This document shows positions 1 through 64,000 of a DNA stretch of 64,000 bases, one piece after another. The DNA is from Lacihabitans soyangensis (GTDB lineage Bacteria; Bacteroidota; Bacteroidia; Cytophagales; Spirosomataceae). The notes beneath the pieces are model-generated. The model searched no databases. It was not told the DNA's origin and saw nothing but the letters and a program-made list of their open reading frames with translations. Position 1 is the first letter of the stretch. Each line of letters begins with the position of its first letter. The translations under genes and the position numbers were made by a program. Where the stretch lies: contig NZ_RJUF01000015.1 in the NCBI RefSeq assembly GCF_024343775.1, positions 1 to 64,000 on the forward strand, given 5' to 3'.

Positions 1-303
1 ACCGTCCAGGTGCCCTCGCCTGCTACAGTTACGGTAGTTGCTGGTACGGTCGGGTTTGCAGGGTCTAACAAGGTCACCGTAGTGGGGTCTACCGTATCGC
101 CACCTGTATCGTTGGTCGTTACAGGTGCTGACACAAACCCTGGCACTGGCGTGAAGGTCACCGCTCCTGTCGTCGGGTTCACCGTCCAGGTGCCCTCGCC
201 TGCTACAGTTACGGTAGTTGCTGGTACGGTCGGGTTTGCAGGGTCTAACAAGGTCACCGTAGTGGGGTCTACCGTATCGCCACCTGTATCGTTGGTCGTT
301 ACA
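1..303 (-). repeat. 180-bp tandem coding repeats in the surface protein
   Basis: Positions 1-123 are identical to 181-303, which gives a period of 180 bp (60 codons). The unit encodes NDTGGDTVDPTTVTLLDPAN and then the VAGEGTW / VTFTPVPGFV core. The repeat is clearly richer in G and C than the adjoining part of the same gene. The array continues off the left edge, so the copy number cannot be read here. Confidence 0.9.
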
Positions 304-2654
304 TTCACCGTCACTGGCGTGCCTGCATAGTCGGCCGTGTCATTTTCTGCTATCGCTACGTAATCTACTTTTACTTTTGTTGTATCAGATAATCCTGTGC
401 TAATTTCGGTAAGTTTATAATCGATAGGAGTTGGATCAAGTTTAAATGTTGATAATGGAGTGAAGCTAATTATTCCTGTACTAGGATTTAGACTCCAAGT
501 ACCCTCACCAGGTACGTTTAAAATTACGTCTATTCCAAGATTGAATGGATTCAAATCTATTATTACTTCACTTGCTAGGGGAACATTTCCATTTTGCAAA
601 GTGTCATTCGAAATAATATTTTTTGAAACCGTAGCCCCTACTGAATTACCTATACTAGAATCTGGAATTGCCACTGGTGGATAAACTGGCAAAACACTTG
701 CTGAAGAGTTATTATTCGCTAAGACTTGATCAAATTCTTTTCCAGAAATTTTAGAAAGGTTCAAATGATCACCTGAAGCGTTAACACTGGCAGTAATAGT
801 AAGTGTTTCATTGCCCAGATTAGCCAATGACCCAATGCTCCATATACCTGTTACATTGTCGTACGAGCCAACAGATGCAGATGATGACACATATATATAA
901 CCACTTGGTAAGGTGTCTCCCACAATAACCTGAGACGCGTCAATGGTTCCTAAGTTCCTTGCAAGTAAGGTAAATTGAACATTTGAACCAACGGCGGCTA
1001 TAGTAGGGTTAACCGTTTTTTCAATTGACAAATTTGGACACCCTTTTTTTACAAAAAAGTTTATTTCGTTAGAAACGTAGCCCCAGCCCCAAGTATTAAT
1101 AGTTCTTACATTACCAAAATCATTACATTGATTATTATCAGCATCATTTCCGCTAACGCTTGGTGCAGGAATAATTTGAGCGGGGTTTCCACTTCCATTC
1201 CATGCGTGAGCAGGTGAAATAGTACCCAAAATAGAGTTATTAATACCACTACCACTAATATTGTTTGCATTATCAGCAGGGTTTAAAGTAGGATTACAAG
1301 TTGTACCAATATTTGTTAAACCTGAATCATTCCAATATAACCTTGTCGAAGTTGAGACCAAAGGAGCTACCGTTTCCACTATAATACCATTGGCATTTAT
1401 TTCCGCATCATAAAGTGGAAGGTTAAACCTACCATTCATATAAATTAATTTCAAATTCAGATCTTGTCCATCTAGTAAAGCATTTCCTAAACCGTCATTT
1501 CCATCCCAAGGAACCGAATTTGCACCTTGTGGTAAATCCAAAAACTCTAACAATCTATCTGCAGTACCCACCTGAAATCCAGAGGTACCGTTTAAATCAA
1601 AAAATATTTTAACATCACCAGGTTGGTCAATAGTAAAATTTAAAAAATAAGGCCCACAACCTGATACAGCAGGGGTATTAAAATATGGTTGTAAAGGAAT
1701 AGTCGCATATGGGTAAATTGTAGCATCTGGTTGATTCAAGAATATTTTATAACCATTAGATAAACTAGGGGCAGTGGCATCATTTCTTGAATTCCTATCA
1801 ACAAACCAGTTACCAGCATTTACAACGCCATAGCTGTTCATAGCAACATTAAATGCAATTGGCCTAAAGCCAGTCCTGAGATCTATCTTTATCACTGACC
1901 TATCAGTAGTATAAGCATAAAAAGCCGCCTCTGAAGAAGCTGGACCTTCTGGAATCCATGTGGCCGGGGTAATACATACCAAGCCCCATTTATCACTGTG
2001 CACTCTTCCAGGGAATTTTGTATTTGCTGCTGTTGCTACCGTCAAGTCAAAATAGGCGGATTTTGCCCATGTTGCATTAGTTGGTGTAACCTGGCTTACC
2101 CCACCATCATTTGATCGATAAATCTCAATCCAATATTCACCGTTTTGGGCGGGAGTAAATGTTAATGGTGCATATCCACTTGGTGTCAACCCTCCAATAT
2201 TTGGCCCAGCTACGGCCTTTGCATAAGTATCAATGTATCCATTACCTGAGGCAGACCATAAAGTAGGCCCCAAAACCACTGTTCCGTCTGGTCTGTGAAT
2301 TCTATAATACATGTTGGTGGTATTGGTAAATCCATTGTAATCAGTCCAATTAAATCCAAAATAAAGTCTTTCATTGTTGAAATCCTTTATATTGAAGTAC
2401 AACCTATTGTCCTCGGGAGCATTGAAATATGGGCCAGAGTTTATACTTGGCATATATGCAAGTGCTGTAATTGCAGTTGAAACGGGTGAAATTTCTTTGG
2501 TTCCTTCCGCAAAAACCTTTAGGGGTAATGCATAAAATAACACAATGAAAATTATGGCGAAATTTAAAAACAGCTTTTTCGAAATGAGATGTTTTTTTAA
2601 ACTTGGGTTCTGCGTAAATACGTTAAGTGATTTACTTTGTAATTTTCGTATCAT
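1..2654 (-). CDS. Large modular surface/fibril protein (DUF11 plus CshA-like repeats), C-terminus beyond the left edge
   Basis: Reading the minus strand from an ATG at 2654 gives an open frame that never stops before position 1, so about 884 N-terminal residues are visible. The N-terminus has an unusually long basic region followed by a hydrophobic stretch at about residues 30-50 that ends in VFAEG, consistent with a signal peptide. Residues 50-530 form an unrecognised globular part. A DUF11-type Ig-like domain (LSIEKTVNPTIAAVGSNVQF) lies at about 540-625. From about residue 665 on, modules of the type ATTVTVAGEGTW and TGAVTFTPVPGF resemble CshA-type fibril repeats. The last visible part is a 60-residue unit repeated with no base change over 123 bp. 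Such proteins are usually cell-surface adhesins or T9SS cargo, but the sorting tail, if any, lies outside the window. Confidence 0.85.
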   Translation of the reverse strand, partial: MIRKLQSKSLNVFTQNPSLKKHLISKKLFLNFAIIFIVLFYALPLKVFAEGTKEISPVSTAITALAYMPSINSGPYFNAPEDNRLYFNIKDFNNERLYFGFNWTDYNGFTNTTNMYYRIHRPDGTVVLGPTLWSASGNGYIDTYAKAVAGPNIGGLTPSGYAPLTFTPAQNGEYWIEIYRSNDGGVSQVTPTNATWAKSAYFDLTVATAANTKFPGRVHSDKWGLVCITPATWIPEGPASSEAAFYAYTTDRSVIKIDLRTGFRPIAFNVAMNSYGVVNAGNWFVDRNSRNDATAPSLSNGYKIFLNQPDATIYPYATIPLQPYFNTPAVSGCGPYFLNFTIDQPGDVKIFFDLNGTSGFQVGTADRLLEFLDLPQGANSVPWDGNDGLGNALLDGQDLNLKLIYMNGRFNLPLYDAEINANGIIVETVAPLVSTSTRLYWNDSGLTNIGTTCNPTLNPADNANNISGSGINNSILGTISPAHAWNGSGNPAQIIPAPSVSGNDADNNQCNDFGNVRTINTWGWGYVSNEINFFVKKGCPNLSIEKTVNPTIAAVGSNVQFTLLARNLGTIDASQVIVGDTLPSGYIYVSSSASVGSYDNVTGIWSIGSLANLGNETLTITASVNASGDHLNLSKISGKEFDQVLANNNSSASVLPVYPPVAIPDSSIGNSVGATVSKNIISNDTLQNGNVPLASEVIIDLNPFNLGIDVILNVPGEGTWSLNPSTGIISFTPLSTFKLDPTPIDYKLTEISTGLSDTTKVKVDYVAIAENDTADYAGTPVTVNVTTNDTGGDTVDPTTVTLLDPANPTVPATTVTVAGEGTWTVNPTTGAVTFTPVPGFVSAPVTTNDTGGDTVDPTTVTLLDPANPTVPATTVTVAGEGTWT

Positions 2655-2988
2655 AATAAAGGAAAGCTTTTCTCCGAACTTTCCAAAACAGATACAAACA
2701 CTATACCTGATAATCGTATTTTACATTAATCTTAGCAAGCGGATACATGCACTCAAATCTTTGTGAAAATTCACAATAAATCTTGGAATTTTTTAATTAA
2801 TTCGAGAATTCAATATCTATACCATAAAACCATTTAATAAAAAACAAGCATCTTAATGGCCATTCTTTGGACTATGATTGTACTGTTATTAATACAGTTA
2901 ATGGTGACACCTTTGAATAAGTTTAAGGATAATTAATTGGTTTTTAAATCAACTTAAAACAACTTTATGCCATTAAAAATGCAAACAA
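2655..2988. other. Divergent intergenic region between surface protein and carboxypeptidase
   Basis: This 334-bp AT-rich gap separates two divergent genes, so it must hold both promoters, but no clear TTG-N19-TAnnTTTG match was found on either strand. A short dyad (ACTGT...ACAGT) at 2882-2898 could be an operator. The small plus-strand frame at 2545-2766 overlaps the start of the surface protein and shows no coding character. Confidence 0.5.
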
Positions 2989-5838
2989 ATGAAAAGAACT
3001 CTACTTATTATTACACTATTTTTATTTGGCTTAATTCAAAAAGGTTACGCTCAAAAGTATCACAGAATCAAAGCAAATATCAATCAAGAAAAGATTGATA
3101 TACTCTACAAAAACGGTTTCGAAGCTGACCATTTCCATCTTGAAAATGGCGTTTTTACGGCCGAAGTTTCTGATGCAGATGTAGCCTTATTTAAAAAGCA
3201 AAACATCAAATTTCAATACTTGATCAAAGACCTTGAAAAGAATTTAGCCAAGGTTAATAAAGCCATTGACAAACAAAATGCAGGTAAAAACCTCCGTACG
3301 GCCGCTACTCCTGCCAATTTTACTCTAGGTTCTTATGGTGGCTTTTTCACCATGACGCAGCTCCATAATATTCTTGATCAAATGCGTGTGCTTTATCCTA
3401 ATTTGGTAACAGCCAAAACCTCGATAGGTACTACGGTGGAAGGTAGACCCATATATATGTTAAAAATAAGCGACAATCCTGACATTGACGAACCAGAATC
3501 TGAGCTATTTTTAAATGCAGTTCACCACGCCCGCGAGCCCATGAGTTTGAGCCAATTAATCTATTTCATGTGGCATGTTTTAGAAAGTTATGGTACTGAC
3601 CCAGAAATCACCACCTTACTGAACAGCACCGAAATGTACATTGTACCTATGGTGAACCCCGATGGATATCAGCAAAACTTAAACACGAATCCCAACGGGG
3701 GTGGAATGTGGCGTAAAAACCGTAAAAACAATGGTAATGGTACTTTTGGAGTAGATATTAACCGTAACTATGGCTTTCAGTGGGGTTACGACAATACTGG
3801 TTCTTCACCAACCACTAGCTCTGATACCTACAGAGGCCCGAGTGCCTTTTCTGAGCCAGAAACACAAGCAGTGAGAAATTTCTGTAATGCTCATGACTTC
3901 GTGGCATCGATGGATTTTCATTCTTTTGGCAACTATTGCATTTACCCATACGGCTATGCAACTACCAATAGCAACCCTGAGTTGCCACTTTTCCAACAAA
4001 TGGGTGCCTATTTGACTGCTGAAAATGGCTTCGTATACGGCAATGCCGTTCAGACGGTAAATTACACGGCAAATGGTGCTGGCGACGACTGGAAATATGG
4101 AGAACAAACTACCAAGAACAAAATTTACAGCTTCACACCAGAAGTGGGAGCTTCTACAGACGGTTTTTACCCTGCACAAAGCAGAATTATTCCATTGTGC
4201 GAGTCAACCTTACAGATGAATCGTAAGATATTGAAGCTTTCGTCAAAATTTGCAGAATTAACAACCACAGCACCCACTAGTGTAACTTCACTCACAGGAA
4301 ATATCCCATTCAGTGTTAAAAATTCAAGTCTACGAAATCCCAGTTACACGGTTAGTGTGAGTAGTACAAGCCCGTATGTATTGTCGTTACCAGGAACGCA
4401 ATCCTTCAATAATATGACACTATTTCAGACCACATCAGGTCTTGCGGCCTTTACCTTATCACCAACCACACCTGTGGGTACTCCAATAAATTTTACCTTA
4501 ACTTTAGACAACGGTCATTCTCCCGTTACGAAAACAGTAACCATCATTTATGATTGTTCAACACCTAGTAACCTCCAAAGCACAGCGGTAACCACAAGCT
4601 CGGCCACGGCCAGTTGGACTGCTGTTGCAGGAGCAACGGGTTATTATTTTTCATACAAAACCGCAGCCAGTAGTTCATGGTCGGCTGATTCCCTTGTATC
4701 CGTAACCAGCGTTGGACTATCGGGTCTGACACAAGGGACGGTTTACAACTGGCGAGTACGAACAGACGTTTGTAATACTTATGGTACTGCCACATTTACA
4801 ACACAATTGCCATGTACAAATCCGGCGAGCGTATCAGTAAGTAATATAACCTCGAGTGGGGCAGCTATCAGTTGGACAGCTGTGGCAGGAGCCACTAACT
4901 ATCAAGTACAATATAAACTGGCAACTAGCAGCACTTGGCTAACAGCCACCAATGCCAACACCACTACCAGCTATTCTTTGACTGGCTTGGCCGCGAATAC
5001 GCTATACGACGTACAAGTACGAACCAACTGTACCTCAGGAAGTTCAATCTATACTTCAACTCAGTTTACAACTGCCGTACAAACTACCACGTACTGTGCT
5101 AGCATAGGAAACAACGTGAGTTTCTTCTGGGTGGATTATTTTAAACTCGGCACCATCACAAGAACATCTGGTGCTGATGCAGGATACTTCAACGGAACTG
5201 CCTCCGTGACGAACCTCACCCGAGGCACCGCAAATACGGTATCATTTTCACCAGGCTATACTAGCACCGTGTATAGGGTGTACTGGAGAGTATGGATTGA
5301 CTACAACAAGGACGGTGACTTTGTGGATGCTGGAGAACAAATTGTAAGCCAATCTACCACCGGAGCGGGTATTTATAATGCCAACTTCACGGTGCCAGCA
5401 GCCGCCCTTACAGGCCAAACCCGCATCAGAGTTTCTATGAAATACAATGCATACAGTACTTCTTGTGAGACATTTACCTATGGCGAAGTAGAAGATTACA
5501 CCGTAAATATTGTAACCGCCACGAGCAACAAACAAGAGTTGGCTGGAGCTAAGGTTTCATCTGAAATAAATAATGAAGAGGCCACTTTAACGGATTTACA
5601 GGCTAGGATTTACCCTAATCCAACGAGTTCAGAATTGTTCATAGATTTCAAAAATCAGTCATCCAAAAACATGCAAATATCAATAATGGATGCTAAAGGA
5701 GTTGAAAGATACAAGACCTTACTCACCGAAGACCATAATGCATACGGCATAGATGTGTCCAATTATGTACCAGCCGTGTATTTCTTGAAGTTAGAAAATG
5801 GCAAAAAAAGCAAAACACTGAAGTTCGTTAAAGAATAA
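2989..5838 (+). CDS. Secreted M14 zinc carboxypeptidase with FN3, GEVED and T9SS sorting domains
   Basis: A signal peptide (MKRTLLIITLFLFGLIQKGYAQ) precedes a peptidase M14 domain at about residues 110-410. The zinc ligands and catalytic glutamate are visible: the HxxE motif in HHAREPMS (H180 and E183), H311 in DFHSFG, and E385 in TPEVGAS. Two fibronectin type III-like domains follow (about 525-695). Next comes a GEVED-type domain (ending GEVEDYTVNI, about 700-845), then a Por-type C-terminal tail (ARIYPNPTSSELFIDF, about 870-949) that marks T9SS export. The product probably cleaves amino acids from peptide C-termini outside the cell. It is monocistronic, with a terminator directly downstream. 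Confidence 0.95.
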   Translation: MKRTLLIITLFLFGLIQKGYAQKYHRIKANINQEKIDILYKNGFEADHFHLENGVFTAEVSDADVALFKKQNIKFQYLIKDLEKNLAKVNKAIDKQNAGKNLRTAATPANFTLGSYGGFFTMTQLHNILDQMRVLYPNLVTAKTSIGTTVEGRPIYMLKISDNPDIDEPESELFLNAVHHAREPMSLSQLIYFMWHVLESYGTDPEITTLLNSTEMYIVPMVNPDGYQQNLNTNPNGGGMWRKNRKNNGNGTFGVDINRNYGFQWGYDNTGSSPTTSSDTYRGPSAFSEPETQAVRNFCNAHDFVASMDFHSFGNYCIYPYGYATTNSNPELPLFQQMGAYLTAENGFVYGNAVQTVNYTANGAGDDWKYGEQTTKNKIYSFTPEVGASTDGFYPAQSRIIPLCESTLQMNRKILKLSSKFAELTTTAPTSVTSLTGNIPFSVKNSSLRNPSYTVSVSSTSPYVLSLPGTQSFNNMTLFQTTSGLAAFTLSPTTPVGTPINFTLTLDNGHSPVTKTVTIIYDCSTPSNLQSTAVTTSSATASWTAVAGATGYYFSYKTAASSSWSADSLVSVTSVGLSGLTQGTVYNWRVRTDVCNTYGTATFTTQLPCTNPASVSVSNITSSGAAISWTAVAGATNYQVQYKLATSSTWLTATNANTTTSYSLTGLAANTLYDVQVRTNCTSGSSIYTSTQFTTAVQTTTYCASIGNNVSFFWVDYFKLGTITRTSGADAGYFNGTASVTNLTRGTANTVSFSPGYTSTVYRVYWRVWIDYNKDGDFVDAGEQIVSQSTTGAGIYNANFTVPAAALTGQTRIRVSMKYNAYSTSCETFTYGEVEDYTVNIVTATSNKQELAGAKVSSEINNEEATLTDLQARIYPNPTSSELFIDFKNQSSKNMQISIMDAKGVERYKTLLTEDHNAYGIDVSNYVPAVYFLKLENGKKSKTLKFVKE

Positions 5839-5860
5839 ACAGGAGAAACTCAAAAGTTTA

Positions 5861-5904
5861 AAAGCTTACAGATAAGATCACAATCTTTCTGTAAGCTTTT
5901 TTTA
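5861..5904 (+). terminator. Rho-independent terminator of the carboxypeptidase gene
   Basis: A perfect 12-bp stem (AAAGCTTACAGA at 5861-5872 with TCTGTAAGCTTT at 5888-5899) is followed by a run of T on the plus strand, 23 bases after the stop codon. Confidence 0.85.
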
Positions 5905-5941
5905 ATGTCTCTATGGATGTTATGATAAATTTTAAACCAAA

Positions 5942-6781
5942 CTATTTACTGAGCGTAGCATTCTTATCCACCTCGTCGAGTAATTGATTATAAATCTTGT
6001 ATCGTTTTTCTTGAATTTTAGCAACAGCAATGAGTTCAGCTTTTTTATAACCACCCTGATAATACCGCTGAAACCATGGTAAAGTGGCTATGGCCGCATC
6101 CAGTGGGTTGTTGATAAAGGCAGAACGTAAGCCCAAGGCCAACAAACCAGTGGAAAGCAAGAATGAATTCAAGCCATTTTTGACATCACCAACATACAAC
6201 TGACCCAGACCGGGCATAATCATGCTCAGAACTTTGGCCTTTTTAGGACTGATTTTACTAATTTTTTTGTTTTTTTCAAAAAGCTCATTGACCAAAGACG
6301 TATCTGCCACAATTTTCTTAAACATTTGCTCTGAAAGGTCATACTCTTGCTTTGCAAACCGCAAAATGGCCTCATTAAAGTCTTTGTCTGCTTGTTGTTT
6401 CGGGTCTGTGGTCTCATCCATACCCAAAAGTTCAACTTCGGCGTAGTCGTATTGCTGTAATATCAAAAAACACGAGATTTTCTTAAGAATGTAGGCATCC
6501 TTCAATACAGAATCCTGCGTGCTAAAGTAGGCCAAATCGAAATAGCTGGCCGATTCTTGATATTTCTTTAAACTAAAAAGACAGTCGGCTATTTTGGGGT
6601 AAACCTCCGGCCCATAAACCGATAGGGTGTCGAAAAACAATACCCGCTTATAAGCCTCCACGGCATTTTGATAGCTTTTTTGCTCGTAAAGGGTATTGGC
6701 AAACCTGAAAGTAGATTCTAAACCCTGGCCAAAACTCCCAAACGCATTAGTAATAAGTATTAAAAAGAGCACTCGCTTCAT
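5942..6781 (-). CDS. TPR protein with C-terminal membrane pair, last gene of the YidD-like operon
   Basis: A signal peptide (ending SFGQG) is followed by TPR-like helical repeats to about residue 180 (for example ESTFRFANTLYEQKSYQNAV). A hydrophobic C-terminal part then begins with MIMPGLGQLYVGDVKNGLNS. That PGxGxxY...G pattern recalls the DUF5683-type membrane domain and is shared with the gene upstream, so the two are probably paralogues. The start at 6781 overlaps the end of the upstream gene by 35 bp, which implies translational coupling. The function is unknown. Co-transcription with a YidD-like and a LolA-like gene suggests a role in envelope protein or lipoprotein biogenesis, but that is inference. 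Confidence 0.75.
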   Translation of the reverse strand: MKRVLFLILITNAFGSFGQGLESTFRFANTLYEQKSYQNAVEAYKRVLFFDTLSVYGPEVYPKIADCLFSLKKYQESASYFDLAYFSTQDSVLKDAYILKKISCFLILQQYDYAEVELLGMDETTDPKQQADKDFNEAILRFAKQEYDLSEQMFKKIVADTSLVNELFEKNKKISKISPKKAKVLSMIMPGLGQLYVGDVKNGLNSFLLSTGLLALGLRSAFINNPLDAAIATLPWFQRYYQGGYKKAELIAVAKIQEKRYKIYNQLLDEVDKNATLSK

Positions 6782-7556
6782 GCTGTAATGCGTTTATTTT
6801 TTTACGATTAAAGTCTTTGGTGGATTTTACGCCACCGTAAATATTGCCTAAATAAAAACCCAGGCCAATACCGCCATAAATCCAACCCCTGTGATTGTTA
6901 ACACCGAATTTGTTGAAACTCCTGTAGGACTGAAAAGCCATACCTGCGGTGAAGAAGAGCGAAACGATACCATCTTTCCAATTCTTTGAATAAGCCTTTC
7001 CTGAGCCAGGAACCACAGCCGACATCAAAGCAGCCAAACCCGGACTTTTCTTATGAGTTTCTTTTTCTAGAATAGACTTGTAGCCCACACCCAGTTCATT
7101 ATCTGTGCTTTTAATAAGTGCCAAAGTTGTTCTGGCCTCTTTAAAGTTATTATTGAATATATCGGAGGTTACATTCAGTAGCACTTTGTCGTCAGCCGAA
7201 AAGTTCTCGTTTTGATTCCAGAAATCCCTCGCAGCGGACCAAGATTGGTTTTGCATTTGAAGTTTGGCATATTCCAGAGCCGACGAAAACGGCACCTTCG
7301 AAGGATTATTATACAGAACGGGTAGTTTTGCTATACCCAAGGAAGTCTGATTTGACAATCGGTAGGCTCTTAAAAGGTTGGTTTTGAGGGTGTCGTTGTC
7401 TGGTGCAAAATAAACCAATCGCTCAAACTCCTTGCCTGCCAATTCAAACTGACCAGATTTCAACAAATAGTCGCCGTACTTTCTTGAATTTTCATAATTA
7501 AAAATATCCTGACCAAACGTAGCGAAACTAATAAAAAGCAGTACTAATATTCTCAT
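6747..7556 (-). CDS. TPR protein with C-terminal PGxGxxY membrane domain
   Basis: This 269-residue protein has a signal peptide (MRILVLLFISFATFGQ), TPR-like repeats with the phrase YLLKSGQFELAGKEFERLVY, and a hydrophobic C-terminal domain starting near residue 170 (MSAVVPGSGKAYSKNWKDGI). It has the same architecture as the next gene downstream, with which it overlaps by 35 bp. Only 5 bp separate it from the YidD-like gene upstream. No enzyme motif is visible. It likely sits in the inner membrane with the TPR part in the periplasm. Confidence 0.75.
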   Translation of the reverse strand: MRILVLLFISFATFGQDIFNYENSRKYGDYLLKSGQFELAGKEFERLVYFAPDNDTLKTNLLRAYRLSNQTSLGIAKLPVLYNNPSKVPFSSALEYAKLQMQNQSWSAARDFWNQNENFSADDKVLLNVTSDIFNNNFKEARTTLALIKSTDNELGVGYKSILEKETHKKSPGLAALMSAVVPGSGKAYSKNWKDGIVSLFFTAGMAFQSYRSFNKFGVNNHRGWIYGGIGLGFYLGNIYGGVKSTKDFNRKKINALQHEASALFNTYY

Positions 7557-7561
7557 GAATG

Positions 7562-7984
7562 TTATTTGATGGTTGAAACCACGGGTACGGTGGGTATTAC
7601 TCTTGGGTCGTCTTTGAGAAGCATGTTGGTTTTGTCAAACTCATAATTTTGCGGTGAGAGGCCATTGCAACGGGTAAGTCTATCCATGGTCATAATGCCG
7701 CCTTTCACCATTCCAAACTTCTTAACGGCCAAGATGCCATACTCCGAACAGGATGGTGTAAACGTGCAAACGGTTAAGTCTTGCGATGAAAAAAAGGTTT
7801 TATAGAACAAAAACAAGCCCGAAAAAACCACTTGAACCTCGTTCTTGTTGTTCTTAGCTTCTACATATTCTTTCTTTATGTTGCCGTTGGGCAATACGTT
7901 TCTATACAGACTTACCTGGGCGTTTGCTTCATTTCTTAGCAGCAGCAGACTTAGTAAGAGGAATTTTATAACGATATATTTCAT
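7562..7984 (-). CDS. Exported YidD-like protein (membrane protein insertion efficiency factor family)
   Basis: The core CTFTPSCSEYGILAVKKFG, followed by KGGIMTMDRLTRC, matches the YidD family (consensus CRFxPTCSxYA..A....G..KG......R..RC), including the cysteines C73, C79 and C106. Canonical YidD is a short cytoplasmic-side membrane protein next to yidC and rnpA. This one has an added N-terminal signal peptide (KFLLLSLLLLRNEANAQ) and sits in an unrelated operon. I chose the start at 7984 (MKYIVIKF) because it begins the signal peptide; an upstream in-frame ATG at 8011 would add nine residues. It overlaps the end of the LolA-like gene by 56 bp. Confidence 0.8.
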   Translation of the reverse strand: MKYIVIKFLLLSLLLLRNEANAQVSLYRNVLPNGNIKKEYVEAKNNKNEVQVVFSGLFLFYKTFFSSQDLTVCTFTPSCSEYGILAVKKFGMVKGGIMTMDRLTRCNGLSPQNYEFDKTNMLLKDDPRVIPTVPVVSTIK

Positions 7985-8675
7985 CTTCTGTGTTTTGGTC
8001 GATGGTAACATTTTTATAGGTAGTCAGCTGAATATTTTTCTCGCCTTTTTCACTAATACTCACCATAGTCACTTCGGTCGGAAACTCCACACCTTTGACA
8101 TTAACGTATTTTTTGAAGTATTGTTGACTCACCACCACTCCTTTGGCATTGTAAAAGACCATGGCGTCGAGCCGTTTATTCACGGTTTGCATCCTTATGT
8201 TGCCAAATACCTTCTTGTATTGTTCTTCAGAAGCCACCCAAGTGGTTATAACCCCAGTAGGTGTTTTTTCCACCTTACCTATCTTGTAGATAGCCTTTTC
8301 ATTGTTTTTTGGTCTTAAACCGTAGTCTGATAATTGTCCTGTAAGTGCAAGATGGAAAGCTGTAAACTCGGGAATCAAGAAAGTCCTGGTAGTGCCAGTA
8401 ACGATATTTTTGTCGTTGATAGAAAACATGGTGGTGTCTTGCACAACCATGGTTTCCTTTTTAGGAAAAATAAGCTTGTAAACGATTTTCTTATAGATTT
8501 TATCGTAATATATTTTACCCATGGTGAGCCTGTAGCTCCCATTGGAGAGTTTGTCTTTTATAGAAACGTCGGCCCTGAACCGATAAAATTGTTGACCAAA
8601 TGAGATACTTGGCAAAAGAAAAGTCAAAAACAAAAAGGTCCTAAAATTCAATCGTTTAGAAATTATGATATACAA
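7929..8675 (-). CDS. Probable periplasmic LolA-like protein, first gene of the YidD-like operon
   Basis: This protein of about 248 residues has a signal peptide (FLTFLLPSISFGQ) and a beta-rich body with alternating charged strands (YRLTMGKIYYDK, then YKIGKVEKTPTG), which recalls the LolA/LolB lipoprotein-carrier fold. The family call is tentative. There is no ATG in the first part of the frame: the start is a TTG at 8675 or, since that codon abuts a terminator hairpin, more likely the TTG at 8651 (NFRTFLFL). It leads the minus-strand operon that continues with the YidD-like protein and two TPR proteins. Confidence 0.6.
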   Translation of the reverse strand: MYIIISKRLNFRTFLFLTFLLPSISFGQQFYRFRADVSIKDKLSNGSYRLTMGKIYYDKIYKKIVYKLIFPKKETMVVQDTTMFSINDKNIVTGTTRTFLIPEFTAFHLALTGQLSDYGLRPKNNEKAIYKIGKVEKTPTGVITTWVASEEQYKKVFGNIRMQTVNKRLDAMVFYNAKGVVVSQQYFKKYVNVKGVEFPTEVTMVSISEKGEKNIQLTTYKNVTIDQNTEDEIYRYKIPLTKSAAAKK

Positions 8676-8710
8676 AAATAGCCCAAGGTTTCTAAGTTTG
8701 GGCTATTTCT
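8676..8710 (-). terminator. Hairpin terminator after the first small-protein gene
   Basis: An 11-bp stem (AAATAGCCCAA with TTGGGCTATTT) separates the small membrane-protein gene at 8745-9191 from the LolA-like operon. Read on the minus strand, the stem is followed by a short T-rich stretch. Confidence 0.65.
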
Positions 8711-8744
8711 ATAAAAAATATGCAGGTTTTTTATTTTAAGAAAA

Positions 8745-9191
8745 TCAATAGGGTGAGGTTGCTGCTGCCGCAATTAAACTACCCACTATTGCTATTACGT
8801 AAACCCCCAGGCCTATGGCCGTAGCCGTTATGCAACCCTTCACGGTCTTATTTAGGGCAGCTTTATTGTTATCGGTAATCAGATAAACAATTAGAATTCC
8901 CCATATACCCAAACAGAAACCCCACCAAAATGCGGGAAAACCTGCAGGTTTCATGGGATCGTCATCTCCTATGTTTGATTTTGTTTCTGAATTGATGCCC
9001 AGATCTTTGAGTAGCTGTGGCTGCTCTTTGATAACACTGTCTACTGTAAAGTTAGGATTGGCCATTATAATTGACTCCAGTTGGTTTAACTTTTTAAACT
9101 CTGAAGTGAAGTCTTCGTTTTGTAAGGGCTCTTTGGCAAACGAACATACATATATACACACGCAGAAGAAGATAGTAAGGATTCTTGTCAT
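8745..9191 (-). CDS. Small two-TM protein with PAFWWG motif (paralogue A)
   Basis: This 148-residue protein has a signal peptide (MTRILTIFFCVCIYVCSFAK) and a polar region that contains the motif SEFKKLNQLE. The conserved phrase GFPAFWWGFCLG opens the first of two membrane segments, joined by a loop that contains the phrase ITDNNKAALNKTVKGC. The next gene upstream (9369-9794) has the same plan and the same motifs, so this is a tandem duplication. No function is known to me. The start at 9191 is the only ATG before the signal peptide. Confidence 0.8.
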   Translation of the reverse strand: MTRILTIFFCVCIYVCSFAKEPLQNEDFTSEFKKLNQLESIIMANPNFTVDSVIKEQPQLLKDLGINSETKSNIGDDDPMKPAGFPAFWWGFCLGIWGILIVYLITDNNKAALNKTVKGCITATAIGLGVYVIAIVGSLIAAAATSPY

Positions 9192-9317
9192 GAATTATAA
9201 TTTTATGGATGAGAAATACTTTCTAAGGTTTACTGCAAAAGTCATGCAAAAAAGATTTTCAGAGCGTTTTTTCTTCGAAATATAAATTACTGCACTGGAA
9301 AACCTCATTTTTGGGCA

Positions 9318-9343
9318 TAAAAAAACCCACCGTTGGGTGGGTC
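9318..9343 (-). terminator. Rho-independent terminator of paralogue B
   Basis: ACCCACC (9325-9331) pairs with GGTGGGT (9336-9342) around a 4-nt loop. On the minus strand the stem is followed by seven T, 25 bases beyond the stop codon at 9369. Confidence 0.85.
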
Positions 9344-9368
9344 CTTTTATAAATGCTTTTCTTGAATC

Positions 9369-9794
9369 TTAGAAAATGCTGATTGACACAACCAAAACAT
9401 AGTAAATTACCCAAACACCAGCACCTACCAAACAACCTAGGAGGGCTTTCTTAGTTTGAGCACTATCTTTATCTGTCAATACATAAACCAATATCAAACC
9501 TATCCAGCTCAATACACATCCCCACCAGAAAGCAGGAATTCCGGCAGGAAGATCAGAAGAGGCTACAGCAGATGCTGTATCAGCTTCGATGTTGATATCG
9601 GTCAATAATTCAGAGTTTTGAGACTTCAAATTATCTAACGTAGTACCTTCATTATTTTGAACGAATTTCTCGATTTTATTCAATTGCTCAAACTCTGAAT
9701 CGATAGTTTTTGCGTCAAAATTGATTGGCTCGGCTGCTGTGGCCACAGTAAAGCTCATTGCCAAAATGGTGATTAGGGAAAGGATTCTTTTCAT
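9369..9794 (-). CDS. Small two-TM protein with PAFWWG motif (paralogue B)
   Basis: This 141-residue protein has a signal peptide ending ATAAEP, then DSEFEQLNKIEKF, then GIPAFWWGCVLSW at the start of a membrane segment, the loop LTDKDSAQTKKALLGC and a second membrane segment. It is the paralogue of the gene at 8745-9191 and shares its order of motifs. A separate terminator shows it is transcribed alone. The function is unknown. Confidence 0.8.
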   Translation of the reverse strand: MKRILSLITILAMSFTVATAAEPINFDAKTIDSEFEQLNKIEKFVQNNEGTTLDNLKSQNSELLTDINIEADTASAVASSDLPAGIPAFWWGCVLSWIGLILVYVLTDKDSAQTKKALLGCLVGAGVWVIYYVLVVSISIF

Positions 9795-9978
9795 GATTTA
9801 AAAAATTTAGATGTTTAACGTTTTACAATATTAAAGATTAAAAAAATATGAACTTTTAAATGCTCAATTTTTTTTTCACAAATGAATAAGAAATGAAGCT
9901 TAAATGGAATTATACCTTCAAAAATCAACTCAATTTTTTATTTAGAGGTATTTTCGATTATAAAATAGCCCAAAACTT

Positions 9979-10488
9979 TTAAAATTTAAAAGTAACTCCG
10001 GCACTCGAAAAAGGTGCTCCCAACTCCACCATCACACCCAGATTATTTTTCAGCTGATATCTCGCTCCCAAATAACCACCGTAGAATGGGCCTGCGTTTA
10101 CACCATTGTATCCTGAGAAACCATTATCGTAACTTACCCCTCTAAAACCCACTGTAACACCCACGTAAGGATCAAGTTTATCAACAACCACATCAAATTC
10201 TTTGAGGATTTTATTGAAATGATAGGAGGCCCTACCCCCTACTGCAATAACATTTACACCCCAATTTGAACCAAAATAACCGTAGTTTCGTCGGGTAATA
10301 CCGCCCACCAAACCCACACTGACATCATCAACCAAGCCCACTTCTACCGAACCCAATACACCTAGGCCACCGTAGCCAAGGCCTAAACCAAGGTTGGCCG
10401 TTTTAGTGCCTTTTTCAAATGACTGTGCTTGGCTTGAAAAACAAACTGAAGAAAGTAAGAAAAGTAAAATTCCTGTGATTTTGTACAT
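9979..10488 (-). CDS. Small outer-membrane beta-barrel protein
   Basis: A signal peptide (MYKITGILLFLLSSVCFSSQAQS) is followed by alternating Gly- and aromatic-rich strands (NLGLGLGYGGLGVLGSVEVG) and a terminal strand ending GVTFKF with the C-terminal aromatic residue of outer-membrane barrels. At 169 residues it fits an 8-strand barrel. I chose the start at 10488 because it begins the signal peptide; an upstream in-frame ATG at 10521 adds eleven polar residues. The cargo or role cannot be deduced. Confidence 0.75.
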   Translation of the reverse strand: MYKITGILLFLLSSVCFSSQAQSFEKGTKTANLGLGLGYGGLGVLGSVEVGLVDDVSVGLVGGITRRNYGYFGSNWGVNVIAVGGRASYHFNKILKEFDVVVDKLDPYVGVTVGFRGVSYDNGFSGYNGVNAGPFYGGYLGARYQLKNNLGVMVELGAPFSSAGVTFKF

Positions 10489-10529
10489 ATAAAATAATTG
10501 GTTTGATTTATTACGATGCAATTGTAACG

Positions 10530-10550
10530 ATTGAAAACCGCATTTTCAAT
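10530..10550. repeat. Short inverted repeat upstream of the barrel gene
   Basis: ATTGAAAA at 10530-10537 and TTTTCAAT at 10543-10550 form perfect 8-bp arms around CCGCA, about 42 bases upstream of the barrel start. No T-run follows in either direction, so an operator or a 5'-leader hairpin is more likely than a terminator. Confidence 0.5.
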
Positions 10551-10713
10551 GCTTTTGGGCAGTTTTTTGAGAAACTTGAATCGTTAAAAAGCACTTACAA
10601 AATATTTCTAACGCAATTTGATGGCTCTTGAGTATAGAAAAGGCTATGAATTTAACAAGAACTACCATGAAAGACTTTTTCGAGAACAAAAAGAAAAAGG
10701 CCTTGTAATTGAA

Positions 10714-13509
10714 TTACTCAGTAGGACTTAGAGGTGGAACAAAGATTGCCGGGCAAGTAGATAAAATAGTTGGAATTATCAATGCCTGAAACCTTGTCGG
10801 AATAAGTGGACTTTGTTGAACCTCAAAAAGAGGGGGGCCTGAAACGCCATTATGATTAAGGTTAATGGCATATCGAGAACGATACATAACGTTTGAACCC
10901 AGTCTAATCAGATTTTTAGCCGTGATTCTTCCTGTTGAACTAATCTGTTGATAAATGGGTGTATCAATGGTATTTTTTATTGTTATATCTGGCCAACAAA
11001 AACCATCAAACAAGAATTTGTACGTTTGACTTAAACAACCAGTGGCATCTTTTATAGTGTAAACAGGGCCTACCTCTGGAGTGCTGACAGGTACAGAGGC
11101 TCCTGAAAAAGGAGTGGCACTTGAAATTGTTGGGCCTGAAATCGTAAAATTCGTAATGCCTGACCACGTTGGCGAAGGTAAAATCTGCAAATCTGGAGTC
11201 TGAATTGGCAACTCATTTGGACTTATAAGTTTTGTAATTGGCGATGAAGTGCTTACATCCTTAAGGATTGTGAACTGATCTCCGACGTTACCTAACTCAT
11301 TAATAAATTTAGCGTCGAGACGATTATTCTCAATTTCCAAAAGCATAGTACCTCCATTTGTGTAATCCTTAAAGGGCATTGCATGGTGTCCAGACAGACT
11401 ACTAATTGTAGAACTAGATTGAACAGTAGAGGACGAACCAACAATGGCATAGACTATTCCATTAACTGAGGCAGTGTTTGATGATGTAGTAACATAAGGA
11501 CATGAGTCAGAACTACCATCAAATTTCCCCGAAGAAGAATTTATATTATGCGTTGAGGCATTAAAGTTAGCATGTGGAAGAAATGTCGGTGAACCAAACA
11601 AATTCTTTAACTGCTTTGAACGCTCATATACGTGGCTATGACCGTTAAGAACTAAGTCAACCTTATGTGCTTCAAAAACAGGAACGAGATTGTTAGCTAA
11701 ATCTAGCAATTCCTTTCGGGTATCTGAATCATAAGAACCTTTGGTATAAGGTGGATGGTGAAAAATAACAACTGTCCATTTGATTGAAGGATTGGCGTCA
11801 TTGGCTGTTAAATCTGCCATAAGCCATGATTTTTGAGCACTCGCTAGCGTTTCGCTAAGTTTAACATTACCCTCTGAGCCGTAACTATCCAAACTAACAA
11901 AATGGATGTTTCCATAATTAAATGAATAATAACCCTTGGCATTAGACGGTACACCTCCCGACTGCCCTTTTTCTAGATTTTGAAAAATTTCGAAAAAAGA
12001 ATAATTCCTAGAATTGGCGTCAACAATATCTGTTGAAGGACCTATGCCAGGATATATATTGGTGTAACTGTAAGGGATACTATTCCGAATAGAATTTTTC
12101 AGCCCACTCCCTCTAGACTCATAATAGTCGTGATTTCCAGGACAAGAAAAAATAGTGGCCTGTTTCATCATTTTTGAACCTTGAAAAGGATTGAAGAAAT
12201 AATTTTGATATTCTGAATTCGTACCGTTCAGATAGGCATTATCTCCAAGTAGCATCCAAAAATCTAATTGAGGATTACCATTAGCCGTCATCCAATTATT
12301 GAAACCCGTCAATACAGAACTCTGAACCTCATTATAATTTGTGGCAGTTGGTGCATATGGCATTCCGGGATTTGGATAATCAACATCGCCGTTTTGACTG
12401 TAACCCGCATCTCCTGTTACCCATATTCTTGTTTTTTTAGATTTAACCTGAGCTGCGGTGATAGGGCCGGTAACAAAATAATTATTGGGTCCCACCTCCA
12501 AGCTTGTGAATGCCGGATTGTTAACCCCAATTTCATAGAAATATTTTGTGTTAGGAATAAGGCCAGTTATATTTATGATATGATCATTGGTGGATACTCC
12601 AGTCCAAACTGTTGCGGTTGAAGGCAAATCTGTTGATTTCCAAATTTTAACAACCCCAACAGCAGCCAGATTTGTTGTCCATCTTATTTGTTTGGTAATT
12701 TCTGAAGGTCTACTATTGGCTGTTGTACCATCATTGGCTAACTGCAAATAAGGCCCACGGGTGATGGCTGGGGTAAGTGGGCCTACCACACCAGTTAACT
12801 CTATGTCAAAAAAAGAATCAGAAGAAGAGGTAGTATAGGCAGGCAAAGTTGTGGTTGAATTTGCTCCTTGATGTATTTCTACCGTAATAGTGATCGTATT
12901 AATAGTTGGATGTAAAGGAAAACTACCGTTCGGTATATTATGACTTATTGAACTTGAAGGCCACCAGAAATTAGTTTCGTTGATGTTCGGATTTATTACG
13001 GGAGTGGAATTAGTTATCACTCCGCTTGGCAGATTTACCCTGTAGACCTCCGCTCCATTAAAATAAACCACGGCTCCGTCGTCTGCTTTTAGTTTCAAAT
13101 TAAATGAACTGTAGTCTGCCAAATTATGCCCTCCATTGGCGATGTCAACAACAATAGACTTTCTGTAATAGGTAACCAGTGGTTTTTGAGTGGCATCACT
13201 TCCATAGGGAATTTGAGCTGTAGATGAAAAAGGAACTGTAGCCGCATAAGAACTACTTCCAGCTTTATAACCTAGCGGCAAAATATTTGATGGGCTATTA
13301 TCCCAACCAGCCGGAACAAAGGTATTGTATAGTGGTGACGTCCAATTTACGATTCCTGCAGAAGTACCGGTGTTATAATCGTCAGGACCGGTATAAACTA
13401 CATTGCTGAAATACTTCCAACCTATGGAACCAAAATTCAGGGGCATTTGAGCCATCAATAATTTCGTAGAAACCAATAAGAGTACTGCCAGAAATTTTAA
13501 TGATTTCAT
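10714..13509 (-). CDS. Secreted purple-acid-phosphatase-like metallophosphoesterase
   Basis: After a signal peptide (ending LLMAQ) comes an N-terminal beta-sandwich region (about 30-240). A purple-acid-phosphatase N-terminal FN3-like domain follows (RGPYLQLANDGTTAN, about 250-355), then the metallophosphoesterase core. The motifs appear in the family order: GDAGY (about 367), GDNAY (about 421), GNHDYYE (about 457), HHPPY (about 583) and GHSHVYER (about 621). These supply the dinuclear-metal ligands, including the Tyr of GDNAY. The C-terminal 230 residues hold an Ig-like part and a stretch (GRITAKNLIRLGSNVMYRS) that looks like a diverged 3-coathanger module. It probably hydrolyses phosphate esters outside the cell. 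T9SS export is likely but no classical Por tail is seen. Confidence 0.9.
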   Translation of the reverse strand: MKSLKFLAVLLLVSTKLLMAQMPLNFGSIGWKYFSNVVYTGPDDYNTGTSAGIVNWTSPLYNTFVPAGWDNSPSNILPLGYKAGSSSYAATVPFSSTAQIPYGSDATQKPLVTYYRKSIVVDIANGGHNLADYSSFNLKLKADDGAVVYFNGAEVYRVNLPSGVITNSTPVINPNINETNFWWPSSSISHNIPNGSFPLHPTINTITITVEIHQGANSTTTLPAYTTSSSDSFFDIELTGVVGPLTPAITRGPYLQLANDGTTANSRPSEITKQIRWTTNLAAVGVVKIWKSTDLPSTATVWTGVSTNDHIINITGLIPNTKYFYEIGVNNPAFTSLEVGPNNYFVTGPITAAQVKSKKTRIWVTGDAGYSQNGDVDYPNPGMPYAPTATNYNEVQSSVLTGFNNWMTANGNPQLDFWMLLGDNAYLNGTNSEYQNYFFNPFQGSKMMKQATIFSCPGNHDYYESRGSGLKNSIRNSIPYSYTNIYPGIGPSTDIVDANSRNYSFFEIFQNLEKGQSGGVPSNAKGYYSFNYGNIHFVSLDSYGSEGNVKLSETLASAQKSWLMADLTANDANPSIKWTVVIFHHPPYTKGSYDSDTRKELLDLANNLVPVFEAHKVDLVLNGHSHVYERSKQLKNLFGSPTFLPHANFNASTHNINSSSGKFDGSSDSCPYVTTSSNTASVNGIVYAIVGSSSTVQSSSTISSLSGHHAMPFKDYTNGGTMLLEIENNRLDAKFINELGNVGDQFTILKDVSTSSPITKLISPNELPIQTPDLQILPSPTWSGITNFTISGPTISSATPFSGASVPVSTPEVGPVYTIKDATGCLSQTYKFLFDGFCWPDITIKNTIDTPIYQQISSTGRITAKNLIRLGSNVMYRSRYAINLNHNGVSGPPLFEVQQSPLIPTRFQALIIPTILSTCPAIFVPPLSPTE

Positions 13510-13562
13510 AGTTTGATAATTAAGATTGTTTCTTCAAATAGAAATTTAAATATTTAAGAGCT

Positions 13563-13587
13563 AAAAAAAAATGACCCTTGACAGGTC
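13563..13587 (-). terminator. Weak terminator candidate after the O-antigen-ligase-type gene
   Basis: A short GACC...GGTC stem at 13573-13587 is followed on the minus strand by nine T. It lies downstream of the stop at 13636 and upstream of the phosphatase gene. The stem is only 4-5 bp, so confidence is low. Confidence 0.35.
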
Positions 13588-13635
13588 TTCTCACAAAATA
13601 TCAATATCTGACAACATTTTGGACCATTGAAAATT

Positions 13636-15543
13636 TCAGTTTTGGTTTAAAATTCCCATAATAGAATCATACTTTAAGCGATTGTTTTCAACAGTCGCCT
13701 TAGTTACATTTTGCAAGCATTTTTGAGCAGCTTTCTTGTCTCCCATTAGTGCCAAGCAATACGTCTTGTTGAGATAAGTCAACTGGTACATATTGTCAAA
13801 AGACAGCACATAATCATAAAGTTCCAAAGCTTTTTCGTACCGTTTATCCAACATATACATGGTGGCCAAGTCCAAAATATTGGTATGCTTTCTTGGAGCT
13901 ATAGATCGCAGTTTTTCATAAGTTTCTATGCCAGCTGCATTTTGGCCACTTTCAAACTGTATCAACCCTAGCTGTGAAAGCAAAATTGGGTGATCGGGCA
14001 TGATAGTCAGTTGATTCTTAAAGTGTTTTACCAGGCTCTTGTAATGCTCTTGTCTTAGGTTGGCCATTGAAGGCTCAGCCATCAGAGTGCTTCGAATCAA
14101 ACCGTTTTTCAAGAGCATATCGTATTTACCTATGGTTGTGTTTTCTAGGAGCTCATCGTATTGATTAATAAGAAATACGTTGTCAGTTTGAAGTTTAATA
14201 TTGTTCCATGTTTTGTAATTGTCAAAAGTTTTGAACACTAACTGATAGCCTAACAAAGAAAATAACAACACCATACCAATCCCAAATATTTTTTGGGCTT
14301 TCGAAATTATAAAAGTCTTACTTTCCGAATTTTGAGATATAAAAATAAGTAATGTAAAAAGTATTAACTGAGAAATAAGGCCTTCGAAATTAGTAAAGTG
14401 AAAACCCACATAAGCCACAATCACTGCCAAAATCATCCCTTTTTGAAGATGGCCTATATTTGATTTTTTCCGAAACAACACCAACAATGTTGCGAATATG
14501 AGAGCTAAATAGCTTAATAAACCCAACAGACCTGTGTCAACCAATTTGTCTAGTAAGAAATTATGAGAGCGGTCGTACCAATCATCGGAATTATGAAATG
14601 CGTTTTGATAATGTTCCGTAAAAAAGTAAACAAAGTGTTCTTTCCCCCAGCCCAAAAATGGTTTTTCGTGCCAAAAAAGTGCAATGGTTTTCCATATATA
14701 AACGCGTATAAAAGTACTGTTGTCATTTATAGAGAAATTTGTAATCCTGGCAAAACCACTTTTTAAACCTATGAGTTTAATGAATACCAATACACCCACA
14801 ACCACTACCACAGTATAAGTCAAGCCTAAAGCTTTCCTACTGTGTTTAAAAACATTCCAAAAATATAACGCAGAGACAAATAGGCTCGCAAACAAGGCCA
14901 CAAAGGCTCCCCTCGAGCCTGTACTTATGATACCAAGTCCGAAAAGCAACAAACCCAAGCCACAAATAGATGAAATAACAACTTTGTTCTTACCATCGCC
15001 TATAATTATGGAAATGAAATAACTCCAAAGCAAAATAAAATGAAAAATCAAGTAAAATGCCAGAGTTAGCGGATTAGCAAATGTTCCCTGTGCCCGTGTG
15101 AAATCTTTACCGGCATATTGAAAAAAGGCCACTATAGAAACTATACAAGCCACAATAACCGACACAAAACCAATACTTTGCCAAGTACTGTTTTCAATTT
15201 TCTTCTGAGAAAACATTAAATAAAAAACGACGAAGAACATAAAAGCCACGACTCCATCCATTCGCTCAAAGGTGGAGTAAAAACTCAGCGTTGGGCTAAC
15301 CGAAACAAGACCAGAAACAGCGACTAAGAGCAAATTAAGCAACAGTGCTACCCCAATAAAGTTGATTTTGAAATCTAAAAATTGGGATTTAAGAACATCG
15401 AATCCCTTGACAACCCCAAAGACCACTATCATAAACCAAAAGGCTAGGACTTTGGGAGTATGGTAGCCAAAATCATACTTTTTGAAAAAAAACAGTGGTA
15501 TCAAGCTTAGCAAAACAAAAAAAACAAGAGAGCTTTTTTTCAT
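13636..15543 (-). CDS. O-antigen ligase / polymerase-type membrane protein with C-terminal TPR
   Basis: About twelve hydrophobic segments fill residues 1-430. The family signature is present: STGSRGA near residue 206, and a large periplasmic loop holding WYDRSHNFLLDKLVDTGLLG near 325, as in the Wzy/WaaL (O-antigen ligase, PF04932) superfamily. Residues 490-635 are TPR-like (YEKALELYDYVLSF). Members transfer or polymerise lipid-linked sugar chains at the periplasmic face. In Bacteroidota similar proteins can act in A-LPS ligation or protein O-glycosylation, but the substrate cannot be read from this locus because no other glycan gene adjoins it. Confidence 0.85.
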   Translation of the reverse strand: MKKSSLVFFVLLSLIPLFFFKKYDFGYHTPKVLAFWFMIVVFGVVKGFDVLKSQFLDFKINFIGVALLLNLLLVAVSGLVSVSPTLSFYSTFERMDGVVAFMFFVVFYLMFSQKKIENSTWQSIGFVSVIVACIVSIVAFFQYAGKDFTRAQGTFANPLTLAFYLIFHFILLWSYFISIIIGDGKNKVVISSICGLGLLLFGLGIISTGSRGAFVALFASLFVSALYFWNVFKHSRKALGLTYTVVVVVGVLVFIKLIGLKSGFARITNFSINDNSTFIRVYIWKTIALFWHEKPFLGWGKEHFVYFFTEHYQNAFHNSDDWYDRSHNFLLDKLVDTGLLGLLSYLALIFATLLVLFRKKSNIGHLQKGMILAVIVAYVGFHFTNFEGLISQLILFTLLIFISQNSESKTFIISKAQKIFGIGMVLLFSLLGYQLVFKTFDNYKTWNNIKLQTDNVFLINQYDELLENTTIGKYDMLLKNGLIRSTLMAEPSMANLRQEHYKSLVKHFKNQLTIMPDHPILLSQLGLIQFESGQNAAGIETYEKLRSIAPRKHTNILDLATMYMLDKRYEKALELYDYVLSFDNMYQLTYLNKTYCLALMGDKKAAQKCLQNVTKATVENNRLKYDSIMGILNQN

Positions 15544-15608
15544 AAATCAATATTTATTTGTGTCCTTGAGGGTGGGAAGCATAAATCTTATAACAATATC
15601 GTCTTTGT

Positions 15609-15646
15609 AAAAATGGAAACCAACAAAAAAATTGGTTTCCATTTTT
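15609..15646 (-). terminator. Strong Rho-independent terminator of the five-module protein
   Basis: AAATGGAAACCAA (15611-15623) pairs with TTGGTTTCCATTT (15632-15644). On the minus strand the stem ends in TTTTT, immediately after the stop codon at 15649. Confidence 0.9.
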
Positions 15647-15648
15647 TA

Positions 15649-18600
15649 TTAAAAACAGCCGCCAGTATTCGCCAAAAACAATGTTCCAGTATCAGCTAAG
15701 AAACCAGGTTGTAGTTCAATTACTCGAGCAGTGTAGCTGGATTTGGCCGTGCCGGTAATCTTATTCGTGGCTGTAACTTTTCCTGAAATATTTGCCGAGG
15801 CTATTTTAGTGAACACCCCCGTACTCACGTCATCAGTAGGGCTCCCCAGCGTATGTGTAAGTAAACATGGGCCTATTGTTAATGCATAACTCATCTCTCC
15901 AGTAGATGTGCAGGGGCCATTGGAACACCTAAAACTATAGACTTTATCTACCGACGGCGTTACGGTTCGAGGATTTGTGGTACTTAGGTTTTCCCATACC
16001 ACAGTTTGAGTGCCGCATCCTGTGGCCGTCAGTACAACTGGCGAACCCGTCGATGGTGAAAATGTTGGCGAAGCTGTAAGGCTTGTCGGTTGATTAATTA
16101 TTATTGGGTATATAGTAATAGAACTAGAAACTGGTGATGATACACCATTGCCCATACACGAAACAGTGTACGTGGAAGGTATCGTGGGCGAAACATTTAT
16201 TGAACCATTAGTTGATGCAAACGCAATGGTACTTCCACCTAAAAACCAAACCGTTTGACTTCCAGCTGGACAACCACTTCCCGTAAGCGTTGGTCCACTT
16301 GGTGCATTACCTATACATGAGGAAGTAGAGGACGTAGATAAAATAGGAGCCGAAACTACTGTTGCTGTGGGCATCAATATTGTGATAGGTCCTCCAATGT
16401 CTGTCTGGTTATTTATGATGTTCAATACATCTGCATTTGCAAAAGTTAAAACTATTGGATTTGCCGAGCCATCTACTTTAAATGTCCGGCCATTTATAGC
16501 ACTAGATTTTGCTACAGGTACTACAAAAAAGTATTTAGAACTCCCTGCAGATATGGACTCGTAAAAATAAGAACTGGCTCCATAAAATTGAAAATTCAAA
16601 TTACTGCTAGTTCCACTGGTATGATTACTGGTTATAAGTGTAGCAGTATTAAGATCATTTACACTATTTTTATACAATAGATACTCCCCGTCAGAGGCAG
16701 TTGCAGTCCCTGAAGTCTGAACCTTAATGTTTCTGATTGTTGATGGAAATATTGGAGATTCTACTTTGAAGGTGTAAACTGATTGGAGAGCAGACCCATA
16801 GGAGGTTGTATTCGCTGGTGTTGTCAAAGAACTAATTATTACATTATTGGCTGTAATAGTTTGAAAATCTGCCACATCACCCAATACCTGAGTAAGGATA
16901 GGAATTTCAGCAAAAGCTATAGAGGTAGGATTGCTGGCCGCATTTATTTTAATGGTATGGCCATTAACAGCTGCATTTTTAACTTCCACGGTAAGTGTAA
17001 TATATACATCTCCACTGATTGTGGGTAAACCTGTAAAACTCACAAGTTCTCCATTTCCTGATAAATTAGAAGTTGATTTTATACCGTTCGTAAAAAAAAA
17101 GTAATCTCTAAAATCATTGTAAATAGTCGGAGTGAAAGACCAAAAATAACTGGAACTAGTACTATTAGAAACTCGCATATGTATTTGTCCAAAATCCCCA
17201 TTTACATAAGTTCCTGAGGTGGTAAAGGTTAAGGCACTCAATTTAACGGGCCCATTTGCTGAGCTTATTTTGGCTTGATATATAATATTATGAGGGGCTA
17301 CCATTCCCGAAAGGCCTTGTGGAAGATTACCTGCCGGTACCGGCAATGCTGTGTAAGTTACGTTAGAACTTGATATGACCATAGTGCCGGCCAAATTGGA
17401 TTGTGAATTAGTAACTACGGTACTCGGCATGGAGTAAGTAACTGCAACAGGATTAAGAGCTCCATTGATTTTTATGGTATTTCCTATAATGGCTGTATTT
17501 TTTACATTGGCTATAATATACAGATAGGTAGGACTACCCGACAATACTGTAGATAAGCCGGTAAAATTTACAACTTCTGTGGCCCCTGTTGAGGTAGCTG
17601 ATGTACCTAATAATGCTGTGGAATAGGTGCTTGCATCACCGGAATATAATGAAAAATTGGTTATATCTCCTGATGCATACGTTCCTGAAGTGGTTACAGA
17701 AAGAGCAGTAATTACGGCAGTGGTTGATGAAGGGTCAATTTTCATTTTATAAATTACAGCCGCACCGCTTCTATATATATTTATTGGTGGTACAGATTCT
17801 GTGGTATGGGTCACGGTTGGTGAACCAACTGTATGTACATCCGAAAGGTCAGTTTGGCTATTTGTAACTGTTGGTACCAAAGGGATAGTATTTGTATAAT
17901 TTAACATCGTCAACGACAAGGGACCAGATAATCCATTTATTTTAAAGGTTTTCCCGACCGAAGTACCCGGTTTTACTTTCAACTTTATAAAATAATATTT
18001 ACTTGTGCCGTTAGGAATGTTTGACAGAATAATGAAACTGCTTGATAGTGTAATTTGACCACTTGTTAGGCCAACATTCAAAAAATTAACTTTTACTGCG
18101 GTAGCCAAAGAATTGGTGGTGTTTTCATATAACTCGACGGATTCAATATCCGATGGTAGTAATGTTCCTGAAAATGGGATGGTCATTGTTGAAATTCTTT
18201 GTGATCCACCATTTGAGGTCACTTTTAGTACGTGCACCAAGTTATTTAGTCCGGCATATAATATGCCGGATGGAGCGGCCTCGGTGCTCAAAGTAATAGC
18301 CCTAGTGCCGACAGTTTGAACACCTGTTAAATTAGATTGCAAATTCGTAGAAATTGCACCAGCCGTGGAAAACGTAACAATTGCTGGATCCACCGCTCCG
18401 TTTACAAAAATAGTTCTTCCTGCTACTGCCCCAGGTTTGAGATTAGCAATCAAAGTTATTTCCATGGAATTAACAGTTGGTGCAATAGTATAGCAACTTG
18501 ATGGAGACGGTAATGTAAAAGTAATAGTCTCTCCAGCTGAAGGGGTTGCAGGAGTAACTGAAGAAATGAAGCAGGTACTAAACCCAGTTCCGGTAATTGA

Positions 18601-18834
18601 AAGAGAAAATGATTGTACATCAGATGATGTATATGTACCAGATGTGGTAAAACTAATATTTTGGAAGTTTAAGTTTCCTGTATTATGCAACAATTTAAAC
18701 TTGTAAACCGCTACTTGCTCTCCTGGAAAAATTGTAGAAGCAGGCATAGGTAGTGACTCCAATGTAACAGTTTGACTAAAAGAAATGGAGAAAATCAAAC
18801 AAAGGCAGCTAACTAAAAGGGATATTTTTTTCAT
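15649..18834 (-). CDS. Large secreted protein with five internal modules and a 3-coathanger-type C-terminus
   Basis: The start at 18834 (MKKISLLVSCLCLIFSISFSQ) gives a clean signal peptide; the frame is open 22 codons further upstream. Residues 22-840 are five diverged modules of about 150-175 residues. Each carries a phrase like FTTSGTYTSSD followed by a strand run, then GxTIxING (for example AGRTIFVNGAVDP and NGHTIKINAASNP). Two Ig-like segments follow. The last 60 residues (KVTATNKITGTAKSSYTARV, ending LFLANTGGCF) match the 3-coathanger stack type found at the ends of T9SS-exported Cytophagales proteins. No enzymatic motif is seen; a surface-structural or adhesin role is likely. Confidence 0.8.
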   Translation of the reverse strand: MKKISLLVSCLCLIFSISFSQTVTLESLPMPASTIFPGEQVAVYKFKLLHNTGNLNFQNISFTTSGTYTSSDVQSFSLSITGTGFSTCFISSVTPATPSAGETITFTLPSPSSCYTIAPTVNSMEITLIANLKPGAVAGRTIFVNGAVDPAIVTFSTAGAISTNLQSNLTGVQTVGTRAITLSTEAAPSGILYAGLNNLVHVLKVTSNGGSQRISTMTIPFSGTLLPSDIESVELYENTTNSLATAVKVNFLNVGLTSGQITLSSSFIILSNIPNGTSKYYFIKLKVKPGTSVGKTFKINGLSGPLSLTMLNYTNTIPLVPTVTNSQTDLSDVHTVGSPTVTHTTESVPPINIYRSGAAVIYKMKIDPSSTTAVITALSVTTSGTYASGDITNFSLYSGDASTYSTALLGTSATSTGATEVVNFTGLSTVLSGSPTYLYIIANVKNTAIIGNTIKINGALNPVAVTYSMPSTVVTNSQSNLAGTMVISSSNVTYTALPVPAGNLPQGLSGMVAPHNIIYQAKISSANGPVKLSALTFTTSGTYVNGDFGQIHMRVSNSTSSSYFWSFTPTIYNDFRDYFFFTNGIKSTSNLSGNGELVSFTGLPTISGDVYITLTVEVKNAAVNGHTIKINAASNPTSIAFAEIPILTQVLGDVADFQTITANNVIISSLTTPANTTSYGSALQSVYTFKVESPIFPSTIRNIKVQTSGTATASDGEYLLYKNSVNDLNTATLITSNHTSGTSSNLNFQFYGASSYFYESISAGSSKYFFVVPVAKSSAINGRTFKVDGSANPIVLTFANADVLNIINNQTDIGGPITILMPTATVVSAPILSTSSTSSCIGNAPSGPTLTGSGCPAGSQTVWFLGGSTIAFASTNGSINVSPTIPSTYTVSCMGNGVSSPVSSSITIYPIIINQPTSLTASPTFSPSTGSPVVLTATGCGTQTVVWENLSTTNPRTVTPSVDKVYSFRCSNGPCTSTGEMSYALTIGPCLLTHTLGSPTDDVSTGVFTKIASANISGKVTATNKITGTAKSSYTARVIELQPGFLADTGTLFLANTGGCF

Positions 18835-19235
18835 AATGTTTAATAAATTTATTCTGCTATTTTTTTTAGTATAAAATTTTAAGTTATTCGACTTTATCAA
18901 AGAATGTTAATAATTGAAAAAAAATAAATCTTATGTTTTCCAGAATAATAATCTCTATCTAAATCTTCCAACCAACACCTTAAAATACCATTGATGATCA
19001 TTGATTAAATTATTAGTTTGGGTTTAAGAGGCATCAACAGGTATTTCCAATTCAGCTATTTTTAAATTAAATAGAAATTCAAAAGGTAAATTTTGAATTT
19101 AAAACTCCGAAATAAATTTGTTCCGCCGTGGCACCATTGAAATAGGGAGTTGATAAATGGATTCTTTAAATATTAAAATAGATATTAAAACTCCATGCTC
19201 CCAAAAATACATTTACCATCAGCCGGTCCAAAAAG
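18835..19235. other. Intergenic region without recognised features
   Basis: These 401 AT-rich bases lie between the start of the five-module protein and the stop of the LytTR gene. They must hold the promoter of the surface protein. I found no hairpin with a T-run, RNA gene or conserved frame. Confidence 0.5.
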
Positions 19236-19556
19236 TTAATTCCTGCCTCTTATCGTTTCAAAAAACATCTTCCCTCTTCTTCTTGAGGGAATAATTACTT
19301 CCCCATTTATCAAATAGATTTGGTTGTTTTTAATACATTCTATGCAATCGAGGTTTATGATGGTGGATTTAGTAACTCTATAGAAGTTTGGGAAAGGCTG
19401 AAGTTGTTCTTGGATTCTTTTGAGCGTGGTGGCCACGGTTTCCTTTCGTCTGCCGTTTTGAAAAACCACAGTGGTGTAGTTTACATCGCCTTTGAGGCTG
19501 ATTACATCACGAGGATTGACCGTTTTTCTTCCTCCTATTGGTATTTGTGTTTCCAT
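19236..19556 (-). CDS. Stand-alone LytTR DNA-binding domain protein
   Basis: The 106-residue product is almost only a LytTR domain: ISLKGDVNYTTVVFQNGRRK, then VATTLKRIQEQL, FYRVTKSTIINLDCIECIK and IYLINGEVIIPSRRRGKMF. It has no receiver and no membrane segment, so its activity must depend on abundance or a partner. It is divergent from the sensor operon at 19837. The 280-bp gap between them holds three ACCGTT(T/A)AATAA sequences that resemble LytTR half-sites, so autoregulation and control of the neighbour are plausible. Confidence 0.9.
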   Translation of the reverse strand: METQIPIGGRKTVNPRDVISLKGDVNYTTVVFQNGRRKETVATTLKRIQEQLQPFPNFYRVTKSTIINLDCIECIKNNQIYLINGEVIIPSRRRGKMFFETIRGRN

Positions 19557-19638
19557 AATAATTTATATACATTTTGACAATGCAAAACACTCATAATTAT
19601 TTACTCCAAACCATACGCAATCAACTGGAATTTAAATC

Positions 19639-19669
19639 TTATTAAACGGTCGGTAAAACCGTTTAATAA
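19639..19669. promoter_or_regulatory. 12-bp inverted repeat, candidate LytTR operator
   Basis: TTATTAAACGGT (19639-19650) and ACCGTTTAATAA (19658-19669) are perfect inverted copies around a 7-nt spacer. A third copy with one change, ACCGTTAAATAA, lies at 19799-19810 next to the sensor-operon promoter. The half-site fits eight of the nine positions of the LytTR-type consensus (W-M-M-GTT-N-R-K). No T-run follows, so it is not a terminator. Confidence 0.55.
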
Positions 19670-19765
19670 CGGTATAATTTACCCTAAAGACCCAATTTTA
19701 CGAAAGAAAACAAAACTAAGTAGCTAATAATCAATTATTTACAAAAGAGTACTTTTTTCAAACTA

Positions 19766-19796
19766 TTTGGTTTTATCAAAATTGTGAATAGCTTTA
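19766..19796 (+). promoter_or_regulatory. Bacteroidota-type promoter of the sensor operon
   Basis: TTTG at 19766-19769 is followed after exactly 19 nt by TAGCTTTA (19789-19796), one base from TAnnTTTG. The ACCGTTAAATAA copy at 19799-19810 lies at the expected transcription start, which is a good place for a regulator to act. Confidence 0.6.
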
Positions 19797-19836
19797 CAAC
19801 CGTTAAATAAAATTTATTACACAAAACCTATAAAAA

Positions 19837-20511
19837 ATGAAGAAGACCATTTTGATTACAAGTGTTTTTTGGTTGTCAATTCTAGGATTCATGTATTTCT
19901 ATCTTACCAAAAATTGCAAATTGGAAGATAAGACCTCATGCAACAAGTTTTGCTACGATTACAGTAAAGAAAGATTCAATGAACTCACCTTGGGTGCGGC
20001 AGACACTTTAGCCAATGAATTTAAAAATTCCATTTCAGTAGGAGGAGTTCTAGATTCAAACGCAACCCGTTCAGTATGGTTTAGTTTAGAAAGAATGAAA
20101 AAACTTATTTATCAAGTTGAAAGATCTGCCTGCTCCTTGAACTGCACAGAAACACAAGCACAAAATTTGGGATTAAGATTTTATTTTGGCAAATACCCTA
20201 CTGGCCCTGTTAATAGTGGTTCCTATTTTACTTTTTTGAACACCGTACCTCAGCAAATGGGTAAAACTACACTATTTATTATCCCTACTTACTTTGATGG
20301 TACTACAAGTGCGAATACAGACTTTGACCCAATATGGGCAAGTAATCCTAGCAATAAGTCCTGCAAGCCTAAAACTTTAAATACATTAAGAGACCAAAGA
20401 CTTATATCGCCTATTTCTAGGTTAACAGCAGTTGCCGCTGATGATCCAAATGGTATGCAGAATAAAGGGTCATTATGCCCACCAGTAAATTGCCCTGGTT
20501 CATCGTTTTAA
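19837..20511 (+). CDS. Unknown membrane-anchored, cysteine-rich protein of the sensor operon
   Basis: One N-terminal membrane helix or uncleaved signal (MKKTILITSVFWLSILGFMY) is followed by an extracytoplasmic domain with about nine cysteines (C27, C35 and C39, then pairs such as SACSLNC and LCPPVNC). It is 224 residues long and matches no family I know. It opens a four-gene operon with a membrane protein, a histidine kinase and a response regulator, so it could be the sensory or effector part of that system. Its stop lies 5 bp before the next start. Confidence 0.7.
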   Translation: MKKTILITSVFWLSILGFMYFYLTKNCKLEDKTSCNKFCYDYSKERFNELTLGAADTLANEFKNSISVGGVLDSNATRSVWFSLERMKKLIYQVERSACSLNCTETQAQNLGLRFYFGKYPTGPVNSGSYFTFLNTVPQQMGKTTLFIIPTYFDGTTSANTDFDPIWASNPSNKSCKPKTLNTLRDQRLISPISRLTAVAADDPNGMQNKGSLCPPVNCPGSSF

Positions 20512-20516
20512 GACCA

Positions 20517-21170
20517 ATGAGATATTTATTAGTTTACAAAAACTTTATGATGTTTGTGGAGATTGTAGTCTTTTTGTTTGCCTTTTGGCATTTCAAAAAG
20601 ATTACACTCCACTATTTACGAGCGTTTATTATTTTTACCGGTATCATTCTAATACTTGATTTAGTGGGTCGTTTTCCGATACCTCGCCAAATTATTAATA
20701 TTATCTACATCATAGTTGGGTTATTAGAATTCTGTGGATTATTTTTTGTATTTTATTTGTTTGACATGTCCAATAAATGGTTTTCAATTATTAGTTCTTT
20801 AACTTTGTTAATTTTCTTTGTCATTGAACCTCTTTGGGGAGCTAAAACAATAGAAATTAATTTCAAGTCCATGACAAATTCCGTTGGATGTCTTTTTTTG
20901 CTAATATTGACATTCATATACTTTTTTAAATTGACTAAAAGTGCCAATTTTCTCAAATTTTACGAGGAACCTATGTTTTGGATTGCTAGTGGTTGCTTGG
21001 TTTACTATCTAGGAACTTTTCCTTATTGGGGACTTTACAATGTTATGTTAAATCAATATTTTGATATTTTAGTAATCTATACTTGGATAACCACTACTTT
21101 GGCGATAGGAGCAAATATTCTTTACTTTGTTTCATTTAGAAAAGCTATTAACCTTATGAAATATGAATAG
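20517..21170 (+). CDS. Unknown protein with about seven membrane segments, sensor operon
   Basis: The start at 20517 (MRYLLVYKNF) avoids a 37-bp overlap with the upstream gene that the in-frame ATG at 20475 would create. The 217 residues are almost all hydrophobic, with about seven segments and few charges. The end overlaps the histidine kinase start by 8 bp. The kinase itself has one membrane segment and no input domain, so this protein probably supplies the membrane sensor module. No family is recognised. Confidence 0.7.
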   Translation: MRYLLVYKNFMMFVEIVVFLFAFWHFKKITLHYLRAFIIFTGIILILDLVGRFPIPRQIINIIYIIVGLLEFCGLFFVFYLFDMSNKWFSIISSLTLLIFFVIEPLWGAKTIEINFKSMTNSVGCLFLLILTFIYFFKLTKSANFLKFYEEPMFWIASGCLVYYLGTFPYWGLYNVMLNQYFDILVIYTWITTTLAIGANILYFVSFRKAINLMKYE

Positions 21171-21930
21171 GGAAGGAATAATTATTTTCATCATAATTTC
21201 CAATCTGGTATTCTTGGTGTTTATAATTGGTTTGGTTGTGTTTGTTTTCCAATATAGAAAAAGAAAACTTGAGCATCTCCAAAAAACACTAGAAATGGAA
21301 ATAAAACATGAAAACCAACTTTATTCTGAACGAATAGCGATACAGTTACAAACCATGCAAGAGATAGGCCGAGAAATTCATGATAACGTTGGTCAAAAAC
21401 TTACATTGGCTTCCATTTATTCTAATCAAGTAACCCAATCAAATCCTTTCGAAAATGATAGGCTAGCCGAAGTGACAAAACTAATAGACCAGTCATTATT
21501 AGATTTGAGAAAACTATCTAAGTCTCTAGTTAACAATGATTTCAAAGAAAAAAGTCTACAAGAACTGTTGGAAGACGAAGCTCATTTGATTAATCTTAGT
21601 GGTACAATGAAGTTGAAGATTATTTGTGCCACAAAATCTATCAAGTTGGATTTTAAACTAAAGCAAGGAATTTTTAGAATATTGCAGGAATTTATACAAA
21701 ATAGCCTTAAACATTCGGGAGGAAAACTTATAACCATTCAAATAAATGAAAGCAAATCTAGCCTTGAAATTTTTTCATGGGACGATGGAAAGGGATTTGA
21801 CTTAGATAAAATATCGGAAGGAATAGGATTAAGTAATATTAAAAGAAGAGCGAAAGAATTAAATGCGTCACTGGAATATAGCTCTGAAATAGGAATTGGC
21901 ACAAAATTGAATATTATTCTAGAATTATGA
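21163..21930 (+). CDS. NarL-type sensor histidine kinase
   Basis: One N-terminal membrane helix (residues 5-30) leads into a coiled coil and a HisKA_3-type dimerisation domain with the phospho-acceptor H73 in REIHDNVGQKL. The C-terminal HATPase domain shows the N box (LQEFIQNSLKHSGG), DDGKGFD and GIGLSNIKRRA. No periplasmic sensor domain is present. It overlaps the response regulator by 4 bp (ATGA), so the two are translationally coupled. Confidence 0.92.
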   Translation: MNREGIIIFIIISNLVFLVFIIGLVVFVFQYRKRKLEHLQKTLEMEIKHENQLYSERIAIQLQTMQEIGREIHDNVGQKLTLASIYSNQVTQSNPFENDRLAEVTKLIDQSLLDLRKLSKSLVNNDFKEKSLQELLEDEAHLINLSGTMKLKIICATKSIKLDFKLKQGIFRILQEFIQNSLKHSGGKLITIQINESKSSLEIFSWDDGKGFDLDKISEGIGLSNIKRRAKELNASLEYSSEIGIGTKLNIILEL

Positions 21931-22577
21931 AACATCAAGTCGCTATAGTAGATGACCACTTGCTTATAGCCAAAGCCATAGGCTCTATTATCAATAACTT
22001 TAGTGGTTTTGAGACCATTTATGAAGTAGAAAATGGGAAGGTTTTAATAGAAAAACTTAAAAACAATTCTAATAAGCCCGAACTAATACTTATGGATATC
22101 TCAATGCCCGAAATGAATGGCTTTGAAACCACAGAATGGCTAACTGAGCAACATCCTGAAATTACAGTTATGGCTCTTTCCGTGCAAGATGATGAAGATT
22201 CCTTAATAAAAATGATAAAAGCGGGAGCGAAAGGCTATTTACATAAAAATGTACATCCAGCAGAATTAGAACTCGCCTTAAAAACGATTATTGACAGAGG
22301 AATGTATTTCCCAAATTGGGCAACAAGCAAAGTCTTTGCTAACATTTCTAAAAAAGATACTACGAACTCAATTGCAGAAATAAAAATAAACGACAGAGAG
22401 ATGGAATTTCTCAAGCATACTTGTAGTGAGCTGACATATAAAGAGATTGCCGACATCATGTGTTGTAGTCCTCGTACGGTAGAAGGCTACAGGGATTCCC
22501 TTTTTGAAAAACTAATGATAAAAACAAGAGTAGGACTTGCTATGTATGCTATAAAATCGGGAATAGTAAAACTATAA
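21927..22577 (+). CDS. NarL/LuxR-type response regulator
   Basis: The receiver has the acidic pair in IVDDH, phospho-acceptor D57 in LILMDISMP and the conserved lysine in KAGAKGYLHK. A LuxR-type helix-turn-helix follows near residues 150-210 (ELTYKEIADIMCCSPRTVEG). It is the partner of the kinase encoded directly upstream. Confidence 0.93.
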   Translation: MKHQVAIVDDHLLIAKAIGSIINNFSGFETIYEVENGKVLIEKLKNNSNKPELILMDISMPEMNGFETTEWLTEQHPEITVMALSVQDDEDSLIKMIKAGAKGYLHKNVHPAELELALKTIIDRGMYFPNWATSKVFANISKKDTTNSIAEIKINDREMEFLKHTCSELTYKEIADIMCCSPRTVEGYRDSLFEKLMIKTRVGLAMYAIKSGIVKL

Positions 22578-22608
22578 AAAAGCCCCAGAACGATTACATT
22601 CTGAGGCC
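22574..22608 (-). terminator. Terminator of the isocitrate dehydrogenase gene
   Basis: GCCCCAGAA (22582-22590) pairs with TTCTGAGGC (22599-22607) with one mismatch. On the minus strand it is followed by TTTTTT. It lies in the convergent gap between the response regulator and isocitrate dehydrogenase. Confidence 0.75.
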
Positions 22609-22634
22609 CATATAGTAGTAGACTTAAATTTCTA

Positions 22635-24884
<2,250 letters not shown>

Positions 24885-25051
24885 CTAATTTTAACCTTAA
24901 AACATGGTCAGGTTCTATAAAAATTTGATAAACGCAAAGTTAATAATTCTCTTGAAAATTTTATGATATACTTTGAAAATGATGTATTAAATTTCGAAGA
25001 ATTTAAAAATAGTGGTCATTTGTTTGCCACGGGCTAAAAGATTAATCTGAC

Positions 25052-25636
25052 ATGAAAAAAATAGTATCCATTCCGTTTTTCTTATTTATGTTCGTTTTGA
25101 TAGAAAATGGATTTTGTCAAGATTTTGAGTCTGAACTCGCTGCACACCGAGAAAAATACAAAACCGAAACAAAGGGTAGATTTCCTGATCAAGTACAGGA
25201 TTTCTATGAGGCAAAAGCCAAATTTAGAATTGCCGCCACCTACAAGAAACCACGAAAATCAAAAACTATTTCGGTACCGACATCTGGGGTAAAAATCAAA
25301 GATTACACTGAGTATGCCCTAGTTACCTTCGAAGTTGATGGCCAGAAACATAAAATAATGACTTACCGACAGTCACCCGTTTTACCCCTTTACAAAAATC
25401 TGGTATTTGTACCATTTAAAGACCCCACAGCACCCAATGAGACCTACGGTGGCGGAAGATACATGGACATGGACGTCAACGATTTCAAGGACGGAAAAGT
25501 GATAATGGACTTCAACAAAGCCTACAATCCATATTGTGCATTTTCGGATGGCTGGAATTGTCCCATTCCCCCTAAGGAAAACCACCTAAAAGTCAGAATA
25601 GAAGCAGGTGAAAAAGTACCGTTGACGGGACATTGA
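25052..25636 (+). CDS. DUF1684 family secreted protein
   Basis: After a signal peptide (ending NGFCQD) the 194-residue protein has the DUF1684 layout: YTEYALVTFEVDGQKHKI, LYKNLVFVPFKDPTAPNETYGGGRY, and the end motif DFNKAYNPYCAFSDGWNCP with PPKENHLKVRIEAGE. The biochemical role of this family is unknown. It stands alone. Confidence 0.9.
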   Translation: MKKIVSIPFFLFMFVLIENGFCQDFESELAAHREKYKTETKGRFPDQVQDFYEAKAKFRIAATYKKPRKSKTISVPTSGVKIKDYTEYALVTFEVDGQKHKIMTYRQSPVLPLYKNLVFVPFKDPTAPNETYGGGRYMDMDVNDFKDGKVIMDFNKAYNPYCAFSDGWNCPIPPKENHLKVRIEAGEKVPLTGH

Positions 25637-25857
25637 GTTTGTTAATTTGGTATTGATGAATGAATGATATAATACTTGAATGACAGAATATTTGAATGAT
25701 TGAATTCCTAATTGATGCAATATTCAAATTCTCGTAGATTAGATTTCATATTTGCCTTGACTTATTCAAAAAATTTCTTTTTAGGCATCCTACCTGACCT
25801 ATGTGCCTATGTGTTTATAAAATTAAAATCCCCTAAATTGCGTACAAATTCGAAATA
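25637..25857. repeat. Intergenic region with degenerate TTGAATGA repeats
   Basis: Between DUF1684 and murB, positions of about 25655-25710 hold several imperfect copies of TTGAATGA/GAATGA. A CTATGTG doublet lies near 25800. No gene is visible. The region must contain the murB promoter, although no clear TAnnTTTG is present. Confidence 0.45.
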
Positions 25858-26880
25858 ATGCCCGAAATCAAAGAAACCATATCATTAAAACCCTACAATA
25901 CCTTCGGATTAGAAGCCAAGGCCAAGTATTTTGCAATTTTCGAGTCAGTTGAAGATTTGAAAGATATTCTGCAAGATCAAAGATTTAAAAAAGAAAAGAA
26001 ACTCCTTCTTGGGGGCGGCAGCAATATTTTGTTAATGAACGATTTCGATGGTTTGGTTTTAAAAAACGAAATAAAAGGAATAGAAATCACTTCAGAAAAT
26101 TCAGAAAAAGCCATTCTAAAGGCCGGTGGTGGCGAGAATTGGCATTCTTTTGTATTGGATACCATCGAACGAAATCTTTCTGGTATTGAAAACTTATCCT
26201 TAATTCCCGGAACTGTGGGTGCAGCACCTATGCAAAACATTGGTGCTTATGGCGTAGAAATCAAAGATGTGTTTGTAGAATTGGAGGCATTAAATCTGGA
26301 AACTTTTGAGATAGAAAGATTTGACAAAGCAAAATGCAATTTTGGCTACAGAGAGAGTTATTTCAAGCATGAAGGCAAAGGCAAGTATGTTATTCTCAAT
26401 GTAAGTTTTGAGCTCTCGAAAATCCCCAATTTCAATGTTTCATACGGTGCTATTCAAGACACTTTGAACGAAATGGGCGTAAAAGAACTCTCCACCAAAG
26501 CGATCAGCGATGCCGTAATTGCCATCCGAAAAAGCAAACTACCTGATCCAGCAGAAATCGGTAATTCAGGAAGTTTTTTCAAAAATCCAGAAATCGAAAA
26601 AAGCCTTTATGATGAAGTAAAACAGCAATATCCAAGTATTCCGTCCTATCCAATTGACGAAAACACCGTAAAAGTACCCGCAGGCTGGCTGATAGAACAA
26701 GCCGGTTGGAAAGGAAAACGTATTGGGGATATCGGTGTACATGCCAAACAAGCCTTGGTATTGGTTAACTATGGCGGCGGTAAGGGCCAGGAAATTGCCA
26801 ATTTAGCGTACGATATTCAAGCTTCGGTTTTAGAAAAATTTGGAATTACTATAAACCCTGAGGTGAATTTTATTTCATAA
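25858..26880 (+). CDS. murB: UDP-N-acetylenolpyruvoylglucosamine reductase
   Basis: The protein has the FAD-binding start (PYNTFGLEAKA, LLLGGGSNILL), the core IPGTVGAAPMQNIGAYGVEI, the proton-donor serine region GNSGSFFKNP and the end phrase AGWLIEQAGWKGKRIGDIGVH. It reduces UDP-GlcNAc-enolpyruvate to UDP-MurNAc in peptidoglycan precursor synthesis in the cytoplasm. At 340 residues, with the tyrosine loop (FGYRESYFK) present, it is a type I MurB. Confidence 0.97.
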   Translation: MPEIKETISLKPYNTFGLEAKAKYFAIFESVEDLKDILQDQRFKKEKKLLLGGGSNILLMNDFDGLVLKNEIKGIEITSENSEKAILKAGGGENWHSFVLDTIERNLSGIENLSLIPGTVGAAPMQNIGAYGVEIKDVFVELEALNLETFEIERFDKAKCNFGYRESYFKHEGKGKYVILNVSFELSKIPNFNVSYGAIQDTLNEMGVKELSTKAISDAVIAIRKSKLPDPAEIGNSGSFFKNPEIEKSLYDEVKQQYPSIPSYPIDENTVKVPAGWLIEQAGWKGKRIGDIGVHAKQALVLVNYGGGKGQEIANLAYDIQASVLEKFGITINPEVNFIS

Positions 26881-26907
26881 AAAAATGGTTTTAGTCCGAA
26901 TAATAAC

Positions 26908-26915
26908 TATTTTTG
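26908..26915 (+). promoter_or_regulatory. Candidate -7 element upstream of the small membrane protein gene
   Basis: TATTTTTG at 26908-26915 fits TAnnTTTG exactly and lies 22 bases before the start codon. No TTG is found at the proper upstream distance, so this is only a partial match. Confidence 0.4.
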
Positions 26916-26937
26916 AACGAATAAACCTTATAAAACT

Positions 26938-27528
26938 ATGCAAATAAGCCACGTAATTTCTGATGTCATTTTGGCTGCAATCGGTATTTATGTATTTTTT
27001 GTTTATCTCTCAAAACTCAATCTCACCAGCACAGTTCTTTGGGAATCATTCGTTTTATCAGTTACCGCGGCTGCCATTTTTGGTGCCATTACTTTCGCTG
27101 GTTACCCTGACGCCAATCCAATATCATTATTCTTCCAAAAATTGGCCACCATCACTGGTGGAGTTGGACTCGTAGGGGCTACTTTTGCCTTGGTTTCGGG
27201 CAGCGATTTATCTAAAATAGCCTGTTATACCTTGTTAACCATAGGATTTTTCCTTTTCGCACTTTCAGAGGGTTTTGGTTTAACCAAAATTGGAGCTTAT
27301 ACACCAATTGTCGCCATGAGTTTAGTTGTAATTTTGGCCATATTGGGCTTTACCAAAGGAAAAACCATGGTTTCTGTTTGGCTATTAATCGGAGTTGCAT
27401 TTTTTGCCTTAGGAACTTTCCGAACACAAATATTTGGCAAAGGTGACCTCACCATTGATATTTTCCATTACCTCACTGCGGGCGGAATCTTAAGTTTGGG
27501 TATGGCGAATAGGAAAAAAACTGCTTGA
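26938..27528 (+). CDS. Unknown six-segment membrane protein
   Basis: The 196 residues form about six hydrophobic segments with short loops (for example VILAAIGIYVFFVYLS and AYTPIVAMSLVVILAILGF) and no catalytic motif. I do not recognise the family. The stop codon overlaps the promoter of the downstream thiamine-type receptor. Confidence 0.7.
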   Translation: MQISHVISDVILAAIGIYVFFVYLSKLNLTSTVLWESFVLSVTAAAIFGAITFAGYPDANPISLFFQKLATITGGVGLVGATFALVSGSDLSKIACYTLLTIGFFLFALSEGFGLTKIGAYTPIVAMSLVVILAILGFTKGKTMVSVWLLIGVAFFALGTFRTQIFGKGDLTIDIFHYLTAGGILSLGMANRKKTA

Positions 27529-27554
27529 CATTACCAAAATCATTTCTACCTTTG
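27525..27554 (+). promoter_or_regulatory. Consensus Bacteroidota promoter of the TPP-riboswitch transcript
   Basis: TTG at 27525-27527 and TACCTTTG at 27547-27554 are separated by exactly 19 nt. This is the phylum-specific -33/-7 pattern. Transcription would begin just before the riboswitch aptamer. The -33 box overlaps the stop codon of the preceding gene. Confidence 0.8.
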
Positions 27555-27560
27555 CACCCG

Positions 27561-27645
27561 AAATCTCATAAAAGGGGTGCCTGAAAACAACGGGCTGAGA
27601 TCATACCCATTGAACCTGATGCGGTTAGTACCGACGAAGGGATTT
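27561..27645 (+). ncRNA. TPP riboswitch (THI element)
   Basis: The conserved core is plain: GGGGTGCC, GGGCTGAGATCATACCC, TTGAACCTGAT and GCGGTTAGTACCGACGAAGG, closed by a P1 stem of AAATC (27561-27565) with GATTT (27641-27645). It binds thiamine pyrophosphate in the nascent RNA and normally lowers expression of the gene downstream. About 145 nt separate the aptamer from the receptor start. Within them an AATTTCA...TGAAATT hairpin could be part of the expression platform. Confidence 0.95.
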
Positions 27646-27791
27646 GAGCCGAAACTTTGCTAATAATACCGGTTAAAAAGCATCGTTGCTCAGAAATTTC
27701 AATAGTGAAATTAAGTTTAACAAGGCCATTAGGCCCGAAGACAGTATTTTGCTCCTTTTTCTGCTTCGTAATAATTTTAAAAAAAATTGTT

Positions 27792-30026
27792 ATGAAACAA
27801 TTAACCATTCTATCTTTCATCGGACTCTTGGTCCATTTTTCAAGCACTATGCTTTTTGCCCAAAAAGGCAAAGACTCTACTGATGCTCAAACACTTAACG
27901 AAGTAGTGGTAAACGCCACCAGAGCAAGAGAAAACTCAGGGATGTCGTTTAGTAATGTTTCTCAAAAAGATATCAAGAAACAAAACCTTGGGCAAGACTT
28001 GCCTTTTTTGCTGAACCAAATGCCATCAGTGGTGGTAAGTTCCGACGCCGGTGCAGGTGTAGGTTACACTGGAATACGCATTAGAGGTACTGACCCGACC
28101 CGTATCAATGTTACGCTCAATGGCATACCTTATAACGACTCCGAGTCGCAAGGTGTGTATTGGGTAAATATGCCAGACTTTGCATCGTCGGTGCAAAGTA
28201 TTCAAATCCAGCGTGGCGTAGGTACATCTACCAACGGTGTGGGTGCGTTTGGAGGTAGTATAAATGTAAACACCCTCCAACTCAACCGCGAAGCTTTCGG
28301 TGAGGTAAATGTGTCGGCAGGTTCGTTTAATACGCTGAAGACCAACTTTTTGGCCTCTACAGGCTTATTAAATGAGAAGTTTGTTTTTGACGCCAGGCTT
28401 TCCAGAATAGTTTCTGATGGATTTGTGGATAGAGCCTCCTCGAATCTTCAATCCTATTATCTCTCTGGGGGATATTATCTTAAAAATTCATTCATTAGAT
28501 TCAATGCCTTCTCTGGGCACGAAAAAACCTACCAAGCTTGGAACGGAATACCAGAAGCTCTTGCAAAAGGCGATTCAAAAGGAATAGACGATTTTGTGGC
28601 AAGAAATTTCTACGAAGAAAACTTCAAGCAACAGATGCTCGCAAGTGGTAGAAGATTTAATTTTTACAATTACGAAAACGAGGTCGACGACTATAAGCAG
28701 GACAATTACCAACTCATTTCATCATGGAAACTGAATGAAAAATGGAGGTTTAACCCTACCCTTCACTACACCAAAGGGAAAGGTTTCTACGAGCAGTTCA
28801 AGTATGGCGAAAACCTGGAGGATTATAACATCAAACCAGTAACAATAGGCGAAATGGTAATCACGGAAACAGACCTCATCAGGAGAAGATGGCTTGACAA
28901 TGATTTCTTCGGAGGAGTTTGGTCGCTAGATTATGAAGGTTCTGGAAAATTAAAAGGAAACATTGGCGGTGGCTGGAACCAGTACCTTGGCGATCATTTT
29001 GGAGAGGTTATTTGGTCTAAATTTGCCTCTGAGAGCAACATCAGGCATCGTTTTTACGAAAACGAAAGTGTGAAAACGGATTTTAACATATATGGAAAAT
29101 TGTATTATGCACTTTCGAGCAAATTAGATTCTTACCTTGATTTACAATACAGAACTGTAAACTTCGAAACCAAAGGCTCTTTGGATCCATATCAAATGTT
29201 TAATTCCTCCAACAAATATGCCTTCTTCAATCCCAAACTTGGATTAAATTATACCTTTAATCCCTCTGCCTCAGCTTACTTTAGCTATGCCAAAGGCAGT
29301 AAAGAACCTAGTCGCCAAGACTTTGTTGACAACCCAGGAAATCTGCCTAAAGCCGAACATTTGAATGATTTTGAAGGTGGAATAAAACTCAACAGAGGCA
29401 ATTGGACAGGTGAAATTGGATTGTATAATATGTCCTACAGAGATCAGCTGGTACTAACCGGAAAAGTAAACCTTACAGGTGAGGCCATCAGAACCAATGT
29501 AGAGAAAAGCTTTAGAAGAGGTGTGGAATTGCAAATTTCCGGAAAAATATCGGAAAAATTTACGCTGGCCGCCAATGCTACATTTAGTCAAAACAAAATC
29601 CAAGATTTTACAGAAGTAGTACCAAGCTACGATGGCACTCCTGATGAAGTAAATAACCTTACCGACACAGATATTTCATTTTCACCAAATGTGATAATGG
29701 GTGGTAGCCTAAACTTTCACCCCTGCAAAACATTAGAAATTAGTCTTTTACCCAAATATGTCGGTAGTCAATACCTAGACAATACTTCCTCTGATAATAA
29801 AAAACTAGATGCGTTTTTTGTGAATGATCTTCGTATCGGCTTTACTCCAAAAACCAAGGCATTTAAGGATTTGAATTTCAGCTTATTAATCAACAATATA
29901 TTTAACCATGAGTATGAGTCCAATGGCTACACCTACAGTTATTTATATGAAGGCAAGATTACCGAAAACTTTGTATTCCCACAAGCAGGAGTCAACTTCC
30001 TCGCAGGGCTGAGACTTAGGTTCTAA
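27792..30026 (+). CDS. TonB-dependent outer-membrane receptor, predicted thiamine-compound importer
   Basis: The start at 27792 (MKQLTILSFIGLL) gives a signal peptide; the frame is open further upstream but that part is the riboswitch leader. A TonB-box-like segment (TLNEVVVNATR) precedes the plug domain (LPFLLNQMPSVVVSSD, GIRIRGTDPTRINVTLNGIP, SVQSIQIQRGVGTSTNGVGA). The barrel follows and ends in GLRLRF. There is no SusD partner. Control by the TPP riboswitch predicts uptake of thiamine or a precursor; such receptors are known in Bacteroides. The substrate assignment rests on regulation, not on the protein sequence. Confidence 0.9.
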   Translation: MKQLTILSFIGLLVHFSSTMLFAQKGKDSTDAQTLNEVVVNATRARENSGMSFSNVSQKDIKKQNLGQDLPFLLNQMPSVVVSSDAGAGVGYTGIRIRGTDPTRINVTLNGIPYNDSESQGVYWVNMPDFASSVQSIQIQRGVGTSTNGVGAFGGSINVNTLQLNREAFGEVNVSAGSFNTLKTNFLASTGLLNEKFVFDARLSRIVSDGFVDRASSNLQSYYLSGGYYLKNSFIRFNAFSGHEKTYQAWNGIPEALAKGDSKGIDDFVARNFYEENFKQQMLASGRRFNFYNYENEVDDYKQDNYQLISSWKLNEKWRFNPTLHYTKGKGFYEQFKYGENLEDYNIKPVTIGEMVITETDLIRRRWLDNDFFGGVWSLDYEGSGKLKGNIGGGWNQYLGDHFGEVIWSKFASESNIRHRFYENESVKTDFNIYGKLYYALSSKLDSYLDLQYRTVNFETKGSLDPYQMFNSSNKYAFFNPKLGLNYTFNPSASAYFSYAKGSKEPSRQDFVDNPGNLPKAEHLNDFEGGIKLNRGNWTGEIGLYNMSYRDQLVLTGKVNLTGEAIRTNVEKSFRRGVELQISGKISEKFTLAANATFSQNKIQDFTEVVPSYDGTPDEVNNLTDTDISFSPNVIMGGSLNFHPCKTLEISLLPKYVGSQYLDNTSSDNKKLDAFFVNDLRIGFTPKTKAFKDLNFSLLINNIFNHEYESNGYTYSYLYEGKITENFVFPQAGVNFLAGLRLRF

Positions 30027-30053
30027 TTTTCTTTATAGCCACAATACAAATCA

Positions 30054-30086
30054 CCCTCACTTTGGTTACTAAAGTGGGGGTATTTT
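30054..30086 (+). terminator. Terminator after the TonB-dependent receptor
   Basis: CCCTCACTTT pairs with AAAGTGGGGG around a 7-nt loop (one mismatch) and is followed by TATTTT, about 25 bases after the receptor stop codon. Confidence 0.65.
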
Positions 30087-30221
30087 AGGTTAATGATTTT
30101 CTGAGTATAATGAATGAATAGCGAAATCCGCTTGAAAAAGCTGTTAATATGACTCTGGCTCGGCTGACTGCCTGTTGCAGCCTTTTGAAAGTATAATTTG
30201 TTAGTGAAAACTTACTCTACA

Positions 30222-30241
30222 GGTCCGACTTTCGTCAGACC
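30222..30241. repeat. Small inverted repeat in the receptor-deoR gap
   Basis: GGTCCGAC (30222-30229) and GTCAGACC (30234-30241) are near-perfect inverted copies with one mismatch. No T-run follows on either strand. It could be a REP-like element, or a hairpin in the 3' region of deoR, whose stop is at 30267. Confidence 0.45.
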
Positions 30242-30266
30242 ATTCTAACAAAAAAAGAAATAAACG

Positions 30267-31013
30267 TTAAACCTTTTCCAATCCATCAAATCCTAGGAGC
30301 TCAATACTATCAGGTTCAATGTTCGTAATTAACTTATCAATTTTTGTATAGGGGCAAATTTGGTAAGCTTCCACCACTCCTATTTTTTCTTCAACTACGC
30401 AACAAATCGTACTTTTCGATGACGCCATCATTTGTTGCTTAAGAATCGATTCTTCATAATTTCTGAGTGTTAGTCCCTTGTCTACGTCCAATCCATTTAC
30501 ACCCATAAAGTAAATATCTGCATTGAATCTTTTGAGTTGATTACTCACTTCAGGCCCCATGGCTATTTGATATCTTTTGTAATATCTACCACCGAGCAGT
30601 ATAACCTCTACGTTGGAGTGTTCATTGAGAGCCATTGCCAGTGGTGGTGAGTTGGTTATTACTGTTAACGTGAGATTTTTTGGTATTTGTTCAGCCAAAA
30701 AGAAATTAGTTGTGCCCCCGTCAAGAATAACGATTTGATTATCTTTTAAAAAAGAAATGGCTTTTTTTATCACGATTTCTAAATCTCCACCTTTTTTTAC
30801 TCCTTTTCTTTGACCTGACAGGATATTGAGGTAACTATTGGAAACAACTCCACCATGGACTTTTTTCAAAAGTCCTTTATCCTCCAGCTCAATAACATCA
30901 CGGCGAACGCTATCATAAGAAACTGTGAGCATGCTACTTAAATCGCCCAAGTTGATTTTCTTGGCCGTTTTCAAATGATCCAATATGAGTTGTTGTCTTT
31001 CTTCTTTAAGCAT
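30267..31013 (-). CDS. DeoR/GlpR-family transcriptional regulator
   Basis: The N-terminal DeoR-type winged helix (ERQQLILDHLKTAKKINLGD, then YDSVRRDVIELEDKGLLKKV) ends in the hallmark VHGG. The C-terminal sugar-phosphate-sensing DeoRC domain shows ILDGGTTNFFLA, VITNSPPLAMAL and ADIYFMGVNGLD. At 248 residues it is of normal family length. It lies just downstream of the SusCD locus on the same strand but behind a terminator. The TTGCA-rich region at its 5' side is a likely operator. Confidence 0.92.
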   Translation of the reverse strand: MLKEERQQLILDHLKTAKKINLGDLSSMLTVSYDSVRRDVIELEDKGLLKKVHGGVVSNSYLNILSGQRKGVKKGGDLEIVIKKAISFLKDNQIVILDGGTTNFFLAEQIPKNLTLTVITNSPPLAMALNEHSNVEVILLGGRYYKRYQIAMGPEVSNQLKRFNADIYFMGVNGLDVDKGLTLRNYEESILKQQMMASSKSTICCVVEEKIGVVEAYQICPYTKIDKLITNIEPDSIELLGFDGLEKV

Positions 31014-31090
31014 CTTTGGACTTCTTTAATCTGATAATAATGAACCGATTGAGGTAAAAGTAGTACTTTTTGAAAATACTTGCAAATATT

Positions 31091-31147
31091 TGCAAAATAT
31101 TGCACATAAAGTTTGTATAAATAAAAAAACTTTGCATAAATTTGCAT
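31091..31147. promoter_or_regulatory. TTGCA-repeat cluster upstream of deoR, with a plus-strand promoter candidate
   Basis: TTGCA or TTTGCA occurs five times within about 70 bases starting near 31079 (TTGCAAATA, TTTGCAAAA, ATTGCACAT, TTTGCATAA, TTTGCATTA). The last two flank TAAATTTG (31137-31144), an exact TAnnTTTG. A TTTG lies 21 nt upstream at 31112-31115, slightly longer than the usual spacing. DeoR-type proteins bind repeated short motifs, so this may be the operator of the adjacent regulator; that is inference. Confidence 0.45.
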
Positions 31148-31149
31148 TA

Positions 31150-31221
31150 CTCAAGTAAGAAAGATATTTAATAGAACCTATGATGAATCAAAATGACCTC
31201 GGCCCTGCTGAGGTCTTTTTT
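31150..31221 (+). ncRNA. Candidate small RNA divergent from deoR
   Basis: About 70 nt lie between the plus-strand promoter candidate at 31112-31144 and a strong terminator (GACCTCGGC at 31195-31203 with GCTGAGGTC at 31207-31215, then six T). No plus-strand gene explains that terminator. A tiny frame from ATGATGAAT (31181) would read through the stem, so it is not convincing as a protein. Confidence 0.4.
31195..31221 (+). terminator. Plus-strand terminator in the deoR-SusD gap
   Basis: A 9-bp stem (with one G-T pair) and a 3-nt loop are followed by TTTTTTG. It faces away from both flanking minus-strand genes, so it must serve an unannotated plus-strand transcript. Confidence 0.75.
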
Positions 31222-31232
31222 GTTTTTGGGCA

Positions 31233-31266
31233 TAAAAAAAACGTCCAATAAATTGGACGTTTTCAA
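31233..31266 (-). terminator. Terminator of the first SusCD operon
   Basis: AAACGTCCAAT pairs with ATTGGACGTTT around a 2-nt loop. On the minus strand it is followed by eight T, about 25 bases after the SusD stop at 31288. Confidence 0.9.
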
Positions 31267-31287
31267 AAATATCAAATCACAACTAAA

Positions 31288-32862
31288 TCAATATCCCGGA
31301 TTCTGCTGCGTTGCTAAAGTTGGATTTCTGGCTAACTCATCTGCAGGAATCGGCCACAAAAATTTATAATCAGCATATGGTACGGTTGGTATGTTTCTCA
31401 CCAATGTAGGATTAGTCACAAAATTATAAGTTGCAAATGTTGCATTCCCGAATGCCATCTTGGAAGGAATTCCATTGGTTGTAAAGTCTGCATCCAAAGC
31501 CAAGCGATGAATATCAGCCCATCTACGACCTTCGGCCATAAACTCAATTCGTCTTTCATTTAAGATGGCTCCTATCAAATCTTTACCTGCCGCAAAATCA
31601 GCCGCAGCATAAGTACCTGTAGCAATTGCTCTACCTCTAACTGCATTTAAAAGGCTAATGGCTCTCGCTGAAACTCCACCAATTCTTGCCTCAGCTTCTG
31701 CAAGGTTAAGTAATACTTCGGCATATCTCAATATTGGAGCATTATCAGAACGGTTGGTATAGTCGGTATACTTTGTAGTATAGTAACTTCTTCCATTATT
31801 TACCATTAAATTTCTACGAGCATCTTCAGCTTTAAAAGCAGGATGATTAAAAATTATTGGGCTGACTACAATCAAACCTCTTCCACCCAGTGCCGGATTT
31901 CCAGCCATAGCAGCCAATGCACCGTTCACGCTACCATTGTCTTGAGCATTGTTTTCAATAGAGAACAATGCCTCCTCTGAATAAGTGTTCTTGAAAGGAC
32001 CATCAGCCGTAGCTGTTAATTTGTAAGCACCTATCGGACTAGTAAATGGTGCGGCAGTAGAAACAATTTTATTTGCCTCTGTTACCACTCCGCTCCAATC
32101 CTGCATGTGCAGCTTCACTCTAGTTTTCAATCCAATAGCAGCACCTTTAGAAGCTCTTACTATTTTAAGATTACCCGTTCTCAGTGCTGGAAGATTGGTT
32201 TCGGCGAAGTCCAAGTCTTTCAAAATGAAGGCATAAACCTCTGCTACAGTATTCCTTCCTGTAGATACAGCCTTTTCAACTGTTGCTGGTGAGTTCACAG
32301 CGAAATCACGAATAGGAACACCAGCTGAAGCACCTTTATTGTCAGCGTATGGTCTTGCAAAATTTAAAAGCAATTCATGATTTGCCAATGCTCTTAAAAA
32401 TTTCGCTTCACCTTCATAGGCCAAAGCTGCTTCGTTAGTTATCAATCCATCTTTTGCTGCCTTTTGGACACCCTCAATAGTAATATTGGTTTGATTGATA
32501 AGAGCAAATAAAGTATTCCACATCCACACGTTGTTGGCCGTAGTTGGCGTATAAGTTGCCTCATTGGTGATGGCAAAAAATAAGGCCTGATTCACCATGT
32601 CTTCTCCACGCATGTCACCTTGCTGAATAGATGCCGCACCAAATGGATATCCACGAACGGCACCACCTGCATAGCTACCTGACTGAGCTGCGTTGTACAT
32701 ACCTATAACAGCCAACTCAGCTCTTTTTGCTGATGTAAATGCCGACGCTTCTGAAAACGAATCGGCTGGCTGTAAATCGGTTAGGTCTTGGCAAGAAGTA
32801 GTTGCTAAAACGCAAAGTCCAGCTGCCAAACCAAATTTCAATATATTATTTTTTAATTTCAT
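31288..32862 (-). CDS. SusD/RagB-family outer-membrane lipoprotein (pair 1)
   Basis: A lipoprotein signal (lipobox TTSC, cysteine at residue 24) is followed by the SusD N-terminal region (DLQPADSFSEASAFTSAKRAEL), helical TPR-like blocks (AYEGEAKFLRALANHELLLNF) and the C-terminal motif ILNERRIEFMAEGRRWADIHR. SusD-like proteins cap the SusC barrel at the cell surface and bind the substrate. The gene follows the SusC gene by 20 bp. No glycan-degrading enzyme is nearby, so the substrate is unknown. Confidence 0.95.
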   Translation of the reverse strand: MKLKNNILKFGLAAGLCVLATTSCQDLTDLQPADSFSEASAFTSAKRAELAVIGMYNAAQSGSYAGGAVRGYPFGAASIQQGDMRGEDMVNQALFFAITNEATYTPTTANNVWMWNTLFALINQTNITIEGVQKAAKDGLITNEAALAYEGEAKFLRALANHELLLNFARPYADNKGASAGVPIRDFAVNSPATVEKAVSTGRNTVAEVYAFILKDLDFAETNLPALRTGNLKIVRASKGAAIGLKTRVKLHMQDWSGVVTEANKIVSTAAPFTSPIGAYKLTATADGPFKNTYSEEALFSIENNAQDNGSVNGALAAMAGNPALGGRGLIVVSPIIFNHPAFKAEDARRNLMVNNGRSYYTTKYTDYTNRSDNAPILRYAEVLLNLAEAEARIGGVSARAISLLNAVRGRAIATGTYAAADFAAGKDLIGAILNERRIEFMAEGRRWADIHRLALDADFTTNGIPSKMAFGNATFATYNFVTNPTLVRNIPTVPYADYKFLWPIPADELARNPTLATQQNPGY

Positions 32863-32882
32863 GATTTCTAAAATTTGAAGTT

Positions 32883-35800
32883 TTACAGTCCAAGATTAAT
32901 TCCTATTGACGTAGTTTTGATAATTGGGTTGGCATTTGCATCCACTCCAAAGTCACTGTTACCCGTGTTTGTGCTAATTTCAGGATCCAAACCACTGTAT
33001 TTTGTAAATATCAATGGGTTTTGGATTTGAGCATACACTCTTAGGCTTCTGATACCCGCCTTTTCTATTTTGGTAAGTAAGCTTGCAGGCAATCTGTAAC
33101 CCAAAATTATATTTTGGATTCTGAAGAAATCACCTTTCTCCAAAAATCTTGTAGATGCTGCACCTGTAGTATTGATGGCAGCTTCACGACCGGTCCATAC
33201 CCTTGGAATTTCAGTAACTTGTCCAGCTGTTGTCCATCTGTCCATGATAATCTGTCCGTTGTTTTGGAAGCCCATATTTAGTAAGGTTTCTTGTTTCGTA
33301 ACATTCATTACCATATTTCCGCCTTGGAATCTTGAGAAAATTTCGAAATCAAATCCTTTGAAACGGAAGTTGTTTGACCATCCACCTAACCAAAGTGGAT
33401 TAGAGTTACCAAGTATAATTCTATCTGTGGTCGCACTCAAGGTAGAAGCTTTAGAAACATCACTTGGTTCGGCTGGATTAAATTCTCTGTAGTTGTTACC
33501 AGCAATATTGTACTGAACAATGGTTGAAGTTAAGTTACCTTTTCCGTCACCTTTGTACCACATAGGGTTACCATTTGCTGGGTTTACGCCAGCAGAAGTA
33601 TATCCAAAGAACGAACCAATAGAATATCCAACTCTGTTGATGTGATAAGTACCAATGATGTCTTCGTTGTTGTTTAGAGCGGTGATTTCGTTATTAATTT
33701 TCGAAAAATTAACATTCATATCCCACTCAAACGCACCTTTTTTCAAGACAGAAGCATCAATGGAAAGCTCGATTCCTTTGTTCACCATTGCACCTACGTT
33801 TTTGTTGATACCGTTTCCGGGTACACCTAAAGAGTTGGCTGTTGGAGCAAATAATACGAGGTCAGATACTTTGTTGGTAAAATAATCAGCACCAATTTTA
33901 ATTCTGTTGTTAAGTACACCTAAATCAATACCGAAGTTAGTTTTAGTACTTTTCTCCCATTTCAAGTCAGGGTTACCCGTGTTGTCAAATGCAATACCAG
34001 TTTGAGAAGCATACTGGGCCGCTCCGAAAGTTCCTAAATAAGGGAAAAATCCGATGTTAGTATTTCCAACAACTGCATAGGACGCTTTCACTCTGAAGTC
34101 TGAAATGTATTCAGCCAATTTACTATCTTTCCAGAATCCTTCTTCCGAAATACGATATGCTACTGATCCACCAGGGAATGTGCCTCTGCGGTTAGCCAAT
34201 GGCAGAGAAGACAAACCGTCGTTCCTTGCAGTTAAACTTAAATAATACTTGCTAGCATAGTTATAGTTTACTCTACCAAAATAAGAGTCGAATGCGTCTT
34301 GTATAAATCCACCACCTGACAATTGTGTACCGAAGCTTCCACTAATTAGGTTGTTTTCTTGGAAAAATATTTCGGAGAATCCTTGACCTTGTGCATCGAA
34401 GAATCTCGAAGTTCTTTTTTGGTACTCCAAACCAGCTACTACATTGACTGAATGTTTGCCAAAGGCTTTGTTGTAGCTAGCAGTATTTTGCCAGTTCCAA
34501 AGTTGAACAGGACGGAATCTGTGGAAAATGGTACCATTGGCACCCCTTCCGTCTCCATGACGTGAATCTAAACTTTGGAAATCATCTTGAGTCAAAAGGT
34601 CAGTTGCAATCTGAGACCTTAATTTTAGGCCTTCAATAATGGTGATTTCGCCATATGCATTTCCTATCAAACGATTGTTGTTTGTAACAAACTTGTTATT
34701 TGCCAACACAAAGGCGATATTAGTGAAGTTATTGTCAACCGCACGCAAGTTGGCCCCTCTTCCCAAAGCAGCACCGTCTGGTGTTACATTGTATCCTTCA
34801 AACAGAGTATTTGTTTCATCAAAAGGAGAAACGTTTGGAAGTAATCTCGCAGCACCGATAACGTTTCCAGAAAGTGCATTGGAACCAGTGTTCAAGTTTG
34901 TAAATTGACTATTTGTATAGCTTAAGTTAGTCCCTAATGTCAACCACTTATTTACGGTATGGTCTAGATTAGCTCTAAAATTGTAACGCTTCATGTTATT
35001 ACTAACAATAGAGCCTTCGTTATTCAGCATACCCAACGAAAAGAAATAGTTGGTTTTGTCATTTGCTCCATTTAGAGACAAATTGTGACTTTGAACCATT
35101 CCTTTTCTAAAAATAACATCTTGCCAGTCTGTGTCTGTACCTTTTCCGTCAGCTACAGCCTGAATAGGCTGACCTGCATTGGTATATTTCTCATTGGCTA
35201 TTGTAATAAAATCAGCTGCATTTAACAAATCCAACTTGCTAACGGCCTGATTCTGACCAAAATTTACGTCATAATTAACCGCCATTTTTCCTTTATTACC
35301 CTTACCTTTTTTGGTGGTGATCAAAATCACACCATTCGCAGCTCTCGAACCAAATATTGCAGTAGCAGCACCATCTTTTAAGACCTCAAACGACTCAATA
35401 TCATTTGGATTGATGTCAGAAAGTGGGTCAGATGGACCAACACCACCATAAGGGTTTGTAGCTACAGGTACGTTATCAATAACGATAAGTGGACCTGCAC
35501 CTGATGATATAGAGTTGGTACCTCTAATTCTGATTCTTGGAGCCTGACCCAATAAACCGTTTGGTACCGAAACTTGGACACCAGCAGCTCTACCACCCAA
35601 TTGGTTAGCGAAGTTCGGAGTAATTAATCCAGAAATTTTGTCCCCTTTGATTGAAGTCAAGGAGCCCGTGGTGTTTGCTCTTTTCTCAGTGCCGTAACCA
35701 ATAACTACCAACTGCTCAAGCTGTTGATCATCATTGCTCAATGTTACATTGATAATAGACTTGTTACCCACAGAAATCTCCGATGGAGTCATTCCGATAA

Positions 35801-36026
35801 AGGTAAAAACCAAAGTTTCGTTGGATGCGGCCTCGATTGAGAAAGCTCCATTTGCATCTGTTTGTGTACCTCTGGTGGTACTTTTTACTTGCACAGTTAC
35901 ACCTGGCAAAGCTGAGCCATCTTCTGCGGAAGTGACTTTACCTGTTATTTTTCTTGATTGAGCGAATGACTCGCTAAAACCCATGAAAAACAACAGCCCC
36001 AAAATAAGAAGCAGAGTTTTCTTCAT
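32883..36026 (-). CDS. SusC/RagA-family TonB-linked outer-membrane protein (pair 1)
   Basis: A signal peptide (ending SESFAQ) precedes a carboxypeptidase-regulatory-like domain (ITGKVTSAEDGSALPGVTVQ, residues 25-100). The SusC signature QQLEQLVVIGYG follows, then the plug (IRIRGTNSISSGAGPLIVID, SFEVLKDGAATAIFGSRAAN) and a long barrel. At 1047 residues it is of normal length for the family. It forms a TonB-dependent importer with the SusD protein encoded 20 bp downstream. Its N-terminal domain is nearly identical to that of the second SusC. Confidence 0.96.
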   Translation of the reverse strand: MKKTLLLILGLLFFMGFSESFAQSRKITGKVTSAEDGSALPGVTVQVKSTTRGTQTDANGAFSIEAASNETLVFTFIGMTPSEISVGNKSIINVTLSNDDQQLEQLVVIGYGTEKRANTTGSLTSIKGDKISGLITPNFANQLGGRAAGVQVSVPNGLLGQAPRIRIRGTNSISSGAGPLIVIDNVPVATNPYGGVGPSDPLSDINPNDIESFEVLKDGAATAIFGSRAANGVILITTKKGKGNKGKMAVNYDVNFGQNQAVSKLDLLNAADFITIANEKYTNAGQPIQAVADGKGTDTDWQDVIFRKGMVQSHNLSLNGANDKTNYFFSLGMLNNEGSIVSNNMKRYNFRANLDHTVNKWLTLGTNLSYTNSQFTNLNTGSNALSGNVIGAARLLPNVSPFDETNTLFEGYNVTPDGAALGRGANLRAVDNNFTNIAFVLANNKFVTNNNRLIGNAYGEITIIEGLKLRSQIATDLLTQDDFQSLDSRHGDGRGANGTIFHRFRPVQLWNWQNTASYNKAFGKHSVNVVAGLEYQKRTSRFFDAQGQGFSEIFFQENNLISGSFGTQLSGGGFIQDAFDSYFGRVNYNYASKYYLSLTARNDGLSSLPLANRRGTFPGGSVAYRISEEGFWKDSKLAEYISDFRVKASYAVVGNTNIGFFPYLGTFGAAQYASQTGIAFDNTGNPDLKWEKSTKTNFGIDLGVLNNRIKIGADYFTNKVSDLVLFAPTANSLGVPGNGINKNVGAMVNKGIELSIDASVLKKGAFEWDMNVNFSKINNEITALNNNEDIIGTYHINRVGYSIGSFFGYTSAGVNPANGNPMWYKGDGKGNLTSTIVQYNIAGNNYREFNPAEPSDVSKASTLSATTDRIILGNSNPLWLGGWSNNFRFKGFDFEIFSRFQGGNMVMNVTKQETLLNMGFQNNGQIIMDRWTTAGQVTEIPRVWTGREAAINTTGAASTRFLEKGDFFRIQNIILGYRLPASLLTKIEKAGIRSLRVYAQIQNPLIFTKYSGLDPEISTNTGNSDFGVDANANPIIKTTSIGINLGL

Positions 36027-36611
36027 AATTGAATTGTTATTAGTTTGTTAAATTTTCAAAAACCCTGCAAAGTAAAAGTCCAAAAATTAACTAAACAAAC
36101 GAATCTAAAATTTCGGGCAAGTCTGTAGACGAAATGTTTACTATTTTCGAAATTCTAATTTTTTTCTAACTTTTTTCTAATGACATTTTAATACAAAATG
36201 CAATCCTGATAGTAGAAAGTGAATCCTTTCAGCAGAATATTTTATGGGTTTTAGGACAAGTATTTCCATAAAATTCCAAAAATCTAGAATTTAACACCAA
36301 GAAACTTTGGCAAAAAAAGAATTAACATTAGTCTGAAAATACAAAACTTAGAGAAATCAAATTTTCAAACAACAAGCAAAAATTAAGCTTTACCGAGATT
36401 CTGTAGGGTATGTTCAGAAAAGGTTTCAGAAAATAAAACGGGAGCTCAAAAGGCAGAATATTTGGAGTTGTTTTTCCAAATGAAGTAATCTTGAATAATA
36501 GAAAAAATTGCATTGAAATTTCGAAAAATAATCTTGCCAAATTTAAGTTGTGCTGAAATAAAAAATGCAGAGACTTTACATAGCCTCTGCATTTTTATTG
36601 GAAATAACGAA
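36027..36611. other. Intergenic region between the two SusCD operons
   Basis: These 585 bp hold the terminator of operon 2 and the promoter region of operon 1. On the minus strand TACTTTG (36068-36074) has a TTTG 21 nt upstream, which is only an approximate promoter match 41 bases before the SusC start. The remaining 450 bp show no conserved frame or RNA fold that I recognise. Confidence 0.45.
36557..36598 (-). terminator. Terminator of the second SusCD operon
   Basis: AAATGCAGAG (36563-36572) pairs with CTCTGCATTT (36585-36594). On the minus strand the stem is followed by TTTTTTA, close to the SusD stop at 36612. Confidence 0.85.
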
Positions 36612-38039
36612 TTAATAACCGGCGTTCTGTACCAAGCTTTTATTCAAATCTATTTCTCTTTGCGGTAATGGAAGAACCGTTTTCTGTCCACCAAATACAG
36701 CCAAAGCAGCTTGAGGCCCTGTTGTGCGAAGTGGCAGTCCACGTCTTTGAAGGTCCATTTTACGGTGACCTTCAAAACATAACTCTTTTCTTCTCTCCTC
36801 CAAAATTGCCGATACAAACTCCTCTTTAGTTGTAAATGTAGTGCTTGTCCAAGCTGGTAAACCTGCACGAGAACGAATTCCATTTACAAGTTTCAATGAT
36901 TCTTCGTTGATACCATTCAACTCTGCCAATGCCTCGGCACGAGTTAAATAAACCTCTGATGTACGAAGCAGAGGAGCCAAATCTGTGTTATTTGCAGCAT
37001 CCTGAAATTTCAAGGTCATTCTTTTTCTCTGACCATCAGCTGCTGTCACCATTGTGCTTAAGTCTACATATCTCTTATCCGTTTCTTCTTTTTTGAAAGA
37101 AGTTTCAAGACTCGCAGTCATGGCACAGTCTCCTCTACCACCGTTGGCAGCAGGTCTGTGGTAAGATGCCCATCCACCAGAACCCGTACGACCATTGTCA
37201 GTTGCACTATTGATGATAGCAAAAATATGTTCAGCAGTAGGAGTAGCTCCGTAAAAAGAGTAGTTTGTGGCCAATGCGTAAGAGGCAGGCGTTCCAACTA
37301 TTTGATTGGCAAAATCTGCAGCTAGCTGATATTCACCTTTGTATAGGTGAAGTCTAGACAAAAATCCTGCAGCCGCTCCTTTTGTCGCTCTACCCCTTGA
37401 GGCAGGGGTAGTAACTGCTGGCAAATCTGTAAGAGCTTCGTTCAAATCTTTCCTAATTTGCTCGTAAGTGGCTGCTACTGTTGCCCTTGCAGGAAATGTA
37501 ATTTCCCCTGTAAAGCTAGTTAACAACAAAGGCACTCCGGGTGTTGCACCACTTTGAACGGAATAAGGCTGAGCGAACATGTGCAAAAGATTGAAATGTG
37601 TGATAGCTCTCAAAAACTTAGCTTCAGCCACCAATCGCTTAGATATCTCTGGCGTTAGCTTCGGATCTTTTATGTTCGGTACATTTTCAATCACAGAGTT
37701 TGCTGCATTTATTACTCTGTAGTGAACTTGCCAGTAGGCCTGTAAAGTTGCATTTGGCGAAGTAGTGACATAGGCATTTATATCCTGCAAAGTAGGAAAC
37801 GAACCAACAAAGTCAGTGTTGTCTGCTTGAAAGTCATAAATGATCTGAGGCCCTGATCCAAAAACATCCAATAACTGGGTTTGTGAATAAACGCCACGTA
37901 GAGTGGCCTCGGCATTGGCCGCACTTGAAAAAGCTTGAGAACCTGCCAGTGATTGTTCAGGCAATAACTCTAGTCTATCTGAACAGCTAAGGTTAGCAAG
38001 AACCAAAAAGGCTAATATCGAAATTTTTATATTTTTCAT
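36612..38039 (-). CDS. SusD/RagB-family outer-membrane lipoprotein (pair 2)
   Basis: A lipobox (LANLSC, cysteine at residue 19) is followed by LLPEQSLAGSQAFSSAANAEATLRG without a break into the helical SusD body, and the end motif ILEERRKELCFEGHRKMDLQR. At 475 residues it is shorter than the pair 1 protein. It lies 28 bp after its SusC gene. It binds the ligand for the paired importer; the ligand is unknown. Confidence 0.95.
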   Translation of the reverse strand: MKNIKISILAFLVLANLSCSDRLELLPEQSLAGSQAFSSAANAEATLRGVYSQTQLLDVFGSGPQIIYDFQADNTDFVGSFPTLQDINAYVTTSPNATLQAYWQVHYRVINAANSVIENVPNIKDPKLTPEISKRLVAEAKFLRAITHFNLLHMFAQPYSVQSGATPGVPLLLTSFTGEITFPARATVAATYEQIRKDLNEALTDLPAVTTPASRGRATKGAAAGFLSRLHLYKGEYQLAADFANQIVGTPASYALATNYSFYGATPTAEHIFAIINSATDNGRTGSGGWASYHRPAANGGRGDCAMTASLETSFKKEETDKRYVDLSTMVTAADGQRKRMTLKFQDAANNTDLAPLLRTSEVYLTRAEALAELNGINEESLKLVNGIRSRAGLPAWTSTTFTTKEEFVSAILEERRKELCFEGHRKMDLQRRGLPLRTTGPQAALAVFGGQKTVLPLPQREIDLNKSLVQNAGY

Positions 38040-38067
38040 ATCTTCTATTCGGTAATAATTGATGATT

Positions 38068-41055
38068 TTAGAATCCTAAATTTAATCCAAAAGTAACTGT
38101 ACGAGCCTGAGGCAATGCAAAGAATGACTCTCCCAAGATCTGGTTGTTAGGTCCGTTAGCCGAAACCTCAGGATCTGGACCTCTAAAATTTTTATCTTTT
38201 AGCAACCAAAGATTTTGACCCAAAGCATACAATCTCACGCTTCTGAAGGCTTTTGCTTTCTCCACCAATTTGGCCGGAATAGTATACCCTAAACTTGCAT
38301 TACGAAGTCTCAAGAATGAACCGTTCTGCAACTGCAAAGTCGACAATTGATTGAACAAAGGTGCCGTTGTACTAGCCAAACTTGGAGCAAAAGCCACATC
38401 ACCTGCTTGTTTCCAATAATCTAACAATGTTGTAGATTTGTTGAATCCTGCTGCAGGGTTCATATTTTCGGTGAATCTTAAACCGTCAATCAAAACTTTG
38501 TTACCATAAGTGTAACTAAACTGAGCAGAGAAGTCAATACCTTTATATGCTACATTGGTGTTAAATCCTCCTGTCCATTTTGGTATAGCCGATCCTGTGA
38601 ACACTCTGTTGTTTGCACTATAGGTAGTGGTTGGAGTGCCATCTTTACTTGCCCACTCATAATTTCCAGTGGCAGGATTCACACCCAAACCTTTTACCAA
38701 GAAAAATTCATTTAAAGTTCTACCCACCACTGCTCTTTGGGCTCCAGAACCAGCCACAAATCTGTTGCCATCGGCATCTACTGAGGCGTCAGGAAGTTCT
38801 AATACCTCATTTTTCAGATAAGCTGAATTAAGACCGAAACTCCATGTTAAATCACCTTTGTTAATGATATTGACATTCAAATCAACCTCGACTCCTTTGT
38901 TTTGCATTTTACCGATGTTTCTTGAGGCACTAGCAAAACCAGTGGTGAAAGGAAAAGGAACATCTAACAAAATACCAGACGTAATTTTATCAAAGTAGTT
39001 TACTGACAATGTAAACATGTTTTTGTAAAAGGTAGTGTTGATTCCCAAATCCAATTGAGCCGTTTCTTCCCAAGTCAAACTTCTGTTTGGAACTTGCGTA
39101 GGTCTAAGCCCAGGTGAACCGGCGTAATCAGACAATACACCACCGCCATAGAGATCAAGAGAAGAGAAATTACCGATACGATCGTTACCAGCAGTTCCAT
39201 AACTCGCCGTTAGTTTCAGGAAGTTTATGAATTTCTGGTTTTTCAAGAATTTCTCCTCTGAAACTACCCAGCCTCCGCTCACTGCATAGAACAAGGCATA
39301 ACGATTGTCAGCTCCAAACCTTGAAGACCCATCTCTTCTAACCGATGCCTCAAAAAGGTATTTGTTGTCAAAACCATAGTTAAATCTACCAAACTGCGAC
39401 TCCAACGCCCATTCAGAGCGTTCTTCAACTGTAGATGTTGGAGTTGCGGCAGACACTACGTTAGGAAGTCCGTCTGATGCAAATCCTGTACCGGCCACCA
39501 AAATCCTATCAAAAAGAGCTGTTTCATAGCTATATCCTGCCAAAGCAGAAATTGTACTCTTTCCGAAACCTGTATTGTATTTGAGTGTATTGGTGCTTAG
39601 CCATTTGCTATCATACTGAAAATCTCTAGAAGCTGAACCCGTTGGAGTGAACAAATCAACCTGACGTTGTTTTGAATCTCCCGAGTTGTAGTCCATACCA
39701 AAGTCAGTCCTGAAAGTTAAATTCTTGATAATTTTGAAGTCAGCATAAATATTACCAGTAGTTCTTTTAGACACGAAACGGTTGGTATTGAGAGCCTCTA
39801 TACCAAGTACGTTCTGCACAAATCCAGTGTTTACAAAATTACCAGCTGCATCACGTGGAAGAACATAAGGAAGCATTAGGTAAGAAGAGGTAAGAGGAGC
39901 AAAAGTGCTGTTCTCCGCACCAATTCTGTCCATATCTACGTTCGAAAGCGAGAGGTTGGTACCCAATGTAAGATATTTAGTTGCTTTATGCTCAAGATTC
40001 AAACGACCAGCCAATCTTCTTAAATCATTTCCGATAGTGAAGCCAGATTCTGTGGCATACGTACCACCTATAAAGAATGTTGTATTTTGACTTCCACCTC
40101 TTGCCGATAAACTTACATTATTGGTTCTACCTTGTTGCACCACGTTGGTTGGCCAGTCAAAGTAGTCCGTTGGATTAGTAACCGCAGCTAAATTCCTAGC
40201 TTTTCTATAATCAGCTGAGTAAGTATTAAACTGCTCAGTATTCATCATCGGAATCAAGTTAGTAGCATTTGAGAATCCGGTGTAGGTATCAAGATTAATT
40301 TCAGTCTTACGATCCGAAGTCCCCTTTTTCGTATTGATTAGAATTACACCGTTGGCACCACGAGAACCATAGATAGATACAGCGGCTGCATCTTTCAGTA
40401 CTGACATTGACTCTATATCTTGTGGGTTTATATTCAAAAGTGGATTTAAACCCACTGGAGCTCCTTGACCAGCAGAAAGGGTTCCATCGTTAAGAGGCAC
40501 ACCATCAACTACAAACAAAGGCTGCCCACCACCCGTAATAGAAGCCGCTCCTCTGATTCTGATAACAGGGTTAGCACCCAACAAACCCGAAGAACCTACC
40601 ATTTGAACACCGGCAGCTTGTCCCTGCAAAAGATCCTGAGGAGCAAGCACTGGTCTGTTGGCAATTGATTTTGAACCAATAGTCGAAATGGTTTGCGTAC
40701 TCATTTTTTTAGACTGTTGGCCATAACCGACTACGACTATTTCGTTCAGAAATTTGTCACTGCTGGCCATATTTACGTTAATGACCGTTTGATTTCCAAC
40801 CGTAACCTCTACGGGTTGTAAACCAATAAAACTGAAGGATAAAATTTCTTTAGGACCGGCTTCGATAGAAAAGGCCCCGTTAACATCGGTTTGTGTACCT
40901 CTGTTTGTACTTTTTATTTGTACAGTTACACCTGGCAGGGCACTTCCATCTTCTGTGGAAGTAACTTTACCGGTAACCTTCATTAGTTGGCCATAAGAAG
41001 TTTGCAGACCAACTAAAAAGACCAGCCCCATTAATAATCGGAGAGTTTTCATCAT
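38068..41055 (-). CDS. SusC/RagA-family TonB-linked outer-membrane protein (pair 2)
   Basis: A signal peptide (TSYGQL) leads to a carboxypeptidase-regulatory-like domain (VTGKVTSTEDGSALPGVTVQ), the segment FLNEIVVVGYGQQ and the plug (IRIRGAASITGGGQPLFVVD, SMSVLKDAAAVSIYGSRGAN). A barrel of about 750 residues ends in FGLNLGF. Two ATG codons in tandem (41055 and 41052) can serve as start. The plug and barrel differ strongly from the pair 1 SusC, while the domain before them is almost the same. Confidence 0.96.
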   Translation of the reverse strand: MMKTLRLLMGLVFLVGLQTSYGQLMKVTGKVTSTEDGSALPGVTVQIKSTNRGTQTDVNGAFSIEAGPKEILSFSFIGLQPVEVTVGNQTVINVNMASSDKFLNEIVVVGYGQQSKKMSTQTISTIGSKSIANRPVLAPQDLLQGQAAGVQMVGSSGLLGANPVIRIRGAASITGGGQPLFVVDGVPLNDGTLSAGQGAPVGLNPLLNINPQDIESMSVLKDAAAVSIYGSRGANGVILINTKKGTSDRKTEINLDTYTGFSNATNLIPMMNTEQFNTYSADYRKARNLAAVTNPTDYFDWPTNVVQQGRTNNVSLSARGGSQNTTFFIGGTYATESGFTIGNDLRRLAGRLNLEHKATKYLTLGTNLSLSNVDMDRIGAENSTFAPLTSSYLMLPYVLPRDAAGNFVNTGFVQNVLGIEALNTNRFVSKRTTGNIYADFKIIKNLTFRTDFGMDYNSGDSKQRQVDLFTPTGSASRDFQYDSKWLSTNTLKYNTGFGKSTISALAGYSYETALFDRILVAGTGFASDGLPNVVSAATPTSTVEERSEWALESQFGRFNYGFDNKYLFEASVRRDGSSRFGADNRYALFYAVSGGWVVSEEKFLKNQKFINFLKLTASYGTAGNDRIGNFSSLDLYGGGVLSDYAGSPGLRPTQVPNRSLTWEETAQLDLGINTTFYKNMFTLSVNYFDKITSGILLDVPFPFTTGFASASRNIGKMQNKGVEVDLNVNIINKGDLTWSFGLNSAYLKNEVLELPDASVDADGNRFVAGSGAQRAVVGRTLNEFFLVKGLGVNPATGNYEWASKDGTPTTTYSANNRVFTGSAIPKWTGGFNTNVAYKGIDFSAQFSYTYGNKVLIDGLRFTENMNPAAGFNKSTTLLDYWKQAGDVAFAPSLASTTAPLFNQLSTLQLQNGSFLRLRNASLGYTIPAKLVEKAKAFRSVRLYALGQNLWLLKDKNFRGPDPEVSANGPNNQILGESFFALPQARTVTFGLNLGF

Positions 41056-41253
41056 GATGATTTTAGATTTTTGTTTGTTAAAAAAATGTTTAAATAACTC
41101 TTCCTGCTAAAACTCAAAAAACCGAAAGATTGTTTTGGTTTTTTACAGAAACGCGTTGATATCATTCTATAAACATACGAAAAACCAAAGACTTTGTATT
41201 AAAAAATATTATTTAAAGGTTTACTTTTTATATTGCGAGAGAATAAAAACTTT

Positions 41254-42585
41254 ATGACAAACAAAACTTCTAATCAATTACTGAAGCTTCTTGGAGTAGG
41301 TTTTGGAATAGCCGTGACCATTGGAGGCACCATAGGAACAGGCATTTTGCGAAAACCAGGGGCGATAGCCGCACAGATAGGCGACCCCATTATTATTATG
41401 TTCATATGGATTGCGGTAAGTATTTATGCATTTTTGGGAGTTTTGTGTGCCATTGAGCTCGGTGTTTCTCTTCCTCAAGCAGGATCTTGGTATGTGTACG
41501 CCCGACGAGCATTTGGAAATTATTTTGGATTCATTACGGGTTTAACAAGCTGGCTTGGGACTGTGGCAGCATTGGGCTTTGGAGCTTACACCATGAGCGA
41601 GTATATTATTTTACTATTGCCAAATCTAGAAAACTATATACAAATCATAGCCATCATCATTTTGGTTGTTCTAACCTCCTTCCACTTTTTAGGTACTTGG
41701 GCAGGCGGAAAATCGCAAGAAATCCTTTCGTTTTTGAAAGCTGTAGGTTTGATAATTTTTGTGATACTTTGTTTTGTTTATGGCAAAAACGTAGACTACA
41801 CACTACTGAAAGCCACTGCAGAGAAAGTCCAGAAACCGGCACTACTTTTTGGAATAATAGCGGCTTTACAATCTATTTTTTACACTTTTGATGGTTGGCA
41901 CACCGCCTCCTATTTTTCTGAGGAAAACGCTGACCCTGCCAAAAGCCTCCCTAAATCGATGATTTTAGGAGTTCTGATGGTCATTGTTATTTATTTACTC
42001 GTGAATGCCGCCATACTGTATGTCATACCGATGGATTTATTGGCCAATTCAAAACTTGCAGCCGCAGATGCTGTTTTATTAATATTTGGAGAAAATTCGG
42101 CCAAGATTGTCACTTTTTTCTTGATGCTTTCCATACTTGGCATGCTCAATGCCCAAACCATGTTTGCCCCTAGAGTCATATTTTCTATGAGCCGAGATGG
42201 ACTATTTCATAAAGCAGTTCAAAAAGTTAATAAAGCCGGTACACCTTCGGTAGCTATGCCCTTGACCAGTATTGGTTCTATTTTACTCATCATATCGGGG
42301 AAAGAAATCTGTGGGGTTTTATCGGATATTGCCACGTTTTTCTTCGTTATGAGCTACGCAGCAGGTTTTGCTTCACTGATTAAGCTTCGAAAAACCGAAC
42401 CCCATTTGGCAAGACCATTTAAAGTTCCGGGCTTTCCATTTGTGCCCTATTTTTTATTGGTATGTTCCATTTTGTTTTTAGTGGGTGCGGTTTTACAAGA
42501 TTTAAAAAGTAGCCAATTTGCCCTTATATTCCTTGTTTTCAGTTACCCTTTGTACAAATTACAGGTTTGGACTACCAAAATTTAA
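41254..42585 (+). CDS. APC-superfamily amino acid permease
   Basis: About twelve membrane segments and the APC start motif (GIAVTIGGTIGTGILRKPG) identify a proton-coupled or exchange-type amino acid transporter. FDGWHTASYFSEENADPAKS and MFAPRVIFSMSRDGLF are typical of the LAT/y+ branch. The start at 41254 is the first ATG; the TTG at 41233 is a weaker choice. The substrate cannot be deduced. Confidence 0.92.
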   Translation: MTNKTSNQLLKLLGVGFGIAVTIGGTIGTGILRKPGAIAAQIGDPIIIMFIWIAVSIYAFLGVLCAIELGVSLPQAGSWYVYARRAFGNYFGFITGLTSWLGTVAALGFGAYTMSEYIILLLPNLENYIQIIAIIILVVLTSFHFLGTWAGGKSQEILSFLKAVGLIIFVILCFVYGKNVDYTLLKATAEKVQKPALLFGIIAALQSIFYTFDGWHTASYFSEENADPAKSLPKSMILGVLMVIVIYLLVNAAILYVIPMDLLANSKLAAADAVLLIFGENSAKIVTFFLMLSILGMLNAQTMFAPRVIFSMSRDGLFHKAVQKVNKAGTPSVAMPLTSIGSILLIISGKEICGVLSDIATFFFVMSYAAGFASLIKLRKTEPHLARPFKVPGFPFVPYFLLVCSILFLVGAVLQDLKSSQFALIFLVFSYPLYKLQVWTTKI

Positions 42586-42618
42586 ATATTTTTGGCCGTC
42601 TTTTAACAAAATAAGCCA

Positions 42619-42626
42619 TAGCTTTG
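42619..42626 (+). promoter_or_regulatory. Candidate -7 element upstream of the polyprenyl synthase
   Basis: TAGCTTTG fits TAnnTTTG exactly and lies 38 bases before the start codon. The nearest TTTG upstream (42591-42594) is 24 nt away, longer than the usual 19, so this is a partial match. Confidence 0.4.
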
Positions 42627-42663
42627 TTTTTTGATTATTAGTTTGAATCTAAAATAACGATTA

Positions 42664-43638
42664 ATGCCTTTTAAATCCTATCTAGAAGCCTTAAACAAAG
42701 AGTTCGAAAATCATAAATACGGAGAAAACCCTGCAGAATTATACGAGCCCATATCGTATATCATGTCCTTAGGTGGCAAAAGACTTAGACCTTTATTGAC
42801 GCTCATGTCTGCCAATTTATGGCTATATAACTGGCAAAAAGTCCTAAAGCCAGCCATGGCGGTTGAAGTTTTTCATAATTTCACGCTAATGCACGATGAC
42901 ATCATGGACCAAGCTCCACTCCGCAGAGGACAGCAAACAGTACATGAAAAATGGAATACCAACACGGCCATACTTTCGGGGGACGTGATGCTCGTTGCAG
43001 CATATGAGCTCTTGGGATTTGCCGAAGATAGACATTTCAAATTAGTGGTGAAGAGATTCAATAAAACTGCCGCTGAAGTATGCGAAGGTCAACAATTGGA
43101 CATGGTTTTTGCGACCAAAGCCGATGTTAAAAAAGAGGATTACATAGAAATGATCCGCCTAAAGACTTCTGTTCTATTGGGTTTTGCTATGGAATTGGGT
43201 GGTATTTTGGCGGATGCCGATGAGGACTCAGTAAGATTGTTGAATGAGATTGGTGTAAATCTCGGTCTAGGTTTCCAACTGAACGACGATATCTTGGATG
43301 TCTATGCCGACCCAGAGAAATTTGGAAAACAAGTGGGTGGAGACATCATAGAAAATAAAAAAACATGGTTGCTCCTAGATGCCATAGAAAAAGCAAAGGG
43401 AACTGAGGACGGTAAAAAACTAGAGGCTTGGTTGAAAAAGAAAAAATTTGACGCTACCGAAAAAGTAGAAGCCATTAGGGGAATTTACGATAAATTCGAA
43501 ATAAGAGCAGAGGCGGAAGCCGAAGCGAAGAAATATTTTGAGAAAGCTGCGGAAGCCTTAAATAAATTAGCGGTAAGCGAAGACAAAAAAGTACTAATAA
43601 GATCTTTTGCTGAACAATTAGAAAAACGAGAAAACTAA
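42664..43638 (+). CDS. Polyprenyl diphosphate synthase (short-chain type)
   Basis: The two aspartate-rich motifs are present: DDIMD at residues 78-82 and DDILD at 208-212, together with GGKRLRPLLT near residue 37. These bind the allylic diphosphate through magnesium and add isopentenyl units. A phenylalanine five residues before the first aspartate usually limits chain length to about C15-C20, which suggests farnesyl or geranylgeranyl diphosphate; this is inference. It is followed 4 bp later by the rhomboid gene. Confidence 0.93.
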   Translation: MPFKSYLEALNKEFENHKYGENPAELYEPISYIMSLGGKRLRPLLTLMSANLWLYNWQKVLKPAMAVEVFHNFTLMHDDIMDQAPLRRGQQTVHEKWNTNTAILSGDVMLVAAYELLGFAEDRHFKLVVKRFNKTAAEVCEGQQLDMVFATKADVKKEDYIEMIRLKTSVLLGFAMELGGILADADEDSVRLLNEIGVNLGLGFQLNDDILDVYADPEKFGKQVGGDIIENKKTWLLLDAIEKAKGTEDGKKLEAWLKKKKFDATEKVEAIRGIYDKFEIRAEAEAEAKKYFEKAAEALNKLAVSEDKKVLIRSFAEQLEKREN

Positions 43639-43642
43639 GCGT

Positions 43643-44260
43643 ATGAGTTTAAGTATAATAATCATATTGATCACGGTGATCATCAGTTTCATGGCTTTTA
43701 GAGATAAAGGACTGATGAACAAACTCATCCATAACCCATACTCCGTAAGTCACCGCAAAGAATACTACCGCATACTTACTTGCGGCTTTATTCATGCAGA
43801 CTACATGCACCTGCTGCTAAACATGTACGCTTTGTACCTTTTCGGAGGAGCTGTGGAGAGTTATTTCGAATATCTATTTGGAGGAAATGCGAAGCTCTAT
43901 TTCATGTTGTTATACTTACTGGGCATCATAGTTTCCAACATTCCTGATGTTATAAAATACAAAAACATGGCGTTCTATAACTCTCTTGGTGCGTCTGGCG
44001 GAGTAAGTTCTATTGTTTTTGCGAGCATAATTTTGTCGCCTATGACCAAACTAATGATGTTTCCGATTCCTATTCCGATGCCCGCCTACATTTTTGCATT
44101 GATTTATGTGGCATATTCGGTATACATGGATAGACGCCAAGGTGATAATGTCAACCACATGGCACATCTTTGGGGAGGTCTTTGGGGGGTGGTGTTTATG
44201 ATGGTTGTTTATCCTGATTCCATCAAAGGCTTCTTCAATCAAATTCTCGGTTCATTCTGA
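43643..44260 (+). CDS. Rhomboid-family intramembrane serine protease
   Basis: Six hydrophobic segments carry the rhomboid landmarks: HADYMHLLLNMYAL in segment 2 (H56, N60), the catalytic serine in GASGG (S118), and the catalytic histidine in NHMAHLWGGL (H175). It cleaves membrane proteins within or near the bilayer; the target is unknown. Its stop codon overlaps the apparent beginning of the LytTR regulator, which suggests that the two are co-translated. Confidence 0.93.
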   Translation: MSLSIIIILITVIISFMAFRDKGLMNKLIHNPYSVSHRKEYYRILTCGFIHADYMHLLLNMYALYLFGGAVESYFEYLFGGNAKLYFMLLYLLGIIVSNIPDVIKYKNMAFYNSLGASGGVSSIVFASIILSPMTKLMMFPIPIPMPAYIFALIYVAYSVYMDRRQGDNVNHMAHLWGGLWGVVFMMVVYPDSIKGFFNQILGSF

Positions 44261-45102
44261 AAAATATATTTGACATATTTGTTCAGCCGTACCCACAAAG
44301 GGAGCGAACCAACACCCAAGCCCTTATTCATTCTCTTGGCGAAGGTGTATTTCTCTATCTCTTCTTTGTTCTTTTTGAGCCATTCGATATTTCGGAATGG
44401 AATGACCCAAACAAATACTTCAAACTCCTAGGTTTCTCATTCGTAACTTCAGCTTCTACTTATTTTCATCGGCAAATACTGCCAAGTATTTTCCCAAAAT
44501 TTCATGAAGAAAAAAATTGGGTAATTTGGAAGGAAATAGTAGGTGTGTTATTCCTGCTACTTATAATAACCACCGGAAATGTAGCCTACGGCTCGGCTAT
44601 TTTTAAGTGGGGATTTACACTGAGCAATTGGTTAACATTCTTTAGTTGGGTAGTTGGTATTGGCATATTCCCGACAGTTTTTTGGGTACTCTCTGATTAT
44701 ATTTATCAACTCAAAAAATACTCTCAACCTATTGTCATTCAAGAAATTAAAGATAACCAAGCAGATGAAAAACTTAAACTAATAGCCGAAAACGAGAAGG
44801 ATTATATTGAGTTAAAAAACAAAGATTTATTGTACATAGAATCGGCAGACAATTACTCCACCATATATTTTCTTAAGGCCGAAAAAACCGAGAAACTGCT
44901 CCTCAGAAGCAGCCTCACAAGACTGGAATCACAAATAGAAGATAAAAACATTGTTCGAACGCACCGTTCGTTCATTGCCAATCTCGACCACGTGATAAAA
45001 GTCAGTGGAAACGCCCAAGGATACAAACTGCATTTGAATCATACCGATATGTTGGTACCCGTAGCTCGAAAGTTTTCTTTTCTGATAGAAAAACTAAGGT
45101 AA
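44254..45102 (+). CDS. Membrane-anchored LytTR regulator with apparently non-canonical start
   Basis: The frame is open from 44218. It encodes at its N-terminus ILKNIFDIFVQPYPQRER, then ALIHSLGEGVFLYLFF and LFEPFDISEW. This is the usual beginning of membrane LytTR regulators of this phylum (PYP..., then four membrane segments). The C-terminal LytTR domain (LLYIESADNYSTIYFL, TRLESQIEDKNIVRTHRSFI) follows. No ATG, GTG or TTG occurs in frame before the GTG at 44545, which would remove nearly 100 residues including two membrane segments. ATT at 44254 or CTG at 44257, overlapping the rhomboid stop, is therefore the likely start. Confidence 0.75.
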   Translation: MLKNIFDIFVQPYPQRERTNTQALIHSLGEGVFLYLFFVLFEPFDISEWNDPNKYFKLLGFSFVTSASTYFHRQILPSIFPKFHEEKNWVIWKEIVGVLFLLLIITTGNVAYGSAIFKWGFTLSNWLTFFSWVVGIGIFPTVFWVLSDYIYQLKKYSQPIVIQEIKDNQADEKLKLIAENEKDYIELKNKDLLYIESADNYSTIYFLKAEKTEKLLLRSSLTRLESQIEDKNIVRTHRSFIANLDHVIKVSGNAQGYKLHLNHTDMLVPVARKFSFLIEKLR

Positions 45103-45116
45103 GTTCAGACATTCGA

Positions 45117-45797
45117 CTACCTACTAATCAGAACAATTAGCATACTTTCTTCACTTAAAGACTCAAAATCAAGCATGTTTATTTCAGCAAAACTTGCACT
45201 ATCTCTTGGGTGAAGTAACATTCCGTTTACCTCAAAAGACCCATTTATAACAAAAAAATAAGCGTTGAATGAATCTTCATCTGTCAAGAAGCTTTCTTTC
45301 TTACAACCAAATTTACCCATGTAAACTTCAGCGTAGTTTAAAGTATCCAATCCTATTCTTACCAGATTATTGCGGTTATCGTCAAGGTTAAATTCTCCTA
45401 AAACAACCTCTGAGTTTCCAATGAAAATATCTTTGGATAAGTTTAACTGAATAAAATTGACATGGTCAGTATCATATGGATTTCTTATTTCGTAAACCTC
45501 ATTAGCTGCGATAATTTTTATGGAATACTTCGAAGGTTCGAGAAAAACGGCCTCATTATTCTCAAATATTTCCAAAAAACCTACCAAAGGAATGATCACA
45601 ATTACCGAATCTTTATCCACTTGTAGTTTTAAGCTACAATTGGGAGCTATAGTGATATCGCTTATTTGATTCAAAAATCCTAAAACGCCCTTTTCGGAAG
45701 AGGTATCTCCAACCGAAAGCTCCGAGCTCAGAACTCTAAATTGATTAGTTTCGGAAACCGTACGGTTACTCGCCCAATGCAGATGTTTATGACTCAT
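45117..45797 (-). CDS. Pirin/YhhW-like cupin protein
   Basis: The C-terminal part (NAYFFVINGSFEVNGMLLHPRD, then SASFAEINMLDFESLSEESM) matches the second cupin of the pirin/quercetin-dioxygenase-like (YhaK/YhhW) family. The N-terminal cupin is diverged: LLGFLEIFENNEAVFLEPS-like strands are seen, but the metal-binding His-x-His motif of typical pirins is not evident. The gene overlaps the end of the upstream unknown gene by 11 bp, which suggests one operon. The function is uncertain. Confidence 0.6.
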   Translation of the reverse strand: MSHKHLHWASNRTVSETNQFRVLSSELSVGDTSSEKGVLGFLNQISDITIAPNCSLKLQVDKDSVIVIIPLVGFLEIFENNEAVFLEPSKYSIKIIAANEVYEIRNPYDTDHVNFIQLNLSKDIFIGNSEVVLGEFNLDDNRNNLVRIGLDTLNYAEVYMGKFGCKKESFLTDEDSFNAYFFVINGSFEVNGMLLHPRDSASFAEINMLDFESLSEESMLIVLISR

Positions 45798-46287
45798 ATT
45801 TCAGAGAATTTATCATTAGATTGGGTAACAACTTCACCATAATGGTATCTATTTTTTGAGCTAATCTCGTTTCTGGCAATCCCAACAATAGATTTTCGCC
45901 AATGGATTCAAGATACAAAAGTGGTTTAGAGACGAAGTCGAGCTGAATGACAAAATTCTCCTTGTGGTTAAAATCGGCCGACAATATTCTAAAATCGTAA
46001 TGGACAAAAGGGACCGTTCTATTGCCCAAGGTATCTGTGACGTCTGGAAATAGATTATTGAGCCTTTGAATATGACCAATACAGCCCAAACTCGTCAAGT
46101 AATGGAGTTTTACTGCCTCGGGTTTAGCCAAAACAAGATTCTGAAATAATGGAAACTGAAGATCTGCATCATAATATTGAGATTTCATCCTATACTCTAA
46201 AAACGTTTCGTTCCACACCTCTTTGTCCCAATTATTGATGGCGTTTTTATCAATTATCTTCTTGTATTGTAGCGTTATTTCCTTCAT
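45787..46287 (-). CDS. Unknown cytoplasmic protein
   Basis: The start at 46287 (MKEITLQYKKIIDKN) is the first ATG; the frame is open further upstream only through TTG. The 166 residues show mixed helix and strand, with DADLQFPLFQNLVLAKPEAV and a beta-rich middle (FRILSADFNHKENFVIQLDF). There is no signal peptide. I do not recognise the family with confidence; a SRPBCC-type fold is possible. It overlaps the pirin-like gene. Confidence 0.6.
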   Translation of the reverse strand: MKEITLQYKKIIDKNAINNWDKEVWNETFLEYRMKSQYYDADLQFPLFQNLVLAKPEAVKLHYLTSLGCIGHIQRLNNLFPDVTDTLGNRTVPFVHYDFRILSADFNHKENFVIQLDFVSKPLLYLESIGENLLLGLPETRLAQKIDTIMVKLLPNLMINSLKYES

Positions 46288-46412
46288 TATTTGTTTTCGA
46301 GTAATTGGCGAGAGGCAGAAATGTAATCCCGTCTCAATCAAAGGTTCGAATCTTTTTTTTTGAAAAGAATTAAAAATCAGACACTTTACTGATTTAACTA
46401 TTTTTCAATAGC

Positions 46413-47153
46413 TTATGCACTCACCACCACGTTGTGCGTAAGTACGTATCCTTCAGTAACGCTTCCAGTAAATGTTCCTAATTCATTGGCAAATCCATCT
46501 CCAAAAACATTGTCACTTGTATTTGTGGTATCCTGTTTTCCGTGACTTATGTAATCAGCAGCAGTGGTGTATACGGTATCACAAATTGTTTTATCAAACG
46601 CGATTTGAGTTACCAAAAGTGATTTACCACTGGCGTTGTACACATGTACGTGTATGTGTGGTGCCCTTCCTGAGTACCAACCAGGAAATATCGTAGTAAA
46701 AGTTACCAAACCATTGGCATCAGTAGTTTGTCTGCCACGTAGCCAGTGAACCGAGGTCCAGTTGGTAGCTTGCATACCCGTGCCGCCATATTCCGAATAT
46801 TCCCCCTTGGCGTCACAATGCCAAATATCTACAATTGTATTTGCCAAAGCTGCACAACTGTTGTTTTTGTTCTTGATATTTATTTTTACCGTTAGTTTCA
46901 CACCAGGCCTGTCACCTCTAATGTCGGTTTTTATTAAAGATGCGGGGTCTTTAATAGGAAATGGCCCAGCAGTTTCGGCGTTGGTAACGGTACAATTGCT
47001 GGCTGAACTGCCGTTACTGCTACCAGTAGTTGATGTACTTCCTGTGGTGGTGTCGGTGCTTAAATCCGTCTTTTCGCAAGCAGAAACAATTGGCAAGGCT
47101 GCCAATAAACCAAGACTAGTGAGTCCTCTTTTTAAAAATTCTTTACGTTCCAT
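46413..47153 (-). CDS. Extracytoplasmic intradiol ring-cleavage dioxygenase lipoprotein
   Basis: The N-terminus RKEFLKRGLTSLGLLAALP, ending IVSAC (C26), is a lipoprotein signal with a twin-basic but not twin-Arg start. A Ser/Thr-rich linker follows. The catalytic domain matches protocatechuate 3,4-dioxygenase beta-like proteins: DIWHCDAKGEYSEY, FPGWYSGRAPHIHVHV, with the four iron(III) ligands Y119, Y160, H166 and H168. It should open catechol-type rings between the hydroxyls. The location outside the cytoplasm and the lack of other aromatic-degradation genes argue against a role in the beta-ketoadipate pathway. Confidence 0.88.
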   Translation of the reverse strand: MERKEFLKRGLTSLGLLAALPIVSACEKTDLSTDTTTGSTSTTGSSNGSSASNCTVTNAETAGPFPIKDPASLIKTDIRGDRPGVKLTVKINIKNKNNSCAALANTIVDIWHCDAKGEYSEYGGTGMQATNWTSVHWLRGRQTTDANGLVTFTTIFPGWYSGRAPHIHVHVYNASGKSLLVTQIAFDKTICDTVYTTAADYISHGKQDTTNTSDNVFGDGFANELGTFTGSVTEGYVLTHNVVVSA

Positions 47154-47347
47154 TCTGTTAGAGTTTAATTAACCAAGCCGAATGCCTAGATACAAAACTT
47201 TACGCAAATTGTGGCTAATATGTTGTCTTCTGCATCAAAGAAAGTACATTCTATTGTAAAATTTACCTTGTCAAACATCCCAAAACGTACTCAAATATCC
47301 CAATACTTTGTTTTTCGTCCCTAGCATTTGACCGTTGGCCCATAATT

Positions 47348-47378
47348 TTTGCAGAATTAAATAGGCAGAATACTTTTG
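47348..47378 (+). promoter_or_regulatory. Consensus Bacteroidota promoter of the 47398 gene
   Basis: TTTG at 47348-47351 is followed after exactly 19 nt by TACTTTTG (47371-47378), a perfect TAnnTTTG. The start codon lies 20 bases further. Confidence 0.75.
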
Positions 47379-47397
47379 GATATCAAACAAAAACAAA

Positions 47398-48099
47398 ATG
47401 ACTAAGACAATCTTTCAATCGGCCATATTTTTACATGTAATAGCTGGCGTAGTTTCACTGGCCTCCGGCTTAGTGGCTATGTCCTATGGTAAAAAAGGGG
47501 GCAAAGTTCATAATATTTCAGGTCGAATATTTTACTGGGCCATGTTCTTTATCTTCATAACTACCGTACTTTTCTTTGTTATTTATCCCGAAAAATTAAA
47601 ATACCAATTTTTCTTAACCATCGGAATTGTCAGTTTCTACCCCAATTGGTCTGGTAAACGAATGCTTAGCATGAAAAAGGGCCTTATACCTACATGGTAC
47701 GACAAATTTGGAGGTTTTGCTATTGGTTTCTCAGGTATTATTATGATTGCATACGGGATTTATGGATTCCAAAATCCAACAACCTTTGGTGGACTTCAGT
47801 ACCTTTTTCTGGTGTTTGGTATGGTGAGTATGATAAATTCATACGGAGATCTGAAATACTACCTAAACTTCAAAACAGCACCCAAAATGCATTGGTTTTT
47901 TGCTCATGGAGGTAAGATGATGGGTGCCTATTCGGCAGCAATCACAGCATTTTGTGTGAATATTGTTCCCAGATACTTGCCAGAGAATTTTCCTTCTTAT
48001 GGTTATTTGATTACTTGGATAGCTCCCGGAGTTATAGTTGGGGTGGTTGCAAACGTTATCCTGAAGAGATATAAGGTCAAATTTAAAATCGCTGAATAA
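47398..48099 (+). CDS. DUF2306-like membrane protein
   Basis: This 233-residue protein has about six membrane segments. It begins with FLHVIAGVVSLASGLVAM and KVHNISGRIFYWAMFF, with histidines in and beside the membrane (HVIAG, VHNISG, HWFFAHGGKMMGAY) in the manner of the DUF2306 family. No function is established for the family. It has its own strong promoter. Confidence 0.7.
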   Translation: MTKTIFQSAIFLHVIAGVVSLASGLVAMSYGKKGGKVHNISGRIFYWAMFFIFITTVLFFVIYPEKLKYQFFLTIGIVSFYPNWSGKRMLSMKKGLIPTWYDKFGGFAIGFSGIIMIAYGIYGFQNPTTFGGLQYLFLVFGMVSMINSYGDLKYYLNFKTAPKMHWFFAHGGKMMGAYSAAITAFCVNIVPRYLPENFPSYGYLITWIAPGVIVGVVANVILKRYKVKFKIAE

Positions 48100-48148
48100 T
48101 TATTGCATTATTTTTGTAAATAATATAAACATTATCAGAAAGAATTTT

Positions 48149-48156
48149 TACTTTTG
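48149..48156 (+). promoter_or_regulatory. Candidate -7 element of the DUF4136-like gene
   Basis: TACTTTTG fits TAnnTTTG exactly and lies 17 bases before the start codon. No TTG is present at the expected 19-nt distance. Confidence 0.4.
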
Positions 48157-48173
48157 TATGAAAATACATTTCT

Positions 48174-48665
48174 ATGAAAGTCAAAATATTGGTACTGGTC
48201 GCAATTCTGGCACAAAGCTGTATTCGTTCAAGACCTTTTATGGTGAATACTTACAAAGACCAGAGTTACACAAATTTGAGTAACTTAACATTTACGCTTG
48301 TTAAGGATGAAAAAAGTAGCCCGGAAATTTGGAATAGCATAGAAAGCACGCTTCATAAAAAGGGTTACTTTCGGGACAACAAAAACTTTGATTTGGCGGT
48401 ATTTTATAAAGTCTACAACGAAAAGACCAAACTAACAGATGTCGATTTTGTAAGTAGTGGAAATGTCCTCTCAAAAAAATATACCGCTGGCAAAAGCTTG
48501 ATGGTACAAATAATGGATGCTGAAACCAAGGAAGTTTTTTATAGAGGAACTTGCAGTGGCTTACCAAATTCTTTATCCAGCAATCAGCTGAAATCCGCTG
48601 TTCAACAAGCACTTAGAAACCTAGACGAAGCTTCCAGCGGACAGCTTTCGTTTAAGAGAAATTAA
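48174..48665 (+). CDS. Small DUF4136-like lipoprotein
   Basis: A lipoprotein signal (LAQSC, cysteine at residue 16) is followed by a strand/helix pattern (FTLVKDEKSSPEIWNSIEST, LHKKGYFRDNKNFDLAVFYK, MVQIMDAETKEVFYRGTCSG) that resembles DUF4136 proteins. The length (163 residues) fits. The role is unknown. Confidence 0.65.
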   Translation: MKVKILVLVAILAQSCIRSRPFMVNTYKDQSYTNLSNLTFTLVKDEKSSPEIWNSIESTLHKKGYFRDNKNFDLAVFYKVYNEKTKLTDVDFVSSGNVLSKKYTAGKSLMVQIMDAETKEVFYRGTCSGLPNSLSSNQLKSAVQQALRNLDEASSGQLSFKRN

Positions 48666-48864
48666 GATTATACTTTTTGTATTGACAACATGTATTAGCT
48701 CTTCAGTTCCTGGTAAAAACTCCATGTATCTTTTCTATGCTCACGAATTAAAGACAAAAATCCAACTGTAAATACTTCGTGAAACTTTCTGACTCCTTCT
48801 TGCAACTTTGTGCAATAGCTACTAAGAAAGGAAAATGCAAGTAAAGCTTGTATCCAGAACTAGA

Positions 48865-49278
48865 TTATTCAACCAAAGAAATCCACTCTTTAATAATTTG
48901 CTGGAAAACGCTTTTTTTCTCCAGAAATTCGGCTTCGCTGTGAAACTTTATCATCCTCCTGCCATCTGGATAATCTCCTTCTAATAGATTTTCGACGTTT
49001 GTAAGTTTCGCACCAGTGGGTAAAATGAGCAAAATATGGTCTTTTTGACGGGTATTGAAGACCAGCATATCTCGTTTGTATTCTTTAGGATCAAATGGTT
49101 TTATGTCACCTTTATAAAAATAGGCTGGAACATTCCATTTTATGAATTCATCTATTTGATGGTCAGATTCAAGAATAGCCTCTCGAATCAATTTACTTAG
49201 GGCGGCATATTCGGGTTTCATTTCTGAAATAGACTTCAACACGGCCTCCGAATCGTTTTTGTACACATTTTTTGCCAT
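48865..49278 (-). CDS. DUF1801 (YdhG-like) protein
   Basis: The 137 residues show the DUF1801 pattern: ALSKLIREAILESDHQIDEFIKW near the start, PAYFYKGD, VFNTRQKDHILLILPTGA, and a C-terminal helix. There is no signal peptide, so it is cytoplasmic. The function of the family is not established. It is located 22 bp downstream of the DUF1254/1214 gene and may be co-transcribed with it. Confidence 0.85.
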   Translation of the reverse strand: MAKNVYKNDSEAVLKSISEMKPEYAALSKLIREAILESDHQIDEFIKWNVPAYFYKGDIKPFDPKEYKRDMLVFNTRQKDHILLILPTGAKLTNVENLLEGDYPDGRRMIKFHSEAEFLEKKSVFQQIIKEWISLVE

Positions 49279-49300
49279 TTTGATAGAATTTTATTCGAGA

Positions 49301-50671
49301 TTATTTCACAATTTCAACAACTGGCGGAGCCCATTCGCCCGAAACCACCATTTCTCCTGGGGAAAAGACCTTAAAAATAAGTTCAAAATTTTCGGAGGGG
49401 ATAGGAACCCAGTTGGTTTCCAAACCCTTTGGTACCTCTGCCTGAAAATACAAAGTCAGTGACCCGTCTTTATTATATTTCAAGCCCTTGTTTTTATTGC
49501 CAATTCCATATTTACCTTTTGCATTTTCAAAAACCTGCTTATTGCTTTGCAGCACATTTATAGTCCAGAAAGCCTTAGTTTGTGGCAGTGAAGCCTTTTT
49601 TATGGTCATTTTATATTTCTGCGTGCCCGTAAGTTTATCCTTGTTGATATCTATTTGGGTTTTATATTTCATGATTTCCTCAGGAGCAGTTTGATTGAAC
49701 CCATTATATGCTGAAGCAGCATTCTTGGTGTATTTTGTTCCCCATTTTCCCTCACCCACATTGTATGACCACCCATTTTTGTTATAATCTTCTTGACGCG
49801 GTGCCTCTAGTTTCAGTAATTCAATGGCATCCGCAAAACCTTGTTTGATACCTTTTTGCTTCTTGTTACTTACCTTGGCGTCTTCAAAATCTTTCCCAGG
49901 AAATATCCCCAAATCTTCAAAATCAGCCACATATTTCTTCTGATTTTCGGGAATTGCATTTTCCTTGAGCATTAAAGACAGTAATGTAAAATAAGATTTC
50001 CAGTCCATCAGCAAGGCCTGCTCCGTTGAGCTTCCAGAGGTTTTGAGTTTTGGAAAAACATGACGATCCTTCCAATTTTTGAAGTTCTCCTTTTTGTCAT
50101 ATTCCGATATTTTGATGCTTTCGAGTATTTTTCTGGCATCTGTTTTATCCATTTTATCCAAAATAGAAACCTGGCCTTCCACCCAGGCAAGATTAGTAGG
50201 TGATTTTATGACCTTTTTCAATCCTTTGGGCAAAGACCCTTTCCACTCGGGTCCAACCAGTAAAATACTTTTTTCTTTGTTAAGATTTTTCAAAGAGCTA
50301 AAAACCTCAATGGTGTTACTGAATGCATCTGTAAAAGTAAGAGAGTAATATTTTAATGTACTTACAGGCAAGGTAAAAAGCAAGGCACTTTGATTTAAAT
50401 CTAAGTATGCTTTGGAACACATGATGTTCTCATTGTTAAGCAACTTTTCGCCAGAATTGGACTCCAAAATGGCAAAGTTATTAAATTTTGCCCCTGAAGG
50501 ACTTTGGGTAAATTCGTCAACTGAAAGAGCAAGTGTAACAAGTGGAAACCCCCAAACATAAGCGTTGTAGGCAGACTTATAGGCCTCCAGCTCGTTTTTG
50601 TTGGTTATTTGCGAAGAACTCGAAAATGTGATTAAAAGAAAAAAGAATACCAAAGAAAAAATCCTAAACAT
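49301..50671 (-). CDS. DUF1254/DUF1214 secreted protein
   Basis: A signal peptide (ending SSSSQ) is followed by the DUF1254 domain (AYNAYVWGFPLVTLALSVDE, CSKAYLDLNQSALLFTLP) and a C-terminal DUF1214 domain (AFWTINVLQSNKQ, DGSLTLYFQAEVP, NWVPIPSENFELIFKVFSPG). The pair is common in Bacteroidota and Proteobacteria, with no proven reaction. At 456 residues it has normal length. Confidence 0.9.
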   Translation of the reverse strand: MFRIFSLVFFFLLITFSSSSQITNKNELEAYKSAYNAYVWGFPLVTLALSVDEFTQSPSGAKFNNFAILESNSGEKLLNNENIMCSKAYLDLNQSALLFTLPVSTLKYYSLTFTDAFSNTIEVFSSLKNLNKEKSILLVGPEWKGSLPKGLKKVIKSPTNLAWVEGQVSILDKMDKTDARKILESIKISEYDKKENFKNWKDRHVFPKLKTSGSSTEQALLMDWKSYFTLLSLMLKENAIPENQKKYVADFEDLGIFPGKDFEDAKVSNKKQKGIKQGFADAIELLKLEAPRQEDYNKNGWSYNVGEGKWGTKYTKNAASAYNGFNQTAPEEIMKYKTQIDINKDKLTGTQKYKMTIKKASLPQTKAFWTINVLQSNKQVFENAKGKYGIGNKNKGLKYNKDGSLTLYFQAEVPKGLETNWVPIPSENFELIFKVFSPGEMVVSGEWAPPVVEIVK

Positions 50672-50852
50672 CTGATAAGGGGTACTTGTAAGTTACAAAT
50701 ATACATATCATGGCTCATAAAAATATAAGGACTCAACAAGCTAGGGCTGATTTCCCTAAAACAAGGCTGACAAAAGAAATAAAGTCTGTTATTTTTCTGT
50801 ACTATTTTAAGAAAAATTATAGTATTTTCGCACATCGACATCAAAAAACTAA

Positions 50853-51680
50853 ATGGAAGTTATTGTAGACTATTTCAGGACTATCCCTTCACTTCATAGA
50901 TCTTTATTATTGGTCGGAGGTATCGCTTTTTTCTGGATTATGGAATCAGCCGTTCCACTTTTTCAGTTTAAATACAAAAAGGTAAAACATGCCTCAGTTA
51001 ATATTTTCTTTACTATCACAACCATATTAGTCAATTTTCCACTAGCGTTTATTTTAGTTAAAAGCTCAGATTGGGCAATTGCCAACAATTTCGGTATCAT
51101 CAATTGGCTGCCAGACATGCCACTTTGGTTGTATGCTATTCTGGGACTGATGATTTTGGATTTGATAGGTGCGTACTTTATTCATTGGCTGGAACACCAA
51201 GTCAAATGGATGTGGATGTTTCACTTAATTCACCACAGTGACCTACATGTGGACACCACCACAGCCAACCGTCATCATCCCGGAGAAAGTGTATTTCGTT
51301 TTGTCTTTACAACTATTGCGGTAGTCATCACTGGTGCTCCAATGTGGATGGTTTTTCTGTACCAGTCTCTTTCAGTGGTTCTTTCCCAGTTTAACCACGC
51401 CAATATCTCTCTTCCTCGTTGGTTAGACAAGGCCATTAGTTATTTAATTGTAAGCCCAGACATGCACCATGTGCATCACCATTACACACAACCATACACC
51501 GACAGTAATTACGGAAATATATTTTCTATTTGGGACAGACTGTTTGGAACTTATAACTTTATTGAAAGAAAAGACCTCATTTATGGCATAGACACCTACA
51601 TGGACCCTGTAGAAAATGAACATATACCGCCGCTCCTAAAGATTCCGTTTGAAAGCTATAGGCCGCCGGTAAACAGTTGA
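50853..51680 (+). CDS. Sterol desaturase / fatty acid hydroxylase family membrane enzyme
   Basis: Several membrane segments surround the three histidine boxes that bind a di-iron centre: HWLEH, HLIHHSD and HHVHHHY, with RHHPGE between. The family hydroxylates or desaturates lipids with oxygen. The gene is divergent from the DUF1254/1214 gene and convergent with the next gene. The lipid substrate cannot be inferred. Confidence 0.9.
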   Translation: MEVIVDYFRTIPSLHRSLLLVGGIAFFWIMESAVPLFQFKYKKVKHASVNIFFTITTILVNFPLAFILVKSSDWAIANNFGIINWLPDMPLWLYAILGLMILDLIGAYFIHWLEHQVKWMWMFHLIHHSDLHVDTTTANRHHPGESVFRFVFTTIAVVITGAPMWMVFLYQSLSVVLSQFNHANISLPRWLDKAISYLIVSPDMHHVHHHYTQPYTDSNYGNIFSIWDRLFGTYNFIERKDLIYGIDTYMDPVENEHIPPLLKIPFESYRPPVNS

Positions 51681-51689
51681 CATCAAAAA

Positions 51690-52244
51690 CTAGCGAATCA
51701 ATTGCTCCAAATAAGCATATAGCTTTATTTTGAGCCTAAAATTGTTGAGGACAGAAGAGTGGGCTAATTCGAATATCTCGTTAAATAAAGTTTCAAAATG
51801 CTCATTTCTCGGATAAACTCTTGAGTCCGCAACTTTGGTGAAATTATCGGCGTTTGCTTCTCCAGTCAGAATCTTGTTATCCAACCATCGTTGAGAGAAA
51901 GAAAACCAAAGCCCTCTGAATTTCTCCGACTTTCGCACCTGCAATTCTTGCGATTCCAAGGCGTTGCCCGTGCTACAATTTACATTGACACTTTGAGCAT
52001 TGGCAAACTCCAAAACTCTGATATAATACATTGGATTAGCAGAAACATTCTGTGTTAAAAGCATCTCTTCTCGGGAGCTCAATTCTAAAATACAGACGTC
52101 TAGACCCAACTCCAGGTTATATTTTCTGTAAAAAGAAGAGTCTTTTGTAAAATAGTAATATTCCTTTTCTTCAAATCCAAGGTCGTTCACTAGGCTACTT
52201 TTTCCTACTGAAAAATCATCAATCGTAAAGTATACAGTTTTCAT
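51690..52244 (-). CDS. Protein resembling the sensory half of an AraC-type regulator, without DNA-binding domain
   Basis: The 184 residues from the ATG at 52244 are soluble, with a charged C-terminal helix run (NEHFETLFNEIFELAHSSVL, then RLKIKLYAYLEQLIR). Phrases such as FRGLWFSFSQRWLDN recall the ligand-sensing part of Bacteroidota AraC-family proteins, whose helix-turn-helix would follow. Here the frame stops instead, and the DNA beyond encodes the sterol desaturase on the other strand, so the DNA-binding half is absent. The family assignment is tentative. Confidence 0.5.
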   Translation of the reverse strand: MKTVYFTIDDFSVGKSSLVNDLGFEEKEYYYFTKDSSFYRKYNLELGLDVCILELSSREEMLLTQNVSANPMYYIRVLEFANAQSVNVNCSTGNALESQELQVRKSEKFRGLWFSFSQRWLDNKILTGEANADNFTKVADSRVYPRNEHFETLFNEIFELAHSSVLNNFRLKIKLYAYLEQLIR

Positions 52245-52440
52245 TTTAGTCTTTAAGGATATACCTAACAAATGGGCTGGGCAAAATTAAAAGTTAAAAA
52301 GATACTAAAAAGGCCTCAAATAGTCTGCCAAACAGGCGTTTTGCCAAATAAAATATTATGACGGCAAAGCCTTAAAAAGGTTACAATTATTTTAGTTCTA
52401 TCCTATTAAGATCGCTAAACAGTTAGAAATCGAAATGAAT

Positions 52441-54447
52441 TTAATAATTTACTCCGTTCTGTTTAAGAACCTGGATGGCCTCTGGTTTTCCTTTCCGAGC
52501 AGCCTTTATGTACCAATCTTTTGCTGCATTGATTTGTCCACGGTTGGCATAATTTATACCTATGTTATAGTCATAATCACCGGTACTGTCATAAACTGTC
52601 GCTCTTTGCCAGTATTGAACCGCCTCATCATGTCGGCCCAGATCACTAAAAGTAACACCTATGTTGCGGTAAGCTGGCAAATAACTAGGTTGCTTTCTAA
52701 TCAAATCGTCCAAAAGTTTTAGTTCCGTTTGTGTATCTCCCTGAAGTTTGTGCGAATAGGATATATTGAGGTAAGCATCCCAATTGTCGGGATCTTTATT
52801 TATAATCTCGGCAAAAACTTTATTTGACTCGTCAAATCTCTTGAGATTCATCAATGTCTGAGCATAAGTATTGAGATAGTCCAGATTTTCAGGACTTTCT
52901 TTAACCGCTTTTTCTGCAAATGGCAGGGCTTTGGCAAATTCATTAAGTCTCAGATAGGCCATAGCCGTCAACCACTCCGTCCGTGGTGATTTTGGCAGAA
53001 ACAATTGAGCTTTTTCTAAATAAATCAAAGCATTCTGGTAATCCCCCTCATCGATATACATAGAACCTATCGTTCGGCAAACATCGGCGTTCTTGAAACC
53101 ATTATTATCAGCACGCATCAGATATTGTTTTGCCATTGGAAACTCCTTTTGAGACAAATGATACCAGCCAATATTGCTGAGTACCATAGCATCTTCAGGA
53201 TAAAATTTCTCTGCTGGTTTGAAAAGCGTATAACCGTTTTTCCAATGACTAGTTTGAAAAAATGTCATTATGGACCAAACAAGCACCAATCCGAAAGAAA
53301 GTACTTTGCCAAACTCGCCTTTCAAGTTCCCGAGCCAAAAGGCTATCAAAAATAAAGGACCTACTGAAGACAAATAATAATATCTATCAGCCACAATGGC
53401 ACTACCAACGGGTAAAATCTGAATTACGGTTGAAACTGAAATAGAAAAGAATGCTACCGCCCACCAGATCTTTTTGTTTTTACGACCTAGCCAATACATT
53501 ACTCCTAAAAAAGCCACAAGACCAATGACTGCAAAATTGTAAATGGCAGGGATACTACCCCCAATTTTGGTAGGATAAGGGTAAAATGGGAGTAAATTAA
53601 GAGGCAGAATTGTTTTAAACCAGTAAAATAAAAACGAGTAACAGACAATCCTAAATCGTTCAGAAGCTGTAAAAGCGGCATTTATAACCGACGAAGCATC
53701 TGCACCTGCTTCTTTTTGAGCTGTGGTAGCAATGTAAGCAAAAAATAAGGTAATGGCGAAATAAGGTATTTTATCTGTCAAACTTTTAACCGAAAACTTC
53801 TTACCAGCCATCCACCAGTCGGTTATTATGAGTAAGGCTGGTAGCACCACTGCCATACCTTTTGAAAGACAACTAGCCAAAAAGAAAAGTAAAGAAATGG
53901 CATACTGTAATTTGTTGGCGGTTTTGGTATAGTTGAGATAATAAATAAAAGACAGAAACAAGAAAAAAGTATAAAGTACGTCTTTGCGTTCTGCAGCCCA
54001 AGCTACAGACTCTACGTGCATGGGGTGCATGGCAAAAAATAACGCCAAAATGAGAGCAACAAAACTTTTAACTTCAAGTTTTTTGGCCAAAACATACAGC
54101 AAATAACTGTTTACACTATGCAATAACAAGTTATTGAGATGTGAAAGCCATGGCTTGTCTCCCACCAAGGCATATTCCAAGGCCAAACTAAGCATCGTTA
54201 GCGGGTGATAGTTACCCACATGAAAATCCTTCAATAGTTTACCCAAATCAAAAGTCTTAACGGCTTCATTCAGAACAATATAGGGGTCATCGTCCCACAC
54301 AAATCCGTTCTGCCAAATCATGCTGTAGGATATAAAAACCAAAGCCAATATTCCTCCAAAAACCATCCATGGATTGTATATTTTCTCGATTTCAGGCGTT
54401 TCGATGTTAATTTTTTCGATTTTCTGTTTTGGGTTTTGCTTGGCCAT
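52441..54447 (-). CDS. GT-C-type glycosyltransferase with C-terminal TPR repeats
   Basis: Residues 25-390 hold about ten membrane segments. Loop motifs of the TMTC/GT-C type are visible: GFVWDDDPYI with the acidic cluster near residue 55, and HPMHVESVAWAAERKDVLY near 140. Residues 410-668 are about seven TPR units (for example YQNALIYLEKAQLFLPKSPR). Such enzymes transfer sugars from a lipid carrier to proteins or glycans outside the cytoplasm. The TPR half probably binds the acceptor. The gene is divergent from the TPR/DUF4292/EnvC operon. Confidence 0.8.
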   Translation of the reverse strand: MAKQNPKQKIEKINIETPEIEKIYNPWMVFGGILALVFISYSMIWQNGFVWDDDPYIVLNEAVKTFDLGKLLKDFHVGNYHPLTMLSLALEYALVGDKPWLSHLNNLLLHSVNSYLLYVLAKKLEVKSFVALILALFFAMHPMHVESVAWAAERKDVLYTFFLFLSFIYYLNYTKTANKLQYAISLLFFLASCLSKGMAVVLPALLIITDWWMAGKKFSVKSLTDKIPYFAITLFFAYIATTAQKEAGADASSVINAAFTASERFRIVCYSFLFYWFKTILPLNLLPFYPYPTKIGGSIPAIYNFAVIGLVAFLGVMYWLGRKNKKIWWAVAFFSISVSTVIQILPVGSAIVADRYYYLSSVGPLFLIAFWLGNLKGEFGKVLSFGLVLVWSIMTFFQTSHWKNGYTLFKPAEKFYPEDAMVLSNIGWYHLSQKEFPMAKQYLMRADNNGFKNADVCRTIGSMYIDEGDYQNALIYLEKAQLFLPKSPRTEWLTAMAYLRLNEFAKALPFAEKAVKESPENLDYLNTYAQTLMNLKRFDESNKVFAEIINKDPDNWDAYLNISYSHKLQGDTQTELKLLDDLIRKQPSYLPAYRNIGVTFSDLGRHDEAVQYWQRATVYDSTGDYDYNIGINYANRGQINAAKDWYIKAARKGKPEAIQVLKQNGVNY

Positions 54448-54611
54448 AAACCTGTTTTAGATTATAAAGGGTTCAAAAATTGATTTTTTGTAACAAAATA
54501 CTGAAATTTACGTTTTGAAGGGGTTTTAAAAAATCAATCAAAAATAATTTAAAGTTTTAAACTTATCAAAATTTATAAAATTTGACAATCCCTTATTTAA
54601 AATATCACCTC

Positions 54612-56318
54612 ATGCGAATCCTAGTTTTTCTAATATTGATATGTACCGCTGCAATGGGTCAATCGGCTGTTGATGAGCCTCAAGACCAAAAAATAGAGGC
54701 CAAAGAACTCAAGGCAGAGCAGTCTTTTACAGAAGGAATGAAACTATATCTCATAGAGGATTTTGAGAAAGCCTACGCCGAATTTCGAAAAGGAATACAA
54801 GCCTATGGTGAAAATGCAAGTATTCTCTTTATGCTTTCAAAGACCGAAATGGCCCTGAATAGAATCCCTGCTGCTCTTATCTCGGCAAAAAAAGCCTCCG
54901 ATCTTGATAAGGAGAATTTTTTCTATTTACAACATTTGGGCAATCTTCAGTTCAAACAAAACCAGTATAAAGAAGCCACAAATACCATAAAAAAAGCATT
55001 AAAACTTAAACCAAATTTTGTAGAAGGGTATCTTAACTTGGTGGACATTTACCTAATTGAAGGCAAAGAATCAGAGGCTTTAAAAACCTTGGCCGATATG
55101 GAGGAGTCCATGGGTTCATCGGAGCAGATAACCCAAGCCAAACAGACCATTTTGCTCAAACAAAACAAAGTGGATGCGGCCTTGAAGGAGGGCAAAAAAA
55201 TGGTCAAAACTGACCCACAATATGTACTACAGCAATCTTCAATCTTGATTTCGAACAGCCGGTTCTCAGAAGCCGCCCAAATGCTTAAAAACGCTATTGA
55301 TGAGAACCCCAACTTCATGGAAGCATACGGTCTTTTGGCCGAAACCTATGCTAAGCAAAACAATAAACAAGGTACTAAAGATGTTTTGAACAGTATTTTG
55401 GCTCAAAACTCACTGCCCTACTCACTTAAAGCGAATGCTCTTGGCTCGTATTTTAGTAGCTTAAAAAACAATACCCAGACGGAAGACATCACAGATGCTC
55501 TAAACTTTTGTGACCAAATAATAGCCAAACATCCTGAAGAGGCCCGCACTTATGTTTACAAAGCCGATCTCTTGGTAAAATCTAATCAAATTCTTGCTGC
55601 GAGAGACGCTTACCTGAACGCCATAAAATATGACAAGGGGATTTTTGAGGCATGGCTTGCCATAGTAGAGTTAGACGTAAAACTAGCCAAATATGATGAT
55701 CTGTTGAAACACTCCGAAAAAGCCACGGAATACTATCCCAACCACTCTTATTTTTGGTATCATTTGGGTTTTGCACAAATACAAACAAAGAACTACAGCG
55801 ATGCACTGATTTCTTTAGAAGAAGCCCAAGCTCTTAATACCAACAACAAAGAACTTAGACATCACATAAACGCCAGCATGGCCGAGATTTATCATCAAAA
55901 CGGAAAATTGGACAAAGCAAAGGAGCTTTTTGAGCAAGTTTTGGCCGAAAATCCGAATAATGAACAGGCTTTGAACAATTATAGTTACCTTTTGGCCACT
56001 AGTAAAAAAGACCTTGATAAAGCAGTGGTTCTGTCCGAAAGATTAATTAAATCATATCCCAATCAGGCGGCCAATTATGATACCTTTGCCTGGGTTTTAT
56101 TCCAAAGGGGCGAGTATAATAAAGCCAACGAGGCCATTGAATTGGCAATAGCAAAAGACAAAAATGGCAGTGAAAGTATATTTGAACACAAAGGTGATAT
56201 ATTGTTTAAACTGGGCCAAACAGAAAACGCCGTATCAGCTTGGAAAAAAGCCTTAGAACTGAATAAATCCAATAAAAAACTTGAGAACAAAATAAAAGAA
56301 AGAACCATTATTGAATAA
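54612..56318 (+). CDS. Exported TPR protein
   Basis: The start at 54612 (MRILVFLILICTAAMGQS) gives a signal peptide; the upstream ATG at 54582 would add ten residues. The remaining 550 residues are about twelve TPR units (FTEGMKLYLIEDFEKAYAEF, then FEQVLAENPNNEQALNNYSY). It is probably a periplasmic scaffold. It leads an operon with a DUF4292 lipoprotein (1-bp gap) and an EnvC-like factor, which ties it to cell-envelope work. In Bacteroidota this order is often conserved. Confidence 0.85.
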   Translation: MRILVFLILICTAAMGQSAVDEPQDQKIEAKELKAEQSFTEGMKLYLIEDFEKAYAEFRKGIQAYGENASILFMLSKTEMALNRIPAALISAKKASDLDKENFFYLQHLGNLQFKQNQYKEATNTIKKALKLKPNFVEGYLNLVDIYLIEGKESEALKTLADMEESMGSSEQITQAKQTILLKQNKVDAALKEGKKMVKTDPQYVLQQSSILISNSRFSEAAQMLKNAIDENPNFMEAYGLLAETYAKQNNKQGTKDVLNSILAQNSLPYSLKANALGSYFSSLKNNTQTEDITDALNFCDQIIAKHPEEARTYVYKADLLVKSNQILAARDAYLNAIKYDKGIFEAWLAIVELDVKLAKYDDLLKHSEKATEYYPNHSYFWYHLGFAQIQTKNYSDALISLEEAQALNTNNKELRHHINASMAEIYHQNGKLDKAKELFEQVLAENPNNEQALNNYSYLLATSKKDLDKAVVLSERLIKSYPNQAANYDTFAWVLFQRGEYNKANEAIELAIAKDKNGSESIFEHKGDILFKLGQTENAVSAWKKALELNKSNKKLENKIKERTIIE

Positions 56319-56319
56319 A

Positions 56320-57144
56320 ATGAAAGTACTCCAAAAACTCTTCTATTTGGGTTTTGTAATTGTTTCAGTTTCGTCTTGTAGAAGCCACAAGATGAAAAAA
56401 AACAGTATTGTTTTAGGAACAACTTCCACAGACTCGGTGGCTGTCGTTAAGGATACTGTTTCGAAAACAGAGGTTGCTAAAGAAGAGAAAGTATATTTCG
56501 AATCCAAGGAAATAGACTTTGAGAAACTAAAGATAAAGTCAAAAATAAGTATTAAAACTGCTAAATTAGACCAAACCATACCCGCCACTATTCATGTTAA
56601 AAAAGATAGTGTGATTTGGATTTCAATAGCTTTAGGTCTGGAAGCGGCTCGTGTGAGTATTAATCCCGACAGTATCTTTTTATTGGATAGGCTGAATAGG
56701 AAATACTACAAGGTGAGTTTTAACGAACTCAGCACTGCTTTTGACTTCGATATCAATTTTAATATGGTCCAGTCACTATTGGTAGGTAATCTTCCTGTCA
56801 AAAAAGATAGCTCCGATATTTTCAAAAAACTTAACGATTTTAACAGTATTCTACAGTCAAGAAATAATATAGATATAGAAAACCGTTTTGATTTGGTACA
56901 AAACAAGCTTTTTTTTATTGATGCCAAAGACAAAAAAACAGATACCAAGCTCAATATCAACTACAAAAGTTTTGTAAGCGAAGACAATAAACTTGTGCCT
57001 ACAATAATTTCTTTGTTAATTTTGGGTAAAAATGAGGCCAAAATTGAATTTGAACACTCTAAATTCGACTTTTTAGACCGAAACATTCGTTTTCCTTTTA
57101 ATATTCCGAAAGGTTATTCTTTAGAAAAAATTCCTAATTTTTAA
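56320..57144 (+). CDS. DUF4292 lipoprotein (LolB-like fold)
   Basis: The ATG at 56320 is chosen over the in-frame TTG at 56311. The lipobox VSSC places the acylated cysteine at residue 20. The body shows the DUF4292 pattern: LKIKSKISIKTAKLD, PATIHVKKDSVIWISIALGL, EAARVSINPDSIFLLDRLN and a C-terminal IRFPFNIPKGYS. The family has a LolA/LolB-like beta fold and probably resides in the outer membrane. The start lies 1 bp after the stop of the TPR gene. Confidence 0.88.
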   Translation: MKVLQKLFYLGFVIVSVSSCRSHKMKKNSIVLGTTSTDSVAVVKDTVSKTEVAKEEKVYFESKEIDFEKLKIKSKISIKTAKLDQTIPATIHVKKDSVIWISIALGLEAARVSINPDSIFLLDRLNRKYYKVSFNELSTAFDFDINFNMVQSLLVGNLPVKKDSSDIFKKLNDFNSILQSRNNIDIENRFDLVQNKLFFIDAKDKKTDTKLNINYKSFVSEDNKLVPTIISLLILGKNEAKIEFEHSKFDFLDRNIRFPFNIPKGYSLEKIPNF

Positions 57145-57158
57145 GATTAGGTAGTACT

Positions 57159-58457
57159 ATGAAAAAATATTTCCTCCTAATTTTTACAATTTGTATAACC
57201 CTTGTCACTTTTGCCCAAAAACAAAAGAGTAGAGCCACGCTTGAGGCAGAAAAAAAACGAAATCTTCAGAAAATTGCCCAAGTAAAAAAAATCTTGAGCG
57301 AAACCCAAAAAGAGAAAGAAAGTACCATTGGTCAAATAAAAGCCATCAATCAACAGATAGAAAACCAACAAAATAAGATTGAATTGGCCAAGGAAGACAT
57401 AGAGTTGATAAAAGTAGAAATGGCCGAAATAGAGAAAGCCCAAGCAGACCTTTTCAAACAACTAAAATCGCTTCAGACGGAGTATTCCGAAACCATTTAC
57501 CGAGAATCAAAAAACAGCAACAAACTCACCAAAATGGGTTTTTTATTCTCTTCAAGCTCTGTAAGTGAGCTTTTTATGCGTTATAAATATTTGGAGCAAT
57601 ACACCGAAAATCGTAAGCATCAGCTTTTACAAATCAAAAAAATAGGCGAAATGCTCAAACAACGCCAAAGGACGCTTTTGGAGAAAAAAATCACCCAACA
57701 AAACCTGATAAACATCGTAAAAATTGAGGCCAAAAGTCTCGAAGCTCTTAAAGAAAAACAGAATCTCATTGTAAAAGACCTCAACAATAAAGAAAGCGAC
57801 CTGAAAACTGAACTCGAAAAATCAAATGCTGCCTTGTCTAGTTTGAATTCGGTTATTTCTAAGGCCATAGAAAAAGAACAAAATGCCAGAAAAGTTCTAA
57901 CGACCAAAAAAGTACCCGAATCAAGAAAAGAAAAACAAGCAGAAATAGAAGAGCGTGAAAAGAAGATTCTAAGTGAAAGAGAAAACAAGAAAAATTCTAA
58001 AGCCGAGGTCATAGCAGAAAAAACTGAAAATAAGGCCAGTAGAGTAGGCAACCACAACTTTGGAGCACAGAAAGCAAAATTATCTTGGCCAGTTGACGGT
58101 TTCGTTTCCGACAAGTTTGGGGTCAAAAATCACCCAGTACTGAAAGGCCTGAAGGTCGACAACAACGGCATTGATATTCAGGCCTCTCCAAATGCAGCGG
58201 TGAGAGCTGTTTTTGAAGGAGTTGTATTAGATATATCACAAATTCCAGGTTTAAACAACGTTGTGGCTATTCAGCATGGCGATTATTACACGGTGTATGC
58301 CAACTTGCAAAACGTAAACGTAAGCATCAATCAGCAAGTAAACCTCCAGCAACAAATAGGTACCGTTGCATACAAAGATGGTAGCCCAGAAATAAACTTC
58401 CAGATTTGGCACAATTTCAGTAAACTCAACCCCGAGCCTTGGCTTGGCTCCAAATAA
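57159..58457 (+). CDS. EnvC-like murein hydrolase activator (degenerate M23/LytM domain)
   Basis: A signal peptide (ending VTFAQ) precedes about 250 residues of coiled coil with repeated KE/QK heptads ([19 protein letters not shown]). A LytM (M23) domain occupies about 305-430. Every zinc-ligand position that is normally histidine reads asparagine: NNGIDIQ, YANLQ and EINFQIWH. The domain thus cannot hydrolyse peptidoglycan. As in EnvC of other bacteria it should activate amidases at the septum. It is the third gene of its operon, followed by panB 7 bp later. Confidence 0.9.
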
Positions 58458-58464
58458 CAGCATT

Positions 58465-59280
58465 ATGTCAGTACATTCAGAAATCAAGCGTGTAACTACC
58501 AACACCCTAAAAGAACTAAAAACGAAAAAAGAAAAAATCGTTTGCCTTACCGCTTACGACTTTTCTATGGCTACCTTGGTAGATGCCGCAGGTATTGAGG
58601 TGATTTTGGTTGGCGACTCCGCCTCCAACGTTATGGCGGGTCACGAAACCACCTTGCCCATAACGCTAGACCAAATGATTTATCATGCCCAAGGGGTCAT
58701 CAGAGCCGTTAAAAGAGCATTAGTTGTGGTGGACTTACCCTTCGGGAGCTATCAAGGCAACTCCGAGGAAGCTTTGAGGTCTGCTATAAAAATCATGAAA
58801 GAATCAGGTGCCCATGCCGTAAAAATGGAGGGTGGAAAAGAAATAGAAGAATCCATAGCAAGAGTTTTGAGTGCAGGCATACCTGTCATGGGTCATTTAG
58901 GTCTTACTCCACAATCTATCTACAAGTTTGGCACTTACACGGTTAGAGCCAAAGAAGATGAGGAAGCCCAACAACTAAGGGATAACGTCAAGTTGCTTCA
59001 GGATTTGGGATGCTTTGCGGTGGTTCTAGAGAAAATTCCCGCTAAACTAGCCACTGAAGTCAGCGAAACATTAGAAATACCAACGATAGGCATAGGAGCA
59101 GGCAATGGTTGCGATGGGCAGATATTGGTCATACATGATATGCTGGGCATAAACAAAGACTTCTCTCCGAGATTTCTTAGACGCTACGCCGACCTAGCCA
59201 CGGTAATGAACACCGCTTTTACCAACTACATAACTGATGTAAAATCAGGAGATTTCCCAAGCAAAAAAGAGTCCTATTAA
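58465..59280 (+). CDS. panB: 3-methyl-2-oxobutanoate hydroxymethyltransferase
   Basis: Characteristic PanB blocks are visible: [36 protein letters not shown] with the metal-binding aspartate, [28 protein letters not shown] and [20 protein letters not shown]. It makes ketopantoate from 2-oxoisovalerate and methylene-tetrahydrofolate in pantothenate synthesis. I chose the ATG at 58465; the TTG at 58444 lies inside the end of the EnvC-like gene. comEC follows 1 bp later. Confidence 0.96.
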
Positions 59281-59281
59281 T

Positions 59282-61309
59282 ATGTACTTGAGGTCAATAC
59301 CCGTACTTCGATATTTTATTCTGCTAGTGGCAGGTATATATGTATCCGAGTGGTATCAGCCCAAGTTAAACCATATTTACATTTTTCTAAGCATTATACT
59401 CAGTTTAGGAATTCTCTCCGCCAAAATCACAAAATTAAGGTTTATGAGATATTTAGTCCCTTTTCTGTTCTTTGGTATTGGGCTAGGGAGCTCTTATCTT
59501 TTCAACCAAAAAAATCAGTCCAATCACATCACCAAAGTGGGGCAGTTTGACCAATACATGGCCATGATAGACTCTTATACCGAGTCTAAACCGAAAACTT
59601 ATAAAGTCACAGCTCAGATTTTTGCCGTAAAAAAGAATGGAAAATGGAGTAAAGTAGTCGGAAAAACCATGCTTTATTTCAACAAAGAAGCACAGGTTGT
59701 ACCTCAATACGGCGAAATTTATATACTAAAAAATACACTGAGGGAAATAGAGCCACCCAAAAATCCATTAGAATTTGACTACAAAACCTACCAAGCTCGA
59801 AAAAATATCTTTACCCATCAATTTTTGAGAGAAGGCGATTTTATAAAAGCTGGGGAGATGAAAGGCTGGTCTTTATTCAAATTTGCCAACTCTCTCAACG
59901 TTTACACCCACACGGTTTTCAAAGAAATGTTGGATACTCCAAAACAAATGGGTGTGGCAGAAGCCATGATTGGCGGCATGAAGGCCGAGCTTGACTTCGA
60001 AACCAAACAATGGTATTCAGCGACAGGAGCCATACATGTTTTGGCGGTTTCGGGCATGCATGTTGTTATTCTATTCGTGGTACTTAACGCCTTGTTTGGC
60101 TTATTTCTAAACAAAAAGAAACCCACTTTTTTGGTGGTTATATTGGTTTCTCTTTGGTCCTACGCCATATTTACGGGCTTGAGTCCAAGTGTTTGTCGCT
60201 CCACCTTGATGTTCTCTATGATACAGTTTGGTACTTATTTCAGGCGAGACGACAACCCTGTCAATACCCTACTCCTATCAGCCATTGTACTGCTCATCAT
60301 AGTACCGACCTGGCTCTATGATGTTGGTTTTCAGTTATCTTATTTGGCAGTTTTGGGTATCATGATTATTTATCCAAGCTTAAAAAGGTTATTTTACATA
60401 CCATGGAAGCCCCTTAGATGGATTTGGGAAATTTCTGCCGTTTCCATTGCGGCTCAAATATTAACCTTGCCCCTAACCTTATATTATTTTCATCAGTTCC
60501 CAAACTACTTTCTATTGGCTAACCCTGTGGTTTCTTTGATATCCTCAGTGATGCTGCCTATTGGACTTTTGGTTCTATTTGTGGCAAAAATACCCTTCTT
60601 GGGAGCAGGTTTGGGCTTTGTTTTTAAATGGCTAATCAACATTCTCAATTACTCGGTTTACCTAATTGCTGAATTGCCGAATGCCTTAACTACGGGACTT
60701 TCCATTTCGGCTACTACCGCTATTTTACTCTTTTTGGCTATTGGTTTTGCACTTTTGTTTTTCAAAAACAAAGAAATTAAGTACCTCAAACTCATAGCCG
60801 TTATTTGTATTTATCTCACTTGTAGTGGTGCTTACCAACTTTCTAATCAGAATAAACAAAAAGAAATCACCTTTCATTTTATACCAAATGGTTGGGGGAT
60901 ATCGGTGATAGAAGGTCGTTCAGCAACTTTCATTTCCACTGATTCGCTTTGTAAAGAGCCACTTATTTATCAATTCCACCTCAAAAACTATTATGATGCT
61001 AGAGGTATCAAAAGCTATAAAACCCAAGCAGTTACCGAAGAAGGTAATTTCTTAATTAATAATAAATTACAAAATATACAATGGATCAAAACGCCAAATG
61101 GCCCAGTTATAGACCCAAAAATTGAGTATCTAGTTTGTTCTCAAAACGCAATCAAAGACCTCAAAAATCTGGAGAAGTTTGAAGGCACAATAGTTCTAGA
61201 TGGTTCAAATAAAAAATGGATCGTGGAAAAAATCAAAGAAGAGGCCGAATTGCGAAATAAAAAATTAATAGTTTTGTATGACATAGGTTCAAAAACCTTA
61301 ACTTTTTAA
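59282..61309 (+). CDS. comEC: ComEC/Rec2-type DNA uptake channel protein without metallo-beta-lactamase domain
   Basis: An N-terminal DUF4131 region (two membrane segments, then a beta-rich periplasmic part) is followed by the Competence domain (GAIHVLAVSGMHVVILFVVL, FTGLSPSVCRSTLMFSMI, DVGFQLSYLAVLGIMI) with about ten membrane segments. The last 160 residues have no HxHxDH motif of the metallo-beta-lactamase domain that ends longer ComEC proteins. ComEC carries single-stranded DNA across the inner membrane during transformation. The gene starts 1 bp after panB, so it is the end of that operon. Confidence 0.9.
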   Translation: MYLRSIPVLRYFILLVAGIYVSEWYQPKLNHIYIFLSIILSLGILSAKITKLRFMRYLVPFLFFGIGLGSSYLFNQKNQSNHITKVGQFDQYMAMIDSYTESKPKTYKVTAQIFAVKKNGKWSKVVGKTMLYFNKEAQVVPQYGEIYILKNTLREIEPPKNPLEFDYKTYQARKNIFTHQFLREGDFIKAGEMKGWSLFKFANSLNVYTHTVFKEMLDTPKQMGVAEAMIGGMKAELDFETKQWYSATGAIHVLAVSGMHVVILFVVLNALFGLFLNKKKPTFLVVILVSLWSYAIFTGLSPSVCRSTLMFSMIQFGTYFRRDDNPVNTLLLSAIVLLIIVPTWLYDVGFQLSYLAVLGIMIIYPSLKRLFYIPWKPLRWIWEISAVSIAAQILTLPLTLYYFHQFPNYFLLANPVVSLISSVMLPIGLLVLFVAKIPFLGAGLGFVFKWLINILNYSVYLIAELPNALTTGLSISATTAILLFLAIGFALLFFKNKEIKYLKLIAVICIYLTCSGAYQLSNQNKQKEITFHFIPNGWGISVIEGRSATFISTDSLCKEPLIYQFHLKNYYDARGIKSYKTQAVTEEGNFLINNKLQNIQWIKTPNGPVIDPKIEYLVCSQNAIKDLKNLEKFEGTIVLDGSNKKWIVEKIKEEAELRNKKLIVLYDIGSKTLTF

Positions 61310-61395
61310 AAATAAACAGTCCGTAATGGTTTGCAATCAACTTAAAGAATATTTACACTTTATGTCTTTGCGACCTAACGGTTAACCTAAAAAAC

Positions 61396-61923
61396 ATGAA
61401 AAAAGCCCTGAATATTATCTTTATTGTGGTTGGCGTATTGGTTTTGGCACTTTTTGGTGTTCGTTATTATACCAAAAGCCACAGTCCGTTCGAAAAACTA
61501 ACTGCCAAAGGCAGCAGAGACCTGAAAGTTGAACTCGGCTATTGTAGACCATTGATGAAAGGCAGAAAGATTTTCGGAGAACTCATTCCTTATAATACTG
61601 TTTGGCGTACAGGTGCCAACGAGGCCACCACCATCAGTTTTTCTAGAACCTGTAGCTTTGGCAAAAGAAAAGTTAAAGACGGCAAATATAGCCTTTGGAC
61701 CGTTCCAGGTGAACGTTACTGGACAATTATACTCAATACAGAAACAGGGCAGTGGGGTACCAACTACGACGAAAGTAAGGATTATTTGAGATTCAAAATA
61801 GAAGCTGAAAAAACTGTGGAACCAACCGAACAACTCACTATAAAACTAAATCAAGTAGCCGACAATGGAATTGACATGACATTAAACTGGGAAAACACTC
61901 AGTTGAATATTCCAATCAGATAA
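61396..61923 (+). CDS. DUF2911 protein
   Basis: An N-terminal membrane anchor (IIFIVVGVLVLALFGVRYYT) leads to the DUF2911 domain: KVELGYCRPLMKGRKIFGEL, VWRTGANEATTISFS, GKYSLWTVPGERYWTIILN and TGQWGTNYDESKD. The family has no known activity. It has its own terminator and lies 86 bp after comEC. Confidence 0.9.
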   Translation: MKKALNIIFIVVGVLVLALFGVRYYTKSHSPFEKLTAKGSRDLKVELGYCRPLMKGRKIFGELIPYNTVWRTGANEATTISFSRTCSFGKRKVKDGKYSLWTVPGERYWTIILNTETGQWGTNYDESKDYLRFKIEAEKTVEPTEQLTIKLNQVADNGIDMTLNWENTQLNIPIR

Positions 61924-61960
61924 ATTAGATATTTTATATAAAAAGGATTTCAATCTTCTT

Positions 61961-61988
61961 AAAGCTCCATTTTCGGGGCTTTTTTTTA
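61961..61988 (+). terminator. Terminator after the DUF2911 gene
   Basis: AAAGCTCC (61961-61968) pairs with GGGGCTTT (61975-61982), with one mismatch, and is followed by a T-run, 38 bases after the stop codon. Confidence 0.8.
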
Positions 61989-62065
61989 TTTCACAAAACA
62001 ATAAAACACTCTTAATCAGAGTATTAAAAACATATATAAAAAGAAAAGTTTGATATTATCGATCC

Positions 62066-62256
62066 ATAATTGCTTTTTATAAAAAGCAATTATATAATAT
62101 TTTTGCTTATTTTATAAAGCATTTTTAATAAATAATTGCTTAATTTAAAAAGCAAAATAAACCTTTTAAAAATTCCATATTTGAAATACTATATGTATTT
62201 TTGCTTTTTACAGAAAGCAATTTAATGTCTATTTTGCTTTTCTTAGAAAGCAAAAT
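62066..62256. repeat. Phased array of five TTGCTTT...AAAGCAA palindromes
   Basis: Five dyads of one family lie upstream of the ATPase start: 62066-62093 (a perfect 28-bp palindrome), 62104-62121, 62136-62155, 62201-62220 and 62231-62256. Their centres fall at 62079.5, 62112.5, 62145.5, 62210.5 and 62243.5, that is intervals of 33, 33, 65 and 33 bp. A degenerate dyad (ATTCC...GAAAT) at 62172-62187 fills the place of the missing copy. The arms are TTGCTT(T)/(A)AAGCAA; the middles differ. The arrangement suggests cooperative binding of a dimeric protein on successive helical turns. Confidence 0.9.
62196..62236 (+). promoter_or_regulatory. -7 promoter-like boxes embedded in the palindrome array
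   Basis: TATTTTTG at 62196-62203 fits TAnnTTTG exactly and its last bases are the TTG of the fourth palindrome. TATTTTTG also occurs at 62098-62105, entering the second palindrome, and TATTTTG at 62230-62236, entering the fifth. A protein bound to a palindrome would thus cover a promoter element. No good -33 partner is visible, so the true start site is not fixed. Confidence 0.45.
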
Positions 62257-62273
62257 TAATAACAGATAACAAA

Positions 62274-63467
62274 ATGGACTTTCTATATCAAAATCACCAA
62301 AAAACAATAACCAAACTTAAAACCGAGTTTAGGAGGGATTTTATTGACCAAATAGATTGGGATGAACGAATGATTGCCATCAAAGGAGCCAGAGGTGTTG
62401 GTAAAACTACTTTGATGCTGCAGTACATAAAAGAAACACATAAGACGGCCAATCAAGCACTTTTTGTGAGCATGGACGATATACAAGTTTCAGGACTATC
62501 TATTTGGGAAATAGCCGAATACCACTATAACCAAGGCGGAACGCATTTATACATAGACGAAATACACAAATATGACAACTGGAGCATCGAACTAAAAAAC
62601 ATTTATGACAGACTTGGCGGACTGTCAGTGTGTTTTTCTTCATCTTCAATACTACAGGTGTATAAAGGCTACGCCGACCTTAGTAGACGTGTGGTTAGTT
62701 ACCAGCTACATGGACTGTCGCTGCGAGAATACATTCAAATAGAAACAAAGACTAGGTTTGAGAAATACACATTTCAAGAAATTTCAAAAAACCACGTAGA
62801 AATTTCAACACAAATTATTGAGCGAATCAAGCCACTGGCGTATTTTAATGAGTACCTCAAAATGGGCTATTTCCCATTTTATTTACAAAGCAAAAAAAGC
62901 TATTATCAAAAACTGACCACTATTTTAGGAGTAACTTTGGAGGTGGATTTACCTTATATTTTGGACATCAACATCCACAATGTTGGTAAACTCAAAAGAC
63001 TCATAAAAGTAATAGCTGGTGCTGTACCATTTCAGCCGAATATATCCAAACTCGCTGAAAGTGTTGACCTTACAAGAAATACGCTGACGCAGTATTTGTA
63101 TTATTTGGAGCAAGCCGAAATCATAAATTTATTGACGGTAAACACAAAATCGTACTCCCATCTTACAAAACCTGAGAAAATATTTTTGCAAAATCCTAAC
63201 CTTGCACATGCTATTAATTGGGAAACAGTAAACAGAGGAACTTTGAGAGAATTATTCTTTCTCAACCAATTAAAAACGACACAACAGGTCAATTTTACAA
63301 AAATTGGGGATTTTTTGGTTAACGAAAAATATATATTTGAGATAGGAGGTTCTACGAAGACATTCGCTCAAATTGCCGACATTGAAGATTCCTATCTGGC
63401 CGTTGACGAGATAGAAATTGGACATAAAAACAAAATACCTCTTTGGCTCTTTGGTTTTTTGTATTGA
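62274..63467 (+). CDS. AAA ATPase with DUF4143-type C-terminus and probable winged helix
   Basis: Walker A is GARGVGKTT near residue 38 and Walker B is HLYIDEIHKYDNW near residue 90. Residues 120-250 form the rest of the AAA fold, including SLREYIQIE. A helix-turn-helix-like block (ISKLAESVDLTRNTLTQYLY, then YLEQAEIINLL) lies near 262-294. It is followed by the DUF4143 nuclease-like fold (GTLRELFFLNQL, YIFEIGGSTKTF). It may bind the palindromes directly in front of it. Related ATPases are common and of unknown function in this phylum, often in variable genome regions. Confidence 0.85.
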   Translation: MDFLYQNHQKTITKLKTEFRRDFIDQIDWDERMIAIKGARGVGKTTLMLQYIKETHKTANQALFVSMDDIQVSGLSIWEIAEYHYNQGGTHLYIDEIHKYDNWSIELKNIYDRLGGLSVCFSSSSILQVYKGYADLSRRVVSYQLHGLSLREYIQIETKTRFEKYTFQEISKNHVEISTQIIERIKPLAYFNEYLKMGYFPFYLQSKKSYYQKLTTILGVTLEVDLPYILDINIHNVGKLKRLIKVIAGAVPFQPNISKLAESVDLTRNTLTQYLYYLEQAEIINLLTVNTKSYSHLTKPEKIFLQNPNLAHAINWETVNRGTLRELFFLNQLKTTQQVNFTKIGDFLVNEKYIFEIGGSTKTFAQIADIEDSYLAVDEIEIGHKNKIPLWLFGFLY

Positions 63468-63470
63468 CAA

Positions 63471-64000
63471 TCAATAGACTATCTTCGCAACTTCTCTCGT
63501 TTTATCTAACAAATGAATGAGTTTATTACTATCTGCAAGTGACCAATTAGGGCTTTCCGTCAGCCCTTTTCTGAGACATTCATTCGCCTCTTCGATTTCA
63601 TAATTGTATCCAAAAGTATCTCTCGGGAATTCCAGTGTCTCCAACTCTTCTCCCTCTGAACCAAAGAAAGTTAAACGAGTGGCTTCGTGAAATCTACCAT
63701 GCATTTCAATAGAGCCCTTACTTCCATAAATACGTGCTTCACAATCGGTATAGGCTCCAACTGTACAATTTAGCAATGCCGTTGCCTGATTGTCATATTG
63801 ATAGATAAATGAAGTAGTCTCATCTGTTCCAGTAGGAGCAAATATACTTGCGGCCATTATTTTGGAAGGATATCCCAACAAAAACAGAGACAAAAATGCA
63901 GGATAAATACCGATATCTAAAAATGCCCCACCTCCCAATTCAGGATTAAATAGACGAGATTTTTCATCATAAACGGCCTGAAAACCAAAATCAGCAGCAA
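63471..64000 (-). CDS. Gfo/Idh/MocA-family oxidoreductase, N-terminal part beyond the right edge
   Basis: The minus-strand frame is open from position 64000 and has no start in the window; the TTG at 63938 is internal. Visible are DFGFQAVYDEKSRLFNPE, then LGGGAFLDIGIYPAFLSLFL, a segment characteristic of the C-terminal (substrate-binding) domain of this family, and ARIYGSKGSIEMHGRF. The NAD-binding Rossmann half lies outside. It probably oxidises or reduces a sugar-like substrate. Its stop is 3 bp past the stop of the convergent ATPase gene. Confidence 0.85.
   Translation of the reverse strand, partial: AADFGFQAVYDEKSRLFNPELGGGAFLDIGIYPAFLSLFLLGYPSKIMAASIFAPTGTDETTSFIYQYDNQATALLNCTVGAYTDCEARIYGSKGSIEMHGRFHEATRLTFFGSEGEELETLEFPRDTFGYNYEIEEANECLRKGLTESPNWSLADSNKLIHLLDKTREVAKIVY

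What the first reader, a model, noticed from the sequence alone, without database searches (positions are those of the whole stretch)
62066..62256. 33-bp-phased palindrome array in front of an AAA/DUF4143 ATPase
Five related palindromes (arms TTGCTT/AAGCAA, the first perfect over 28 bp) have centres spaced 33, 33, 65 and 33 bp, and a degenerate dyad sits where a sixth would fall. The regular phase, the divergent middles and the overlap with TAnnTTTG boxes do not fit a terminator or a chance AT-rich repeat. The ATPase that follows contains a winged-helix-like block and may be the reader. This could be a self-regulating module, or a DNA-marking site for a little-known ATPase family.
Basis: partly seen in the sequence, partly recalled or inferred. 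Interest (0 to 1): 0.75.

Follow-up and report, generated by a model that had tools for sequence, protein, structure and literature searches.

The report
ATPase reading its own promoter array
A row of evenly spaced DNA palindromes sits on the promoter of an unstudied bacterial ATPase gene, and comparison of hundreds of relatives indicates that each such ATPase recognises its own private palindromes, probably to control itself; the gene belongs to a family that others list as a very common but untested anti-virus candidate.

Summary
The array is real: five dyads TTGCTT-N8-AAGCAA, centres 33, 33, 65 and 33 bp apart, just upstream of an AAA_14/DUF4143 ATPase (PADLOC phage-defence candidate PDC-S01). 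It is a family trait. Of 248 unique related loci, 165 carry a dyad pair at 32 or 33 bp (about 1 expected by chance; 2 of 363 other genes nearby). Spacing and frame (TTG...CAA) are kept while the inner 4 bp vary: 42 versions in 124 loci. In an unbiased scan of all 389 nine-residue windows of the ATPase, the one that best predicts these 4 bp is 265-273, in the recognition helix of its winged helix (0 of 2000 permutations as good). In 52 of 78 loci a dyad overlaps a -7-type promoter box in one exact register; mirror control 6 of 78. So the ATPase very probably reads its own promoter; autoregulation, most likely co-operative repression, is the best explanation but is inferred. Some more distant DUF4143 ATPases of other phyla, one archaeal, have 32/33-bp repeats too; others do not, and one branch favours about 22 bp. 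Anti-phage activity is untested, and the nuclease-like domain lacks the canonical lysine.

The parts
62066..62256 (.). Array of five dyads on a 32/33-bp phase (about three helical turns); one phase position is empty or degenerate between dyads 3 and 4
62070..62089 (.). Dyad 1, TTGCTT-N8-AAGCAA, inside a perfect 28-bp palindrome (62066-62093)
62103..62122 (.). Dyad 2 (one mismatch)
62136..62155 (.). Dyad 3
62201..62220 (.). Dyad 4
62234..62253 (.). Dyad 5, ends 20 bp before the start codon
62196..62203 (+). TAnnTTTG (-7-type) box whose TTTG is the outer arm of dyad 4; the likely promoter of the ATPase gene (start site then near the dyad centre, about 62210; inferred)
   Evidence: sequence; family-wide register (box starts 14.5 bp before a dyad centre in 52 of 78 loci)
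62098..62105 (+). Second TAnnTTTG match in the same register, on dyad 2
   Evidence: sequence
62274..63467 (+). 397-aa AAA_14 + DUF4143 ATPase (PADLOC PDC-S01)
63066..63092 (+). Residues 265-273: turn and N-terminal part of the recognition helix (AF2 helix 268-280) of the winged helix; best predictor of the dyad bases
63234..63464 (+). Residues 321-397: PD-(D/E)XK-like C-terminal domain (E326, D346, E356; G358 in place of the canonical lysine; K362)
   Evidence: assignment to that superfamily from recall and from passages of PMC12988326
61396..61923 (+). Flank: DUF2911 gene; in three relatives it directly faces the oxidoreductase gene, with no array and no ATPase
63471..63998 (-). Flank: GFO/IDH/MocA oxidoreductase (runs off the window)

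Best explanation
The array is the operator of the ATPase's own promoter, and the ATPase is its reader. Each dyad binds a dimer of the ATPase through the winged helix of its NLR/STAND-like core. The recognition helix (about residues 265-273) reads the 4 bp inside each TTG...CAA frame; Arg268 probably contacts the conserved G. The 32/33-bp phase puts dimers three helical turns apart on one face of the DNA, so that neighbouring ATPases can touch. Because one dyad covers the -7 box, bound protein most likely blocks RNA polymerase: a co-operative, steep autorepressor keyed to a private sequence. Shown computationally: array, period, registers, co-variation, and (at this one site) gene and array present or absent together in relatives. 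Inferred: binding, dimerisation, co-operativity, the sign of regulation, and that ATP state or an infection signal would release the block.
For: Period: best lag is 32 or 33 in 162 of 248 loci against 15.4 in shuffles; dyad pair with score >=25 in 165 of 248, about 1.0 expected, against 2 of 363 other genes in the same sources; the highest-scoring off-target array in the flanks (L090, score 33) stands before a further ATPase that by its sequence belongs to this family. Reading: window 265-273 is best of 389 (81 proteins mutually <65% identical, 0 of 2000 permutations; 50 proteins <55%, 3 of 2000); highest column-base pair is residue 272 with position -6.5; six helix residues predict the bases better (0.547) than the whole protein (0.474), composition (0.395) or random sixes (0.408 +- 0.028, maximum 0.496 of 200), proteins >=50% identical excluded. 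Residue 268: R 75 and K 3 of 78 where the dyad has G at -7.5; R 12, N 7, W 1 of 20 where it has not. Promoter: TAnnTTTG starts 14.5 bp before a dyad centre in 52 of 78 loci, in 46 of these at the dyad nearest the start codon; the mirror image, pointing away from the gene, in 6 of 78. Privacy: 4 of the 5 exact dyads of the genome are here; the paralogue's TTGTAT-N8-ATACAA occurs twice in 5.65 Mb, both before that paralogue. Constraint: against the locus of the 93%-identical orthologue, arms 55 of 60 identical, middles 21 of 40, linkers 55 of 80, upstream spacer 81 of 136. Cassette: three relatives lack both array and gene at this site.
Against: No binding, expression or footprint data. 67 of 248 loci have no pair even at score >=24, among them a cluster from one family (f18: L143, L144, L146, L147, L150, L151, L153). 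With the first dyad set thinned to 35 proteins <55% identical, window 264-272 was significant on its own (1 of 5000) but not family-wise (1211 of 5000), and 234-242, in the first helix of the winged-helix region, ranked first. In the column test several columns outside the helix score nearly as high (I27 7.8, D135 7.7, D225 7.5, I229 7.3 against 9.2 for the best). A second co-variation peak at 168-178 lies outside the winged helix. The orthologue locus used for constraint has a stop after 28 residues, so its gene may be dead. Family members were taken as best matches to the query, not at random; the template used rewards TG...CA. Overlap with the -7 box fits repression but does not prove it.
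Confidence: 0.75

Rival explanations
1. The ATPase reads the array, but as an activator or assembly platform: phased ATPases build an oligomer on the promoter (as MalT does on its boxes, recalled) that recruits polymerase or holds the effector domain ready.
For: Fold nearest to STAND/NLR ATPases that work as oligomers (oligomers recalled); several dyads lie upstream of the -7 box at a constant three-turn spacing.
Against: A dyad covers the -7 box itself in 52 of 78 loci, an unusual place for an activator; 46 of 78 loci have only two called dyads.
Confidence: 0.15
2. Another DNA-binding protein of the host reads the dyads; the ATPase gene is merely its target.
For: Dyads in promoters are usually read by dedicated repressors (general knowledge).
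Against: Dyad sequence follows the ATPase's own recognition helix across genomes; three paralogues in this genome have three different dyads; relatives without the ATPase at this site have no array there.
Confidence: 0.05
3. The dyads act as RNA hairpins in the transcript, or are degenerate mobile palindromes or a CRISPR-like repeat array.
For: Inverted repeats with a regular period.
Against: Where a -7 box is found it mostly lies on the dyad nearest the start codon (46 of 52 loci), so the dyads upstream of it would not be transcribed from it; in the window, three of five lie upstream of the box on dyad 4. Dyad middles diverge while arms are kept; the exact dyads tested are nearly confined to one place in the genome.
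Confidence: 0.03

Closest known systems
PDC-S01 phage-defence candidate (PADLOC; AAA_14/DUF4143; COG1373 from recall)
   Same: Protein matches seven PADLOC PDC-S01 models (best E 6.8e-25) and both Pfam domains.
   Different: Nothing about upstream arrays or self-reading was seen in the passages read (PMC12988326, PMC13356809); anti-phage action is described in the former as not validated.
STAND/NLR-type ATPases (SSO1545, Pyrococcus 2qen, CED-4, plant NLRs)
   Same: Predicted fold: 2qen Z 15.5 (rmsd 3.6, 252 aligned), 2fna 15.3 (4.4, 263), CED-4 4m9s 15.1 (5.3, 272), RPP1 7crc 14.6 (4.2, 250).
   Different: In animal and plant NLRs the winged helix is not known to me as a sequence-specific DNA reader (recalled); here it co-varies with a promoter dyad.
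MalT-type STAND transcription factors (recalled, not fetched)
   Same: ATPase that binds several phased sites at promoters.
   Different: MalT uses a separate C-terminal LuxR-type HTH and activates other genes (recalled); no such domain was among the Pfam matches here, and the sites are at the ATPase's own promoter.
Ordinary autorepressors with operators over their own promoter (recalled)
   Same: Dyad over the core promoter, apparently read by the product.
   Different: A AAA ATPase with a nuclease-like domain, a 3-turn phase kept over great divergence, and diversifying specificity.

Membership tests
AAA_14/DUF4143 ATPases (PDC-S01) | AAA_14 NTPase domain | tested here: met
   PF13173 E 6.1e-24, 84.9 bits against cut-off 27
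AAA_14/DUF4143 ATPases (PDC-S01) | DUF4143 domain | tested here: met
   PF13635 30.2 bits against cut-off 28.1; weak but over the cut-off
AAA_14/DUF4143 ATPases (PDC-S01) | Match to PADLOC PDC-S01 models | tested here: met
   seven PDC-S01 models, best E 6.8e-25; no curated cut-off shown
AAA_14/DUF4143 ATPases (PDC-S01) | Protection against phage | not testable with these tools
   stated as not validated in PMC12988326 (passages)
STAND/NLR ATPases | NBD-HD1-winged-helix core fold | tested here: inconclusive
   AF2 model pLDDT 89.6; top structural matches are such ATPases, Z 14-15.5; sequence hallmarks of STAND not tested
PD-(D/E)XK nucleases | Catalytic D...ExK | tested here: not met
   D346 0.95, E356 0.96, but position 358 is G in 0.96 of 243 proteins; K362 0.95 might substitute
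MalT-type STAND regulators | C-terminal LuxR-type HTH | tested here: not met
   not among Pfam matches at E <= 0.001; the HTH here lies inside the core, residues 257-280
Autorepressors | Operator dyad over the own promoter | tested here: met
   TAnnTTTG in fixed register with a dyad in 52 of 78 loci, mirror control 6 of 78; box recalled as the Bacteroidota -7 element
Autorepressors | Product binds the operator | tested here: inconclusive
   strong co-variation, no binding assay
Autorepressors | Binding lowers own transcription | not testable with these tools
   needs a reporter assay
CRISPR arrays | Near-identical repeats with unique spacers of about 30 bp (recalled) | tested here: not met
   28-nt copies are 71-82% identical to the reference copy and successive 20-bp dyads lie 13 bp apart

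The most novel reading that the evidence does not exclude
The AAA_14/DUF4143 (PDC-S01) family is at heart a class of self-addressed, NLR-like switches: each ATPase assembles on a private, helically phased array at its own promoter, and the array-bound assembly is itself the sensor; disturbance of the array or its occupancy by an invader releases or induces the ATPase and its nuclease-like domain.
Probability: 0.15. Interest if true: 0.95.

Novelty: new variant of a known kind. Interest (0 to 1): 0.8.

Why it matters
PDC-S01 is reported as the fourth most common defence-type system in prokaryotes (29,494 bacterial and 9,986 archaeal cases in PMC12988326, passages read), without experimental validation there. 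A reader-array pairing gives a handle on it: a DNA ligand for each protein, a predicted specificity code that can be tested by swapping a few residues, and a promoter to watch. It also suggests a sequence-specific DNA-reading role for the winged helix of an NLR-like ATPase, and offers a large natural set of candidate repressor-operator pairs. In these searches I found no paper describing it: DUF4143 1 paper, COG1373 7 papers listed, PDC-S01 3 papers listed (passages of two read), PF13173/PF13635 1 paper, and a text search on phased palindromes and AAA ATPases with nothing on point among the 12 listed of 37. The library holds open-licence PMC papers only, and most listed papers were seen as listings alone.

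Tried and rejected
Terminator or chance AT-rich repeat: rejected. RNA hairpins: judged from the place of the -7 box; no RNA fold or Rfam search was run. Phage origin: only 1 of 50,697 phage records has a relative at E <= 1e-5; 28 of 72,556 plasmid records at E <= 1e-10. Three of those plasmid relatives were read: best lag 33 in Runella, 32 in Persicobacter, but 34 in Aliarcobacter (Campylobacterota). Solved relatives by sequence: none at E <= 1. NCBIfam: nothing near a cut-off. Foldseek alone gave mostly generic AAA+ matches. Paralogue orthogonality: 0 of 28 same-genome pairs in 14 genomes share the 4-bp core, but 251 of 7273 pairs below 56% identity do (3.5%), so about one would be expected and the zero is not significant. 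A first enlarged dyad caller had a programming slip (boolean addition in the template bonus); its numbers are not used for claims, one search is the corrected run. A count first read (55 boxes, which I had taken for 55 loci at the exact register) was redone: 52 loci, 55 boxes. The control gave 3 of 363 at >=24 and 2 at >=25, maximum 33; a scan of the flanks listed six distinct places at >=26, of which the one at 33 precedes a further family member and is very probably the same hit. A literature search with the bare term AAA_14 returned unrelated papers. The structural list says little on the C-terminal domain, which was not folded alone.

Rows dropped: 268 loci with an ORF gave 261 after removal of duplicates; 248 kept with profile score >250, at least 150 bases upstream, and without L012 (stop codon) and L132 (broken frame). 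In one search, 131 of 249 loci passed the score; 31 odd-centred ones were left out, and of the 100 even-centred the 78 with TG or CG at the fixed place and a long enough protein entered. Of the loci, L320, L321, L322 and L329 found no usable start; L283, L285 and L286 were not put into. Annotated regions were taken for 3 of the 20 listed rows, 12 of the 59 and 10 of the 60.

Full report
WHAT IS THERE. Between a DUF2911 gene (61396-61923) and a 397-aa AAA_14/DUF4143 ATPase gene (62274-63467) lie five dyads of the form TTGCTT-N8-AAGCAA (one with a mismatch) with centres 33, 33, 65 and 33 bp apart. The dyad-pair score at lag 33 is reached by 0 of 60 shuffles. In the 5.65-Mb genome the exact pattern has five places, four in this array; with one mismatch, 16 scattered places remain, against 8 for a reversed control pattern, so no second array of this type is evident.

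IT IS A FAMILY TRAIT. In the genus, 9 of 10 genomes (own included) have a match to the ATPase at E <= 0.001, and in a family sample 32 of 150 have one at E <= 1e-30. The locus of the 93%-identical orthologue has the same five-dyad layout, although its gene carries a stop codon. Paralogues with about 40% identity have other dyads, such as GTATTT...AAATAC or TGCACT...AGTGCA, at the same period. In 248 unique loci the best of 39 lags is 33 in 108 and 32 in 54, against 8.2 and 7.2 in shuffles. A pair caller with a TG...CA template finds 165 of 248 loci at score >=25 with about 1.0 expected, and 181 at >=24 with 3.2 expected. Upstream regions of 363 other genes from 139 sources (these loci and the window) gave 3 at >=24 and 2 at >=25. 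The strongest off-target array in the flanks, score 33 in L090, turned out to precede a further 398-aa ATPase that by its sequence is of the same family. So the array found a family member blind.

ANATOMY OF THE DYADS. In 100 even-centred loci the half site is (A/T)-T-T-G followed by four variable bases; T is at 0.87 and G at 0.80 at positions -8.5 and -7.5. The four inner bases occur in 42 versions in 124 loci. In 78 loci, 85 of 126 successive spacings are 33 and 29 are 32, and the last dyad centre is a median 15 bp before the start codon. A TAnnTTTG box, which I recall as the Bacteroidota -7 element, starts exactly 14.5 bp before a dyad centre in 52 of 78 loci, so that its TTTG is the outer dyad arm; in 46 of the 52 this is the dyad nearest the start codon; the mirror image, pointing away from the gene, is found in 6 of 78. 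Between the window and the orthologue locus, arms are 55 of 60 identical, dyad middles 21 of 40, linkers 55 of 80 and upstream spacer 81 of 136. These counts speak for selection on the arms, with the caveat that the orthologue's gene may be dead.

AlphaFold2 on 25 relatives gives a confident model (pLDDT 89.6, pTM 0.89) with helices at 257-263 and 268-280, followed by strands, which I read as a winged helix. I asked, without choosing a region, which nine-residue window of the protein best predicts similarity of the four inner dyad bases once overall identity is removed. With 78 loci (2962 pairs below 65% identity) the top windows start at 265, 264, 267, 266, 263, 262, partial r up to 0.33 against a standard deviation of 0.08 over windows. 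With the larger set, 81 proteins mutually below 65% identity give window 265-273 as best, reached by 0 of 2000 permutations over all windows; 50 proteins below 55% give 3 of 2000. A stricter thinning of the first set (35 proteins) put 234-242 first and left 264-272 significant only as a pre-chosen window (1 of 5000; family-wise 1211 of 5000). Column by column, residue 272 with position -6.5 (z 9.2) leads, and residue 267 with -3.5 (7.8) follows, level with I27 (7.8) and close to D135, D225 and I229 outside the helix; residue 267 and then 269 have the highest means over the four positions. Six helix residues predict the bases of proteins under 50% identical with 0.547, above the whole protein (0.474) and random sixes (mean 0.408, maximum 0.496 of 200); slid along the protein, the eight best of 389 placements of the same pattern start between 260 and 270. 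Residue 268 is R in 75 and K in 3 of 78 loci with G at -7.5, but N or W in 8 of 20 without it; three loci with K268 have TCGG where most others have TTG. I conclude that the ATPase very probably reads its own dyads.

HOW IT MOST LIKELY WORKS. 32 or 33 bp is about three turns of B-DNA, so dimers on successive dyads face the same side and can touch. One dyad covers the -7 box. The simplest working is co-operative autorepression with a private key. Three paralogues in this genome have three different keys, and the paralogue's TTGTAT-N8-ATACAA occurs only twice in the genome, both before its own gene. Relatives G003, G007 and G009 have the DUF2911 and oxidoreductase genes facing each other across a short spacer, with neither array nor ATPase; G008 has a longer spacer and no ATPase. 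At this site array and gene come and go together. What lifts the block, and what the ATPase does when made, is not shown. The C-terminal domain resembles PD-(D/E)XK enzymes by its E326, D346, E356 pattern, but G358 (0.96 of 243) stands where the catalytic lysine should be and K362 (0.95) might replace it.

BEYOND THE SUBFAMILY. Of six other DUF4143 ATPases of this genome that were tested, four have 32-bp repeats upstream (L278-L281) and two have not (L282, L284). Plasmid-borne relatives from Bacteroidota, Actinomycetota, Chlamydiota, Pseudomonadota, Bacillota and Fusobacteriota, found with L281 as query, have their best direct-repeat lag at 32, 33, 64 or 66 in 10 of 12 loci (in the other two 32 or 33 is second-best). 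Of ten still more distant plasmid loci, found with L278 as query, two have it, a Treponema and an archaeal Methanomethylovorans, and eight have not, two Thermus loci among them. Over all 53 distant loci the count is 20.9 against 5.0 expected; a further branch prefers 22 bp (6.6 against 1.3), that is two turns. The trait is thus common but not universal.

WHAT IS KNOWN. The protein matches PADLOC's PDC-S01. [quoted passage not shown] Passages of PMC13356809 give it as the most frequent single locus in rumen genomes. Section 7 of PMC4406477 lists a Thermus gene with AAA_14 and DUF4143 motifs as 6.6-fold up when a plasmid is present in an Argonaute-bearing strain. None of the passages read mentions an upstream array. 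The predicted core is nearest to STAND/NLR ATPases. I file it as a new variant of a known kind: an autoregulated operator, but read by the winged helix of an NLR-like ATPase and kept in helical phase while its sequence diversifies.

Noticed in passing
L310, L314, L315, L324 (upstream of start): A second DUF4143 branch has dyad repeats about 22 bp apart (for example GTGGAT...ATCCAC, TTACTCA...TGAGTAA), two helical turns instead of three.
   Followed up: partly
L090:5861: A strong array (TTGGTTA...TAACCAA) found in a flank stands before a second ATPase of the same family on the other strand.
   Followed up: yes
L079, L085, L092, L099, L114, L116, L130: A group, mostly Bacteroidales by title, with N in place of R at residue 268 has dyads without the TTG frame (such as TTTTACAT...ATGTAAAA).
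   Followed up: partly
L196, L199, L200: K at residue 268 goes with TCGG instead of TTG in the half site.
   Followed up: partly
window 62775-62807 (ATPase residues 168-178): A second co-variation peak with the dyad bases outside the winged helix; perhaps a further DNA or dimer contact.
   Followed up: no
L012 and L018: Likely remnants: an orthologue with an early stop codon but five recognisable dyads, and an array followed by only a C-terminal fragment of the ATPase.
   Followed up: partly
L143, L144, L146, L147, L150, L151, L153 (family f18): A group of genomes whose ATPases lack the 32/33-bp array; a shared TTGC...GCAA-like element precedes the start codon.
   Followed up: no
L005:1501-1520 (contig C23:29558): One isolated exact dyad elsewhere in the genome, with no array seen around it.
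   Followed up: no
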